Source: a virus
DNA: 33,706 bases
IMG/VR virus record: IMGVR_UViG_3300032285_001150
Location: 1-33,706 of that record
Reading direction: 5' to 3' (one strand)
Shown here piece after piece: positions 1 to 33,706 of this stretch. The position numbers were made by a program, and so were the translations under genes. The notes under the pieces were generated by a model. It did no database searches. It was not told the DNA's origin and saw only the letters and a program-made list of their open reading frames with translations. How positions within the stretch are numbered: position 1 is the first letter of the stretch; the number at the start of each line of letters is the position of its first letter.

Positions 1-1
1 A

Positions 2-148
2 TTTTCTACTATCGCTGGCCCACAGAGTGGTAGCCAGTTAAACGGTACTGCCCTCAAGCAGGAAGGCGATAAAGAGATCGAAAAATTGGAAAAATCAGTT
101 ATGGATCTCGAAGCTGGAGGTCAACCAATGACCTTTATTTTGGGCTAA
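2..148 (+). CDS. C-terminal end of an unidentified gene (partial)
   Basis: A reading frame is open from the left edge and stops with TAA at 146-148, giving 48 residues ending in MTFILG. The fragment has a Lys/Glu-rich, probably helical stretch (EKLEKSVMDLE) and a Ser/Gly/Gln-rich part before it. It lies directly upstream of the gp1 promoter, so it probably ends the preceding transcription unit. The fragment is too short for me to recognise a family, and whether it is a virion protein is unknown. Confidence 0.55.
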   Translation, partial: FSTIAGPQSGSQLNGTALKQEGDKEIEKLEKSVMDLEAGGQPMTFILG

Positions 149-154
149 AATCTC

Positions 155-183
155 TTGACACTGTAATAAAACTGTAGTAAAGT
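155..183 (+). promoter_or_regulatory. sigma70-like early promoter for gp1
   Basis: A perfect TTGACA (155-160) is followed 17 bases later by TAAAGT (178-183), a 4/6 match to TATAAT. The predicted start is near 190, giving a short leader with a GGAGG ribosome site (about 198-202) before the ATG at 206. Unlike two other early promoters in this window, this one leaves room for a normal leader. Confidence 0.7.
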
Positions 184-205
184 ATAGCTTACTGACGGAG
201 GCTAT

Positions 206-889
206 ATGATTATTGGTGTGTGCGGGTTCATAGGTTCAGGCAAAGATACTATTGCAGATTATCTTACTAATTTCCACGGATTTAGGCGAGAAAGTTTTGC
301 CAATACTCTGAAAGATGCTGTTAGCATGGTCTTTGGTTGGGACAGAACCATGCTAGAAGGGCGCACAAAACAAGCCCGAGAATGGCGCGAACAAGTAGAT
401 CCGTGGTGGGCAGAACGTCTAAATATGCCTAATCTAACACCGAGATTAATGCTACAGCTATGGGGTACAGAAGTGTGCCGCAGAGGATTCCACGACGATA
501 TATGGATCGCTAGCCTCGAAAATAAACTACGAAACAGCAAAGACGATATCGTTATCAGTGACTGTCGTTTTCCTAATGAGATTAAATCTATAAGGGCGGC
601 AGGTGGAATTATAGTCTGGGTTAAAAGAGGTCCTTTGCCCGAATGGTACGAGTGGGCAGAGAGCGCCAACAAAGGCGACTCAGGAAATTTTAATTGGGCT
701 ACTAGTAAATCAAAATTAGAAAGAGCTGGTATCCATGCCAGCGAAACAGCATGGGTCGGTACTGATTTCGACGCTATATTAGATAATAACGGCAGTATAG
801 ATGACTTGTTTGACCAAGTCAAAGGTCTGGTACAAGATCCCCTTGACGCCAACGAACGCCCTCTTTATGCAGGACTTTTGAACAGTTAG
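206..889 (+). CDS. gp1: Deoxynucleoside monophosphate kinase (T4 gp1 family)
   Basis: The 227-residue protein starts with a P-loop, GFIGSGKDT, with G7 to T15 forming the phosphate-binding loop, as in T4 gp1 (241 aa). T4 gp1 phosphorylates dTMP, dGMP and 5-hydroxymethyl-dCMP to the diphosphates in the phage dNTP-synthesis complex. The conserved middle includes LMLQLWGTEVCRR and the ISDCRFPNE segment typical of this family. The ATG at 206 has a strong GGAGG site and its own promoter. The last 71 bases overlap a convergent gene on the minus strand. The ability of the T4 enzyme to use hydroxymethyl-dCMP matters here because a carbamoyltransferase is also encoded. Identification is firm; the exact substrates of this enzyme are inferred. 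Confidence 0.9.
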   Translation: MIIGVCGFIGSGKDTIADYLTNFHGFRRESFANTLKDAVSMVFGWDRTMLEGRTKQAREWREQVDPWWAERLNMPNLTPRLMLQLWGTEVCRRGFHDDIWIASLENKLRNSKDDIVISDCRFPNEIKSIRAAGGIIVWVKRGPLPEWYEWAESANKGDSGNFNWATSKSKLERAGIHASETAWVGTDFDAILDNNGSIDDLFDQVKGLVQDPLDANERPLYAGLLNS

Positions 890-1145
890 AACAGACTGTT
901 TTTAGGTTGTCATGTCGACAATTATTTAGATCGCCATCGACATGAAATACATTAAAGACTTCTTTGTGTGGACTCTTAAATCCGCACTTATCACAAGATA
1001 ATTTTGGCCTATAGCCAGCACTACTCCATCTTGGTTCCTTAACTCCTCGCAAACAATGCCCACACAGGCTTCTGTAGCGCGGCATTCCATCTTTATAATA
1101 GTTTATAGCAACCGGTGCACGGCCGCATTTACATAGCGGTCTCAT
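819..1145 (-). CDS. HNH-like zinc-binding protein, possible homing-type nuclease
   Basis: The 108-residue minus-strand protein has four Cys pairs (C5/C7, C28/C31, C51/C54, C85/C88). Around H68 it has the sequence FHVDGDLNNCRHDNL, followed by VCSNC. This looks like the beta-beta-alpha metal core of HNH nucleases, with H68 as candidate general base and N80 as the Asn. The final His of a classic HNH is not obvious, so it may be a zinc-binding relative. The start at 1145 is supported by a minus-strand TAAATA box exactly 4 bases before the ATG, a spacing repeated at other late genes here. No ribosome site is present. Its 3' end overlaps gp1 convergently by 71 bases. The gene is probably expressed late. 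Its function as a nuclease is inferred only. Confidence 0.7.
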   Translation of the reverse strand: MRPLCKCGRAPVAINYYKDGMPRYRSLCGHCLRGVKEPRWSSAGYRPKLSCDKCGFKSPHKEVFNVFHVDGDLNNCRHDNLKTVCSNCSKVLHKEGVRWRQGDLVPDL

Positions 1146-1149
1146 GCAG

Positions 1150-1157
1150 TATTTAAG
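1150..1157 (-). promoter_or_regulatory. T4-type late promoter (minus), leaderless
   Basis: On the minus strand this reads CTTAAATA, followed by 4 bases and then the ATG of the HNH-like gene. T4 late promoters (TATAAATA) start transcription about six bases past the last A, so the mRNA would begin at or within a base or two of the start codon. Confidence 0.55.
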
Positions 1158-1211
1158 CCTTTTCTGCGCCTTTCCAAAACCGGCCGTTGTAGCTCAAAAA
1201 GCTCAATAGAC

Positions 1212-1219
1212 TATAAATA
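1212..1219 (+). promoter_or_regulatory. T4-type late promoter for tail sheath gene
   Basis: This is a perfect TATAAATA, the T4 late consensus recognised with the phage sigma factor gp55. The predicted start near 1225 leaves a leader of about 27 bases containing a 14-base palindrome (ATGAATGCATTCAT, 1227-1240) and a GGAG ribosome site (1240-1243) before the ATG at 1252. Confidence 0.8.
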
Positions 1220-1251
1220 ACATATATGAATGCATTCATGGAGATCACAGG

Positions 1252-4200
1252 ATGGCCACATTAAATTCACCAGGCGTAGCGGTAACGGTAGTAGATGAAA
1301 GTTTCTACACACCATCTGCTCCAGGTACAACACCACTAATCATTGTTGCGTCACAACAAGACAAGACAAACTCAGCAGGCACAGGAATTGCCGCTGGTAC
1401 ACAAAAAGCAAATGCAGGTCAAGTTTATCTGCTAACTAGCCAAATGGATCTAGGTTCTGCTTTTGGTACTCCTTACTTCCAAACAGACGCTGGCAATAAT
1501 CCAGTACACGCCGGCGAGCTTAATGAATATGGATTGCAAGCCGCTCACAGCTATCTAGGAGTAAGCAGTAGAGCTTATATTCTACGTGCTGATGTTAATA
1601 CTGCGCAACTAATTGGAACTAGTAATATTCCAGCAGGTAGCCCAGCAAATAACACATTCTGGTTTGACACAACTGACACAGCATTTGGTGTATTTGAATG
1701 GAATGCTAACCCAGCTACTACCAGTGGCGGACAGACATTTACCAATAGAGTTCCAGCAGTAATCACAGATACTAGCAAGATGGATGCATCAAACGGTTAT
1801 GCGCCTTTGCAAAGTTTTGGTGCTATCGGTACTTACGCAGTGACTTGCAATGGCACAGGTAACAAGTTATTTTTTAAGAACTATACTGGTACATGGGTAT
1901 TAGTTGGTTCTAATGCATGGACAGCTAGCTGGCCAACAGCAACTAGCACACTAAGTAGCCCAACACTAAACAGTTCTTATTCATTAACTATTGCGGCGAC
2001 TGGCAACGGACTAGCTCCAACTATTAGTGCAACTCCAACAGCTACAACTGCTCCACGCACGGTCACTGTTACAGCAACAGCAGTTACAAACAATTTGATT
2101 ACTGCTACTAATACGCTAGTAGCTGGTGATGTTATTGTATTCAGTTCTAGCTTTAACGGCATTTCAAGTGCTACAACTTATTATGTTTTGGCTGCTAATC
2201 TATCAGGCAGTCAGTTTTCAGTTAGTTTATCCGCAGGCGGAACACCTGTGACAATTAGCACAACTGGTGCGGCAAGCTCAACTGGTACTGTTACAACATT
2301 AACTGGTACCGCTTGCAACGTGATCACAAGTGCAAACGCAGGCACTAACCTAGTAGTTGGTGATCCTATCGTATTCGGCGGAACAGTGTTTGGTGGTATC
2401 GTATCGGGTACAACATACTATGTGTTGGCTGCGACTGGTAACTATTTCACAATTAGTGCTACTCAAGGCGGAACCCCATTTGTGTTAACAACAGCAAGTG
2501 GCGCTTCTATGACTGCTATTGAAACTGAAACTACATACACTGCAACAGGCGCAACAACTTTCACACAGTTAGCTGCCGCAATCAACGGCAAAATAGCCGG
2601 TGTTACAGCAGTAGTAACTAGTAGCAACCAATTGGCTCTATATTGCAATGGCACTATCGACCAACTAGTTCTAAGCGGTACACTATGCGGAACAGGCACT
2701 GGAGCATCAGGATTAACAGCAGGAACTTATCTAGCACCTGCGATGACTATTTCTGCACACACTAGTGTTCCAACTTACAAATTAACCGATAACAGTTCCA
2801 GTGTTAATGGACGCCCTACAGGATCTGTATGGGTTAAATCTACATATCCAAACCTAGGCGCTAACTGGGCAGTATGGGTATACAACAGTGCAACTGCTAA
2901 TTTTTCATCGATAAGTGCTCCGCTATATGCAACACACCAAGAGGCAATTTATAACCTTGATCCATCGGGCGGTGGTGTTAACATTGCAGTGGGTTCTTTA
3001 TATGTCAAATACGACGATGCAGAATATACAGGACATGCCGTTAATCCACAGGTAGCAGATTTTAAAATCTATCGCCGTGCTAATGCCGGTACGACAACTA
3101 TTACAACTGCTATCATTAAGGCAACAACATTTACTTCTGGTACTAACACATTTAGTGCTATCGAAAGCACACCAGCAAGCGCAACACTAAGCAATGCTAA
3201 AACTATCACTTTTACAGCAGTAGGCAATGCTACTACTGATGCTATAGCGTTAGCTGGAGCTATCAATGCCGCTGGATTTGCTAACGTTGTTGCTGATATC
3301 AATAGCAGTAATCAGATTACAATTAGCCACAACGACGGCGGTGAGATTCGTTTCTTAGATGGAACAAACACTCCATTAAGCAAGTCGGGTCTAGTACCAG
3401 GAACAACTGCTAATTTATATTCTTCCCCAGCAGGCGAATCCACATACACATTCGGTGTTGCAAGTAACTGGACTGTATTGGTGACCAATGCTACAGCAGG
3501 CATCACTTATGTTGCCAGCGCAACGAGCCCAACAACACTAACTACTGATGGACAACTATGGTACAACAGCAGTACTAGCGATGTTGATATCATGGTTAAC
3601 GATGGTACACATTGGAGAGGTTTAAACAACTATAACTTTACCACTCGTACTAGTGCGGCTTTTAACTATGGACAGACAGCAGTGACAGCATTTGCTGGTG
3701 CAAACGCAACAGATCCAAACGGTCCGTTCGTACAAGCAACTGCTCCAACAGTACAAACAGACGGTACTGCACTAGTCCAAGGTGATATTTGGGTCAGCAC
3801 AGCAGACTTAGAAAATTATCCAAAGGTCTACATATGGAATACCAGTAGCCTAACATGGGTATTGAAAGATAACACAGACGGCACTACAGAAAATGGTATC
3901 ATATTCCGTGATGCTCGCTGGAATTCAAATGGCCTAACTGGCGCACAAGACACAATCATCACTATGATGAACAGTGACTTCTTAGATTATGATGCTCCGG
4001 ATCCTGCACTATATCCAAAAGGTATGTTGCTATGGAACTTGCGTCGTAGCAGTTTCAACGTTAAGAAGTTCGTGCAGAACTACGTTAACATACTGAACAA
4101 GAATCCACGTAGCTGGACTAATGAATCACAGACTTCTTATTATCCACATGCATGGGTTAGCCAGGCTGCAAACCAAGCAAAAGGTCAAGGAACATTTGGA

Positions 4201-5145
4201 CGCAAGGCTCAACGTGCAGTTATTGTACAAGCTCTTGCACTAGCAGTAGCTACGAACCAAAACATCCGCAATGAAGATTCATTAAACTACAATTTGATTG
4301 CCTGCCCTGGATATCCAGAATTAATTGACGAACTAGTAGCTCTAAACTACGATCGTGGTATCCAGAGTTTTGTTGTAGCAGATACTCCTGCACGTCTTGC
4401 ACCAGATACAACTAGTGTAAGCAAGTGGGGTAATAACACACTAGGCGCTCCAACAAATGGAGAAACAGGATTAACAACGACAGATCCGTATCTTGGCATC
4501 TACTACCCATGGGGTTATACTACAGATAACTTAGGAAATAATATTGTTGTTCCTCCAAGCCACATGATGCTACGCACAATCGCATTAAGCGACAATGTTT
4601 CTTATCCATGGTTTGCACCAGCAGGAACACGTCGTGGTGGAATTACAAATGCAAGTGCGGTAGGATATGTAGATACAACCGGTTCATTCCAATCAGTATC
4701 CTTAAACACAAGTCAACGAGATACTCTTGCAAGTGTTCATGTTAACCCAATCACATTCATCAGCGGAACAGGACTAGTTGCTTATGGACAGTATACACGT
4801 CAACTGGCTTCAAGCAGTCTAGACCGTATCAACGTAGCACGTTTAGTAGTGTACTTACGTCGTCAATTCAATATCTTGGCTAAGCCATTCGTGTTTGAAC
4901 CTAACGATACAATTACACGTAATGAAATTAAGAACGCGGCAGACAGTCTATTGTTAGAACTAGTTGGACAACGTGCTATCTATGACTACTTGGTAGTTTG
5001 TGATTCAAGTAACAACACTCCTGCTAGAATAGATCGCAGTGAATTACATCTTGATGTAGCGATCGAACCAGTTAAGGCAGCGGAATTTATCTATATTCCA
5101 CTGCGTCTAGAAAAGACTGGCGCGATCAAAGGTCTAGGACAATAA
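1252..5145 (+). CDS. gp18: Contractile tail sheath protein, greatly enlarged (gp18)
   Basis: The N-terminus (MATLNSPGVAVTVVDES) and the C-terminal 400 residues (from about residue 881, ENGIIFRDARW, through the LRRSSFNVKKFVQNY region to the final LRLEKTG) are characteristic of marine T4-like gp18. The subunit polymerises around the tail tube and contracts at infection. At 1297 residues it is about twice T4 gp18 (659 aa). The extra length, roughly residues 190-880, is Thr/Ser/Ala/Gly-rich. It contains two copies of a module with (L)V.GD.IVF and TTYYVLAA motifs (about 284-350 and 365-425) and two AINGKIAG/AINAAGF modules with SSNQ motifs (about 440-470 and 667-705). These should be surface decorations. 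The gene follows a perfect late promoter and a GGAG site, and is followed after 15 bases by the tube gene. Confidence 0.92.
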   Translation: MATLNSPGVAVTVVDESFYTPSAPGTTPLIIVASQQDKTNSAGTGIAAGTQKANAGQVYLLTSQMDLGSAFGTPYFQTDAGNNPVHAGELNEYGLQAAHSYLGVSSRAYILRADVNTAQLIGTSNIPAGSPANNTFWFDTTDTAFGVFEWNANPATTSGGQTFTNRVPAVITDTSKMDASNGYAPLQSFGAIGTYAVTCNGTGNKLFFKNYTGTWVLVGSNAWTASWPTATSTLSSPTLNSSYSLTIAATGNGLAPTISATPTATTAPRTVTVTATAVTNNLITATNTLVAGDVIVFSSSFNGISSATTYYVLAANLSGSQFSVSLSAGGTPVTISTTGAASSTGTVTTLTGTACNVITSANAGTNLVVGDPIVFGGTVFGGIVSGTTYYVLAATGNYFTISATQGGTPFVLTTASGASMTAIETETTYTATGATTFTQLAAAINGKIAGVTAVVTSSNQLALYCNGTIDQLVLSGTLCGTGTGASGLTAGTYLAPAMTISAHTSVPTYKLTDNSSSVNGRPTGSVWVKSTYPNLGANWAVWVYNSATANFSSISAPLYATHQEAIYNLDPSGGGVNIAVGSLYVKYDDAEYTGHAVNPQVADFKIYRRANAGTTTITTAIIKATTFTSGTNTFSAIESTPASATLSNAKTITFTAVGNATTDAIALAGAINAAGFANVVADINSSNQITISHNDGGEIRFLDGTNTPLSKSGLVPGTTANLYSSPAGESTYTFGVASNWTVLVTNATAGITYVASATSPTTLTTDGQLWYNSSTSDVDIMVNDGTHWRGLNNYNFTTRTSAAFNYGQTAVTAFAGANATDPNGPFVQATAPTVQTDGTALVQGDIWVSTADLENYPKVYIWNTSSLTWVLKDNTDGTTENGIIFRDARWNSNGLTGAQDTIITMMNSDFLDYDAPDPALYPKGMLLWNLRRSSFNVKKFVQNYVNILNKNPRSWTNESQTSYYPHAWVSQAANQAKGQGTFGRKAQRAVIVQALALAVATNQNIRNEDSLNYNLIACPGYPELIDELVALNYDRGIQSFVVADTPARLAPDTTSVSKWGNNTLGAPTNGETGLTTTDPYLGIYYPWGYTTDNLGNNIVVPPSHMMLRTIALSDNVSYPWFAPAGTRRGGITNASAVGYVDTTGSFQSVSLNTSQRDTLASVHVNPITFISGTGLVAYGQYTRQLASSSLDRINVARLVVYLRRQFNILAKPFVFEPNDTITRNEIKNAADSLLLELVGQRAIYDYLVVCDSSNNTPARIDRSELHLDVAIEPVKAAEFIYIPLRLEKTGAIKGLGQ

Positions 5146-5160
5146 CGGAGAACATATAAA

Positions 5161-5808
5161 ATGGCAATCGCAGCTTTATCAAATTTTACAGTACCATTAG
5201 CATCAGACCAAAGTGCTACTTCGCAAGGCATGTTGATGCCGAAGTTGAAATACAGATTCCGTATTTCATTTGAAAACTTCGGCGTAAGCACTCCTACAAC
5301 AGAACTTACTAAACAAGTTATGTCAGCTGGTCGTCCTAATGTGCAGTTCGAAGATCAGATTATTCCGATCTACAACAGCCAGATACACTATGCTGGTAAA
5401 CCAAAATGGCAGACTATTACTGTTAAGTTGCGTGATGATAGCACTGGTGCAGTTAGCAAACTAGTTGGCGAGCAAATGCAGAAGCAGTTTGATTTCTACG
5501 AGCAATCGAGCGCGGCTAGCGGCTTAGACTATAAGTTTACACTACGCATTGAAATGCTAGATGGCGGCAACGGAGCAAGCACACCTAATGTGCTAGAAAC
5601 TTGGCAGTGCTATGGCTGTTATGTTCAGCAGGCAAACTATGAACAGATCGACTACAGCCAACAAGGCCCAGCTGAAATTACCTTAACTATACAGATGGAC
5701 AACGCTGTACAGACTCCGACAGGATCGGGTATCGGTTCGGCTACTCCAGTACGCCCAGCTACTCCAGGTACACTAGCAACTGGCGGCGGTACAAACAACA
5801 ATCGATAA
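5161..5808 (+). CDS. gp19: Tail tube protein (gp19)
   Basis: The 215-residue protein carries the tube signature of marine T4-likes: MPKLKYRFRISFENFGVS, TELTKQVMSAGRPNV, IPIYNSQIHYAGKPKW, the DFYEQSSAASGLDYKF segment and EMLDGGNG. It forms the inner tube through which DNA passes and binds the sheath. It is longer than T4 gp19 (163 aa) because of an N-terminal extension and a Pro/Thr/Gly-rich C-terminal tail (from about residue 183). The start has a GGAG site and lies 15 bases after gp18, so both are probably on one late mRNA, which ends at the terminator at 5817-5840. Confidence 0.9.
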   Translation: MAIAALSNFTVPLASDQSATSQGMLMPKLKYRFRISFENFGVSTPTTELTKQVMSAGRPNVQFEDQIIPIYNSQIHYAGKPKWQTITVKLRDDSTGAVSKLVGEQMQKQFDFYEQSSAASGLDYKFTLRIEMLDGGNGASTPNVLETWQCYGCYVQQANYEQIDYSQQGPAEITLTIQMDNAVQTPTGSGIGSATPVRPATPGTLATGGGTNNNR

Positions 5809-5816
5809 CACTAATT

Positions 5817-5840
5817 AAGCCTACGCAAGTAGGCTTTTTT
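5817..5840 (+). terminator. Rho-independent terminator after gp19
   Basis: A perfect 8-bp stem AAGCCTAC/GTAGGCTT closes a GCAA tetraloop (GNRA type) and runs into a T tract. It ends the sheath-tube transcript 9 bases after the gp19 stop codon. Confidence 0.9.
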
Positions 5841-5874
5841 ATGACTAGCCATTAACTACCCATATAATTAATAC

Positions 5875-5882
5875 GCTAAATA
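5875..5882 (+). promoter_or_regulatory. T4-type late promoter, leaderless
   Basis: GCTAAATA is followed by only 4 bases (TTGT) and then the ATG at 5887. No ribosome site fits in between. The predicted start of transcription coincides with the start codon. Confidence 0.6.
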
Positions 5883-5886
5883 TTGT

Positions 5887-6906
5887 ATGTCAAATAAAAA
5901 CAACGGTTACTTAGCTAATAATACCATAGCTCCTGATTTGCGAGACTGGCAACATGCGGCTCGCATGTTCACGGATAATAATCAAGTCTATGGCCCTAAA
6001 CAGAAATTCTTATTCCACGTGGCTATAAGTGTTAACGGAGCCGCATTGCAAACTGCCGTACTTAACAACAAGTATAGAGCAGTGATGGGTATGCTAGTTA
6101 AAAATGTAACCCTTCCTAAATTTACAGTGCAAGTAGATAAAGTAAATCAGTATAATAGAAAGAAAAATGTACAGAAACAAATAAACTACGAAGATACCAC
6201 AATTAAATTCCATGATGATAATATAGGAATCATTAATTTATTATGGCAAAACTACTTTAATTACTATTATAGCGATAGCAGTAGCACTGGTGTGCAAGGA
6301 GCATATAATAGAACAGCTACTAAAAATTTTAGTTTTATACGAAGCGCATATGGTCTGGATAGTGGAGCAAAGGATCCGTTCTTTAACCACATCACTATAT
6401 ACCAAATGGCCATGGGAAATTATATCAGCTATAAACTGATCAATCCACTAATATCTTCGTTCGAACATGCTCAGATGGATTACTCGCAAGGATCGACCCC
6501 AGCAGAAATGTCTATGAACGTGTCTTTCGAAGCAGTAGAATACGGATCTGGTGTTGTCGGCGATCAAGGGATGGAAGGATTTGGTGGAGAGAACTACGAT
6601 ACAACCACTAGTCCATTATTACAATTTAAACCATCGTCCAGCTTTGATGATATCAATAATCAACCTAATCTATTAAGTGCTAATCTAGTCAACGACAACA
6701 AGAGTAGCTTCGTTGACAATGCTGTTCGAACTGTAAACAATTATCAAAACACTAACAGTGCTGTGCCGGTTGCTAATGGTATATCCGGTGCTAGTTCCCC
6801 GCAAACAACTACTCCTTCTTCAACCGGCGGAATAAATTGGGCATCATTTTCTTCCAGTACAACTACGGACAACAATACAACAGTAGCTAAACAGAGGACC
6901 ATATGA
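5887..6906 (+). CDS. Tail-tube-like baseplate protein, probable tube initiator or cap (gp54/gp48-like)
   Basis: This 339-residue protein has an N-terminal LRDWQHAARMF segment and a PKQKFLFHVAISVN strand. Later come HITIYQMAMGNYISYKLINPLISSFEHAQMDYSQ-like and AEMSMNVSFEAVEYG strands, which recall the tube fold of gp19. T4 has two such relatives, gp48 and gp54 (about 320-364 aa), which sit on the baseplate and start tube assembly. Size and position after the tube gene fit that role, but I cannot decide between the two. The last 100 residues are Asn/Ser/Thr-rich and low complexity. It starts four bases after a late promoter box without a ribosome site, and its stop overlaps the next start (ATGA). 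Confidence 0.65.
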   Translation: MSNKNNGYLANNTIAPDLRDWQHAARMFTDNNQVYGPKQKFLFHVAISVNGAALQTAVLNNKYRAVMGMLVKNVTLPKFTVQVDKVNQYNRKKNVQKQINYEDTTIKFHDDNIGIINLLWQNYFNYYYSDSSSTGVQGAYNRTATKNFSFIRSAYGLDSGAKDPFFNHITIYQMAMGNYISYKLINPLISSFEHAQMDYSQGSTPAEMSMNVSFEAVEYGSGVVGDQGMEGFGGENYDTTTSPLLQFKPSSSFDDINNQPNLLSANLVNDNKSSFVDNAVRTVNNYQNTNSAVPVANGISGASSPQTTTPSSTGGINWASFSSSTTTDNNTTVAKQRTI

Positions 6907-7271
6907 GTACTAATTTACCACAGACCCATGTAAATGATAGTTCTACAATAGTTAGACAATTTTTTGATAAGTTCTATCAATATCAAGTTAGCTTTCCCGC
7001 AGTAGAGATAGATGCTGTTATTGCTTTTTTTCAAAAAAGAGGTTTCGATCTAAACAGTGCAAGAACGGTCAGCATAGTCATGTTAAACCAAGCTAGGATC
7101 GATAATATAGCAGTATTCCAATTACTAGATAGTCTTAAATCTATCTCCGACACACAGCTTAGTCAGGTAATTACACAGGTATTGAATTCGTATAGAGAAA
7201 AGACAAGCCTACTAGGTTATAGAACTTCTGTTGCTATGAGTCCGTTTGAATCTCGTAACATCTTGGTTTAA
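6903..7271 (+). CDS. Conserved T4-like phage protein of unknown function
   Basis: This is a 122-residue, mostly helical protein with FFDKFYQYQVSFPAVEIDAV and VVSIVMLNQARIDNI-like stretches (MLNQARID, QLSQVITQVLNSYR). The general pattern is familiar from small virion-block proteins of marine T4-like phages, but no function is known to me. An AGAGGA ribosome site lies inside the end of the preceding gene and the ATGA overlap implies translational coupling. It sits between a tube-like gene and gp4, so a role in virion assembly is plausible but not shown. Confidence 0.7.
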   Translation: MSTNLPQTHVNDSSTIVRQFFDKFYQYQVSFPAVEIDAVIAFFQKRGFDLNSARTVSIVMLNQARIDNIAVFQLLDSLKSISDTQLSQVITQVLNSYREKTSLLGYRTSVAMSPFESRNILV

Positions 7272-7274
7272 TAT

Positions 7275-7703
7275 ATGGCCAAATTTGCCCAAGGTAAATT
7301 CAACATGAAAAACCCAGAGAAATATGTAGGACTAAAAGTTCCTACATATCGTTCAAGCTGGGAGTGGAGTTTTATGAACTTTTGTGATACAAACATTAGT
7401 GTACAAAAGTGGGCAAGTGAAGCGGTGCAGATACCATACCGAGACCCGTTAACTAACAGACAGACTGTCTATGTTCCTGATTTTTTCATACAGTATATAG
7501 ACAAAGCTGGAAAAGTTTCCATAGAATTGATTGAGATCAAACCAGCTAGTCAGAGCATATTAGAACGTGTTGGCAAAAATAAGTATAATCAGGCTCAGTT
7601 TGTTAAGAATCAAGCTAAGTGGGCCGCTGCCAATGCATGGTGCAGACAACAAGGCATTAAGTTCCGTGTACTGAATGAAAATGACATATACAGTAAAGTG
7701 TAA
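7275..7703 (+). CDS. gp4: Head-completion nuclease-fold protein (gp4/gp50 family)
   Basis: The 142 residues match the size of T4 gp4 (150 aa), which is needed to finish packaged heads before tails attach. The sequence shows a nuclease core of the TnsA-N/restriction type: E30 in YRSSWE, D69 in YVPDFF, and E87 with K89 in LIEIKP. This order of acidic residues with a final E-x-K is what the family uses for metal-dependent cleavage. It starts 3 bases after the preceding stop with no strong ribosome site, suggesting coupling. It is followed directly by the small terminase gene. Confidence 0.8.
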   Translation: MAKFAQGKFNMKNPEKYVGLKVPTYRSSWEWSFMNFCDTNISVQKWASEAVQIPYRDPLTNRQTVYVPDFFIQYIDKAGKVSIELIEIKPASQSILERVGKNKYNQAQFVKNQAKWAAANAWCRQQGIKFRVLNENDIYSKV

Positions 7704-7717
7704 GCATAAGTAATAGT

Positions 7718-8191
7718 ATGACTAAAAAACTAGAAGAACTACTAAACTTGCCCGAAAGCCGTGACTTAGTTAAAGAAGAGTCTAAGCCCGAAGTTGCGGC
7801 TATGCAACCTTTACTGCGTGATATCAGCGAGTATGATAAGATCGCGGCGGCCTTGCCCCAAGTTAAAGGGCTTGGCGATCTTGGGGATAAAGAATTAGAT
7901 GATCTAGCTCAGAAAGCTACCCAAGCATATGAAGATATCATGGATCTGGGTATGAATGTAGAAGCACGTTATAGCGGACGCTTGTTCGAAGTTGCTGCCA
8001 GTATGCTAAGTAATGCTATTACAGCTAAAACTGCTAAATTAGATAAAAAATTAAAAATGATCGATCTTCAGCTTAAAAAGCAGAAATTGGACCAAGATAC
8101 ATCTACTGACGAAGGAGTTACTATATCCGGAGAGGGTGTTATTATTTCGGACCGTAATAGCTTGATCGAGAAATTGAAGAAAATGAAATAA
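7718..8191 (+). CDS. gp16: Terminase small subunit (gp16)
   Basis: The length (157 aa) is close to T4 gp16 (164 aa). The organisation matches too: a variable N-terminus, a YDKIAAALPQ segment, two long helices (including ARYSGRLFEVAASMLSNAI and a Lys-rich KLDKKLKMIDLQLKKQKL coiled coil), and a C-terminal GVIISDRNSLIEKL that corresponds to the FMGSPTELMDEI-like tail of T4 gp16. Small terminase forms rings that recruit DNA and stimulate gp17. The gene lies between gp4 and an internal head protein gene, two genes ahead of gp17. The stop codon lies inside the next late promoter. The assignment is by pattern, not by strong identity. Confidence 0.7.
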   Translation: MTKKLEELLNLPESRDLVKEESKPEVAAMQPLLRDISEYDKIAAALPQVKGLGDLGDKELDDLAQKATQAYEDIMDLGMNVEARYSGRLFEVAASMLSNAITAKTAKLDKKLKMIDLQLKKQKLDQDTSTDEGVTISGEGVIISDRNSLIEKLKKMK

Positions 8192-8194
8192 ATA
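8187..8194 (+). promoter_or_regulatory. T4-type late promoter for the internal head protein gene
   Basis: AATAAATA overlaps the stop codon of gp16. The predicted start is near 8200, downstream of an in-frame ATG at 8196 and upstream of the ATG at 8211, so it also selects the start of the next gene. Confidence 0.65.
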
Positions 8195-8210
8195 TATGAT
8201 GGAAGCTATT

Positions 8211-8882
8211 ATGAAATCATTCAAAGAGTACTTAACAGAAAGCAAGAAGACCTACGAGTTTAAGGTCAAGATTGCGGGTGAAATCCCCAAGGATTTTGCA
8301 ACTAATTTGAAGACAGCATTGTCTGCCTTCCAAGTCGAAAATATTAAAAATGCCAAGCGCACTCCTATCCAAGAAAGTCCAATCGATTTTCCTAATGTAT
8401 TTTTTAGAGAAGTAACAGTTTTTGATGTTGAGCTAAAATATCCTTGCAACAGCCCTATGCTAGCCAAGATCATCCACGAACATATGGGCATCGACCGCAA
8501 GCATGTAGTTGTTCGCACATTGGGCGAAGAACAGGAAAGCATTATCAATACACAGTATATGGGCGGAGACGAAGTAACTACTAGCTCTAACGCAGACGAA
8601 GCATTGTTAAACACACCATACCAGCCAGGTAGCAATCAAGACATGGTGGGTGAACAACACAAGATGGGCTTCTTAAAAGGATTAGAAGCTACTAAGCATG
8701 GGTTAGAAGAATACAAAGGCGTAAACGATCAGTTATTTGCCGGTATGCCAAAGAGCGATGATCAAAAAATGCAATCATCTGTTACTCCTAATGACAGCAA
8801 GATTAGTGTAACAGGACACAAGTCAATTAAATTATCGCCAGTTGTAGCCGATGTTAAAAACGGCATTGGCAAAGGAAAATAA
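8211..8882 (+). CDS. Probable internal head protein with a capsid-targeting N-terminus
   Basis: The first ten residues, MKSFKEYLTE, align position by position with the T4 internal protein capsid-targeting sequence MKTYQEFIAE, including a final L/I-x-E site of the kind cut by the gp21 prohead protease. The predicted mature protein would begin at S11. The 223-residue protein has an N-terminal alpha/beta part (about 13-108, ending VVVRTLGEEQES) and a polar, flexible C-terminal half. I do not recognise the body. I prefer 8211 over the in-frame ATG at 8196 because the T4 alignment starts there, a GGA(AG) site precedes it, and 8196 lies upstream of the predicted transcription start. Packaging into the head is an inference from the targeting motif. 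Confidence 0.7.
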   Translation: MKSFKEYLTESKKTYEFKVKIAGEIPKDFATNLKTALSAFQVENIKNAKRTPIQESPIDFPNVFFREVTVFDVELKYPCNSPMLAKIIHEHMGIDRKHVVVRTLGEEQESIINTQYMGGDEVTTSSNADEALLNTPYQPGSNQDMVGEQHKMGFLKGLEATKHGLEEYKGVNDQLFAGMPKSDDQKMQSSVTPNDSKISVTGHKSIKLSPVVADVKNGIGKGK

Positions 8883-8883
8883 T

Positions 8884-9555
8884 ATGAATTTTAACGATTT
8901 ATACAAAAAGATCGCCACGTTAGATTCTGTACAGACTCTAAAAGAAGATGGTTATAAGGCTGTAGAAGAATGCGGCCCGATGCCAGGAATAATGGGTATG
9001 CCAGCGGCAATGGCAGGTATGCAACAACAACAAGATTCTGTCAGCATGAACGTTAGCATGAATGCTAGCGGCAAAGGCGGCATCCGTGACCTTATGAATG
9101 TTCTACGCAATATCGAAGACAGCGTCGAGGGACACAGTGCATCAGCAGAACCAGCAGATATACATCACCCAGAAGATGACCTAATAGGCAAAGAAGTAGA
9201 AATAGATGGACCAGCAGGCTCGGTTGAAATTGATCACGGAGACAGTGAAGGCGGAGACGATCTAGCAATAATCGATGGCGACGCAGGCAGTCAGGAAGCA
9301 GAAAAACCAGCTATTAGCGCAAAACAAAAAATTGCCGGTGCTATTGCAGCCGGTGCTGTAGACGAAGAATTTGCAAACAGGCCAGACGTATCACACCGAA
9401 GCATGGGTTATATGACAAAAGATTTATCAGGCGGAATGGGTACACAACAGAAGATGACTAAAGGCGGCTATCGTAACGCAGACAACCCATTGGCAATGGA
9501 AGGCTCACTACAGAATAGATTAACAGCTCTTTATAACGAAATTAAATCACGATAA
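8884..9555 (+). CDS. Probable head- or virion-associated protein, function unknown
   Basis: This 223-residue acidic protein starts MNFNDLYKKIATLDSV after an AAGGA ribosome site (8874-8878 region). An earlier in-frame ATG at 8851 lies inside the previous gene and lacks support. There are Met/Gln/Gly-rich stretches (about 33-60), a very acidic middle (about 80-155, rich in Asp, Glu and Gly) and a C-terminal SLQNRLTALYNEIKSR helix. Short terminal helices of this kind occur in several proteins of this block. The gene follows the internal head protein gene by one base and is closed by a terminator, so it probably shares that late mRNA. I cannot assign a function. Confidence 0.7.
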   Translation: MNFNDLYKKIATLDSVQTLKEDGYKAVEECGPMPGIMGMPAAMAGMQQQQDSVSMNVSMNASGKGGIRDLMNVLRNIEDSVEGHSASAEPADIHHPEDDLIGKEVEIDGPAGSVEIDHGDSEGGDDLAIIDGDAGSQEAEKPAISAKQKIAGAIAAGAVDEEFANRPDVSHRSMGYMTKDLSGGMGTQQKMTKGGYRNADNPLAMEGSLQNRLTALYNEIKSR

Positions 9556-9576
9556 TATAGAATTCGTCAGCAGTTC

Positions 9577-9604
9577 AAAAGCACCCTTATTGGGTGCTTT
9601 TTTT
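9577..9604 (+). terminator. Rho-independent terminator before gp17
   Basis: The stem AAAAGCACCC/GGGTGCTTTT has a 5-base loop and a following T run. It separates the internal head protein transcript from the terminase transcript. Confidence 0.9.
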
Positions 9605-9605
9605 A

Positions 9606-9613
9606 TGTAAATA
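9606..9613 (+). promoter_or_regulatory. T4-type late promoter for gp17, near-leaderless
   Basis: TGTAAATA is followed by 5 bases (AAGTT) and the ATG at 9619. It begins within two bases of the preceding terminator, so terminator and promoter are packed back to back. Confidence 0.55.
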
Positions 9614-9618
9614 AAGTT

Positions 9619-11211
9619 ATGGCAAAATCATTAGATGGTGTTTTAACCAAAAAAGCACACGTTAAAGAAAGATATACCGAGCAAGAAATTGTCGATATGG
9701 CATCTTGTATGGATCCTGAGCACGGGCATCAGTACTTTGCCAAGAACTTTTTCTTTATACAACACCCGGTAAAAGGTAAATTGCTTTTTGAGCCATTCCA
9801 GTATCAGGAAAGATTACTGGATAGCTATCATAATAACCGATTTAATATTAACATGCTACCACGCCAGAGTGGTAAGACTACTTGTGCATCGGCCTACTTG
9901 TTATGGTATGCTATGTTCCATCCGGATCAGACTATTCTAGTTGCCGCACACAAATATACAGGTGCTCAGGAAATTATGCAACGTATTCGTTACGGGTATG
10001 AATTATGTCCTGATCATATACGTGCAGGTGTTGTAAGTTATAATAAGGGAAGTATCGAATTTGATAATGGTTCGCGTATTGTAAGTCAAACAACAACAGG
10101 CACAACAGGTCGTGGTATGTCTATATCATTACTGTACTGCGATGAGTTTGCATTCGTACAACCTAACATTGCTGAAGAATTCTGGACTTCAATATCTCCA
10201 ACACTAGCAACTGGTGGTAGAGCTGTTATTACTTCAACGCCCAACAGTGACGAAGATACATTTGCTACTATCTGGAAAGAAAGCCAAGACAAGTTTGATT
10301 TCCACGGAAATGAAACAGAAAACGGCGTTGGACGCAATGGGTTCTTCGGTTTCCGTGCCGAGTGGTATGAACATCCTGATCGCGATGAAAAGTGGAAGGA
10401 AGTTGAAACTGGACGTATCGGAGAAGAACGTTTCCGTCGTGAATACGGTTGCGAATTCTTAGTCTATGATGAAACACTTATCAGTTCTTTGAAACTTGCA
10501 GAGATGGTGGGAAGAGATCCTATGACACGCATGGGCCAAGTGCGATGGTACAAAGAACTTAAGAAAGACATGCTGGTAGGTGTATGTTTAGACCCTAGCC
10601 TTGGGACTGGCGGTGATTTTTCAGCTATACAGATATTCGATCTGTTGACGTTTACCCAGTTGGGCGAATGGCAACATAATTTAACTCGTGTGCAAGAACA
10701 GGTCAAGATCCTGCGAGATATACTGCGTTATATAGAAACTACAATAGGCGAAGAAAATCGCAATAACATCTATTGGAGCGTGGAAAATAATACGGTAGGA
10801 GAAGCCGCGCTAGTGGCTATTAGCGAAAATGGAGAAGAGACTTTTCCGGGCATGTTTGTTAGCGAACCTGCTAGAAAAGGGCATGTTCGCAAGTTCCGCA
10901 AAGGATTCAATACTACCCACGGTAGCAAGATAGCCGCATGTGCCCGCTTAAAATACCTCATAGAAAACGACAAGATGAAGCTGTTTAGCAAGCCCACTAT
11001 CAGCGAACTTAAGACATTCATAGCCCATAATATCACATTCAAAGCCAAAGAAGGACAACACGATGACCTAGTATCTAGCTTATTATTGTTAGTACGCATG
11101 GCAGAAGTGCTAGCTGATTGGGATTTACGAGTGGGAGATGGCATGACTAGCAGGGATGAGTTCCAGGAAGACTGGGAGCCGCCACTACCTATATTTGTAT
11201 CAGGACTGTGA
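9619..11211 (+). CDS. gp17: Terminase large subunit, packaging motor (gp17)
   Basis: The 530-residue protein has the two-domain layout of T4 gp17 (610 aa). The N-terminal ATPase has the Walker A region RQSGKT (R82 to T87), the Walker B SLLYCDEF (D175, E176) and a coupling motif near ITSTPNS. The C-terminal RNase H-like nuclease has acidic residues at D325 (CLDPSLGTGGD), E389 (SVENN) and D482/D483 (HDDLVSS). It drives DNA into the prohead and cuts the concatemer. The start is the ATG at 9619, directly behind a late promoter box with no ribosome site. The gene is separated from gp16 by two head-protein genes, unlike T4, where 16 and 17 are adjacent. Confidence 0.95.
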   Translation: MAKSLDGVLTKKAHVKERYTEQEIVDMASCMDPEHGHQYFAKNFFFIQHPVKGKLLFEPFQYQERLLDSYHNNRFNINMLPRQSGKTTCASAYLLWYAMFHPDQTILVAAHKYTGAQEIMQRIRYGYELCPDHIRAGVVSYNKGSIEFDNGSRIVSQTTTGTTGRGMSISLLYCDEFAFVQPNIAEEFWTSISPTLATGGRAVITSTPNSDEDTFATIWKESQDKFDFHGNETENGVGRNGFFGFRAEWYEHPDRDEKWKEVETGRIGEERFRREYGCEFLVYDETLISSLKLAEMVGRDPMTRMGQVRWYKELKKDMLVGVCLDPSLGTGGDFSAIQIFDLLTFTQLGEWQHNLTRVQEQVKILRDILRYIETTIGEENRNNIYWSVENNTVGEAALVAISENGEETFPGMFVSEPARKGHVRKFRKGFNTTHGSKIAACARLKYLIENDKMKLFSKPTISELKTFIAHNITFKAKEGQHDDLVSSLLLLVRMAEVLADWDLRVGDGMTSRDEFQEDWEPPLPIFVSGL

Positions 11212-11217
11212 TAAATA
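11210..11217 (+). promoter_or_regulatory. T4-type late promoter, leaderless
   Basis: GATAAATA overlaps the gp17 stop codon and is followed by 4 bases (TCAT) and the ATG at 11222. Confidence 0.6.
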
Positions 11218-11221
11218 TCAT

Positions 11222-13342
11222 ATGGACCCAAATTTAAATAAAGTTGCAGAAGAAATATACGGAAAAATTGAAACTCGCTTTCGCCCCATAAAAATAGCGG
11301 ATGCCGAGACTAAAGTTTTGAGTAAAAAAACAGACATTCCTAAAGCCCGTTGGTTCGAGTTTGATTACAAAGAACATGGCGAAGTTTTAGGTACGATTTC
11401 GATTACACTAGATGAAGATGACGGAGTTGTTATCAAAGCAGGCGGAGATCTAATAGACAAGGAAACTAATGAGACACACCACGGTGCATATAAGTTTATC
11501 CGTAGTTTTAGAGACCTTGCTAGACGCAATCTTTTGAATTATCAAGTAGACAATTTGGGTAAAAGCAATCTTGATAAAAGAGATTACGAATTCCATGCAA
11601 AGGATGGAGAAGATAAAATGATGGAAAGCAAATTATATGGTACACCTAAGGTGAGTTACCAGGAGATAGGCGATGCTAAACTGATCGTTAGGCATACACA
11701 GCCTGTTAATTATGAACTGCCAGCGGGGCGTACTATGCACATTGAAAGCATCTATGTCGAGAATGCTCAAGGTGAACGCTTCCGTTATCCAGCACGTCAC
11801 TTGAATGGTGCTCGCGCTATGGCACAGCATATCGGACACGGTGGTAATCCATACGATGCTATCGGTCAACATATTGTTGGTCTAAGCGAAGAAATGATGA
11901 ACTTACGCATGTTCAAAGGTTATGTTAGCCGTAATTCTCAACTAAGCGAAGCGATGAGCGACTTGAATGACAAGGTTGCAGAACGCATCGAAGAAGTTAA
12001 AAAAGAATTGCACAACCTACAGCGTGGTGCCTACTACGAACAATTTGCAGAAACATACGAACCAAGCGAATCAAAACAGATTCCAGAAGATATCATGAAT
12101 GACTGGGTCGATCGTCTAACTATCCGTTCATTCAAAGAAGAACTAAAGAATGTATTTCCGTATATCTATAAGTTAGTAGATGAAACTAACTTGCCAACCC
12201 GTGAACTAGATCCAGAAGATATATTAGGCGAGCGTAACGAAGAAAATAAATCGAAGAAAGACGATGCTGTTAAAGATATCGGTTCTAAGAATAGAGATGA
12301 TTGGGCTAATCTTAGAACAAAGAGAGGCATGAGAACAGATGTAAGCGATAAGATTCGCGGACGTGAAGTAACACAGGGCAAGAGCCGATATGCAGGTATG
12401 GCACTACCAGAAGAGATTGAATTCTTAAGCTTCGTGGACTACATTGGTGAAAGTCTAGATGACCTTCCTGAACTAGGTGATCCTGAAACTAAAGAAAAAA
12501 TCAAAGATATGATGAGCAACGAGCTAAAAGGTTTTCCTAATATTACAGACAGTGTTAAGGCAGTCTATCCAGACCCAACATTGTTAGCAAGTCTCGAAAG
12601 TGCTAATCCTAGTGTAGATGCTCGCGCACTGGTAATACAATATTTTGAAAATAATCATCCAGAGTGGTACAGAGCTAACAAAGATCTGTTAGCAGGTTCA
12701 GGAGAAGAAGATAAAGGATCCGAAGCACCACCAGCAGATGCAGAGGGCGGTATGGCTCCATCGGCTCCTCCAGCAGGCACAGAAACTCCTCCAGCAGGTA
12801 TGGAACCTTCTCCAGCAGAAGGCGGTATGGCCCCATCGGCCGCTCCGGCAGGTAGTCCTCCACCAGGACCTGCACCTCAGATGGAATCGGTACAACAAGC
12901 TTCTATCAAGAGTGCTATTCTAAAAGCTATCAGTGTCGGGGCAACAGCAGATACTAAACTAGGTAATAAGACCCTAGGAGAGATGATCAGTTCCCTAGGA
13001 TTTACATTTGAAGAATTTGGAATGGAACCTCCTAAGGAACTAGCACCGCCTAGCGCACCAGTTGGCAATGGCAAAGACGACATGATGAAATTTGCCAGCG
13101 GCTTCTATAACAGAGAAAAGAAAGATTTTACACTAGGGGGTACTGGTGTTAAGATCAAGATTGATAAACAATTCCCAGACGCAAGCCCTCGCGAAAAAGA
13201 AGAAGTGTTCGCAACCATAGATCATATTGATCCAAGCAGTAGCATACATCAGAAAGAGCGTATTAAAGGTCTAGCTGGGTTAGGCGGTCATAACAAGATC
13301 GCTAACGCACAGGGCGTTATGGAATCATACATAGGAAGATAA
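11222..13342 (+). CDS. Large virion-associated protein, function unknown
   Basis: This 706-residue protein starts MDPNLNKVAEEIYGKI. The frame is open to 11156, but those extra codons lie inside gp17 and upstream of the promoter at 11210-11217, so I choose 11222. Visible parts are an N-terminal alpha/beta region (about 1-115), a conserved-looking core (about 135-260) containing RTMHIESIYVENAQGERFRYP, ARAMAQHI and RMFKGYVSRNSQ, and a charged helical region with many Lys/Glu. A Pro/Ala/Gly-rich repeat tract follows at about 500-555, then a C-terminal domain ending VMESYIGR. A protein of this type next to gp17 is common in marine T4-likes, but its role is not known to me. The late promoter supports a virion or assembly role. 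Confidence 0.75.
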   Translation: MDPNLNKVAEEIYGKIETRFRPIKIADAETKVLSKKTDIPKARWFEFDYKEHGEVLGTISITLDEDDGVVIKAGGDLIDKETNETHHGAYKFIRSFRDLARRNLLNYQVDNLGKSNLDKRDYEFHAKDGEDKMMESKLYGTPKVSYQEIGDAKLIVRHTQPVNYELPAGRTMHIESIYVENAQGERFRYPARHLNGARAMAQHIGHGGNPYDAIGQHIVGLSEEMMNLRMFKGYVSRNSQLSEAMSDLNDKVAERIEEVKKELHNLQRGAYYEQFAETYEPSESKQIPEDIMNDWVDRLTIRSFKEELKNVFPYIYKLVDETNLPTRELDPEDILGERNEENKSKKDDAVKDIGSKNRDDWANLRTKRGMRTDVSDKIRGREVTQGKSRYAGMALPEEIEFLSFVDYIGESLDDLPELGDPETKEKIKDMMSNELKGFPNITDSVKAVYPDPTLLASLESANPSVDARALVIQYFENNHPEWYRANKDLLAGSGEEDKGSEAPPADAEGGMAPSAPPAGTETPPAGMEPSPAEGGMAPSAAPAGSPPPGPAPQMESVQQASIKSAILKAISVGATADTKLGNKTLGEMISSLGFTFEEFGMEPPKELAPPSAPVGNGKDDMMKFASGFYNREKKDFTLGGTGVKIKIDKQFPDASPREKEEVFATIDHIDPSSSIHQKERIKGLAGLGGHNKIANAQGVMESYIGR
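12737..12866 (+). repeat. Pro/Ala/Gly-coding imperfect tandem repeats
   Basis: GGCGGTATGGC-CCATCGGC occurs twice (starting near 12747 and 12822), with three CTCCAGCAGG-type units between. They encode a flexible EGGMAPSA / PPAG linker inside the 706-residue protein. Confidence 0.75.
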
Positions 13343-13344
13343 TC

Positions 13345-14184
13345 ATGGGAATTATTTACGATACATTAATTAAGATGAACGAAGATCCTGTAGATCAGCC
13401 GCCAGCGGTTGTAGGATCAACAGATGCAACAACATCAGATGCGACACCGGCCAAAAGAGAATATAAAAATGGAACTATTGGTAAGGGAAGTCCTCCGGAT
13501 CAGATCAAAGGGTTGCAGAAGCAATTAGGCATTCCTGAATCTGGAACATGGGATCCAGCTACTGATAAAGCAGTTAGAGACAAACAGAAAGAAATTGGTG
13601 CTACTCCAGACGGCAAGTGGGGGCCGGATTCAAGAGCTAAGTTTGCGGCAAAAAATCCTCCTATGCCTCCTAAAAAGCCCGAAGAATTAGCCGGTATGAC
13701 TGATAAAGGCGCAGCCAATCAAAATCAGACAACGCCAACTGCCCCAGCAGGCCCAGCACCGGATGGTGCAGTTATCAAGTCTGCAGATATTCCGTGGGCT
13801 GAAAAATTTCCATTCTATCAAGGTGCCGATATGGTTAAGAAAAACGGCAAGTGGACTACACAGGCTACACCTCAATGGAATGGCATGGGAGCAACTGCAA
13901 ATCAACCAGACTGGATAGCAACTTTAGAAAAGATCTATGCGACTAAGAATCCAAGCGGAGCCGGCAGTCAGGCTGCGGCTCCTGCGACCCAAGGTCCAAA
14001 TGGCGAACCGTTGGTCAACTACAGAACACAGCGCGGCGAAAATCAAGTAGGATATTGGCAAAGTACCTCGGGTAAAGGAACCAAAAACTGGGTACAAGTA
14101 CCTGGTGGTAAAGTACAAGAGAGTATTACTGGTTACAGTCAGGATCCAGTGCTAGCACGTATCGTAGAATTGTCTAGACGTTAA
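13345..14184 (+). CDS. Peptidoglycan-binding-domain virion protein candidate
   Basis: The 279-residue protein has one domain of the PG_binding_1 type at about residues 52-101: IKGLQKQLGIPESGTWD, then AVRDKQKEIGATPDG and KWGPDSRAKF. This three-helix fold binds cell-wall peptidoglycan. No lysozyme, amidase or peptidase domain is visible in the rest, which is Pro/Ala/Gln-rich with several Trp-containing segments. The C-terminus SQDPVLARIVELSRR looks like a short helical tag. It starts 3 bases after the 706-residue gene with an AGGAAG ribosome site, so it shares that late transcript. It may guide tail or baseplate attachment to the cell wall, but that is inferred from the domain alone. Confidence 0.75.
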   Translation: MGIIYDTLIKMNEDPVDQPPAVVGSTDATTSDATPAKREYKNGTIGKGSPPDQIKGLQKQLGIPESGTWDPATDKAVRDKQKEIGATPDGKWGPDSRAKFAAKNPPMPPKKPEELAGMTDKGAANQNQTTPTAPAGPAPDGAVIKSADIPWAEKFPFYQGADMVKKNGKWTTQATPQWNGMGATANQPDWIATLEKIYATKNPSGAGSQAAAPATQGPNGEPLVNYRTQRGENQVGYWQSTSGKGTKNWVQVPGGKVQESITGYSQDPVLARIVELSRR

Positions 14185-14186
14185 TC

Positions 14187-14224
14187 GAGTAAAATACTCA
14201 CATTTAGGGCAAGATTTCTCTTGC
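14187..14224 (+). other. Two small hairpins downstream of the virion block
   Basis: GAGTA-AAA-TACTC (14187-14199) and GCAAGA-TTTC-TCTTGC (14209-14224) are perfect hairpins. They lie directly after a stop codon and before the terminator at 14237. They may protect the 3' end of the late mRNA. A TAAATA-type box (14228-14235) lies between them and the terminator. Confidence 0.5.
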
Positions 14225-14236
14225 TCTGCTAAATAA

Positions 14237-14268
14237 AAGTGCGTATACTTAGGTATATGCACTTTTTG
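14237..14268 (+). terminator. Rho-independent terminator before gp32
   Basis: A 12-bp stem AAGTGCGTATAC/GTATATGCACTT (one G-T pair) closes a TTAG loop and is followed by a T-rich run. It ends the late virion transcript. Confidence 0.85.
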
Positions 14269-14289
14269 TTTTATCAAGGTTGGTAAAAC
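14268..14289 (+). promoter_or_regulatory. gp32 leader hairpin, possible autoregulatory element
   Basis: GTTTTA (14268-14273) pairs with TAAAAC (14284-14289) around a 10-base loop. A purine-rich, apparently unstructured leader leads from it to an AGGAG site and the gp32 ATG. In T4, gp32 represses its own translation by nucleating at a structured element and spreading along an unstructured leader. The layout here is similar, but no pseudoknot was demonstrated. Confidence 0.4.
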
Positions 14290-14336
14290 AATAATAGGCA
14301 CATAAAGCAAACAAAGGCTAATATAGGAGAACAATT

Positions 14337-15311
14337 ATGGCATCTTTGGCAGAAATCCGAGCAAAACTAAAAGAAGCTGAGTCACGTAGCTCAGGCGAAC
14401 GTACAGGCGGTGATAATTCAATTTATCCGTTCTGGAACTTAAAAGAAGGTCAAGAAGCAACACTACGCTTCCTACCCGATGGCAACGAAAATAACACATT
14501 TTTCTGGGCTGAACGGGCAATGATCAAACTCCCATTCGCGGGAATCAAAGGCGAAAGCGAATCCAAACCAGTAACAGTACAAGTACCATGCATGGAAATG
14601 TATGGCGACACTTGCCCAATCCTGGCTGAAGTCCGCGGTTGGTTTAAAGACCCTGCACTAGAAGATATGGGTCGTAAATACTGGAAGAAGCGCAGTTATA
14701 TCTTCCAAGGATTCGTCGTAGAAGACGGTCTTAAGGAAGAAAAGAAGCCAGAAAATCCAATCCGTCGATTCATCATCGGTCCACAGATCTTTACCAGCAT
14801 CCGTGCGGCATTGGTCGATCCAGAGTTGGAAGATTTGCCAACAGACTTTGTACATGGTCTTGACTATCGTATGAAGAAGGGCACTAAGGGCGGTTATGCC
14901 GACTACTCAACTTCAAGCTGGGCACGTCGTGAACGTCCGTTGGATGACTCAGAACAAGCGGCTATCAAAGAGCATGGTTTGTTTAATTTGAGCGACTTCT
15001 TGCCTAAGAAGCCCGGCGAAGTTGAGCTCAAGGTAATGAAGGAAATGTTTGAAGCATCAGTTGACGGCGAGCCATATGATATGGAACGCTGGGGTCAATA
15101 CTTCAAGCCAGCTGGTATGAGTCAAGAAACAGGTGATCCTGTTAAGTCAACTCCTAAGGCAGCACCTGCTCCTCAAGCATCACACGATGATGAAGACGAA
15201 GCACCTGCTCCAGTTGCTAAGGCAGCACCTGCTCCAGCAACTAATGAAAGCGGTGGCGAAAGCCGTGCAAGCGACATCCTTGCAATGATCCGCAATCGTC
15301 AAAAGCAGTAA
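14337..15311 (+). CDS. gp32: Single-stranded DNA-binding protein (gp32)
   Basis: The 324-residue protein has the gp32 plan. The basic N-terminus (MASLAEIRAKLKEAE) serves cooperativity. The OB-fold core includes IYPFWNLKEGQEATLRFLPDG and YWKKRSYIFQGFVV. The acidic C-terminal tail (DDEDEAPAPVA and ending ILAMIRNRQKQ) recruits replication and recombination partners. T4 gp32 binds zinc with one His and three Cys; here only C85 and C93 are evident near that position (VPCMEMYGDTCPI), so zinc binding may be altered. The linker repeats KAAPAP. The gene has a strong AGGAG site and sits before uvsX, a sensible pairing because gp32 and UvsX compete and cooperate on ssDNA. Confidence 0.93.
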   Translation: MASLAEIRAKLKEAESRSSGERTGGDNSIYPFWNLKEGQEATLRFLPDGNENNTFFWAERAMIKLPFAGIKGESESKPVTVQVPCMEMYGDTCPILAEVRGWFKDPALEDMGRKYWKKRSYIFQGFVVEDGLKEEKKPENPIRRFIIGPQIFTSIRAALVDPELEDLPTDFVHGLDYRMKKGTKGGYADYSTSSWARRERPLDDSEQAAIKEHGLFNLSDFLPKKPGEVELKVMKEMFEASVDGEPYDMERWGQYFKPAGMSQETGDPVKSTPKAAPAPQASHDDEDEAPAPVAKAAPAPATNESGGESRASDILAMIRNRQKQ

Positions 15312-15319
15312 GCACAAGT

Positions 15320-15341
15320 GCAAGGGACTTCGGTCCCTTGC
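15320..15341 (+). other. CUUCGG-tetraloop hairpin between gp32 and uvsX
   Basis: GCAAGGGAC and GTCCCTTGC form a perfect 9-bp stem around a C(TTCG)G loop, 8 bases after the gp32 stop. Hairpins with this exceptionally stable loop are known between genes of T4. There is no T run, so it may shield the gp32 message or set the relative levels of gp32 and UvsX rather than fully terminate. Confidence 0.8.
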
Positions 15342-15363
15342 TTTCATTCAGGAGAATTAACTT

Positions 15364-16419
15364 ATGGCCACAAAAGCCTTCGATTTATCGAAATTTAGAA
15401 AGACCTTGACTAAGAGTATTGACGGTCTAGGCGTTGGGTTTAATGACCCGACAGATTGGGTTAGCACAGGTAATTATACGCTTAACTACCTAATCAGTGG
15501 AGATTTCCACAAAGGTATTCCACTAGGAAAAGTTACAGTGTTTGCGGGCGAATCCGGTGCAGGTAAGAGTTTTATCTGTTCAGGAAATCTTGTACGCAAT
15601 GCACAGGCTCAAGGCATCTATGTTATCTTGATCGATACAGAAAATGCACTTGACGAAAGCTGGTTACACGCACTAGGCGTTGATACTGGTGAAGACAAAC
15701 TTCTTAAACTCAATATGGCAATGATCGACGATGTTGCTAAAACCATTCACGAGTTTATGAAAGAATACAAAGAAATGAGCGAGCGTCCTAAGGTATTGTT
15801 CGTCATTGACAGCCTTGGAATGTTGTTGACTCCAACTGATATCAACCAGTTCGAAGCAGGCGATTTGAAAGGCGACATGGGTCGTAAGCCTAAGGCATTG
15901 ACAGCACTTGTTCGTAATTGTGTTAATATGTTTGGTAGTTATAATGTTGGCATGGTATGTACTAATCACACATATGCTAGTCAAGATATGTTCGATCCCG
16001 ACGATAAAATCTCAGGTGGACAAGGTTTCGTTTACGCAAGTTCTATCGTAGTTGCCATGAAGAAGCTGAAGTTGAAAGAAGATGAAGATGGCAACAAGGT
16101 ATCAGATGTCATGGGTATTCGTGCTAGTTGTAAGATCATGAAGACTCGCTATAGCAAGCCATTTGAGACTGTGCAGATTAAGATTCCGTATGAAACAGGT
16201 ATGAATCCGTACAGTGGTATGGTCGAAATGCTTGAAAAGCAAGGTGTTCTTGTACAGCAAGGTAACAGGCTCAAGTATGTTGATCCTACTACCGGCGAAG
16301 AATTCTTATTCTACCGAAAAGAATGGAAAGATGATAAATTAGATATGATAATGAAAAATTATCACAGCAAACCTTTAACAACTACCATTCTAGAGGAGAC
16401 AGAAGAGAATGTTGAATGA
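15364..16419 (+). CDS. uvsX: UvsX recombinase (RecA/Rad51 family)
   Basis: The 351-residue protein (T4: 391) carries Walker A GESGAGKS (G62-S69), a Walker B VLFVIDS with D149, and a LGVD/SGGQGFVYA region typical of phage RecA-like recombinases. It forms filaments on ssDNA and drives the strand invasion that primes T4-type replication. A GGAG site precedes the ATG. The 3' end overlaps the next gene by 11 bases. Confidence 0.94.
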   Translation: MATKAFDLSKFRKTLTKSIDGLGVGFNDPTDWVSTGNYTLNYLISGDFHKGIPLGKVTVFAGESGAGKSFICSGNLVRNAQAQGIYVILIDTENALDESWLHALGVDTGEDKLLKLNMAMIDDVAKTIHEFMKEYKEMSERPKVLFVIDSLGMLLTPTDINQFEAGDLKGDMGRKPKALTALVRNCVNMFGSYNVGMVCTNHTYASQDMFDPDDKISGGQGFVYASSIVVAMKKLKLKEDEDGNKVSDVMGIRASCKIMKTRYSKPFETVQIKIPYETGMNPYSGMVEMLEKQGVLVQQGNRLKYVDPTTGEEFLFYRKEWKDDKLDMIMKNYHSKPLTTTILEETEENVE

Positions 16420-16642
16420 AACCCAAATCGCTGATGTATGGATCTTGTTTAGCGAATTCCTAGACAAGAAGCAAGTAGACCTTGCGGCAGAAAGATACAT
16501 CGACTTGTTAGCAGATTATGGTGTGACGGATAGGATCCTAGAAAACGCAATGGGGAATGACGATATCTTAGATCGTGCCATTGAATATTATCTAGACGAT
16601 CCTGATTCAAAAGATGATGACGACTACGAAGAGTTAGAATAA
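16409..16642 (+). CDS. Small acidic conserved protein between uvsX and uvsY
   Basis: The 77-residue protein is helical and has a very acidic C-terminus (DDPDSKDDDDYEELE). It overlaps the uvsX end by 11 bases and has an AGAGGAG site, so it is co-translated. A gene of this size and position recurs in marine T4-like phages between uvsX and uvsY. Its function is unknown; a role with the recombination proteins is inferred from position only. Confidence 0.8.
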   Translation: MLNETQIADVWILFSEFLDKKQVDLAAERYIDLLADYGVTDRILENAMGNDDILDRAIEYYLDDPDSKDDDDYEELE

Positions 16643-16645
16643 TAC

Positions 16646-17098
16646 ATGTGGTATTCTAAGATAAGCAAAGACATTTCATACATTCCGGATGCTGTGGCAT
16701 ATTTCGACGGCGAATTACAAGCCGCAAGGAAAGACACACATATTTCCGGAAATATAGAGAAGGCAGCGGCAGGAATGCCGGGCATAGTTGAACATAGATT
16801 TAGCCAACTTCAAGAAATTGAAGCTATCTTAGAATATCTTAACATCGAATTACGAAGACTAAAGAGTCAGCATTTCCGTAAATATCTCGAAAGTTACCAA
16901 CGAGCTTTATCTTCTAGGGATTGTGAAAAATTCGTAGAAGGTGAAGCAGATGTGGTAGATTTTGAAAAAATTATCAATGAATTTGCCTTGCTTAGAAATA
17001 AATGGCTAGGTATCACCAAAGCCCTGGATATAAAACAGTGGCAACTGTCTAATGTCATTAAACTCCGTACCGCTGGTATGGAAGATGCTACATTATAA
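16646..17098 (+). CDS. uvsY: UvsY recombination mediator
   Basis: At 150 residues it is close to T4 UvsY (137). UvsY helps UvsX replace gp32 on ssDNA. The protein is helical, with GIVEHRFSQLQEIEAILEYLNIE-type segments, basic residues in the middle (RRLKSQHFRKYLESYQRA) and a C-terminal LRTAGMEDATL characteristic of marine T4-like UvsY. It follows the small acidic gene after 3 bases, completing the gp32-uvsX-uvsY recombination set. Confidence 0.8.
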   Translation: MWYSKISKDISYIPDAVAYFDGELQAARKDTHISGNIEKAAAGMPGIVEHRFSQLQEIEAILEYLNIELRRLKSQHFRKYLESYQRALSSRDCEKFVEGEADVVDFEKIINEFALLRNKWLGITKALDIKQWQLSNVIKLRTAGMEDATL

Positions 17099-17114
17099 TA
17101 AATCAATCTGCTCA

Positions 17115-17134
17115 AAAGGTGTCTTATCACCTTT
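17115..17134 (+). terminator. Weak hairpin after uvsY, possible terminator
   Basis: AAAGGTG/CACCTTT form a 7-bp stem with a 6-base loop, but the sequence after it is AAATAATAA, not a T run. It may be an mRNA end structure rather than a terminator. Confidence 0.35.
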
Positions 17135-17149
17135 AAATAATAATAGAGG

Positions 17150-17178
17150 TTGACTTTATTTGTCTAGTAGTATAAAAT
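17150..17178 (+). promoter_or_regulatory. sigma70-like early promoter, leaderless
   Basis: TTGACT (17150-17155) and TAAAAT (17173-17178) are each 5/6 matches, 17 bases apart. Position +1 falls on the A of the ATG at 17185, with no space for a ribosome site. Confidence 0.65.
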
Positions 17179-17184
17179 AATATA

Positions 17185-18393
17185 ATGATAACAGTAGACA
17201 ATTTCCTAACACAACTTAATCAGCATGGTTTAGAAAATTTCGAAGGTCACGTTAGTAGGCGAGATCTGAAAGTTTTACGCAGTCTTGCGACCAGCATATG
17301 TTTACCTAGTTTTATCACAGAAAACCAAGCTAGGCTACTGCATAAGATTTTAGAAAACAATCTACATGCTTTTAGCCAGGTAGATTCCGAACTCGAGGAA
17401 ATTTTAATCTTAAACTCTTGGTCAAAAGAATTTAGGATAGTAGAGCAAATCAGAAAAATCTATCTCAGTAAAGCCGAACCCATGATTGTGGTAGAATTTA
17501 CCCATAATATGGCAATACGCAAGGCTTTACAGAATAGTAAGCATGAAAATTTCGAGTATGTTTCTTATATCAAGTCGCCTGATGGTAAGAAAACTGCTTT
17601 TGCTCTGACCGAAAAGAATATTCTCGGCCTTGTTGAAACACTAAAACCTTACAAATTTGATATCGACGAAAAAATCCTGAATTTTTACGAAATTATCAAA
17701 AATTTCCAGATTTCTAAGATCAAGGAAGATTTTACATTTGGAGAAAATATGATATCTCCGCTGAAAAATGCTCTTGAACAGGAGCTTGGTCTGTTGGAAA
17801 ATGTTTCTGAAGAAAAAATTCAGGACCGTAAAATACGCTATCAGTATTTTTTGAAAAAAACCGAAAAAATACCAAAAAATCCGGAAAATTTGAAGGAAAC
17901 CATAATTTTTAGATCTCAGCCTAAAGTGTGGATCGACAGCAAAAAGTATTCTCTCTCAGAAGTTTTTGCAGAATTGAAAAATCTCGATCGATTACCAGCC
18001 CTGGTGGTTTTTGATTCATGGAACGATGATGCATGTGTTAAAAATATCGAGATTTTTTCAGAAAGTTTGGAAAAAAATGGAATTTCTGAGAATGTAGGAA
18101 TTTACTTTCGTCTGGAAAATAATGAGCATGGCAAGATTTTTAATGAATTTATAAAAATAAAAAATTATAATTCACAACTAAACGATCATACATCCATAGC
18201 AGGCGTACAAACCGGAAAATTACCGAAATTTTTCCTAAAAGATTGCAATTGGTCACCGAAAAGTGTTATTGTATTAGGAACTAATCTCAGACACAGTAAG
18301 ACAGCAGTATATGCCAATCGATGTGATCTTATACTGTCATACGCTGAGAAGGATAGCATAATAGAGAACACATATAATCCATGGCGCAAGTAA
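17185..18393 (+). CDS. Unknown 402-aa protein upstream of uvsW, possible HARP-like helicase relative without motor motifs
   Basis: The protein is Lys/Glu/Asn-rich and no Walker A or B motif is visible. Residues about 95-165 (PMIVVEFTHNMAIRKAL, then KKTAFALTEKNILGLVETL and FDIDEKI) resemble in pattern the HARP-type DNA-recognition domain found before the motor of some SF2 annealing helicases. The C-terminal part (SVIVLGTNLRHSKTAVYANRCDLILSYAEKDS region) could be a remnant of a helicase C-terminal lobe. Its codons are richer in A/T runs than neighbouring genes, especially 17650-18180, which may point to a different origin. It has its own early promoter and overlaps uvsW by 13 bases, so the two are co-expressed. 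The HARP resemblance is tentative. Confidence 0.75.
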   Translation: MITVDNFLTQLNQHGLENFEGHVSRRDLKVLRSLATSICLPSFITENQARLLHKILENNLHAFSQVDSELEEILILNSWSKEFRIVEQIRKIYLSKAEPMIVVEFTHNMAIRKALQNSKHENFEYVSYIKSPDGKKTAFALTEKNILGLVETLKPYKFDIDEKILNFYEIIKNFQISKIKEDFTFGENMISPLKNALEQELGLLENVSEEKIQDRKIRYQYFLKKTEKIPKNPENLKETIIFRSQPKVWIDSKKYSLSEVFAELKNLDRLPALVVFDSWNDDACVKNIEIFSESLEKNGISENVGIYFRLENNEHGKIFNEFIKIKNYNSQLNDHTSIAGVQTGKLPKFFLKDCNWSPKSVIVLGTNLRHSKTAVYANRCDLILSYAEKDSIIENTYNPWRK

Positions 18394-19850
18394 GACTGAT
18401 CATAAAAGACGAGGTCAATATCAAGCTAGAAGGGCTTGATATTGAGGCTCGACGCAAATTAGCAAATACATTCAAATATTTTGCTCCTTATGCTCGCTAT
18501 CATCCTGCATACAAGCTAGGACGGTGGGATGGCACTGTAAGTCTTTTTGGTCTCGGTGGAAATGGCTACCTAAATCAGCTGGAAAAAATACTAGAAATTC
18601 TTAATGGAATGGGTATAGATATCGACAGCATTGATGATCAACGGCACACTCATAATCTAGCATTCACCGAAGTCACTGAGACATATTGGGCCGATCAAGG
18701 TAAGGTCTGGCCTAAAGGTCACCAACAAGAAGGACAGCCTATCATGTTGCGTGACTATCAGGTAGAGGCAGTTAACATCTTCTTGCAAAATCCACAAAGT
18801 TTGCAAGAAATTGCCACTGGTGCAGGCAAGACAATTACTACAGCAACACTGAGTCATCTGTCGGAAAAGATTGGCAGAAGTATTATCATTGTTCCTAATA
18901 AGTCATTAGTTGAACAAACTGAGGAAGACTTTGTCAACGTAGGATTAGATGTGGGTGTATACTACGGAGATCGCAAAGATCTCGGAAAAACCCATACGAT
19001 TTGCACTTGGCAAAGTCTTAATATTTTAGACAAAAAGTCAAAAAATCACGAGCAAGACATACTAACTCTTGCAGAATTTTTAGATGGCGTTAAGACTGTT
19101 ATTGTAGATGAAGTACACATGGCTAAAGCAGATGTACTGAAAAATCTATTAACACAGAACGTATGTAATGCTCCAATTCGTTGGGGATTGACTGGCACTG
19201 TGCCTAAAGAAGCACACGAAGCAGAAAGCATTTTTGCCAGCATTGGCCCAGTAGTTGGGCGGTTGTCAGCAAAGGAATTACAAGACAAAGGCGTTTTAAG
19301 TAATTGCCATGTCAACATTGTACAGCTGATAGATCTTCCAGAATTTAGCAGTTATGCAGAAGAATTAAAGTATCTTGTCACGGAAGAAGACAGGATGATA
19401 TACATCTCAAAATTAATAAAATCAATATCTCAAACAGGCAACACACTGGTTCTCGTCAACAGGATCGACTCAGGCAAATTCTTAATCAATGAACTACCAG
19501 ACGCAGTCTTTATATCCGGTGCAGTTAAAACCAAAGATCGAAAAGAAGAATACGATGAAATTAAAACTAGCGATAACAAGATTATTGTGGCCACTTTTGG
19601 CGTGGCCGCTGTCGGAATTAATATTCCTCGCATTTTTAATTTGGTTCTATTAGAACCAGGCAAGAGTTTTGTCAGAGTAATACAATCGATTGGACGTGGT
19701 ATCCGCAAAGCCGAAGATAAAGATTTCGTTCAGATCTGGGATATAACCAGTACCTGTAAGTATGCAAAAAGGCATCTTACAGAAAGAAAGAAATTTTATA
19801 AAGAGGCCAAGTATCCGTTTACTATAGAAAAGACGGATTGGTCCAAATAG
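18381..19850 (+). CDS. uvsW: UvsW-type SF2 DNA/RNA helicase
   Basis: The 489-residue protein matches T4 UvsW (503 aa). It shows an N-terminal DNA-recognition domain (about 1-110), Walker A ATGAGKT with K150, a DEVH box at D243-H246, LTGTVPKE (motif III region) and QSIGRGIRKAEDK (motif VI). UvsW unwinds branched DNA and R-loops, so it moves the phage from origin-dependent to recombination-dependent replication. The start overlaps the preceding gene and no ribosome site is visible, so translational coupling is likely. A TATAAT lies just upstream (18373-18378) but has no -35 partner. Confidence 0.93.
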   Translation: MAQVRLIIKDEVNIKLEGLDIEARRKLANTFKYFAPYARYHPAYKLGRWDGTVSLFGLGGNGYLNQLEKILEILNGMGIDIDSIDDQRHTHNLAFTEVTETYWADQGKVWPKGHQQEGQPIMLRDYQVEAVNIFLQNPQSLQEIATGAGKTITTATLSHLSEKIGRSIIIVPNKSLVEQTEEDFVNVGLDVGVYYGDRKDLGKTHTICTWQSLNILDKKSKNHEQDILTLAEFLDGVKTVIVDEVHMAKADVLKNLLTQNVCNAPIRWGLTGTVPKEAHEAESIFASIGPVVGRLSAKELQDKGVLSNCHVNIVQLIDLPEFSSYAEELKYLVTEEDRMIYISKLIKSISQTGNTLVLVNRIDSGKFLINELPDAVFISGAVKTKDRKEEYDEIKTSDNKIIVATFGVAAVGINIPRIFNLVLLEPGKSFVRVIQSIGRGIRKAEDKDFVQIWDITSTCKYAKRHLTERKKFYKEAKYPFTIEKTDWSK

Positions 19851-19858
19851 GAACAATC

Positions 19859-20365
19859 ATGCAGATATTAACGTTAGAGAACAAGACATTTTTATTGGAT
19901 AACTTACCAGAAGAAGTAGACGAAGATTGTAGATTTGCTGTGTTAGATAACAGTGATCCAAAAGATCCTGACTTTTTCTTCATGCCATTAATCTTCTTAG
20001 AAAGTTTTAACAGTCCGGCAATGGTATTAAAGATAGGTAATGATCAGATCACCATGCCTATCGATTGGCATATAGCAGTAGGCGATAGCCAAAGTGGATG
20101 TGATGTCGAAATATTACCATTAACCAGCTTGAATGACAGAGGTTTTGATGCACTATGCTTCAACCCATTAAGCAGTTTTAGAGTAGAATTTAGGAAAATA
20201 GAAATTGTAAATTTTTATAATGATGTTAAATGGTATTTTCCTAAGATGAAAAATAATCAACTGTTAGCAACTCCATTATCTTATGGAGACAAACCAGATT
20301 GTGTCTATTTTGTCAAAGAAATCTCAAGGCAAAGCGAAACAATCGATTTGAGCAAGATATTATAA
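19859..20365 (+). CDS. Conserved T4-like phage protein, function unknown
   Basis: The 168-residue beta-rich protein starts MQILTLENKTFLLDNLPEEVDED. An upstream in-frame ATG at 19838 lies inside uvsW; the ATG at 19859 has an AGGA site (19849-19852) at good spacing and gives a better N-terminus. Recognisable segments are DPDFFFMPLIFLESFNSP, TMPIDWHI and LTSLNDRGFDALCFNPLSSFR. I associate this pattern with a widespread hypothetical protein of marine T4-likes found after uvsW, but its function is not known to me. It begins 8 bases after the uvsW stop, implying the same transcript. Confidence 0.75.
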   Translation: MQILTLENKTFLLDNLPEEVDEDCRFAVLDNSDPKDPDFFFMPLIFLESFNSPAMVLKIGNDQITMPIDWHIAVGDSQSGCDVEILPLTSLNDRGFDALCFNPLSSFRVEFRKIEIVNFYNDVKWYFPKMKNNQLLATPLSYGDKPDCVYFVKEISRQSETIDLSKIL

Positions 20366-20374
20366 GGACAACAC

Positions 20375-20998
20375 ATGGCATTAAGAGTAGCTTATTTTCA
20401 ACCTATCATCTTAGCAATAGATGATGTACCTCCTGTGGAATTTAGCAAGATCTATGCACTTGCAGAAAACTTGCATGCCCATCCAGAACTGAATGATCAA
20501 GGCAATCCACAGCTCAGTGCAAGAGGCGGACAACAGATACAGGTATATCCTAATAAATTAGGACTAGATGTATCATGGCTCGTCGACACGTTGGAAAAAT
20601 TGTGCCAAGGGTATTTAGAACTAGTGACAGGACAAAGTGGCGGTGAAGAATTAAGATTCGTCAAGCCTGTAGTTACTAGCATATGGACTATACGACAGGG
20701 CCCTGGCGATTATCAAGAAATGCACACACATCCTGGTGGAAATCTCAGCGGTAACATCTATATCAGTGCTCCAGAATTGGATGAAAATAGCGCACCTAGC
20801 GACAGCAAGATATTGTTTAGGTTACCACATACTAAAGACGTAACAAAATTTATTATGAACGATACTTGGAGATATCCTCCCACTCCGGGCACTGTTATAC
20901 TATTTCCTAGCTATCTTCCACATACCGTGTATCCTTGGAAGGGACAAGGATCACGAACTGTTATGGCATTTGATGCCAAGTTAGTTCCAAAGGAATGA
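20375..20998 (+). CDS. 2-oxoglutarate/Fe(II)-dependent oxygenase-like protein
   Basis: The 207-residue protein has H117 and H119 in QEMHTHPGGNLSGNIYI, then PGTVILFPSYLPHTVYPW with H183, and an Arg in GSRTVMAFD. This order fits the double-stranded beta-helix core of the putative 2OG-Fe(II) oxygenases common in marine phages: iron ligands near the HTHPG...SG strand and the distal His, with the Arg binding 2-oxoglutarate. A canonical HxD is replaced by HTH, so the exact ligands are uncertain. The substrate is unknown; protein, nucleobase or sugar are all possible. An AAGGA site precedes the ATG and the next gene starts 3 bases after the stop. Confidence 0.75.
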   Translation: MALRVAYFQPIILAIDDVPPVEFSKIYALAENLHAHPELNDQGNPQLSARGGQQIQVYPNKLGLDVSWLVDTLEKLCQGYLELVTGQSGGEELRFVKPVVTSIWTIRQGPGDYQEMHTHPGGNLSGNIYISAPELDENSAPSDSKILFRLPHTKDVTKFIMNDTWRYPPTPGTVILFPSYLPHTVYPWKGQGSRTVMAFDAKLVPKE

Positions 20999-21001
20999 TA
21001 C

Positions 21002-21238
21002 ATGGGAACTCTCAAACCCGGAGCAACATACATCTATGAGAAAGCAGACGGTGTGACATACGCTCGCGAATTTGGTAAGACAGAAAGAACAGCAATTGGT
21101 TGGGATTATGATGTTGGGCAATTGGCCATCGAAGAGATGTGGAAGGATATTCGGTTCCAAGCACATACCAATCCCACTTTACAAAAAGCCTTGGATCGTG
21201 TTATAATGATTTATAAACTGAGTAAAGAAAAGCTATGA
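21002..21238 (+). CDS. Small conserved phage protein
   Basis: The 78-residue protein begins MGTLKPGATYIYEKADGVTYAREFG and ends in a helical part. It has an AAGGA site inside the end of the oxygenase-like gene and overlaps the next gene by ATGA. The N-terminus is familiar from small marine T4-like proteins of unknown function. No motif gives a role. Confidence 0.75.
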   Translation: MGTLKPGATYIYEKADGVTYAREFGKTERTAIGWDYDVGQLAIEEMWKDIRFQAHTNPTLQKALDRVIMIYKLSKEKL

Positions 21239-21711
21239 GTGAAAAAGTAGAACTTAAGGAAAAGATACTTGCTGTCGACACTAATGTCAGAGAGCTATGG
21301 GATGCCATGGATCCTGAACAGCAGAAACATCTAAAGAGCGAGTTCTATATATTAAATCGGTATATTTCTAATGTTAAAGCTAACAATAGAGAGATGCAGG
21401 AACATCATGTACTGGCTGTAAACGAATACTTCAACAAGAATTGGCAACACCTGCAGAAACATCCTAAACTTCTTTGGTTATTGTTATGTATGTGCAGTTA
21501 TGATGGCAAGACCAAATTCTTCCACGAATGGATTGGTTTTAAGAAAAAGACTGGAAACAGCAAGAAGGCCAAATTTCTAATGGAGTTATATCCTTCTCGT
21601 AAAGTCGATGAGTGCGAATTGTTAGCAGATCTAATGACCGATAAAGAAGTCATAGAACTTGCTGGACAATATGGCATGGATGAAGCAACTGTTAAGAAAC
21701 AGATAAAATGA
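21235..21711 (+). CDS. Possible clamp-loader small subunit (gp62-like)
   Basis: This is a 158-residue helical protein. The order of segments (EFYILNRYIS, then VLAVNEYFNKNW, LQKHPKLLWLLLCMCS, and FFHEWIGFKKK) resembles the compact gp62 proteins of marine T4-likes, in which an aromatic-x-x-N-R-x-x-S motif is followed by an N-x-x-N stretch and a basic aromatic motif near RW. gp62 works with the gp44 ATPase to load the gp45 sliding clamp. T4 gp62 is longer (187 aa), and neither gp44 nor gp45 is next to this gene. The assignment is only a suggestion. It is coupled by ATGA overlaps on both sides. Confidence 0.75.
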   Translation: MSEKVELKEKILAVDTNVRELWDAMDPEQQKHLKSEFYILNRYISNVKANNREMQEHHVLAVNEYFNKNWQHLQKHPKLLWLLLCMCSYDGKTKFFHEWIGFKKKTGNSKKAKFLMELYPSRKVDECELLADLMTDKEVIELAGQYGMDEATVKKQIK

Positions 21712-22397
21712 TTATAGATGTAGCTACATATACCTGTCAGTATTGTGGTAATAAGTTCCAGAAAGAAAAAACTCTGGCCGTGCATCTATGTGAGCAGAAA
21801 CGCAGAGCACTGGCAAAGACCGAAAAGCATGTGGTTTTAGGATACGATACATATAACAGATTCTATCGTAAGACACAGAATAGTAAACAAGACAAGACCT
21901 ATGAAGATTTTGCAAAAAGTCCTTATTACAATGCTTTCGTTAAGTTTGGCAGTTTTGTTAGCAATGTTAATCCGTTATATCCCGACAGATTTATCGATTA
22001 TGTTGTCACATCGGGAGTAAAACTTGATCATTGGTGCAGAGATGAATTGTATGAGAAATATGTATTAGATCTTATCAAATCAGAAACTGTAGAAACTGCG
22101 CTACAGCGTAGCATAGGACATATGATGTCATGGGCGGATGATCACAATGCACAATGGAATCATTATTTCAGCTATGTTAGTTTGAACAGAGCAACGTTTG
22201 ATATTAAAGATGGTAAGGTAAGTCCTTGGATTATACTTAACAGTTCTAGCGGTAAAACCATGCTAAGTAAGTTTAGCGACGAACAGTTGGCGGCCATTAG
22301 TACTATTATAGATCCTCAATTCTGGCTGAGGAAATTTAAGCAACACCCTGCTGACATAGAATTTGTTAAACAGGTCGTCAAGGAATCAAATATATGA
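21708..22397 (+). CDS. Zinc-finger protein, function unknown
   Basis: The N-terminal 28 residues (TCQYCGNKF, then LAVHLC) hold C10, C13, H26 and C28, a C2H2/C2HC-like zinc finger similar to nucleic-acid-binding fingers. The remaining 200 residues are mixed alpha/beta, rich in aromatic residues (for example SPYYNAFVKFGSFVSNV, LYPDRFIDYVV, PQFWLRKFKQHP), and have no motif I know. Total length is 229. It overlaps both neighbours by ATGA. The finger and the position among replication genes suggest nucleic-acid binding. I considered the gp59 helicase loader (217 aa in T4) but could not align it. Confidence 0.75.
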   Translation: MIIDVATYTCQYCGNKFQKEKTLAVHLCEQKRRALAKTEKHVVLGYDTYNRFYRKTQNSKQDKTYEDFAKSPYYNAFVKFGSFVSNVNPLYPDRFIDYVVTSGVKLDHWCRDELYEKYVLDLIKSETVETALQRSIGHMMSWADDHNAQWNHYFSYVSLNRATFDIKDGKVSPWIILNSSSGKTMLSKFSDEQLAAISTIIDPQFWLRKFKQHPADIEFVKQVVKESNI

Positions 22398-22594
22398 AAA
22401 CACGCATACTGCAAGATGGCAGGGTGGTAGAAGAATTAGAAGAAGCAAGGACACTTTCTGTTAAGACACGATGCCCAGATAAATGGATTTTAATAGATAT
22501 GGAGACAGGCGAGCAATATCAACCTTATAAAAACAAAGGCTCCCTCGACTGGGAAAAAGTTAATGCAGTAACTTGGAAAAGGGTTGAATTCTAA
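22394..22594 (+). CDS. Small conserved phage protein
   Basis: The 66-residue protein begins MKTRILQDGRVVEELEEARTL and ends WEKVNAVTWKRVEF. It overlaps the zinc-finger gene by ATGA and the next gene by a shared A (TAATG), so the three are translationally coupled. The C-terminal beta-strand/Trp pattern suggests a small folded domain. No function can be given. Confidence 0.7.
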   Translation: MKTRILQDGRVVEELEEARTLSVKTRCPDKWILIDMETGEQYQPYKNKGSLDWEKVNAVTWKRVEF

Positions 22595-23175
22595 TGCCAG
22601 ATATTGATATAGATTTTGCTGATAGGACAAAAGCACTTGAACATTTCAAGTATGTAACTGCGGCCATACAAGAAGATAGTGGTACTTTTAAGAAGCACAA
22701 CACTGGTATATATTGCACTTCTATACCGCACAATCCGTTTACTAAATTGAGTACTATAGATTATAAGGCAGCGGAAGAGCGTGGCTATTTTAAGATAGAT
22801 TTTTTAAATGTTAGCATCTACAAAGGGATTAGAGACGAAGCACATCTCAAACATTTGATGGAGACTGAACCACTATGGGATCTACTAGAGCAAGACGACT
22901 TTACCCAACTCCTGTTCCATGTGAATGGGCATGGGTCTATTCTGAGACAAGTAAAACCAAAATCTATAGAACAGTTGGCCGCAGTATTGGCGATGATCAG
23001 GCCCGCGAAACGTTATCTGATTGGGAAAGACTGGACTACGGTGATGATGGAAGTGTGGACGAAACCAGAGAATGACGAGTATTATTTTAAGAAAGCCCAT
23101 GCAGTAGCCTATGCAGTGGCAGTAGTGGTGCAGATGAATTTAATATGTGAACAGATAAGCTGGGAGTATTCTTAA
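22594..23175 (+). CDS. Minimal DnaE-like protein (bacterial DNA polymerase III alpha palm fragment)
   Basis: The 193-residue protein resembles the catalytic palm region of bacterial Pol III alpha. MPDIDIDFADR matches the PDxDxDF motif with two catalytic aspartates (D5, D7). FKIDFL (K67, D69) matches the third aspartate with its Lys. Residues about 107-146 (FHVNGHGSILRQVKPKSIEQLAAVLAMIRP) match the FQ.ES.GM...KP...EDL.A..AL.RPG motif. FKKAHAVAYAVAVVVQ (about 164-180) matches FNKSHAVAY. Missing are the PHP domain, the upstream Gly-Ser nucleotide-binding motif, and the clamp- and OB-domains; DnaE is over 1100 residues. It begins exactly at the catalytic motif. It is the last gene of a coupled cluster and ends convergently with a minus-strand gene (4-base overlap). 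Polymerase activity is doubtful. Confidence 0.8.
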   Translation: MPDIDIDFADRTKALEHFKYVTAAIQEDSGTFKKHNTGIYCTSIPHNPFTKLSTIDYKAAEERGYFKIDFLNVSIYKGIRDEAHLKHLMETEPLWDLLEQDDFTQLLFHVNGHGSILRQVKPKSIEQLAAVLAMIRPAKRYLIGKDWTTVMMEVWTKPENDEYYFKKAHAVAYAVAVVVQMNLICEQISWEYS

Positions 23176-23546
23176 CGGACTTTTCGTACTAGTTGTACGC
23201 TTTTTCGTTTGACACGTTTCATCGTTAGATTCAGTAAATTTACTACAGGCCCTAGCACTATCCGAACATCTTTGCTATTAAATGTCTTGATACAGTAGGC
23301 AAAGGGAGTTATTTGATCTCTGCAGAAAATATTGATAGGAAACTGGCGATTGCTCTCCCACCACCATGTTTCACCTATTTGCAAGAAAGCTTCTTTATGC
23401 CCAGGATCGCGTATGGCATTTAGATCATAGAAGCTAGTTACATACTGATCTTGATTTATAATGATGCCCACATATTCCTCGCCACCGTAGTTGATGACGC
23501 TGATAAATGGTAGATTTCTCTCTATATCGTCTCTTAATTTTGCCAT
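23172..23546 (-). CDS. Conserved T4-like phage protein (minus strand)
   Basis: The 124-residue protein has YGGEEYVGIIINQDQYVTSFYDL, an ETWWWESNRQFPINIF segment and a basic C-terminus ending KRVKRKSVQLVRKVR. The pattern (Trp-rich core, TFNSKDVRIVLGPV, terminal Lys/Arg) is familiar from a marine T4-like hypothetical protein. An upstream in-frame TTG at 23573 exists, but the ATG at 23546 gives the natural MAKLRDDIERN start. A perfect late promoter on the minus strand (23592-23599) drives it. No ribosome site is evident. Its start codon lies within the opposing plus-strand late promoter. Function unknown; the basic tail may bind nucleic acid. Confidence 0.75.
   Translation of the reverse strand: MAKLRDDIERNLPFISVINYGGEEYVGIIINQDQYVTSFYDLNAIRDPGHKEAFLQIGETWWWESNRQFPINIFCRDQITPFAYCIKTFNSKDVRIVLGPVVNLLNLTMKRVKRKSVQLVRKVR
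23185..23206 (+). terminator. Weak terminator-like hairpin after the DnaE-like gene
   Basis: CGTAC/GTACG with a 5-base loop is followed by CTTTTTC. The 5-bp stem is short and lies within the convergent minus-strand gene, so the call is weak. Confidence 0.35.
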
Positions 23547-23551
23547 AAATA
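23544..23551 (+). promoter_or_regulatory. T4-type late promoter (plus)
   Basis: CATAAATA leads to a predicted start near 23557 and an AAGGGG ribosome site before the ATG at 23574. The box overlaps the start codon of the minus-strand gene. Confidence 0.65.
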
Positions 23552-23573
23552 CTTGTAAGGGGTCTTTGTCCAA

Positions 23574-24473
23574 ATGCGAAAAATTTCAAGTTATTTATAT
23601 TCTAATAGAATCGAACTATTAGCCGATTTGGCAGGATTTAATGTGGAGTATACAAACGTGTATCAGAGAACAGTTAAAATTTACAAGGGCGTGGATAATG
23701 TCCTAGAGTTCGACATTAAAAATGCCGACCAAAAAAGACTCAGCTTAATAACAAGTCCAACTATAACTAATATCAAGTTAAATGTTATGGACCAGGAAGG
23801 TAATAAATTGCCCAACAGTCCATACACTGTTACTCCTACTGCTGGGCTAACAGGAATCGCCAGTGTGACTATTCCTAGCAGTGATTTGACAGCAATCGAC
23901 CATCAGTTTTTACGTTATAGTGTGACCGCTACTAAAGGATCGGCTAACATTATCTTGTATGCCGATAGTAGATTTGGAGGTATTGGAACTATAGAAGTTG
24001 CCGGTACAGCTAGTCCTGTTACACGTAATAGCCAAGTGGTTACAGAATTCCATGCAGACATAACTTATAGCAATATGATAGATGAATATCTACATTCCAC
24101 TGCTATACCTGTTCGTTTTTACGAAGCTATTCCAACAACTACTGCAAAACTAGATTTTGTATTCAATCAACTACAAGGTACTGTATATGTAGAAGCAACT
24201 TCGGATGCGACTATTAGCAACGAAAGTTTCCCAGCTAGCGGCAACCCAACATTCAATCCAGATGGTACTAGGGCCGCGGTACGCCGTGGCACTGTCATCG
24301 ATACATTTAACATTTCAACGTCAGATGTTTCGGCTAGTAAAATCTATTCAAATCTTGGACAGTATACATATCTGCGTGTTAGCTATATCAGAAGTAGTCA
24401 ATCGATGAATGGAAATTGGCAACCAGGATATGGCGGTGTTACTCAAGTAACAGTAACAAGTCCTGCGCCATAA
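23574..24473 (+). CDS. Virion structural protein of marine T4-like type
   Basis: The 299-residue beta-rich protein begins MRKISSYLYSNRIELLADLAG and includes EYTNVYQRTVKIYKGVDN, LSLITSPTITNIKLNVMD and ALRYSVTATKG-like strands (LRYSVTA), a pattern I associate with neck or baseplate-associated structural proteins of marine T4-likes. The exact place in the particle is not known to me. It lies behind a plus-strand late promoter with an AAGGGG site. The early primase promoter begins 4 bases after its stop codon. Confidence 0.75.
   Translation: MRKISSYLYSNRIELLADLAGFNVEYTNVYQRTVKIYKGVDNVLEFDIKNADQKRLSLITSPTITNIKLNVMDQEGNKLPNSPYTVTPTAGLTGIASVTIPSSDLTAIDHQFLRYSVTATKGSANIILYADSRFGGIGTIEVAGTASPVTRNSQVVTEFHADITYSNMIDEYLHSTAIPVRFYEAIPTTTAKLDFVFNQLQGTVYVEATSDATISNESFPASGNPTFNPDGTRAAVRRGTVIDTFNISTSDVSASKIYSNLGQYTYLRVSYIRSSQSMNGNWQPGYGGVTQVTVTSPAP
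23592..23599 (-). promoter_or_regulatory. T4-type late promoter (minus)
   Basis: On the minus strand this is a perfect TATAAATA, about 45 bases before the ATG of the minus-strand gene. It lies in codons 7-9 of the divergent plus-strand gene. Confidence 0.65.
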
Positions 24474-24476
24474 AGG

Positions 24477-24505
24477 TTGACTACACTAGAACACTAATGT
24501 ATACT
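24477..24505 (+). promoter_or_regulatory. sigma70-like early promoter for primase, leaderless
   Basis: TTGACT (24477-24482) and TATACT (24500-24505) are 17 bases apart, both 5/6 matches. Position +1 falls at 24512 or 24513, where the primase ATG begins. No ribosome site precedes the ATG. Confidence 0.7.
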
Positions 24506-24512
24506 CATTAGT

Positions 24513-25502
24513 ATGAGTATAATCACGGACACAATAGTTAATTTTCTTCCACCAAAAAGGAAGGTAACTCCTAGCGGTTGGATTAGTTTCAATGCAGTGT
24601 GTTGTGACGACCAAAGACAGCGTGGCGGATTCATAGTTAACGGTGGCGATGCTGTTAGCTATCATTGCTTCAATTGCGGATTTAAATCTAGCTGGCAACC
24701 TGGCAGAAACATTAGCCAGAAGATGCGCCAATTCATGCGCAAGCTCAACATGCCCGATGACATTATATCTCAACTAAGTCTTGAAGCACTTAGATTAAGT
24801 GAAACTGATAGTGTTAAAATAAGAGAAGTGATTCCTAAGTTTGATGCTAGAGCATTACCAATGGATTCTAAAGGTTTTGCTGAGTGGGATAGTTGGCTAC
24901 ATGTAGCTACGCCGGATCTTGCTCCTGAAGGATTAGTCAAGGTTGTTAATTACATCAATGACAGATGCATTCATCCTCTCAGCTATCCATTTTACTATTC
25001 GAACAAAGTCGGATTTAGTAACAGAATTATTATTCCTTTTATCTATAAAGGAGAAATAGTTGGTTGGACTGCTCGGGCAGTAAACGATGCCAAACCTAAA
25101 TATATCAGCGAACAACAGCCAGGCTATGTTTTTAATCTAGACAATCAGACTAGCGATCGAAAATTCGTGATAGTAAGCGAAGGACCATTTGATGCACTAA
25201 GTATTGATGGATGCGCTTTGTTAGGAGCTGAAATTAAAGAAAGCCAAAACTGGTTGCTCAAACAGTTAAATCGAGAAATTATCCTCGTTCCAGATAAAGA
25301 TCACGAAGGACCCAGGACTGTTGAACAAGCGATAGAGTTTGGGTGGAGTGTTAGCATGCCATCGTGGCCTGAGGGTATCAAAGATGTTAACGATGCTGTA
25401 ATTAAATTAGGTAAACTAGCTGTGCTATATATGATAGTTGCGAGTAAAGAATCTAATGAATTAAAAATAAGATTACGTGCTAAGACATGGTTTAAGGAGT
25501 AA
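24513..25502 (+). CDS. gp61: DNA primase (gp61)
   Basis: The 329-residue protein matches T4 gp61 (342 aa). The N-terminal zinc ribbon is formed by C30/C31 and C52/C55 (HCFNCGF). The TOPRIM catalytic domain shows VSEGPFDALS with its Glu, and LVPDKDHEG with the Asp-x-Asp pair, followed by KDVNDAV. It makes the short RNA primers for lagging-strand synthesis as part of the gp41 primosome. It has its own early promoter placed directly before the ATG. A GGAG at its end serves the next small gene. In this phage primase and helicase genes are separated only by a 37-codon gene and a carbamoyltransferase. Confidence 0.92.
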   Translation: MSIITDTIVNFLPPKRKVTPSGWISFNAVCCDDQRQRGGFIVNGGDAVSYHCFNCGFKSSWQPGRNISQKMRQFMRKLNMPDDIISQLSLEALRLSETDSVKIREVIPKFDARALPMDSKGFAEWDSWLHVATPDLAPEGLVKVVNYINDRCIHPLSYPFYYSNKVGFSNRIIIPFIYKGEIVGWTARAVNDAKPKYISEQQPGYVFNLDNQTSDRKFVIVSEGPFDALSIDGCALLGAEIKESQNWLLKQLNREIILVPDKDHEGPRTVEQAIEFGWSVSMPSWPEGIKDVNDAVIKLGKLAVLYMIVASKESNELKIRLRAKTWFKE

Positions 25503-25503
25503 T

Positions 25504-25617
25504 ATGCGAAAACTTTTAGACATAATACTGTATCCTTATCGTGCGATAATGGAACATATTCGATTCAAGAAAAGACTTAAAGAATTACGGAAGCGAGATC
25601 CGTTTATCTACAAATGA
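25504..25617 (+). CDS. 37-residue basic peptide gene
   Basis: The peptide starts MRKLLDIILYPYRAIMEHI and continues with a strongly basic helix (RFKKRLKELRKR) ending DPFIYK. The N-terminal part is amphipathic or hydrophobic, so membrane contact is possible. A GGAG site lies in the last codons of gp61 and the ATG follows the gp61 stop by one base. Its own stop overlaps the carbamoyltransferase start (ATGA). Strong ribosome site, coupling and a protein-like composition support it as real, but I cannot assign a role. Confidence 0.7.
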   Translation: MRKLLDIILYPYRAIMEHIRFKKRLKELRKRDPFIYK

Positions 25618-27092
25618 TTAGCTGGGGAATATCAGGCAATAGCCATGATGCGGCATTGTCAGTATTTGTCGACGGACAACTGACATTCGCTAGCCATGCT
25701 GAACGCTTCAGTAAACAGAAAAACGATAGGGATCTTAATACCAATATAGTAGCACATGCTAAACAATGGGGCGATCCGGATCGTGTTTACTGGTACGAAC
25801 GTCCGTTGCTTAAGACTATAAGGCAATTTTATGCCGGACAAGGTTGGAAAGGACGCGATAACGATATAGAAATCTACATGGCTAGATATGGAATCGATGC
25901 ACCTATTGAATATGTAGATCATCATCTTAGCCATGCCGCAGGCGGCTATTTTACTAGTGGATTTGATGAGGCCTGTATTGTAGTTATAGATGCTATCGGA
26001 GAATGGGATACTGCTACAATATGGGAAGCAAGCGGCGATAATATCAAAAAGAAATGGAGTTTGCGTTATCCCCACAGTGTGGGTCTATTCTACAGCGCCA
26101 TGACCCAGCGGGTAGGATTAAAACCCAATGAAGATGAATATATCTTAATGGGCATGGCTGCATATGGTGATTATAAAAAACTATACGATCAAATGAGCCA
26201 CGACTTTATTGACAACTATTCTAATTTAAAATTTATTAGGAATTGTCATAGAGGTGTGCAGGATTGGCGACCAGATTTAACAGTTAAAGATAGTTTTGAA
26301 ATCGCTGCCACTGTACAGAAGATCTACGAAGACTACTTTCAACATCTTTTAATAAAGGCAAAACAATTGGTCAAGAGTACAAATCTAGTACTCATGGGCG
26401 GGTGTGCATTGAATTGCTCTGCTAATCGACTGGTAGGAAATTATTTCGACAATACCTGGATAATGCCGAATCCCGGGGATGCTGGCAGTTCAGTCGGAGC
26501 AGTTTTGGCCAAGAATCCCGAATGGCGTATCGATCCTGAAGATTTCACACCGTTCTTAGGTTATGATATGAAGTCGAGCACTAGCAATAAAGATATTGTA
26601 AATTATTTGATAGAGCATAAGATATGTGGCGTAGCTAGAGATCGTGCAGAATTTGGGCCACGTGCATTAGGTAATAGAAGTCTGCTGGCCGATCCTCGAG
26701 ATCCGGAAATAAAAGATAGAGTGAATGATATTAAACAGAGACAACAGTTCCGACCATTTGCTCCAATGATCCTAGAAGAACACGTAGAAAAATACTTTAA
26801 ATTACCTTACGGTGTTTATAATAGTAGATACATGCAATATACCGCTGTCTGCAGAGAACCCGAGAAATATCCTGCTATTGTACATAAAGACGGTACTAGT
26901 AGAGTACAAACTGTTCCTAAAGAAGGAGTCAAAGGCAGTCAGATTCGAGAATTGTTAGAATTATGGTATGATAAGACCGGTTGTCCTATGTTGCTAAACA
27001 CCAGCCTTAATATAAAAGGACAAGCTATGGTTAACGATATTGCAGATGCAAGGGCTTTTGAACGTCAATACGGTGTTAAAGTCTTTAACTAG
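25614..27092 (+). CDS. O-carbamoyltransferase (NodU/CmcH/TobZ family), candidate DNA-modifying enzyme
   Basis: The 492-residue protein shows all hallmarks of the family. The N-terminal Kae1-like domain opens with GISGNSHDAALSVF and has VDHHLSHAAGGYF (H103, H104, H107; metal and nucleotide site), VIDAIGEWDT and GGCALNCSANR. The C-terminal domain has EFGPRALGNRSLLADPR (carbamoyl-phosphate site) and LNTSLNIKGQAMV. Family members use carbamoyl phosphate and ATP to carbamoylate a hydroxyl group. In phages the likely target is a hydroxyl on a modified base, as carbamoyltransferases acting on 5-hydroxymethylcytosine are known from viral communities. The location between primase and helicase and early expression fit DNA modification. 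Carbohydrate targets cannot be excluded. Confidence 0.85.
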   Translation: MISWGISGNSHDAALSVFVDGQLTFASHAERFSKQKNDRDLNTNIVAHAKQWGDPDRVYWYERPLLKTIRQFYAGQGWKGRDNDIEIYMARYGIDAPIEYVDHHLSHAAGGYFTSGFDEACIVVIDAIGEWDTATIWEASGDNIKKKWSLRYPHSVGLFYSAMTQRVGLKPNEDEYILMGMAAYGDYKKLYDQMSHDFIDNYSNLKFIRNCHRGVQDWRPDLTVKDSFEIAATVQKIYEDYFQHLLIKAKQLVKSTNLVLMGGCALNCSANRLVGNYFDNTWIMPNPGDAGSSVGAVLAKNPEWRIDPEDFTPFLGYDMKSSTSNKDIVNYLIEHKICGVARDRAEFGPRALGNRSLLADPRDPEIKDRVNDIKQRQQFRPFAPMILEEHVEKYFKLPYGVYNSRYMQYTAVCREPEKYPAIVHKDGTSRVQTVPKEGVKGSQIRELLELWYDKTGCPMLLNTSLNIKGQAMVNDIADARAFERQYGVKVFN

Positions 27093-27096
27093 AGTG

Positions 27097-27102
27097 TATA
27101 AT
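27097..27102 (+). promoter_or_regulatory. Possible -10 element before gp41
   Basis: A perfect TATAAT lies 5 bases before the gp41 ATG, but no convincing -35 is found 15-19 bases upstream. If used, it would give another leaderless mRNA. Confidence 0.35.
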
Positions 27103-27107
27103 AAATC

Positions 27108-28562
27108 ATGAGTGAAAATAAAGATAAAGCAAGACAAAACGTTGATTATGGTTATGAAATCCAACGTGTATATTTAGAGATGATGTTGGCCGATGCCGGT
27201 ACATTTGTACGCTGTCAGTCGATATTCGACAGCAAGTTGTTTGACAGAAAACTACAGCCAGCGGCAGAATTCCTTACTAGATATGTAAGTGAAAACAATG
27301 TTCTTCCAACGCCAGACATTATCAATGCGGCAACTGGATCTACATTAAAGCCTGCAACAGATTTGCGAGAAGAGCATTTTGAATGGCTGATGAATGATTT
27401 TGAAACTTTTACAAGACACAAAGGTCTTGAAAGAGCTATCTTGGAATCAGCAGACCTGCTTGAAAAAGGAGAGTATGGTCCTGTTGAAGAAAAGATCAAA
27501 CAGGCAGTACAGGTAGGACTGCAACGTGACATGGGTACTGATTATTTTGCAGACCCTCGAAAAAGATTGATGGCAATTAAGGACAAAAATGGACAAATTT
27601 CGACAGGTTGGAAAAATGTTGATGACAAGCTATTTGGAGGCTTTAACCGTGGCGAGCTCAACATTTGGGCGGGCGGTTCAGGTGCTGGTAAATCCTTATT
27701 TCTGGCTAATCTTGGTGTCAATTATGCTCTCGCTGGATATAATGTAATCTATCTAACATTAGAACTTAGTGAAGAACTCGTAAGTATGCGTGTAGATGCT
27801 ATGGTAACTGGCATACCAACTAGGGAGATTTTCAAGAACATTGACGATGTTGAAATGAAAGTTAAAATGATTGGTAAGAAGTCTGGACAGTTCCAAGTCA
27901 AATATATGCCTAGTGGCAAGACAGCCAATGATATCCGTGCTTACTTAAAAGAATATGAAATTAAGATGGGACGTAAGGTCGATGTACTATTAGTCGACTA
28001 TATGGATTTGTTGATGCCTTTGAGCAAGAGAATTAGTGCTGAAAATCTGTTTGTTAAAGACAAGTATGTATCGGAAGAATTGCGTAATCTTGCGGTTGAA
28101 AAGAACTGTATCTTTGTGACAGCGGCACAGTTGAATCGAGGCGCTGTTGAAGAAGTTGAATTTGATCACAGCCATATTTCAGGCGGACTATCTAAGATTC
28201 AGACAGCAGATAACGTGTTTGGTATCTTTACAAGTCGTGCTATGCGTGAGCGGGGACGCTATCAAATCCAATTAATGAAAACACGTAGTTCAAGTGGTGT
28301 TGGACAAAAAATCGATTTGGAGTTCAACATCGATACACTAAGAATTACAGACTTGTTGGAAGATGATTATAATAGTCCAGGGCAAACTGCTGGTAGCACA
28401 TTGCTGAACAGTATTAAGCAAAAAACAACTATCACGGCTGCTGGAGAAGCATTTTCGGACCCAACAGCTGGTGTAGCCGTTCCTAAAGTACAAGCCAAAG
28501 TTGAGAGCTCGAAATTGCGAGAATTGCTGAATAATTTACCTGGTGATTCCGAAGAGTTCTAG
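27108..28562 (+). CDS. gp41: Replicative DNA helicase, DnaB-like (gp41)
   Basis: The 484-residue protein (T4: 475) has an N-terminal helical domain and a RecA-like motor with Walker A GGSGAGKS (K195), Walker B LLVDYMD (D297), the AAQLNRGAVEE segment and an arginine-finger-type region near KTRSSSG. It unwinds DNA at the fork as a hexamer and works with gp61 primase. The ATG has no ribosome site; a TATAAT sits just upstream. The C-terminal 70 residues are low complexity and end in an acidic LPGDSEEF tail. Confidence 0.93.
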   Translation: MSENKDKARQNVDYGYEIQRVYLEMMLADAGTFVRCQSIFDSKLFDRKLQPAAEFLTRYVSENNVLPTPDIINAATGSTLKPATDLREEHFEWLMNDFETFTRHKGLERAILESADLLEKGEYGPVEEKIKQAVQVGLQRDMGTDYFADPRKRLMAIKDKNGQISTGWKNVDDKLFGGFNRGELNIWAGGSGAGKSLFLANLGVNYALAGYNVIYLTLELSEELVSMRVDAMVTGIPTREIFKNIDDVEMKVKMIGKKSGQFQVKYMPSGKTANDIRAYLKEYEIKMGRKVDVLLVDYMDLLMPLSKRISAENLFVKDKYVSEELRNLAVEKNCIFVTAAQLNRGAVEEVEFDHSHISGGLSKIQTADNVFGIFTSRAMRERGRYQIQLMKTRSSSGVGQKIDLEFNIDTLRITDLLEDDYNSPGQTAGSTLLNSIKQKTTITAAGEAFSDPTAGVAVPKVQAKVESSKLRELLNNLPGDSEEF

Positions 28563-28596
28563 CATAAATATATGCATAGTGTATTTAGACTAAATA
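28563..28596 (+). promoter_or_regulatory. Tandem T4-type late promoters
   Basis: CATAAATA (28563-28570) and ACTAAATA (28589-28596) lie 26 bases apart, directly after the gp41 stop. The second gives a short leader with AGAGAG before the ATG at 28615. Confidence 0.6.
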
Positions 28597-28614
28597 CGTA
28601 AAGAGAGAACACAT

Positions 28615-29127
28615 ATGGCCCAACAAGACATTCTACGCAAGTACTTAGACATATTGAACGAATCTACTCCTGCTGAAAAAGCGGAAGCAATGATTACATT
28701 AGATCGAGTATCTGCTCCTAGTGAAAATCCAGTAGCTGAACTATTAGAAGCAGTTTCTAGATTCAAACAATCACAGCCGGATCTAGCACAAGATACACGT
28801 TTAGATCCTAAGACATTAGCTCGAATCATGTCTCTATCAAAAGTAATGGAAGACGATATGGGTCCTATGGCTCCTGCTGATACGATGACTCCACCTAATG
28901 GTCCTAATACTCCTACTCCTAATCAAATGCCTATGAGCGAAAATATCATGGACACTTTGCGCAAGAAGGCTGCATTGCATCGTGGTTATTCGCACGGATT
29001 AATGGGCGATTCGCATACCCATTGTGCCCACAAAGAAGGTACTCCTGAACATATGCATTGGCATCACGGCTACAGCGAAGGTCTTAAAGAATGTAGTGGA
29101 GTTTGGAAATTACCAGGTTCTATGTAA
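28615..29127 (+). CDS. Late protein with a C-terminal ribosome-modulation-factor-like motif
   Basis: In this 170-residue protein the C-terminal part (about 119-157) matches the RMF signature in order and spacing: A-x3-GY (G124, Y125), G128, G131, C137, then W149 and GY (G152, Y153). E. coli RMF has A-x3-GY-x2-G-x2-G-x5-C and then W and GW. RMF dimerises 70S ribosomes into an inactive form. The region is also His-rich (about nine His), so metal binding is an alternative. The N-terminus (MAQQDILRKYLDILNE) is a helix ending in L-N-E, which fits an L/I-x-E prohead protease site, and the middle is Pro/Met-rich. It has tandem late promoters and its own terminator. Function is inferred. Confidence 0.75.
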   Translation: MAQQDILRKYLDILNESTPAEKAEAMITLDRVSAPSENPVAELLEAVSRFKQSQPDLAQDTRLDPKTLARIMSLSKVMEDDMGPMAPADTMTPPNGPNTPTPNQMPMSENIMDTLRKKAALHRGYSHGLMGDSHTHCAHKEGTPEHMHWHHGYSEGLKECSGVWKLPGSM

Positions 29128-29131
29128 ACTA

Positions 29132-29154
29132 AAAACCCGCACTAAGCGGGTTTT
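29132..29154 (+). terminator. Bidirectional rho-independent terminator
   Basis: AAAACCCGC/GCGGGTTTT form a 9-bp stem with a 5-base loop, with a T run on the right and an A run on the left. It can therefore end transcription in both directions. Confidence 0.9.
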
Positions 29155-29213
29155 TTATTGGCAAAACAAACAGTGTTTGTAATAGTTTGGTCATCCCGAG
29201 GATGAGTCCATCT
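29132..29213 (-). ncRNA. Candidate late small RNA on the minus strand
   Basis: A perfect minus-strand late promoter (29219-29226) predicts a start near 29213. The RNA would run leftward through hairpins TCATCC/GGATGA (29191-29205) and ACAAAC/GTTTGT (29166-29180) to the bidirectional terminator at 29132-29154, giving about 80 nt. No open reading frame of note lies in it. The prediction rests on promoter, hairpins and terminator only. Confidence 0.45.
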
Positions 29214-29218
29214 TGGGT

Positions 29219-29226
29219 TATTTATA
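29219..29226 (-). promoter_or_regulatory. T4-type late promoter (minus)
   Basis: On the minus strand this reads TATAAATA, a perfect T4 late consensus. It directly adjoins a plus-strand late box (29227-29234), so the two are divergent and back to back. Confidence 0.6.
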
Positions 29227-29234
29227 GGTAAATA
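29227..29234 (+). promoter_or_regulatory. T4-type late promoter (plus)
   Basis: GGTAAATA predicts a start near 29241 and a leader of about 36 bases with an AGGA site (29267-29270) before the ATG at 29277. Confidence 0.55.
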
Positions 29235-29276
29235 CATAGTAAAAGGGCGAAATGCTTTCATGACCAAGGATTAAAA

Positions 29277-30128
29277 ATGCCAGTACAGATAAAACTAAGA
29301 AGGGACACTGCGGCTAATTGGCTATCTGTCAACCCGGTCCTTGCAACAGGAGAACCGGGTCTAGAGACCGATACACGTAAGGTAAAATATGGAAATGGCG
29401 TAGATACCTGGAGCGCATTACAATATGGCGTTACGCAAGCTGACGCAAATGCCCTTACTGGAAATACACTTTCGGCCACTGTAGTAAACAGTAGTCTTAC
29501 TAGCGTAGGCATTTTAACAGACCTTACAGTTTCAAACACTATCAAGGGATCTATCAATGGTAACGCAGGAACTGTCAACAACGGATTCTATCAGAACAGC
29601 AGTATCTATATAGGTTCTACAGCCGTTGCAGCCAATAGGGCTTCGGGGACACTATATTTACAGGGCGTAAGCATAGATGGCAATGCCGCAACTTCTAACA
29701 AATTTAGCTCTACAGTGCAGATTAACGGAGTAGCATTCGATGGATCGCAGGCTATCACTATTACAGCAGCCGCCGGCACACTGACCGGAACTACACTTAA
29801 GAGTACTGTAGTTACTAGCAGTTTAACTAGTGTTGGAGTACTGACGAGCCTATCTAGCACAGGTAATCTTGTTACTACAAGTATAGACGATAATAGCAAT
29901 AATTTTGCCAGTGGTGCATTACAGATACAAAATGGTGGTGCCGCAATTAAAGGTCGAGTTAAGATCGGAGGCGCAGTAGTCATGGACAGCACTCTACAAA
30001 CAGCTGACCTGCTTACAGCCAGTGCTGGAATATCGGTGTTGGGCAACGCGAACATCACAGGAAAATTAACAGTTGGCGGATCGAATATTAAATCGTTCGC
30101 CGTAGCTATGGCCATTGGCTTGAGCTAA
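29277..30128 (+). CDS. Tail-fibre-like or adhesion-type virion protein
   Basis: In this 283-residue protein the N-terminal 50 residues (MPVQIKLRRDTAANWLSVNPVLATG, then EPGLETDTRKVKYGNGVDTW) are of the kind found at the N-terminus of phage receptor-binding or tropism-determinant proteins, where they attach the fibre to the particle. The rest is low-complexity beta repeats: two copies of a SLTSVG.LT.L unit (near residues 76 and 184) and Ser/Thr/Gly/Asn-rich strands, as in trimeric fibres. It has its own late promoter and AGGA site, and is followed by another late promoter. A tail- or neck-fibre is likely; the receptor is unknown. Confidence 0.75.
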   Translation: MPVQIKLRRDTAANWLSVNPVLATGEPGLETDTRKVKYGNGVDTWSALQYGVTQADANALTGNTLSATVVNSSLTSVGILTDLTVSNTIKGSINGNAGTVNNGFYQNSSIYIGSTAVAANRASGTLYLQGVSIDGNAATSNKFSSTVQINGVAFDGSQAITITAAAGTLTGTTLKSTVVTSSLTSVGVLTSLSSTGNLVTTSIDDNSNNFASGALQIQNGGAAIKGRVKIGGAVVMDSTLQTADLLTASAGISVLGNANITGKLTVGGSNIKSFAVAMAIGLS

Positions 30129-30129
30129 C

Positions 30130-30137
30130 GATAAATA
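30130..30137 (+). promoter_or_regulatory. T4-type late promoter for the giant structural gene
   Basis: GATAAATA two bases after the preceding stop codon predicts a start near 30143, with a GGAG site (30147-30150) and the ATG at 30158. Confidence 0.6.
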
Positions 30138-30157
30138 TGAAATCATGGAGACACTAA

Positions 30158-33100
30158 ATGTCAAAAAGTCAGATTAGACAATACGTTTTTACACCAGGCA
30201 TCGCCAACAACGGAACTATCAAGATTCCAGGTAAAGTAGACCTGAGTCAACTGCTGGTTATCACTAATACCAGCACTAATACTATACTGTATAATTTTGC
30301 AGATAATGCATATTCGGGTACACAGGTCAGTTTTACTAGAGCCAACGATTCGGTTAATTTTCCAACCACTCTAGATAACACAGATGGTTACACTACTATC
30401 ACACTGGCTATCGATACATCAGGAATGAGCAGTGCCCATAATATACAGGTCTTTATCGAAAAACCTTATCTAGATGTGCGCATGCCGGAAATTGGCACAG
30501 ATGCGTTTGAAAGAACTCGTGTTGCGACACCAACATCCATGCTCGATGCTGACTTTGAATATGGATTGCAACCAACTAAATGGTTAACTTATGATTTGAT
30601 GCGAGGTTATCCAAGCATATATGAAATTCCTGGTACTGACCAAGCTGTACTGAGTGTTATAACAGATGCTTCGACCGGTTCAGGCGGCATTGGTGAGAGT
30701 TTAATTACTGTTACAGTTTCTAGTCCTTTTAGCAGTGCATGGACTGTGGGTAGTCCTATCACTATTAAAGGCTATCTAAATACTGTATCTGGTTTTGCTC
30801 GTGCTGAAGGATCTTTCTTAATTAACAGCATCAGCGGTAGCACATTAACATATTATGCCAAGGCCAAAGTAGGCGTCAATAATGGCGATATATTATCAAC
30901 GGTTTATACACAACTACGACAAGGTGCATTCTATACAGGAGCTAGCGTAGGTACCCCTAGCTATTCTTATGTTAATACATCTAGTGCGGCAACCAGCAGT
31001 GCGGCAACAATAGCAACAACTTCTGGAACTATTACAGGCGGCATTACTGGAACAGCACTGATAACTAGCGGTGGATCACCCGCAGTTGGTATGGTACTAT
31101 CAGGCGGAAATATCATTCCTGGAACTTATATTGTTTCAGGATCGGCTACTACATGGGTAGTGAGCACAACGCAGACAACTACTACATCCCCGGGTACAAC
31201 TATCAGCTATACACAAACTACGCTGACTACAGGCGGTACTATAACAGGTACTTGGGCTATAGGACAAGTAGTTAGCGGATCAACTACACTAACTGGAACT
31301 GCTATCATTGCATTAGGCACTGGTACTGGTAACAACGTAGGTGGAACATACTACGTCGATGATGTGCAGACTGTTAGCTCTTTTGCCGCTAGCGGTACTA
31401 CAGGACTTGCTACTATCACTGCTACATTCAGCAACAACCACGGATTTGTTCCTGGTGATACGATCCTAAGCCAAGTTTCGTCAGATGCGACTGGTAACAA
31501 CCATTCGCTAGCACAAGGTCCCTTCTTCATTGAAACTATTCCTACATTCAATACTTTTACATTCTCAGCACGTAATAGTGGACTAATATCAGGTAGTATT
31601 ACGGGTGCCATGTATGCTCGTCCTGATGCATTCTTTAGCCACAGACCATTCGATGGAGGAGTTATACTAGGTAATGGTAGCCCGTCACACGGTGCGATGG
31701 CTGTGCGTATGAGTAAAAAATACATACGTTATCAGTCGGGTAAAGCTATCAACTATAATACTGGTGCGCTTTTTGCTCCAAACTATGACATACGCAGTTT
31801 AACAGCTACTGGAACTGCTATCGGACAGACTATTACTATCGCAACAGACGACGTGGATCACGGTTGTCAAGTTGGTGCTACTATCGTCCTAACAGGTGTC
31901 ACTACTAGCGGATACAACGGTACCTATACTGTGGCCAGTATCATAGACGAGCGTCAGTTAACAGTTCTAGCAACGCAGGTTCTAGGTGCAACCACTGCGG
32001 CTATCAGCAGTCCTTGCTTGATGTCAGTCAGCGGCTGGTCAGGTGCAACAGTACGTGCTGGAACATTTGACGAACAGAATGGAACTTTCTGGCAGTACGA
32101 TGGACAGACTATTGCTATTGGACGTCGCAGTTCTACTTTCCAATTGGCAGGAACTGTGACTGTGACTGTGGATTCCAACAGCGTAGTTGGATCTAACACA
32201 CGCTTTGCCAGCCAGTTAATTGCAGGCGATCGTGTGGTTATCAGAGGCATGACCCACGTAGTAACTACTGTGACTAGTGATACACAGATCTATGTAACTC
32301 CTGATTATCGAGGCGCAGTGAGTGGTACAGGTATTAAGATGGTCAGAACTACTGATTACATTATACCTCAGAGCAAGTGGAATACAGACCGCTGTGACGG
32401 ATCTGGCAGTGTCTATAATCCAAGTGGTTATAATATTACCATCAACAAGATGCAGATGATTGGACTGCAATGGACATGGTATGGTGCTGGATTTACAGAC
32501 TGGATGATACGCGGTCCTGAAGGAAAATACATCACAGTACATCGCTTGCGCGGTAACAACTTAAACAACGAAGCTTATATGCGTTCAGGTAACCAACCTG
32601 TGCGCTACGAGGTAGTCAATGAAAGTGCTCGCACATACTTGACACTAGCGGCTTTGTCAGGAGATACCAGTTTGACAGTAGCTGACACAACTTATTTTCC
32701 AAACGCCGGTACTGTCTATGTAGATAACGAAGTTATCACATATACTGGCAAAACAGCAACAACATTAACTGGTTGCACTAGAGGCACTTCTCTAACACAG
32801 TTTACTGCTGGCGCTAGCCGTAGTTTTGCAGGCGGATCATCAGCAGGACATGCTCTAAATGCAGGTGTTATCCTTATAGGTCAGACAGCGACTCCAAGCA
32901 TCAGTCACTGGGGTTCAGCATTCTTAACAGACGGCGGATTTGACAGTGATCGCGGCTACATCTTTAACTACCAAGCGACAAACATTAACATCAGTGCTCG
33001 TAAGACCACAGCGTTTGCTATTCGTCTAGCACCTAGCGTGAGTAATGCTATTATCGGCGACTTGGGTGTGCGTGAACTTATCAATCGTGCGCAGTTGCTA

Positions 33101-33706
33101 CTACAAGGTATTGAAATTACCGCGGGTGGTACTAGCAACACAAACTCAGCTATCGTTATTGAAGGTGTGCTAAACCCTAGCAACTACCCAGTCAACGTGG
33201 CCAATATTACTTGGAACAGTTTGAGTAGCCCAGCACTGCCAACTGGACAACCTTCTTTCAGTCAGATTGCTAACGGTACTAGTGTCACATTCCAGGGACA
33301 GGCAACCAATGTGACTACCAATGTGACTGGAGCATATACCAACAGCAATGCCGGTGGTGTAACTACGCTAGCATTGACTAGCGTAAGCGGACTAGCAGTA
33401 GGTGACGACGTTTATGTTCCTGCGGCTCCAAGTGCTGTCTATGGTGCTACTAAACTTACAGCGGTAGGTACTGCTAGTTTTACAGCAACTATAACATCTA
33501 CTGTGTCAGGCGGTACCGCAGTTACAGCCGCTACTAGCACTATTTCAGGTACTACACTAACACTAGGTGCTGCCGCTTCAGGTACTATCGTAACAGGTAT
33601 GGTTGTTACTGGATCAGGAGTTGCCGCAGGTACATATGTTATCGGTAACTTGTCAGGCGGTACTGCGGCAGGTAGCACATGGGCTGTAAGCGTTAGCCAG
33701 ACTGTA
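30158..33706 (+). CDS. Giant virion structural protein (partial, runs off the window)
   Basis: The frame starts MSKSQIRQYVFTPGIANNGTI behind a late promoter and GGAG site and stays open for 1183 codons to the window edge. Segments such as ARPDAFFSHRPFDGGV, GSPSHGAMAVRMSKKYIRYQSGK, FDEQNGTFWQYDGQT, KMQMIGLQWTWYGAG and MIRGPEGKYITVHRLRG resemble a very large structural protein common in marine T4-like phages. Its exact position, perhaps in the baseplate or fibres, is not known to me. At about residues 287-350, 354-406 and 1127-1183 there are three copies of a module with G.ITG or SGTTLT, a VG.V.SG or TGMVVTGSG core and a TY.V....TV ending. This module family recurs widely in phage surface proteins. 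The stop is outside the window. Confidence 0.82.
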   Translation, partial: MSKSQIRQYVFTPGIANNGTIKIPGKVDLSQLLVITNTSTNTILYNFADNAYSGTQVSFTRANDSVNFPTTLDNTDGYTTITLAIDTSGMSSAHNIQVFIEKPYLDVRMPEIGTDAFERTRVATPTSMLDADFEYGLQPTKWLTYDLMRGYPSIYEIPGTDQAVLSVITDASTGSGGIGESLITVTVSSPFSSAWTVGSPITIKGYLNTVSGFARAEGSFLINSISGSTLTYYAKAKVGVNNGDILSTVYTQLRQGAFYTGASVGTPSYSYVNTSSAATSSAATIATTSGTITGGITGTALITSGGSPAVGMVLSGGNIIPGTYIVSGSATTWVVSTTQTTTTSPGTTISYTQTTLTTGGTITGTWAIGQVVSGSTTLTGTAIIALGTGTGNNVGGTYYVDDVQTVSSFAASGTTGLATITATFSNNHGFVPGDTILSQVSSDATGNNHSLAQGPFFIETIPTFNTFTFSARNSGLISGSITGAMYARPDAFFSHRPFDGGVILGNGSPSHGAMAVRMSKKYIRYQSGKAINYNTGALFAPNYDIRSLTATGTAIGQTITIATDDVDHGCQVGATIVLTGVTTSGYNGTYTVASIIDERQLTVLATQVLGATTAAISSPCLMSVSGWSGATVRAGTFDEQNGTFWQYDGQTIAIGRRSSTFQLAGTVTVTVDSNSVVGSNTRFASQLIAGDRVVIRGMTHVVTTVTSDTQIYVTPDYRGAVSGTGIKMVRTTDYIIPQSKWNTDRCDGSGSVYNPSGYNITINKMQMIGLQWTWYGAGFTDWMIRGPEGKYITVHRLRGNNLNNEAYMRSGNQPVRYEVVNESARTYLTLAALSGDTSLTVADTTYFPNAGTVYVDNEVITYTGKTATTLTGCTRGTSLTQFTAGASRSFAGGSSAGHALNAGVILIGQTATPSISHWGSAFLTDGGFDSDRGYIFNYQATNINISARKTTAFAIRLAPSVSNAIIGDLGVRELINRAQLLLQGIEITAGGTSNTNSAIVIEGVLNPSNYPVNVANITWNSLSSPALPTGQPSFSQIANGTSVTFQGQATNVTTNVTGAYTNSNAGGVTTLALTSVSGLAVGDDVYVPAAPSAVYGATKLTAVGTASFTATITSTVSGGTAVTAATSTISGTTLTLGAAASGTIVTGMVVTGSGVAAGTYVIGNLSGGTAAGSTWAVSVSQTV

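Follow-up and report, generated by a model that had tools for sequence, protein, structure and literature searches.

The window discussed here, by which we mean the whole stretch of 33,706 nucleotides that was analysed, comes from an uncultured phage (IMG/VR virus record IMGVR_UViG_3300032285_001150). At its centre of interest is a gene for a protein of 193 amino acids, the translation of which starts MPDIDIDF. We refer to this protein as the C half and to its partner in related phages as the N half. The gene, the sites within it and its neighbours are given below; residues are assigned by alignment to Escherichia coli DnaE, and the fractions are the related loci that carry each neighbour.

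18381-19850, plus strand: UvsW-type helicase (phrog_16, E = 2.7e-77; 53/56 loci)
21708-22397, plus strand: upstream neighbour, a phrog_11058 protein of 229 aa (56/56 loci)
22594-23175, plus strand: C half of a putative split minimal Pol III alpha (phrog_11778), 193 aa
22600-22614, plus strand: D3-I-D5-I-D7; D3 and D5 correspond to metal ligands D401 and D403, D7 to D405
22792-22800, plus strand: K67-I-D69; equivalents of K553 and of the third metal ligand, D555
22999-23010, plus strand: fingers motif R136-P137-A138-K139, aligned with E. coli RPG (639-641)
23098-23100, plus strand: H169, equivalent of the steric-gate residue H760
23172-23573, minus strand: convergent neighbour, a phrog_11637 protein, start codon uncertain (56/56 loci)
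24513-25502, plus strand: DNA primase, T4 gp61-like (phrog_47, E = 1.2e-39; 56/56 loci)
27108-28562, plus strand: DnaB-like replicative helicase, T4 gp41-like (phrog_19, E = 9.6e-68; 56/56 loci)

Taken alone, the C half gives weak Pfam and PDB sequence matches. As a single sequence it reaches E = 0.015 with the Pfam model DNA_pol3_finger, below the cut-off, and the same model is matched by 47 of 62 members of its family. The PHROG profiles speak more clearly: E = 1.6e-66 against phrog_11778, annotated as 'DNA polymerase', and E = 1.3e-9 against phrog_405, the full-length phage DnaE. The motifs PDIDIDF, FKIDFL, KP...AMIRP and FKKAHAVAYA are all present in the order in which they occur in DnaE, as a preliminary description of this DNA had pointed out. 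From these profile matches, and from a structural comparison in which the convincing hits are confined to C-family enzymes, we regard the window protein as a homologue of the palm-and-fingers part of bacterial DNA polymerase III alpha, in agreement with that description. It keeps 193 of the 1160 residues of DnaE, so the earlier figure of 'about 85%' missing was right in length. It spans only E. coli DnaE 399-784; the PHP domain and OB fold are gone, as had been noted, and so are the HhH and a complete thumb. Chance resemblance to Pol III alpha was rejected on the PHROG E-values, the structure matches and the existence of at least 557 relatives. A mis-called start hiding an upstream Gly-Ser part was likewise rejected: in the window, the frame is closed by a TGA three codons before the start, and no GRGS was found in the short in-frame upstream stretches of 80 relatives.

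The absence of the Gly-Ser motif from the 193-residue protein had been remarked on from the start, and that observation holds. What changes is its meaning, since in relatives the motif is supplied by a second phage gene. The product of that gene, the N half (phrog_11127, about 165-180 aa), carries the GRGS nucleotide-binding palm subdomain; in 55 sequences, G134 and G136-V141 (GRGSSV) are invariant. The two halves are colinear on phrog_405, where the N half occupies positions 358-429 and the C half 580-678. On E. coli DnaE, the N-half profile aligns by hhalign to 346-392, which is also where its PDB profile matches end, and the C half takes up at 399. N halves end immediately behind an FLK/FLR/FLN block, the equivalent of E. 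coli ERFL392, and C halves begin M-PDIDIDF at the position of E. coli M399, so that overall the two tile E. coli DnaE 271-393 plus 399-784. In the alignment, the N half has an acidic position where E. coli DnaE has R390, and triphosphate contacts may therefore differ.

AlphaFold modelled each half on its own with high pLDDT (91.3 for the C half, 90.7 for the N half). The only convincing PDB matches of the C-half model are C-family polymerases: its residues 1-191 match E. coli 400-784 (2hnh, Z 8.9, 186 residues, 3.7 Å), PolC 971-1296 (Z 9.4) and Taq 461-841 (Z 9.8), and the score drops to Z 3.6 at the next, unrelated entry. Comparing a model with Pol III alpha in this way had been proposed beforehand, and the model aligns with both the E. 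coli and the Taq enzymes. Residues 61-168 of the N-half model match E. coli 271-393 (2hnh, Z 9.8, 104 residues, 3.5 Å); the best C-family match has Z 11.7 and the next unrelated entry Z 2.5. Together, the two models cover a predicted palm plus reduced fingers.

C-half relatives occur in at least 557 stretches of viral contigs. Isolates that carry one include Atu_ph07, Phosso, PA5oct, RaK2, PBECO4, GAP32 and BF, with Vibrio phage 2.275.O and SCTP-2 as further examples; the window protein is about 54% identical to the C half of Atu_ph07. Two expectations of the preliminary description, that relatives would be found in other T4-like phages and that such phages encode a family B polymerase (PolB), were thus borne out, the second by 11 of 15 large records. 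In those same 11 records, PF07733 finds a small Gly-Ser-block ORF, and the four that have neither N half nor PolB are fragments of 142-150 kb. Beyond these 11 records, profile searches found both halves in the isolates Slickus01, RAS14 and XacN1 and in eight more long contigs; overall, all ten isolate phages checked have both, as do the window's four close relatives of 180 kb or more. All records with a single half are IMG/VR contigs, 58-213 kb long and possibly incomplete. The stand-alone, stripped palm of the preliminary description gives way to one of two halves, since each isolate relative that was examined encodes a Gly-Ser half at another place in its genome. Among close relatives of the window, the four longest have the two genes about 159-184 kb apart; a 33.7-kb fragment is therefore not expected to hold both, and matched expression of the two is not obvious. 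No N half was found within the 33.7-kb window, and its partner is deduced from relatives; no family B polymerase match was seen among the proteins of this 33.7-kb fragment. In PA5oct, some products carry a mass-spectrometry note, and the C half is without one. C-half relatives also turn up on contigs filed as bacterial or archaeal metagenome-assembled genomes (e.g. Pelagibacter, Pacearchaeota and Natrialbaceae), which are probably phage contigs binned into those genomes.

D401, D403 and D555 of DnaE, aligned with D3, D5 and D69, are absolutely conserved metal ligands, and D405 is a further Asp conserved in DnaE groups (PMC3919608). The preliminary description had named D5, D7 and D69 as the catalytic triad; D5 and D69 stand, D7 is the equivalent of D405, and the third ligand is D3. 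Modelling of E. coli Pol III gives H760 as the steric gate, the residue by which deoxyribose is selected (PMC8485763). Our conservation alignment holds 62 C-half sequences with identity down to 38%, and its invariant columns include D3, D5, D7, H35, G38, K67, D69, W95, R136, P137, K139, K166 and H169. Conservation of the aspartates among relatives, another check that had been suggested, is therefore complete in these 62 sequences. The same residues are kept in 14 of 14 distant phage C halves, except that K166 is Arg in two. A decaying pseudogene was rejected because the median dN/dS over same-length pairs is 0.13 for the C half and 0.20 for the N half, with 1.24 as the highest value for any C-half pair.

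Conservation of this kind bears directly on the idea, raised in the preliminary description, that the protein is a decoy, a mimic of the DnaE palm and fingers that binds holoenzyme parts or DNA and so poisons host replication. The C half is indeed a small protein that resembles host Pol III alpha, and relatives have a PolB replicase of their own, a situation in which host Pol III might be targeted. A mimic, however, need not keep the metal ligands, K67 and the steric-gate His, all of which are invariant. DnaE is held in the holoenzyme through its clamp-binding and OB/tau-binding regions, and the C half is without both. In relatives, a complementary Gly-Ser half that ends at the same joint also accompanies it. 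We consider a decoy or inhibitor of the host replicase very improbable.

Between its conserved landmarks the protein has been pared down. The spacing from D403 to D555 is 152 residues in E. coli and 64 in the C half, which means that most of the thumb has been removed, and the spacing from D555 to H760 falls from 205 to 100, so that the fingers are halved. These losses lend some weight to a two-half enzyme with another chemistry, such as end-tailing, primer synthesis or nucleotidylation of protein or RNA, as do the position of the C-half gene next to that of the primase and the pol-beta nucleotidyltransferase fold of the Pol III palm (PMC7824862). Against such a change of trade, every member retains the fingers motif and the steric-gate His as well as its replication context, and we judge another chemistry unlikely, if less so than a decoy.

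Primase and DnaB genes accompany the C half in every one of the 56 loci, which confirms the earlier placing of the gene in a replication cluster. The phrog_11058 protein, which has a weak zinc-finger-like match at its N terminus, and the phrog_11637 protein are candidate accessory factors. The N-half gene of RaK2 is about 1 kb away from that for the gp44 clamp loader. The company of primase and DnaB, together with the PolB already present in relatives, could also suit a catalytically idle subunit of the replisome, for example a structural bridge from primase-helicase to PolB. Such a subunit is hard to square with catalytic residues that are invariant in both halves and with the low dN/dS. Decoy and scaffold share the same weakness, in that the invariant catalytic and steric-gate residues are left unexplained, and we give the scaffold as slim a chance as the decoy.

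The kind of system has been known since 2021. Iyer et al. 2021 described group 2.2 jumbo phages, among which they name Atu_ph07, as encoding, in addition to a family B polymerase, a minimal Pol III alpha specific to phages, made up of an N-terminal NTP-binding protein and a C-terminal Mg-binding and DNA-template-binding protein encoded by distant genes; they proposed that it works with PolB in strand synthesis or repair and is linked to an ancestral Pol III (PMC7824862). The window carries a probable further member. Its relatives belong to the same phage group, with PolB, UvsW and a gp32-like SSB, and share the minimal C-family core in two proteins from distant genes, and its C half is the Mg-binding and DNA-binding part; unlike the isolates of that group, it comes from an uncultured phage. 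The preliminary description had known of no described function. The family was in fact already in print, and biochemistry is indeed lacking from the portion of that paper drawn on here, as are the exact joint, a residue survey and any test (PMC7824862). Our search of the literature found no biochemical, structural or functional data on any member of the split family. What we add is the exact joint, the corrected residues, the residue survey, structural support for each half, the neighbourhood and the parallel in cbastviruses set out below.

Compared with DnaE and PolC, the split enzyme keeps the palm and fingers fold, the DxD...D triad, K553 and the steric-gate His, with GRGS on the partner. 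It differs from DnaE in having no PHP, HhH or OB, in missing most of the thumb, in its shortened fingers, and in spreading about 360 aa over two proteins where DnaE has 1160 aa in one. Long DnaE proteins of Streptomyces phages and of one 595-kb phage are ordinary and intact, and the intact phage DnaE of Larnav and Werner has a plain short linker at the position of the joint. Among the loci examined, no natural fusion of the two minimal halves was seen. Cyanobacterial DnaE likewise comes from two separate genes, the products of which are spliced covalently by split inteins. In the jumbo phages, by contrast, neither half carries any added sequence at the cut: the N half ends, and the C half begins, directly at the joint, and intein-joined halves were rejected on that ground.

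A closer parallel is found in the cbastviruses. Cellulophaga phage phi19:2 (4828-8428) and Tenacibaculum phage Larrie (4837-8417) encode a full-length DnaE as two tandem genes, with PF07733 split 4-98 and 100-260. The cut falls where the jumbo phages have theirs, after the Gly-Ser subdomain and before the PDID strand. Unlike the window family, these enzymes are otherwise full-length, with PHP, fingers and HhH, and their genes are adjacent. Part A ends with about 50 extra residues and part B opens with 17; these extensions could be what is left of a Hint/split intein, now degenerate, or could serve for docking. A shared programmed frameshift is unlikely, as phi19:2 and Larrie differ in the frame offset from the first gene to the second. 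Neither genome gave a PolA or PolB match. With DnaE cut at the same joint in phages of that kind, a C-family palm in two pieces is probably functional elsewhere.

Our preferred reading, to which we attach a probability of about 0.7, is that the window gene encodes one of two subunits, the C-terminal one, of a minimal C-family nucleotidyltransferase that jumbo T4-like phages make as two proteins with most of the thumb gone. It is supported by homology, by the tiling of the halves and their co-occurrence, by conserved residues and purifying selection, and by the neighbourhood. In such an enzyme, the C half would supply the Mg-binding residues D3, D5 and D69, along with K67 and the shortened fingers with their steric-gate His169, and the phrog_11127 protein, encoded far away, would supply the GRGS nucleotide-binding palm subdomain. 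Together, in trans, they would restore a single palm, with the triphosphate side on the N half and the metals and template side on the C half. With less confidence, we suggest that the complex makes short, distributive stretches of DNA at the fork alongside the family B replicase, most likely as primer extension before PolB takes over or as gap filling in recombination-repair. We favour short synthesis because little that would provide processivity or proofreading remains; most of the thumb, the clamp-binding and exonuclease parts and those that guide the template are missing, and processive synthesis is therefore unlikely.

The boldest form of this reading is a working polymerase with its active site put together in trans by two separately encoded proteins, each about 20 kDa, shorn of most of the thumb and of all clamp-binding and proofreading parts, and dedicated to primer extension or gap filling beside the family B replicase. 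We put it forward tentatively, at a little short of even odds. A 'true mini-polymerase' was, rightly, among the options first listed. To our knowledge, an enzyme assembled in this way would be the smallest C-family polymerase, and one with its palm split without an intein. If active, the two halves would define the minimal catalytic core of bacterial-type replicases, show that a polymerase active site can be built in trans and help separate the parts of DnaE needed for chemistry from those needed for processivity. Activity would also account for the presence, in large phages that have PolB, of a second polymerase of bacterial type beside their primase and helicase. The small size of both proteins, the defined joint and the invariant residues make for a simple direct test.

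Other genes of the window deserve a brief mention. Between primase and DnaB, at 25614-27092, lies a gene for a NodU/Nol-like carbamoyltransferase, present in 41 of the 56 related loci, for which nucleotide or DNA modification is a possible role. Beyond DnaB, at 28615-29127, a 170-aa protein whose C-terminal part matches ribosome modulation factor (PF04957, E = 5e-6, narrowly below the cut-off) perhaps acts on host translation. No diversity-generating repeats were found near the Mtd_N gene. At 1252-5145, the window encodes a tail sheath protein of 1297 aa, the first ~590 residues of which fall outside its best sheath match.

Follow-up and report, generated by a model that had tools for sequence, protein, structure and literature searches.

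The internal proteins of phage T4 have been described as diverse cargo in which only the capsid-targeting sequence (CTS) is conserved, and their propeptides as 10–20 residues long (PMC3012670, PMC5694885), and head-packed, tagged and variable cargo is already known from this phage. Phage proteins with the RMF fold are already known as well and have been catalogued (NCBIfam NF041887). In RMF, the residues R3, K5 and R11 are involved in ribosome binding, and G23 and R45 in dimerisation (review, PMC8778775). The locus described here carries a gene that bears on both systems.

The locus and its relatives

The window, i.e., the whole stretch of DNA that was analysed, is a 33.7-kb record of an uncultured virus with T4-type genes, which include those for the tail sheath and tube, terminase, UvsX, UvsY, primase and a DnaB-like helicase. 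An ORF of the plus strand (28615..29127) encodes a tagged protein of 170 residues with a likely Rmf/CrpP fold, and is placed between the DnaB-like replicative helicase (27108..28562, plus strand) and a tail-fibre-like gene. Judged by terminase (52%) and helicase (49–54%), the cultured phages closest to this virus are Paride, PA5oct and MIJ3, all jumbo phages of Pseudomonas; Paride can replicate in dormant cells according to a published report (PMC10761892). No family for the 170-residue protein was found in PHROGs, and neither the full protein nor its C-terminus, used separately in tblastn against 50,697 phage records, retrieved a relative; a match in the Yersinia phage fHe-Yen8-01 (E 1) was rejected, as it lacks the family match. 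Scans of viral contigs with the single protein found nothing, and the relatives were obtained instead through the neighbouring helicase, with which 80 related loci were retrieved and then searched by tblastn and by a scan with the family alignment. Seven distinct members, including the window protein, were detected in the window and IMG/VR, all of them in the same neighbourhood. The gene is missing from many close relatives and the content of this slot varies. In the family alignment, the N-terminal helix is invariant and the C-terminal domain conserved, and between these two zones there is a third, a variable linker that includes a PG_binding_1-like unit. As far as these searches reach, the tagged family and its domain combination are new, and the phage collection holds no relative.

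Upstream of the gene, the earlier note had reported tandem late promoters. Two late-promoter-like elements are indeed present on the plus strand (28563..28597), CATAAATA at 28563-28570 and CTAAATAC at 28590-28597, the TAAATA elements being at −50 and −24 of the ORF, and similar pairs are kept in the orthologues. The second of them overlaps a palindrome, GTATTTAGACTAAATAC (28581-28597), and similar paired elements with palindrome half-sites are retained upstream of the orthologues in L002, L003, L004 and L012. Late expression is only suggested by these elements, since simple TAAATA motifs occur in the window no more often than expected by chance; likewise, the HATAAATA late-promoter motif does not exceed shuffles or chance within it. 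The inverted repeat GTATTT-n-AAATAC that overlaps the TAAATAC element is also retained in orthologues, and could be an operator or a promoter signature. Downstream of the gene, a hairpin that resembles a terminator (AACCCGC-ACTAA-GCGGGTT, with a run of T behind it; 29134..29156, plus strand) was read directly from the DNA and is unlisted by the pattern scan.

The C-terminal domain and the Rmf/CrpP fold

The RMF-like spacing that had been claimed for residues 119–157 is present, and the match of the whole protein to Pfam RMF (PF04957; E 5.4e-6, 26.8 bits) covers the same residues. This score is below the cut-off of 27.9 bits, which is exceeded by the C-terminal 56 residues alone (29.3 bits) and by the raw DNA of the ORF (28.9 bits). 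With NCBIfam RMF (NF011162) the protein gave an E of 5e-7 and 29.5 bits, below the cut-off of 40; therefore, by curated cut-offs the whole protein falls outside RMF in both collections, and the isolated C-terminus passes in Pfam only. Among the orthologues, L002 reaches 12.9 bits on Pfam RMF and the other close ones give no score. With the profile of the family as query, no match was found among the PDB sequences.

The domain would be a His-rich, Rmf/CrpP-like helix-loop-helix formed by residues 118–159 (28966..29091, plus strand), in which G124, G128, G152 and G156 are invariant, as are four histidines (H122, H139, H146 and H151) shared by all family members; the consensus across the family is KAALHxG[YF]xxGL...H..G[TS]..H....HG[YH]..G..E....W. 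A metal-binding protein had been offered as an alternative to RMF, and the four invariant histidines favour this candidate role.

Comparison of profiles with hhalign gave a probability of 38% for the family against RMF proper, 72% against a set of bacterial Rmf/CrpP-like domains gathered from 299 Pseudomonadota genomes, and 84.5% when RMF and this set were merged. It could be argued that the match to RMF arose by chance from the His, Gly and aromatic composition of an unrelated metal-binding hairpin, given that the domain is His-rich and that close orthologues score little on RMF. However, none of 200 column shuffles of the family alignment attained 84.5% against the Rmf/CrpP profiles (maximum 14.8%), and L002 and L084 without the window protein still reached 84.4%; the resemblance thus exceeds chance and composition, and we regard this explanation as unlikely. 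As a caution, the subgroup formed by L003, L004, L012 and L093 shows no similarity to RMF when taken alone (probability about 2%), and the single-sequence NCBIfam score is below the cut-off. From the three hhalign values, the shuffles and the result with L002 and L084, a remote kinship of the C-terminal domain to the Rmf/CrpP fold is likely, whereas kinship to RMF in particular is only weakly indicated; accordingly, of the RMF kinship proposed earlier, for which an HMM-HMM comparison had been suggested, what stands is the broad fold and not RMF proper.

Structural models added little to this picture. The AF2 model of the full-length protein (pLDDT 52) was too poor for use, and that of the C-terminal domain (pLDDT 65) shows two predicted helices and confirms neither the fold nor the metal site. 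With this poor model, Foldseek listed only two PDB chains, both of RMF (2jrm and 6h4n), with E values of 2.4 and 8.1; the TM-score of the low-confidence model against RMF structures was about 0.3, and VIA-align of the model found no match at Z ≥2.

The fold kinship could also mean that the protein is a divergent Rmf/CrpP-fold effector, which would bind ribosomes or RNA in a manner unlike RMF, or would have a protective role for ribosomes or for phage translation in the early phase of infection. In favour of this idea, the cultured relatives (the Paride and PA5oct group) also encode a small protein with the Rmf/CrpP fold, Paride_0351; nevertheless, this protein is untagged and belongs to a different gene context, and no ribosome binding by members of the fold other than RMF was found in this analysis, so that we consider it quite unlikely.

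Two other observations concern the fold itself. Paride_0351 (L241 2566-2772; OR805295.1 181065-181271) has 68 residues and scores above the cut-off of NF041886; proteins of this type occur in Paride and its ten relatives, annotated as hypothetical and located in a cluster of small genes. In addition, each of the Pseudomonadota genomes G163, G155 and G283 has between three and five weak domains of the Rmf/CrpP-like type, located in open frames of 70–270 residues.

The N-terminal tag and the slot behind DnaB

The N-terminal helix with its L-N-E end, read in the earlier note as a possible prohead protease site, is present and conserved among orthologues. Residues 1–17, MAQQDILRKYLDILNE/S (28615..28665, plus strand; the slash marks the cut), are predicted to contain a capsid-targeting propeptide cut by a prohead protease between E16 and S17, and R8, K9, Y10, L11, D12 and L14 are invariant. 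The conserved N-terminus RKYLDILNE/S, which ends in LxE, resembles the end of the MCP propeptide of relatives (RKYLAE/S); in related phages these ends read RKYLAE/S, RKYLME/S or KRYLQE/S. The window stops short of the head module and the evidence on protease and MCP comes from relatives: a Peptidase_S77, i.e., a gp21-type prohead protease, is found in the head module of clade members, and in the close relatives L247–L250 it is accompanied by a matching MCP cleavage site, recognised, like the propeptide ends, by sequence alone.

An HMM of the tag, built from the first 17 residues, was run against the 4,137 ORFs of the related loci. Outside the family it matched proteins of L042, L043, L051 and L053, each at the protein start and directly after DnaB, and its other matches were weak, short and partial. 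Similarly, RKY[LI]..[LF]xE is found at the N-terminus of 11 out of 1,096 distinct genes, and all 11 are in the slot directly downstream of DnaB; they comprise the family of the 170-residue protein and unrelated bodies. These genes show the locus behind DnaB as an exchangeable cargo slot, where the same putative tag is carried by a protein with PG_binding_1 (above its cut-off) and a hydrophobic stretch (L042), by a GDSL hydrolase (L043, at its cut-off), and by large bodies of about 600 residues that match no family (L051 and L053). Regarding the individual genes, the tagged GDSL/SGNH hydrolase of this slot is encoded at 7513-8157 of L043, and the large tagged proteins (L051 7437-9230 and L053 6303-8198) have a hydrophobic C-terminal stretch; an M15-peptidase identity of the latter, proposed by eye (HLNAFDAS...DPVHWSY), was not significant in searches and is unconfirmed.

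As in the CTS cargo of T4, an N-terminal tag of 10–20 residues that ends in [LI]xE is common to unrelated cargo. In the slot, LxE sites of the generic kind show only a weak enrichment close to the start of proteins (p 0.04) and were not relied on; because of this weakness, the case for packaging depends on the specific RKYLD helix. The packaging and cleavage suggested earlier are well supported as an inference by the presence of the tag on unrelated cargo of the same slot, by its MCP-like end and by the gp21-type protease. The tag looks as a capsid-targeting, protease-trimmed tag should, and from this we infer that the protein is present in the virion, cut and ejected. The same features could belong to a component of the head structure or of the scaffold core that is cleaved, disappears in part as the head matures and has no role in the host, given that the prohead protease of T4 also processes the core proteins gp67, gp68 and gp22 (PMC5694885). 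However, the relatives already encode, in their head module, an acidic core protein like gp67 as well as a scaffold-like gene, and the variable slot, together with the absence of the gene from many close relatives, fits accessory cargo better than an essential part; we give a core protein the same small chance as the divergent effector discussed above.

A clade-specific, probable head-targeting tag and a post-DnaB cargo slot are hereby defined in relatives of the Paride/PA5oct jumbo phages, and therefore sequence alone suffices to draw up a list of candidates for injected proteins. Elsewhere in the window, an ORF at 8196-8882 starts with MMEAIMKSFKEYLTE/S, very like the tags of T4 internal proteins, and weakly matches a virion structural protein in PHROGs; it is a candidate for a second packaged protein. 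Another ORF, at 13345-14184, which has the N-terminus MGIIYDTLIKMNE/D and matches PG_binding_1 weakly (21.2 bits), possibly encodes a further envelope-directed virion protein.

Possible action of the cargo and comparison with known systems

The region between the N-terminal helix and the C-terminal domain is hypervariable across the seven family members. In the window protein it includes a degenerate, peptidoglycan-binding-1-like helical unit (residues ~40–74; 28732..28836, plus strand) that scores below the cut-off of PG_binding_1 (PF01471), which the orthologues in L003, L004 and L093 (two stretches) exceed. The peptidoglycan-binding domain predicted in these orthologues points to the cell envelope.

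The earlier note had gone as far as proposing that the protein silences host ribosomes. When the GY of the family is placed on the GY of RMF, the positions of R3, K5 and R11 are occupied in the window protein by I111, D113 and A119, and that of R11 is A in 7/7 members. The position of G23 is G131 in the window protein and A or N in some members, and that of R45 is S, G, L or M; hence, equivalents of K5, R11 and R45 are absent in the family, and R3 and G23 are not conserved. Ribosome silencing is unsupported because these binding and dimerisation residues are absent or not conserved.

With a probability of roughly 0.55, we favour that the protein is a T4-internal-protein-like and probably ejected head protein that acts as an envelope or metal-binding effector, rather than an RMF-type silencer of ribosomes; this preference is based on the PG_binding_1 of the orthologues, the envelope-type cargo of the slot and the invariant histidines. 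Residues 1–16 would act as the capsid-targeting propeptide and direct the protein to the core of the prohead, and cleavage after LNE by the gp21-type protease would take place there. The mature protein would then consist of flexible linkers, the degenerate peptidoglycan-binding-1-like unit and the C-terminal His-rich hairpin of the Rmf/CrpP fold, which probably binds a metal ion, and it would be packaged together with the DNA and then ejected into the host cell. From the tagged cargo types that share the DnaB slot, the cargo most likely either works on the cell envelope while the DNA enters or is a small effector that binds metal, and the His-rich domain probably acts in one of these two ways.

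It is very unlikely that a head-packed Rmf/CrpP-fold protein delivered with the DNA controls host ribosomes or hibernation before phage gene expression; should the cargo nonetheless have an effect on ribosomes, these phages, which have in Paride a cultured cousin able to replicate in dormant cells, would possess a translation regulator that is delivered by the virion. The least probable reading is a virion-packaged mimic of RMF that would bind the host 30S/70S on entry and silence or dimerise ribosomes, for which the Pfam and NCBIfam matches, the two RMF chains listed by Foldseek (though at E 2.4 and 8.1) and the predicted packaging can be invoked, but which is opposed by the absence of equivalents of K5, R11 and R45 and the lack of conservation at R3 and G23, the 12.9 bits of L002 with no RMF score in other orthologues, the 38% against RMF proper, TM-scores about 0.3 with a VIA-align Z <2, and a domain that is His-rich instead of basic and shares its protein with an envelope-type domain.

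Among the known systems, the T4 internal proteins (IPI, IPII and IPIII) and Alt share with this family a short, conserved N-terminal amphipathic tag with an [LI]xE end, cargo bodies that vary downstream of this tag, and a T4-type head module with a gp21-type protease. In contrast, the cargo described here is not recognisably related to any T4 internal protein, its locus is behind the DnaB helicase, and its packaging is predicted from sequence. With RMF (PF04957; 2jrm, 4v8g, 6h4n), it shares the A-x3-GY-x2-G-x2-G-x5-C spacing, the GY/GW of the second helix, and two predicted helices joined by a linker; it differs in lacking the basic N-terminal segment and the functional residues of RMF, in being His-rich, and in being fused to the tag and to a peptidoglycan-binding-like unit, whereas RMF, with about 55 residues, occurs as a free protein. 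Its best C-terminal profile match is with the proteins of the Rmf/CrpP fold (NF041886 and NF041887, 'Rmf_like_phage'; hhalign 72–84%), a fold already catalogued in phages; unlike the small free protein Paride_0351, the family is below the NCBIfam cut-offs, His-rich and tagged. Finally, the middle region of the orthologues passes the family cut-off of the PG_binding_1 proteins (PF01471), such as phage endolysins, from which the family differs in having the second half of the domain only, with no catalytic lysin domain recognised.
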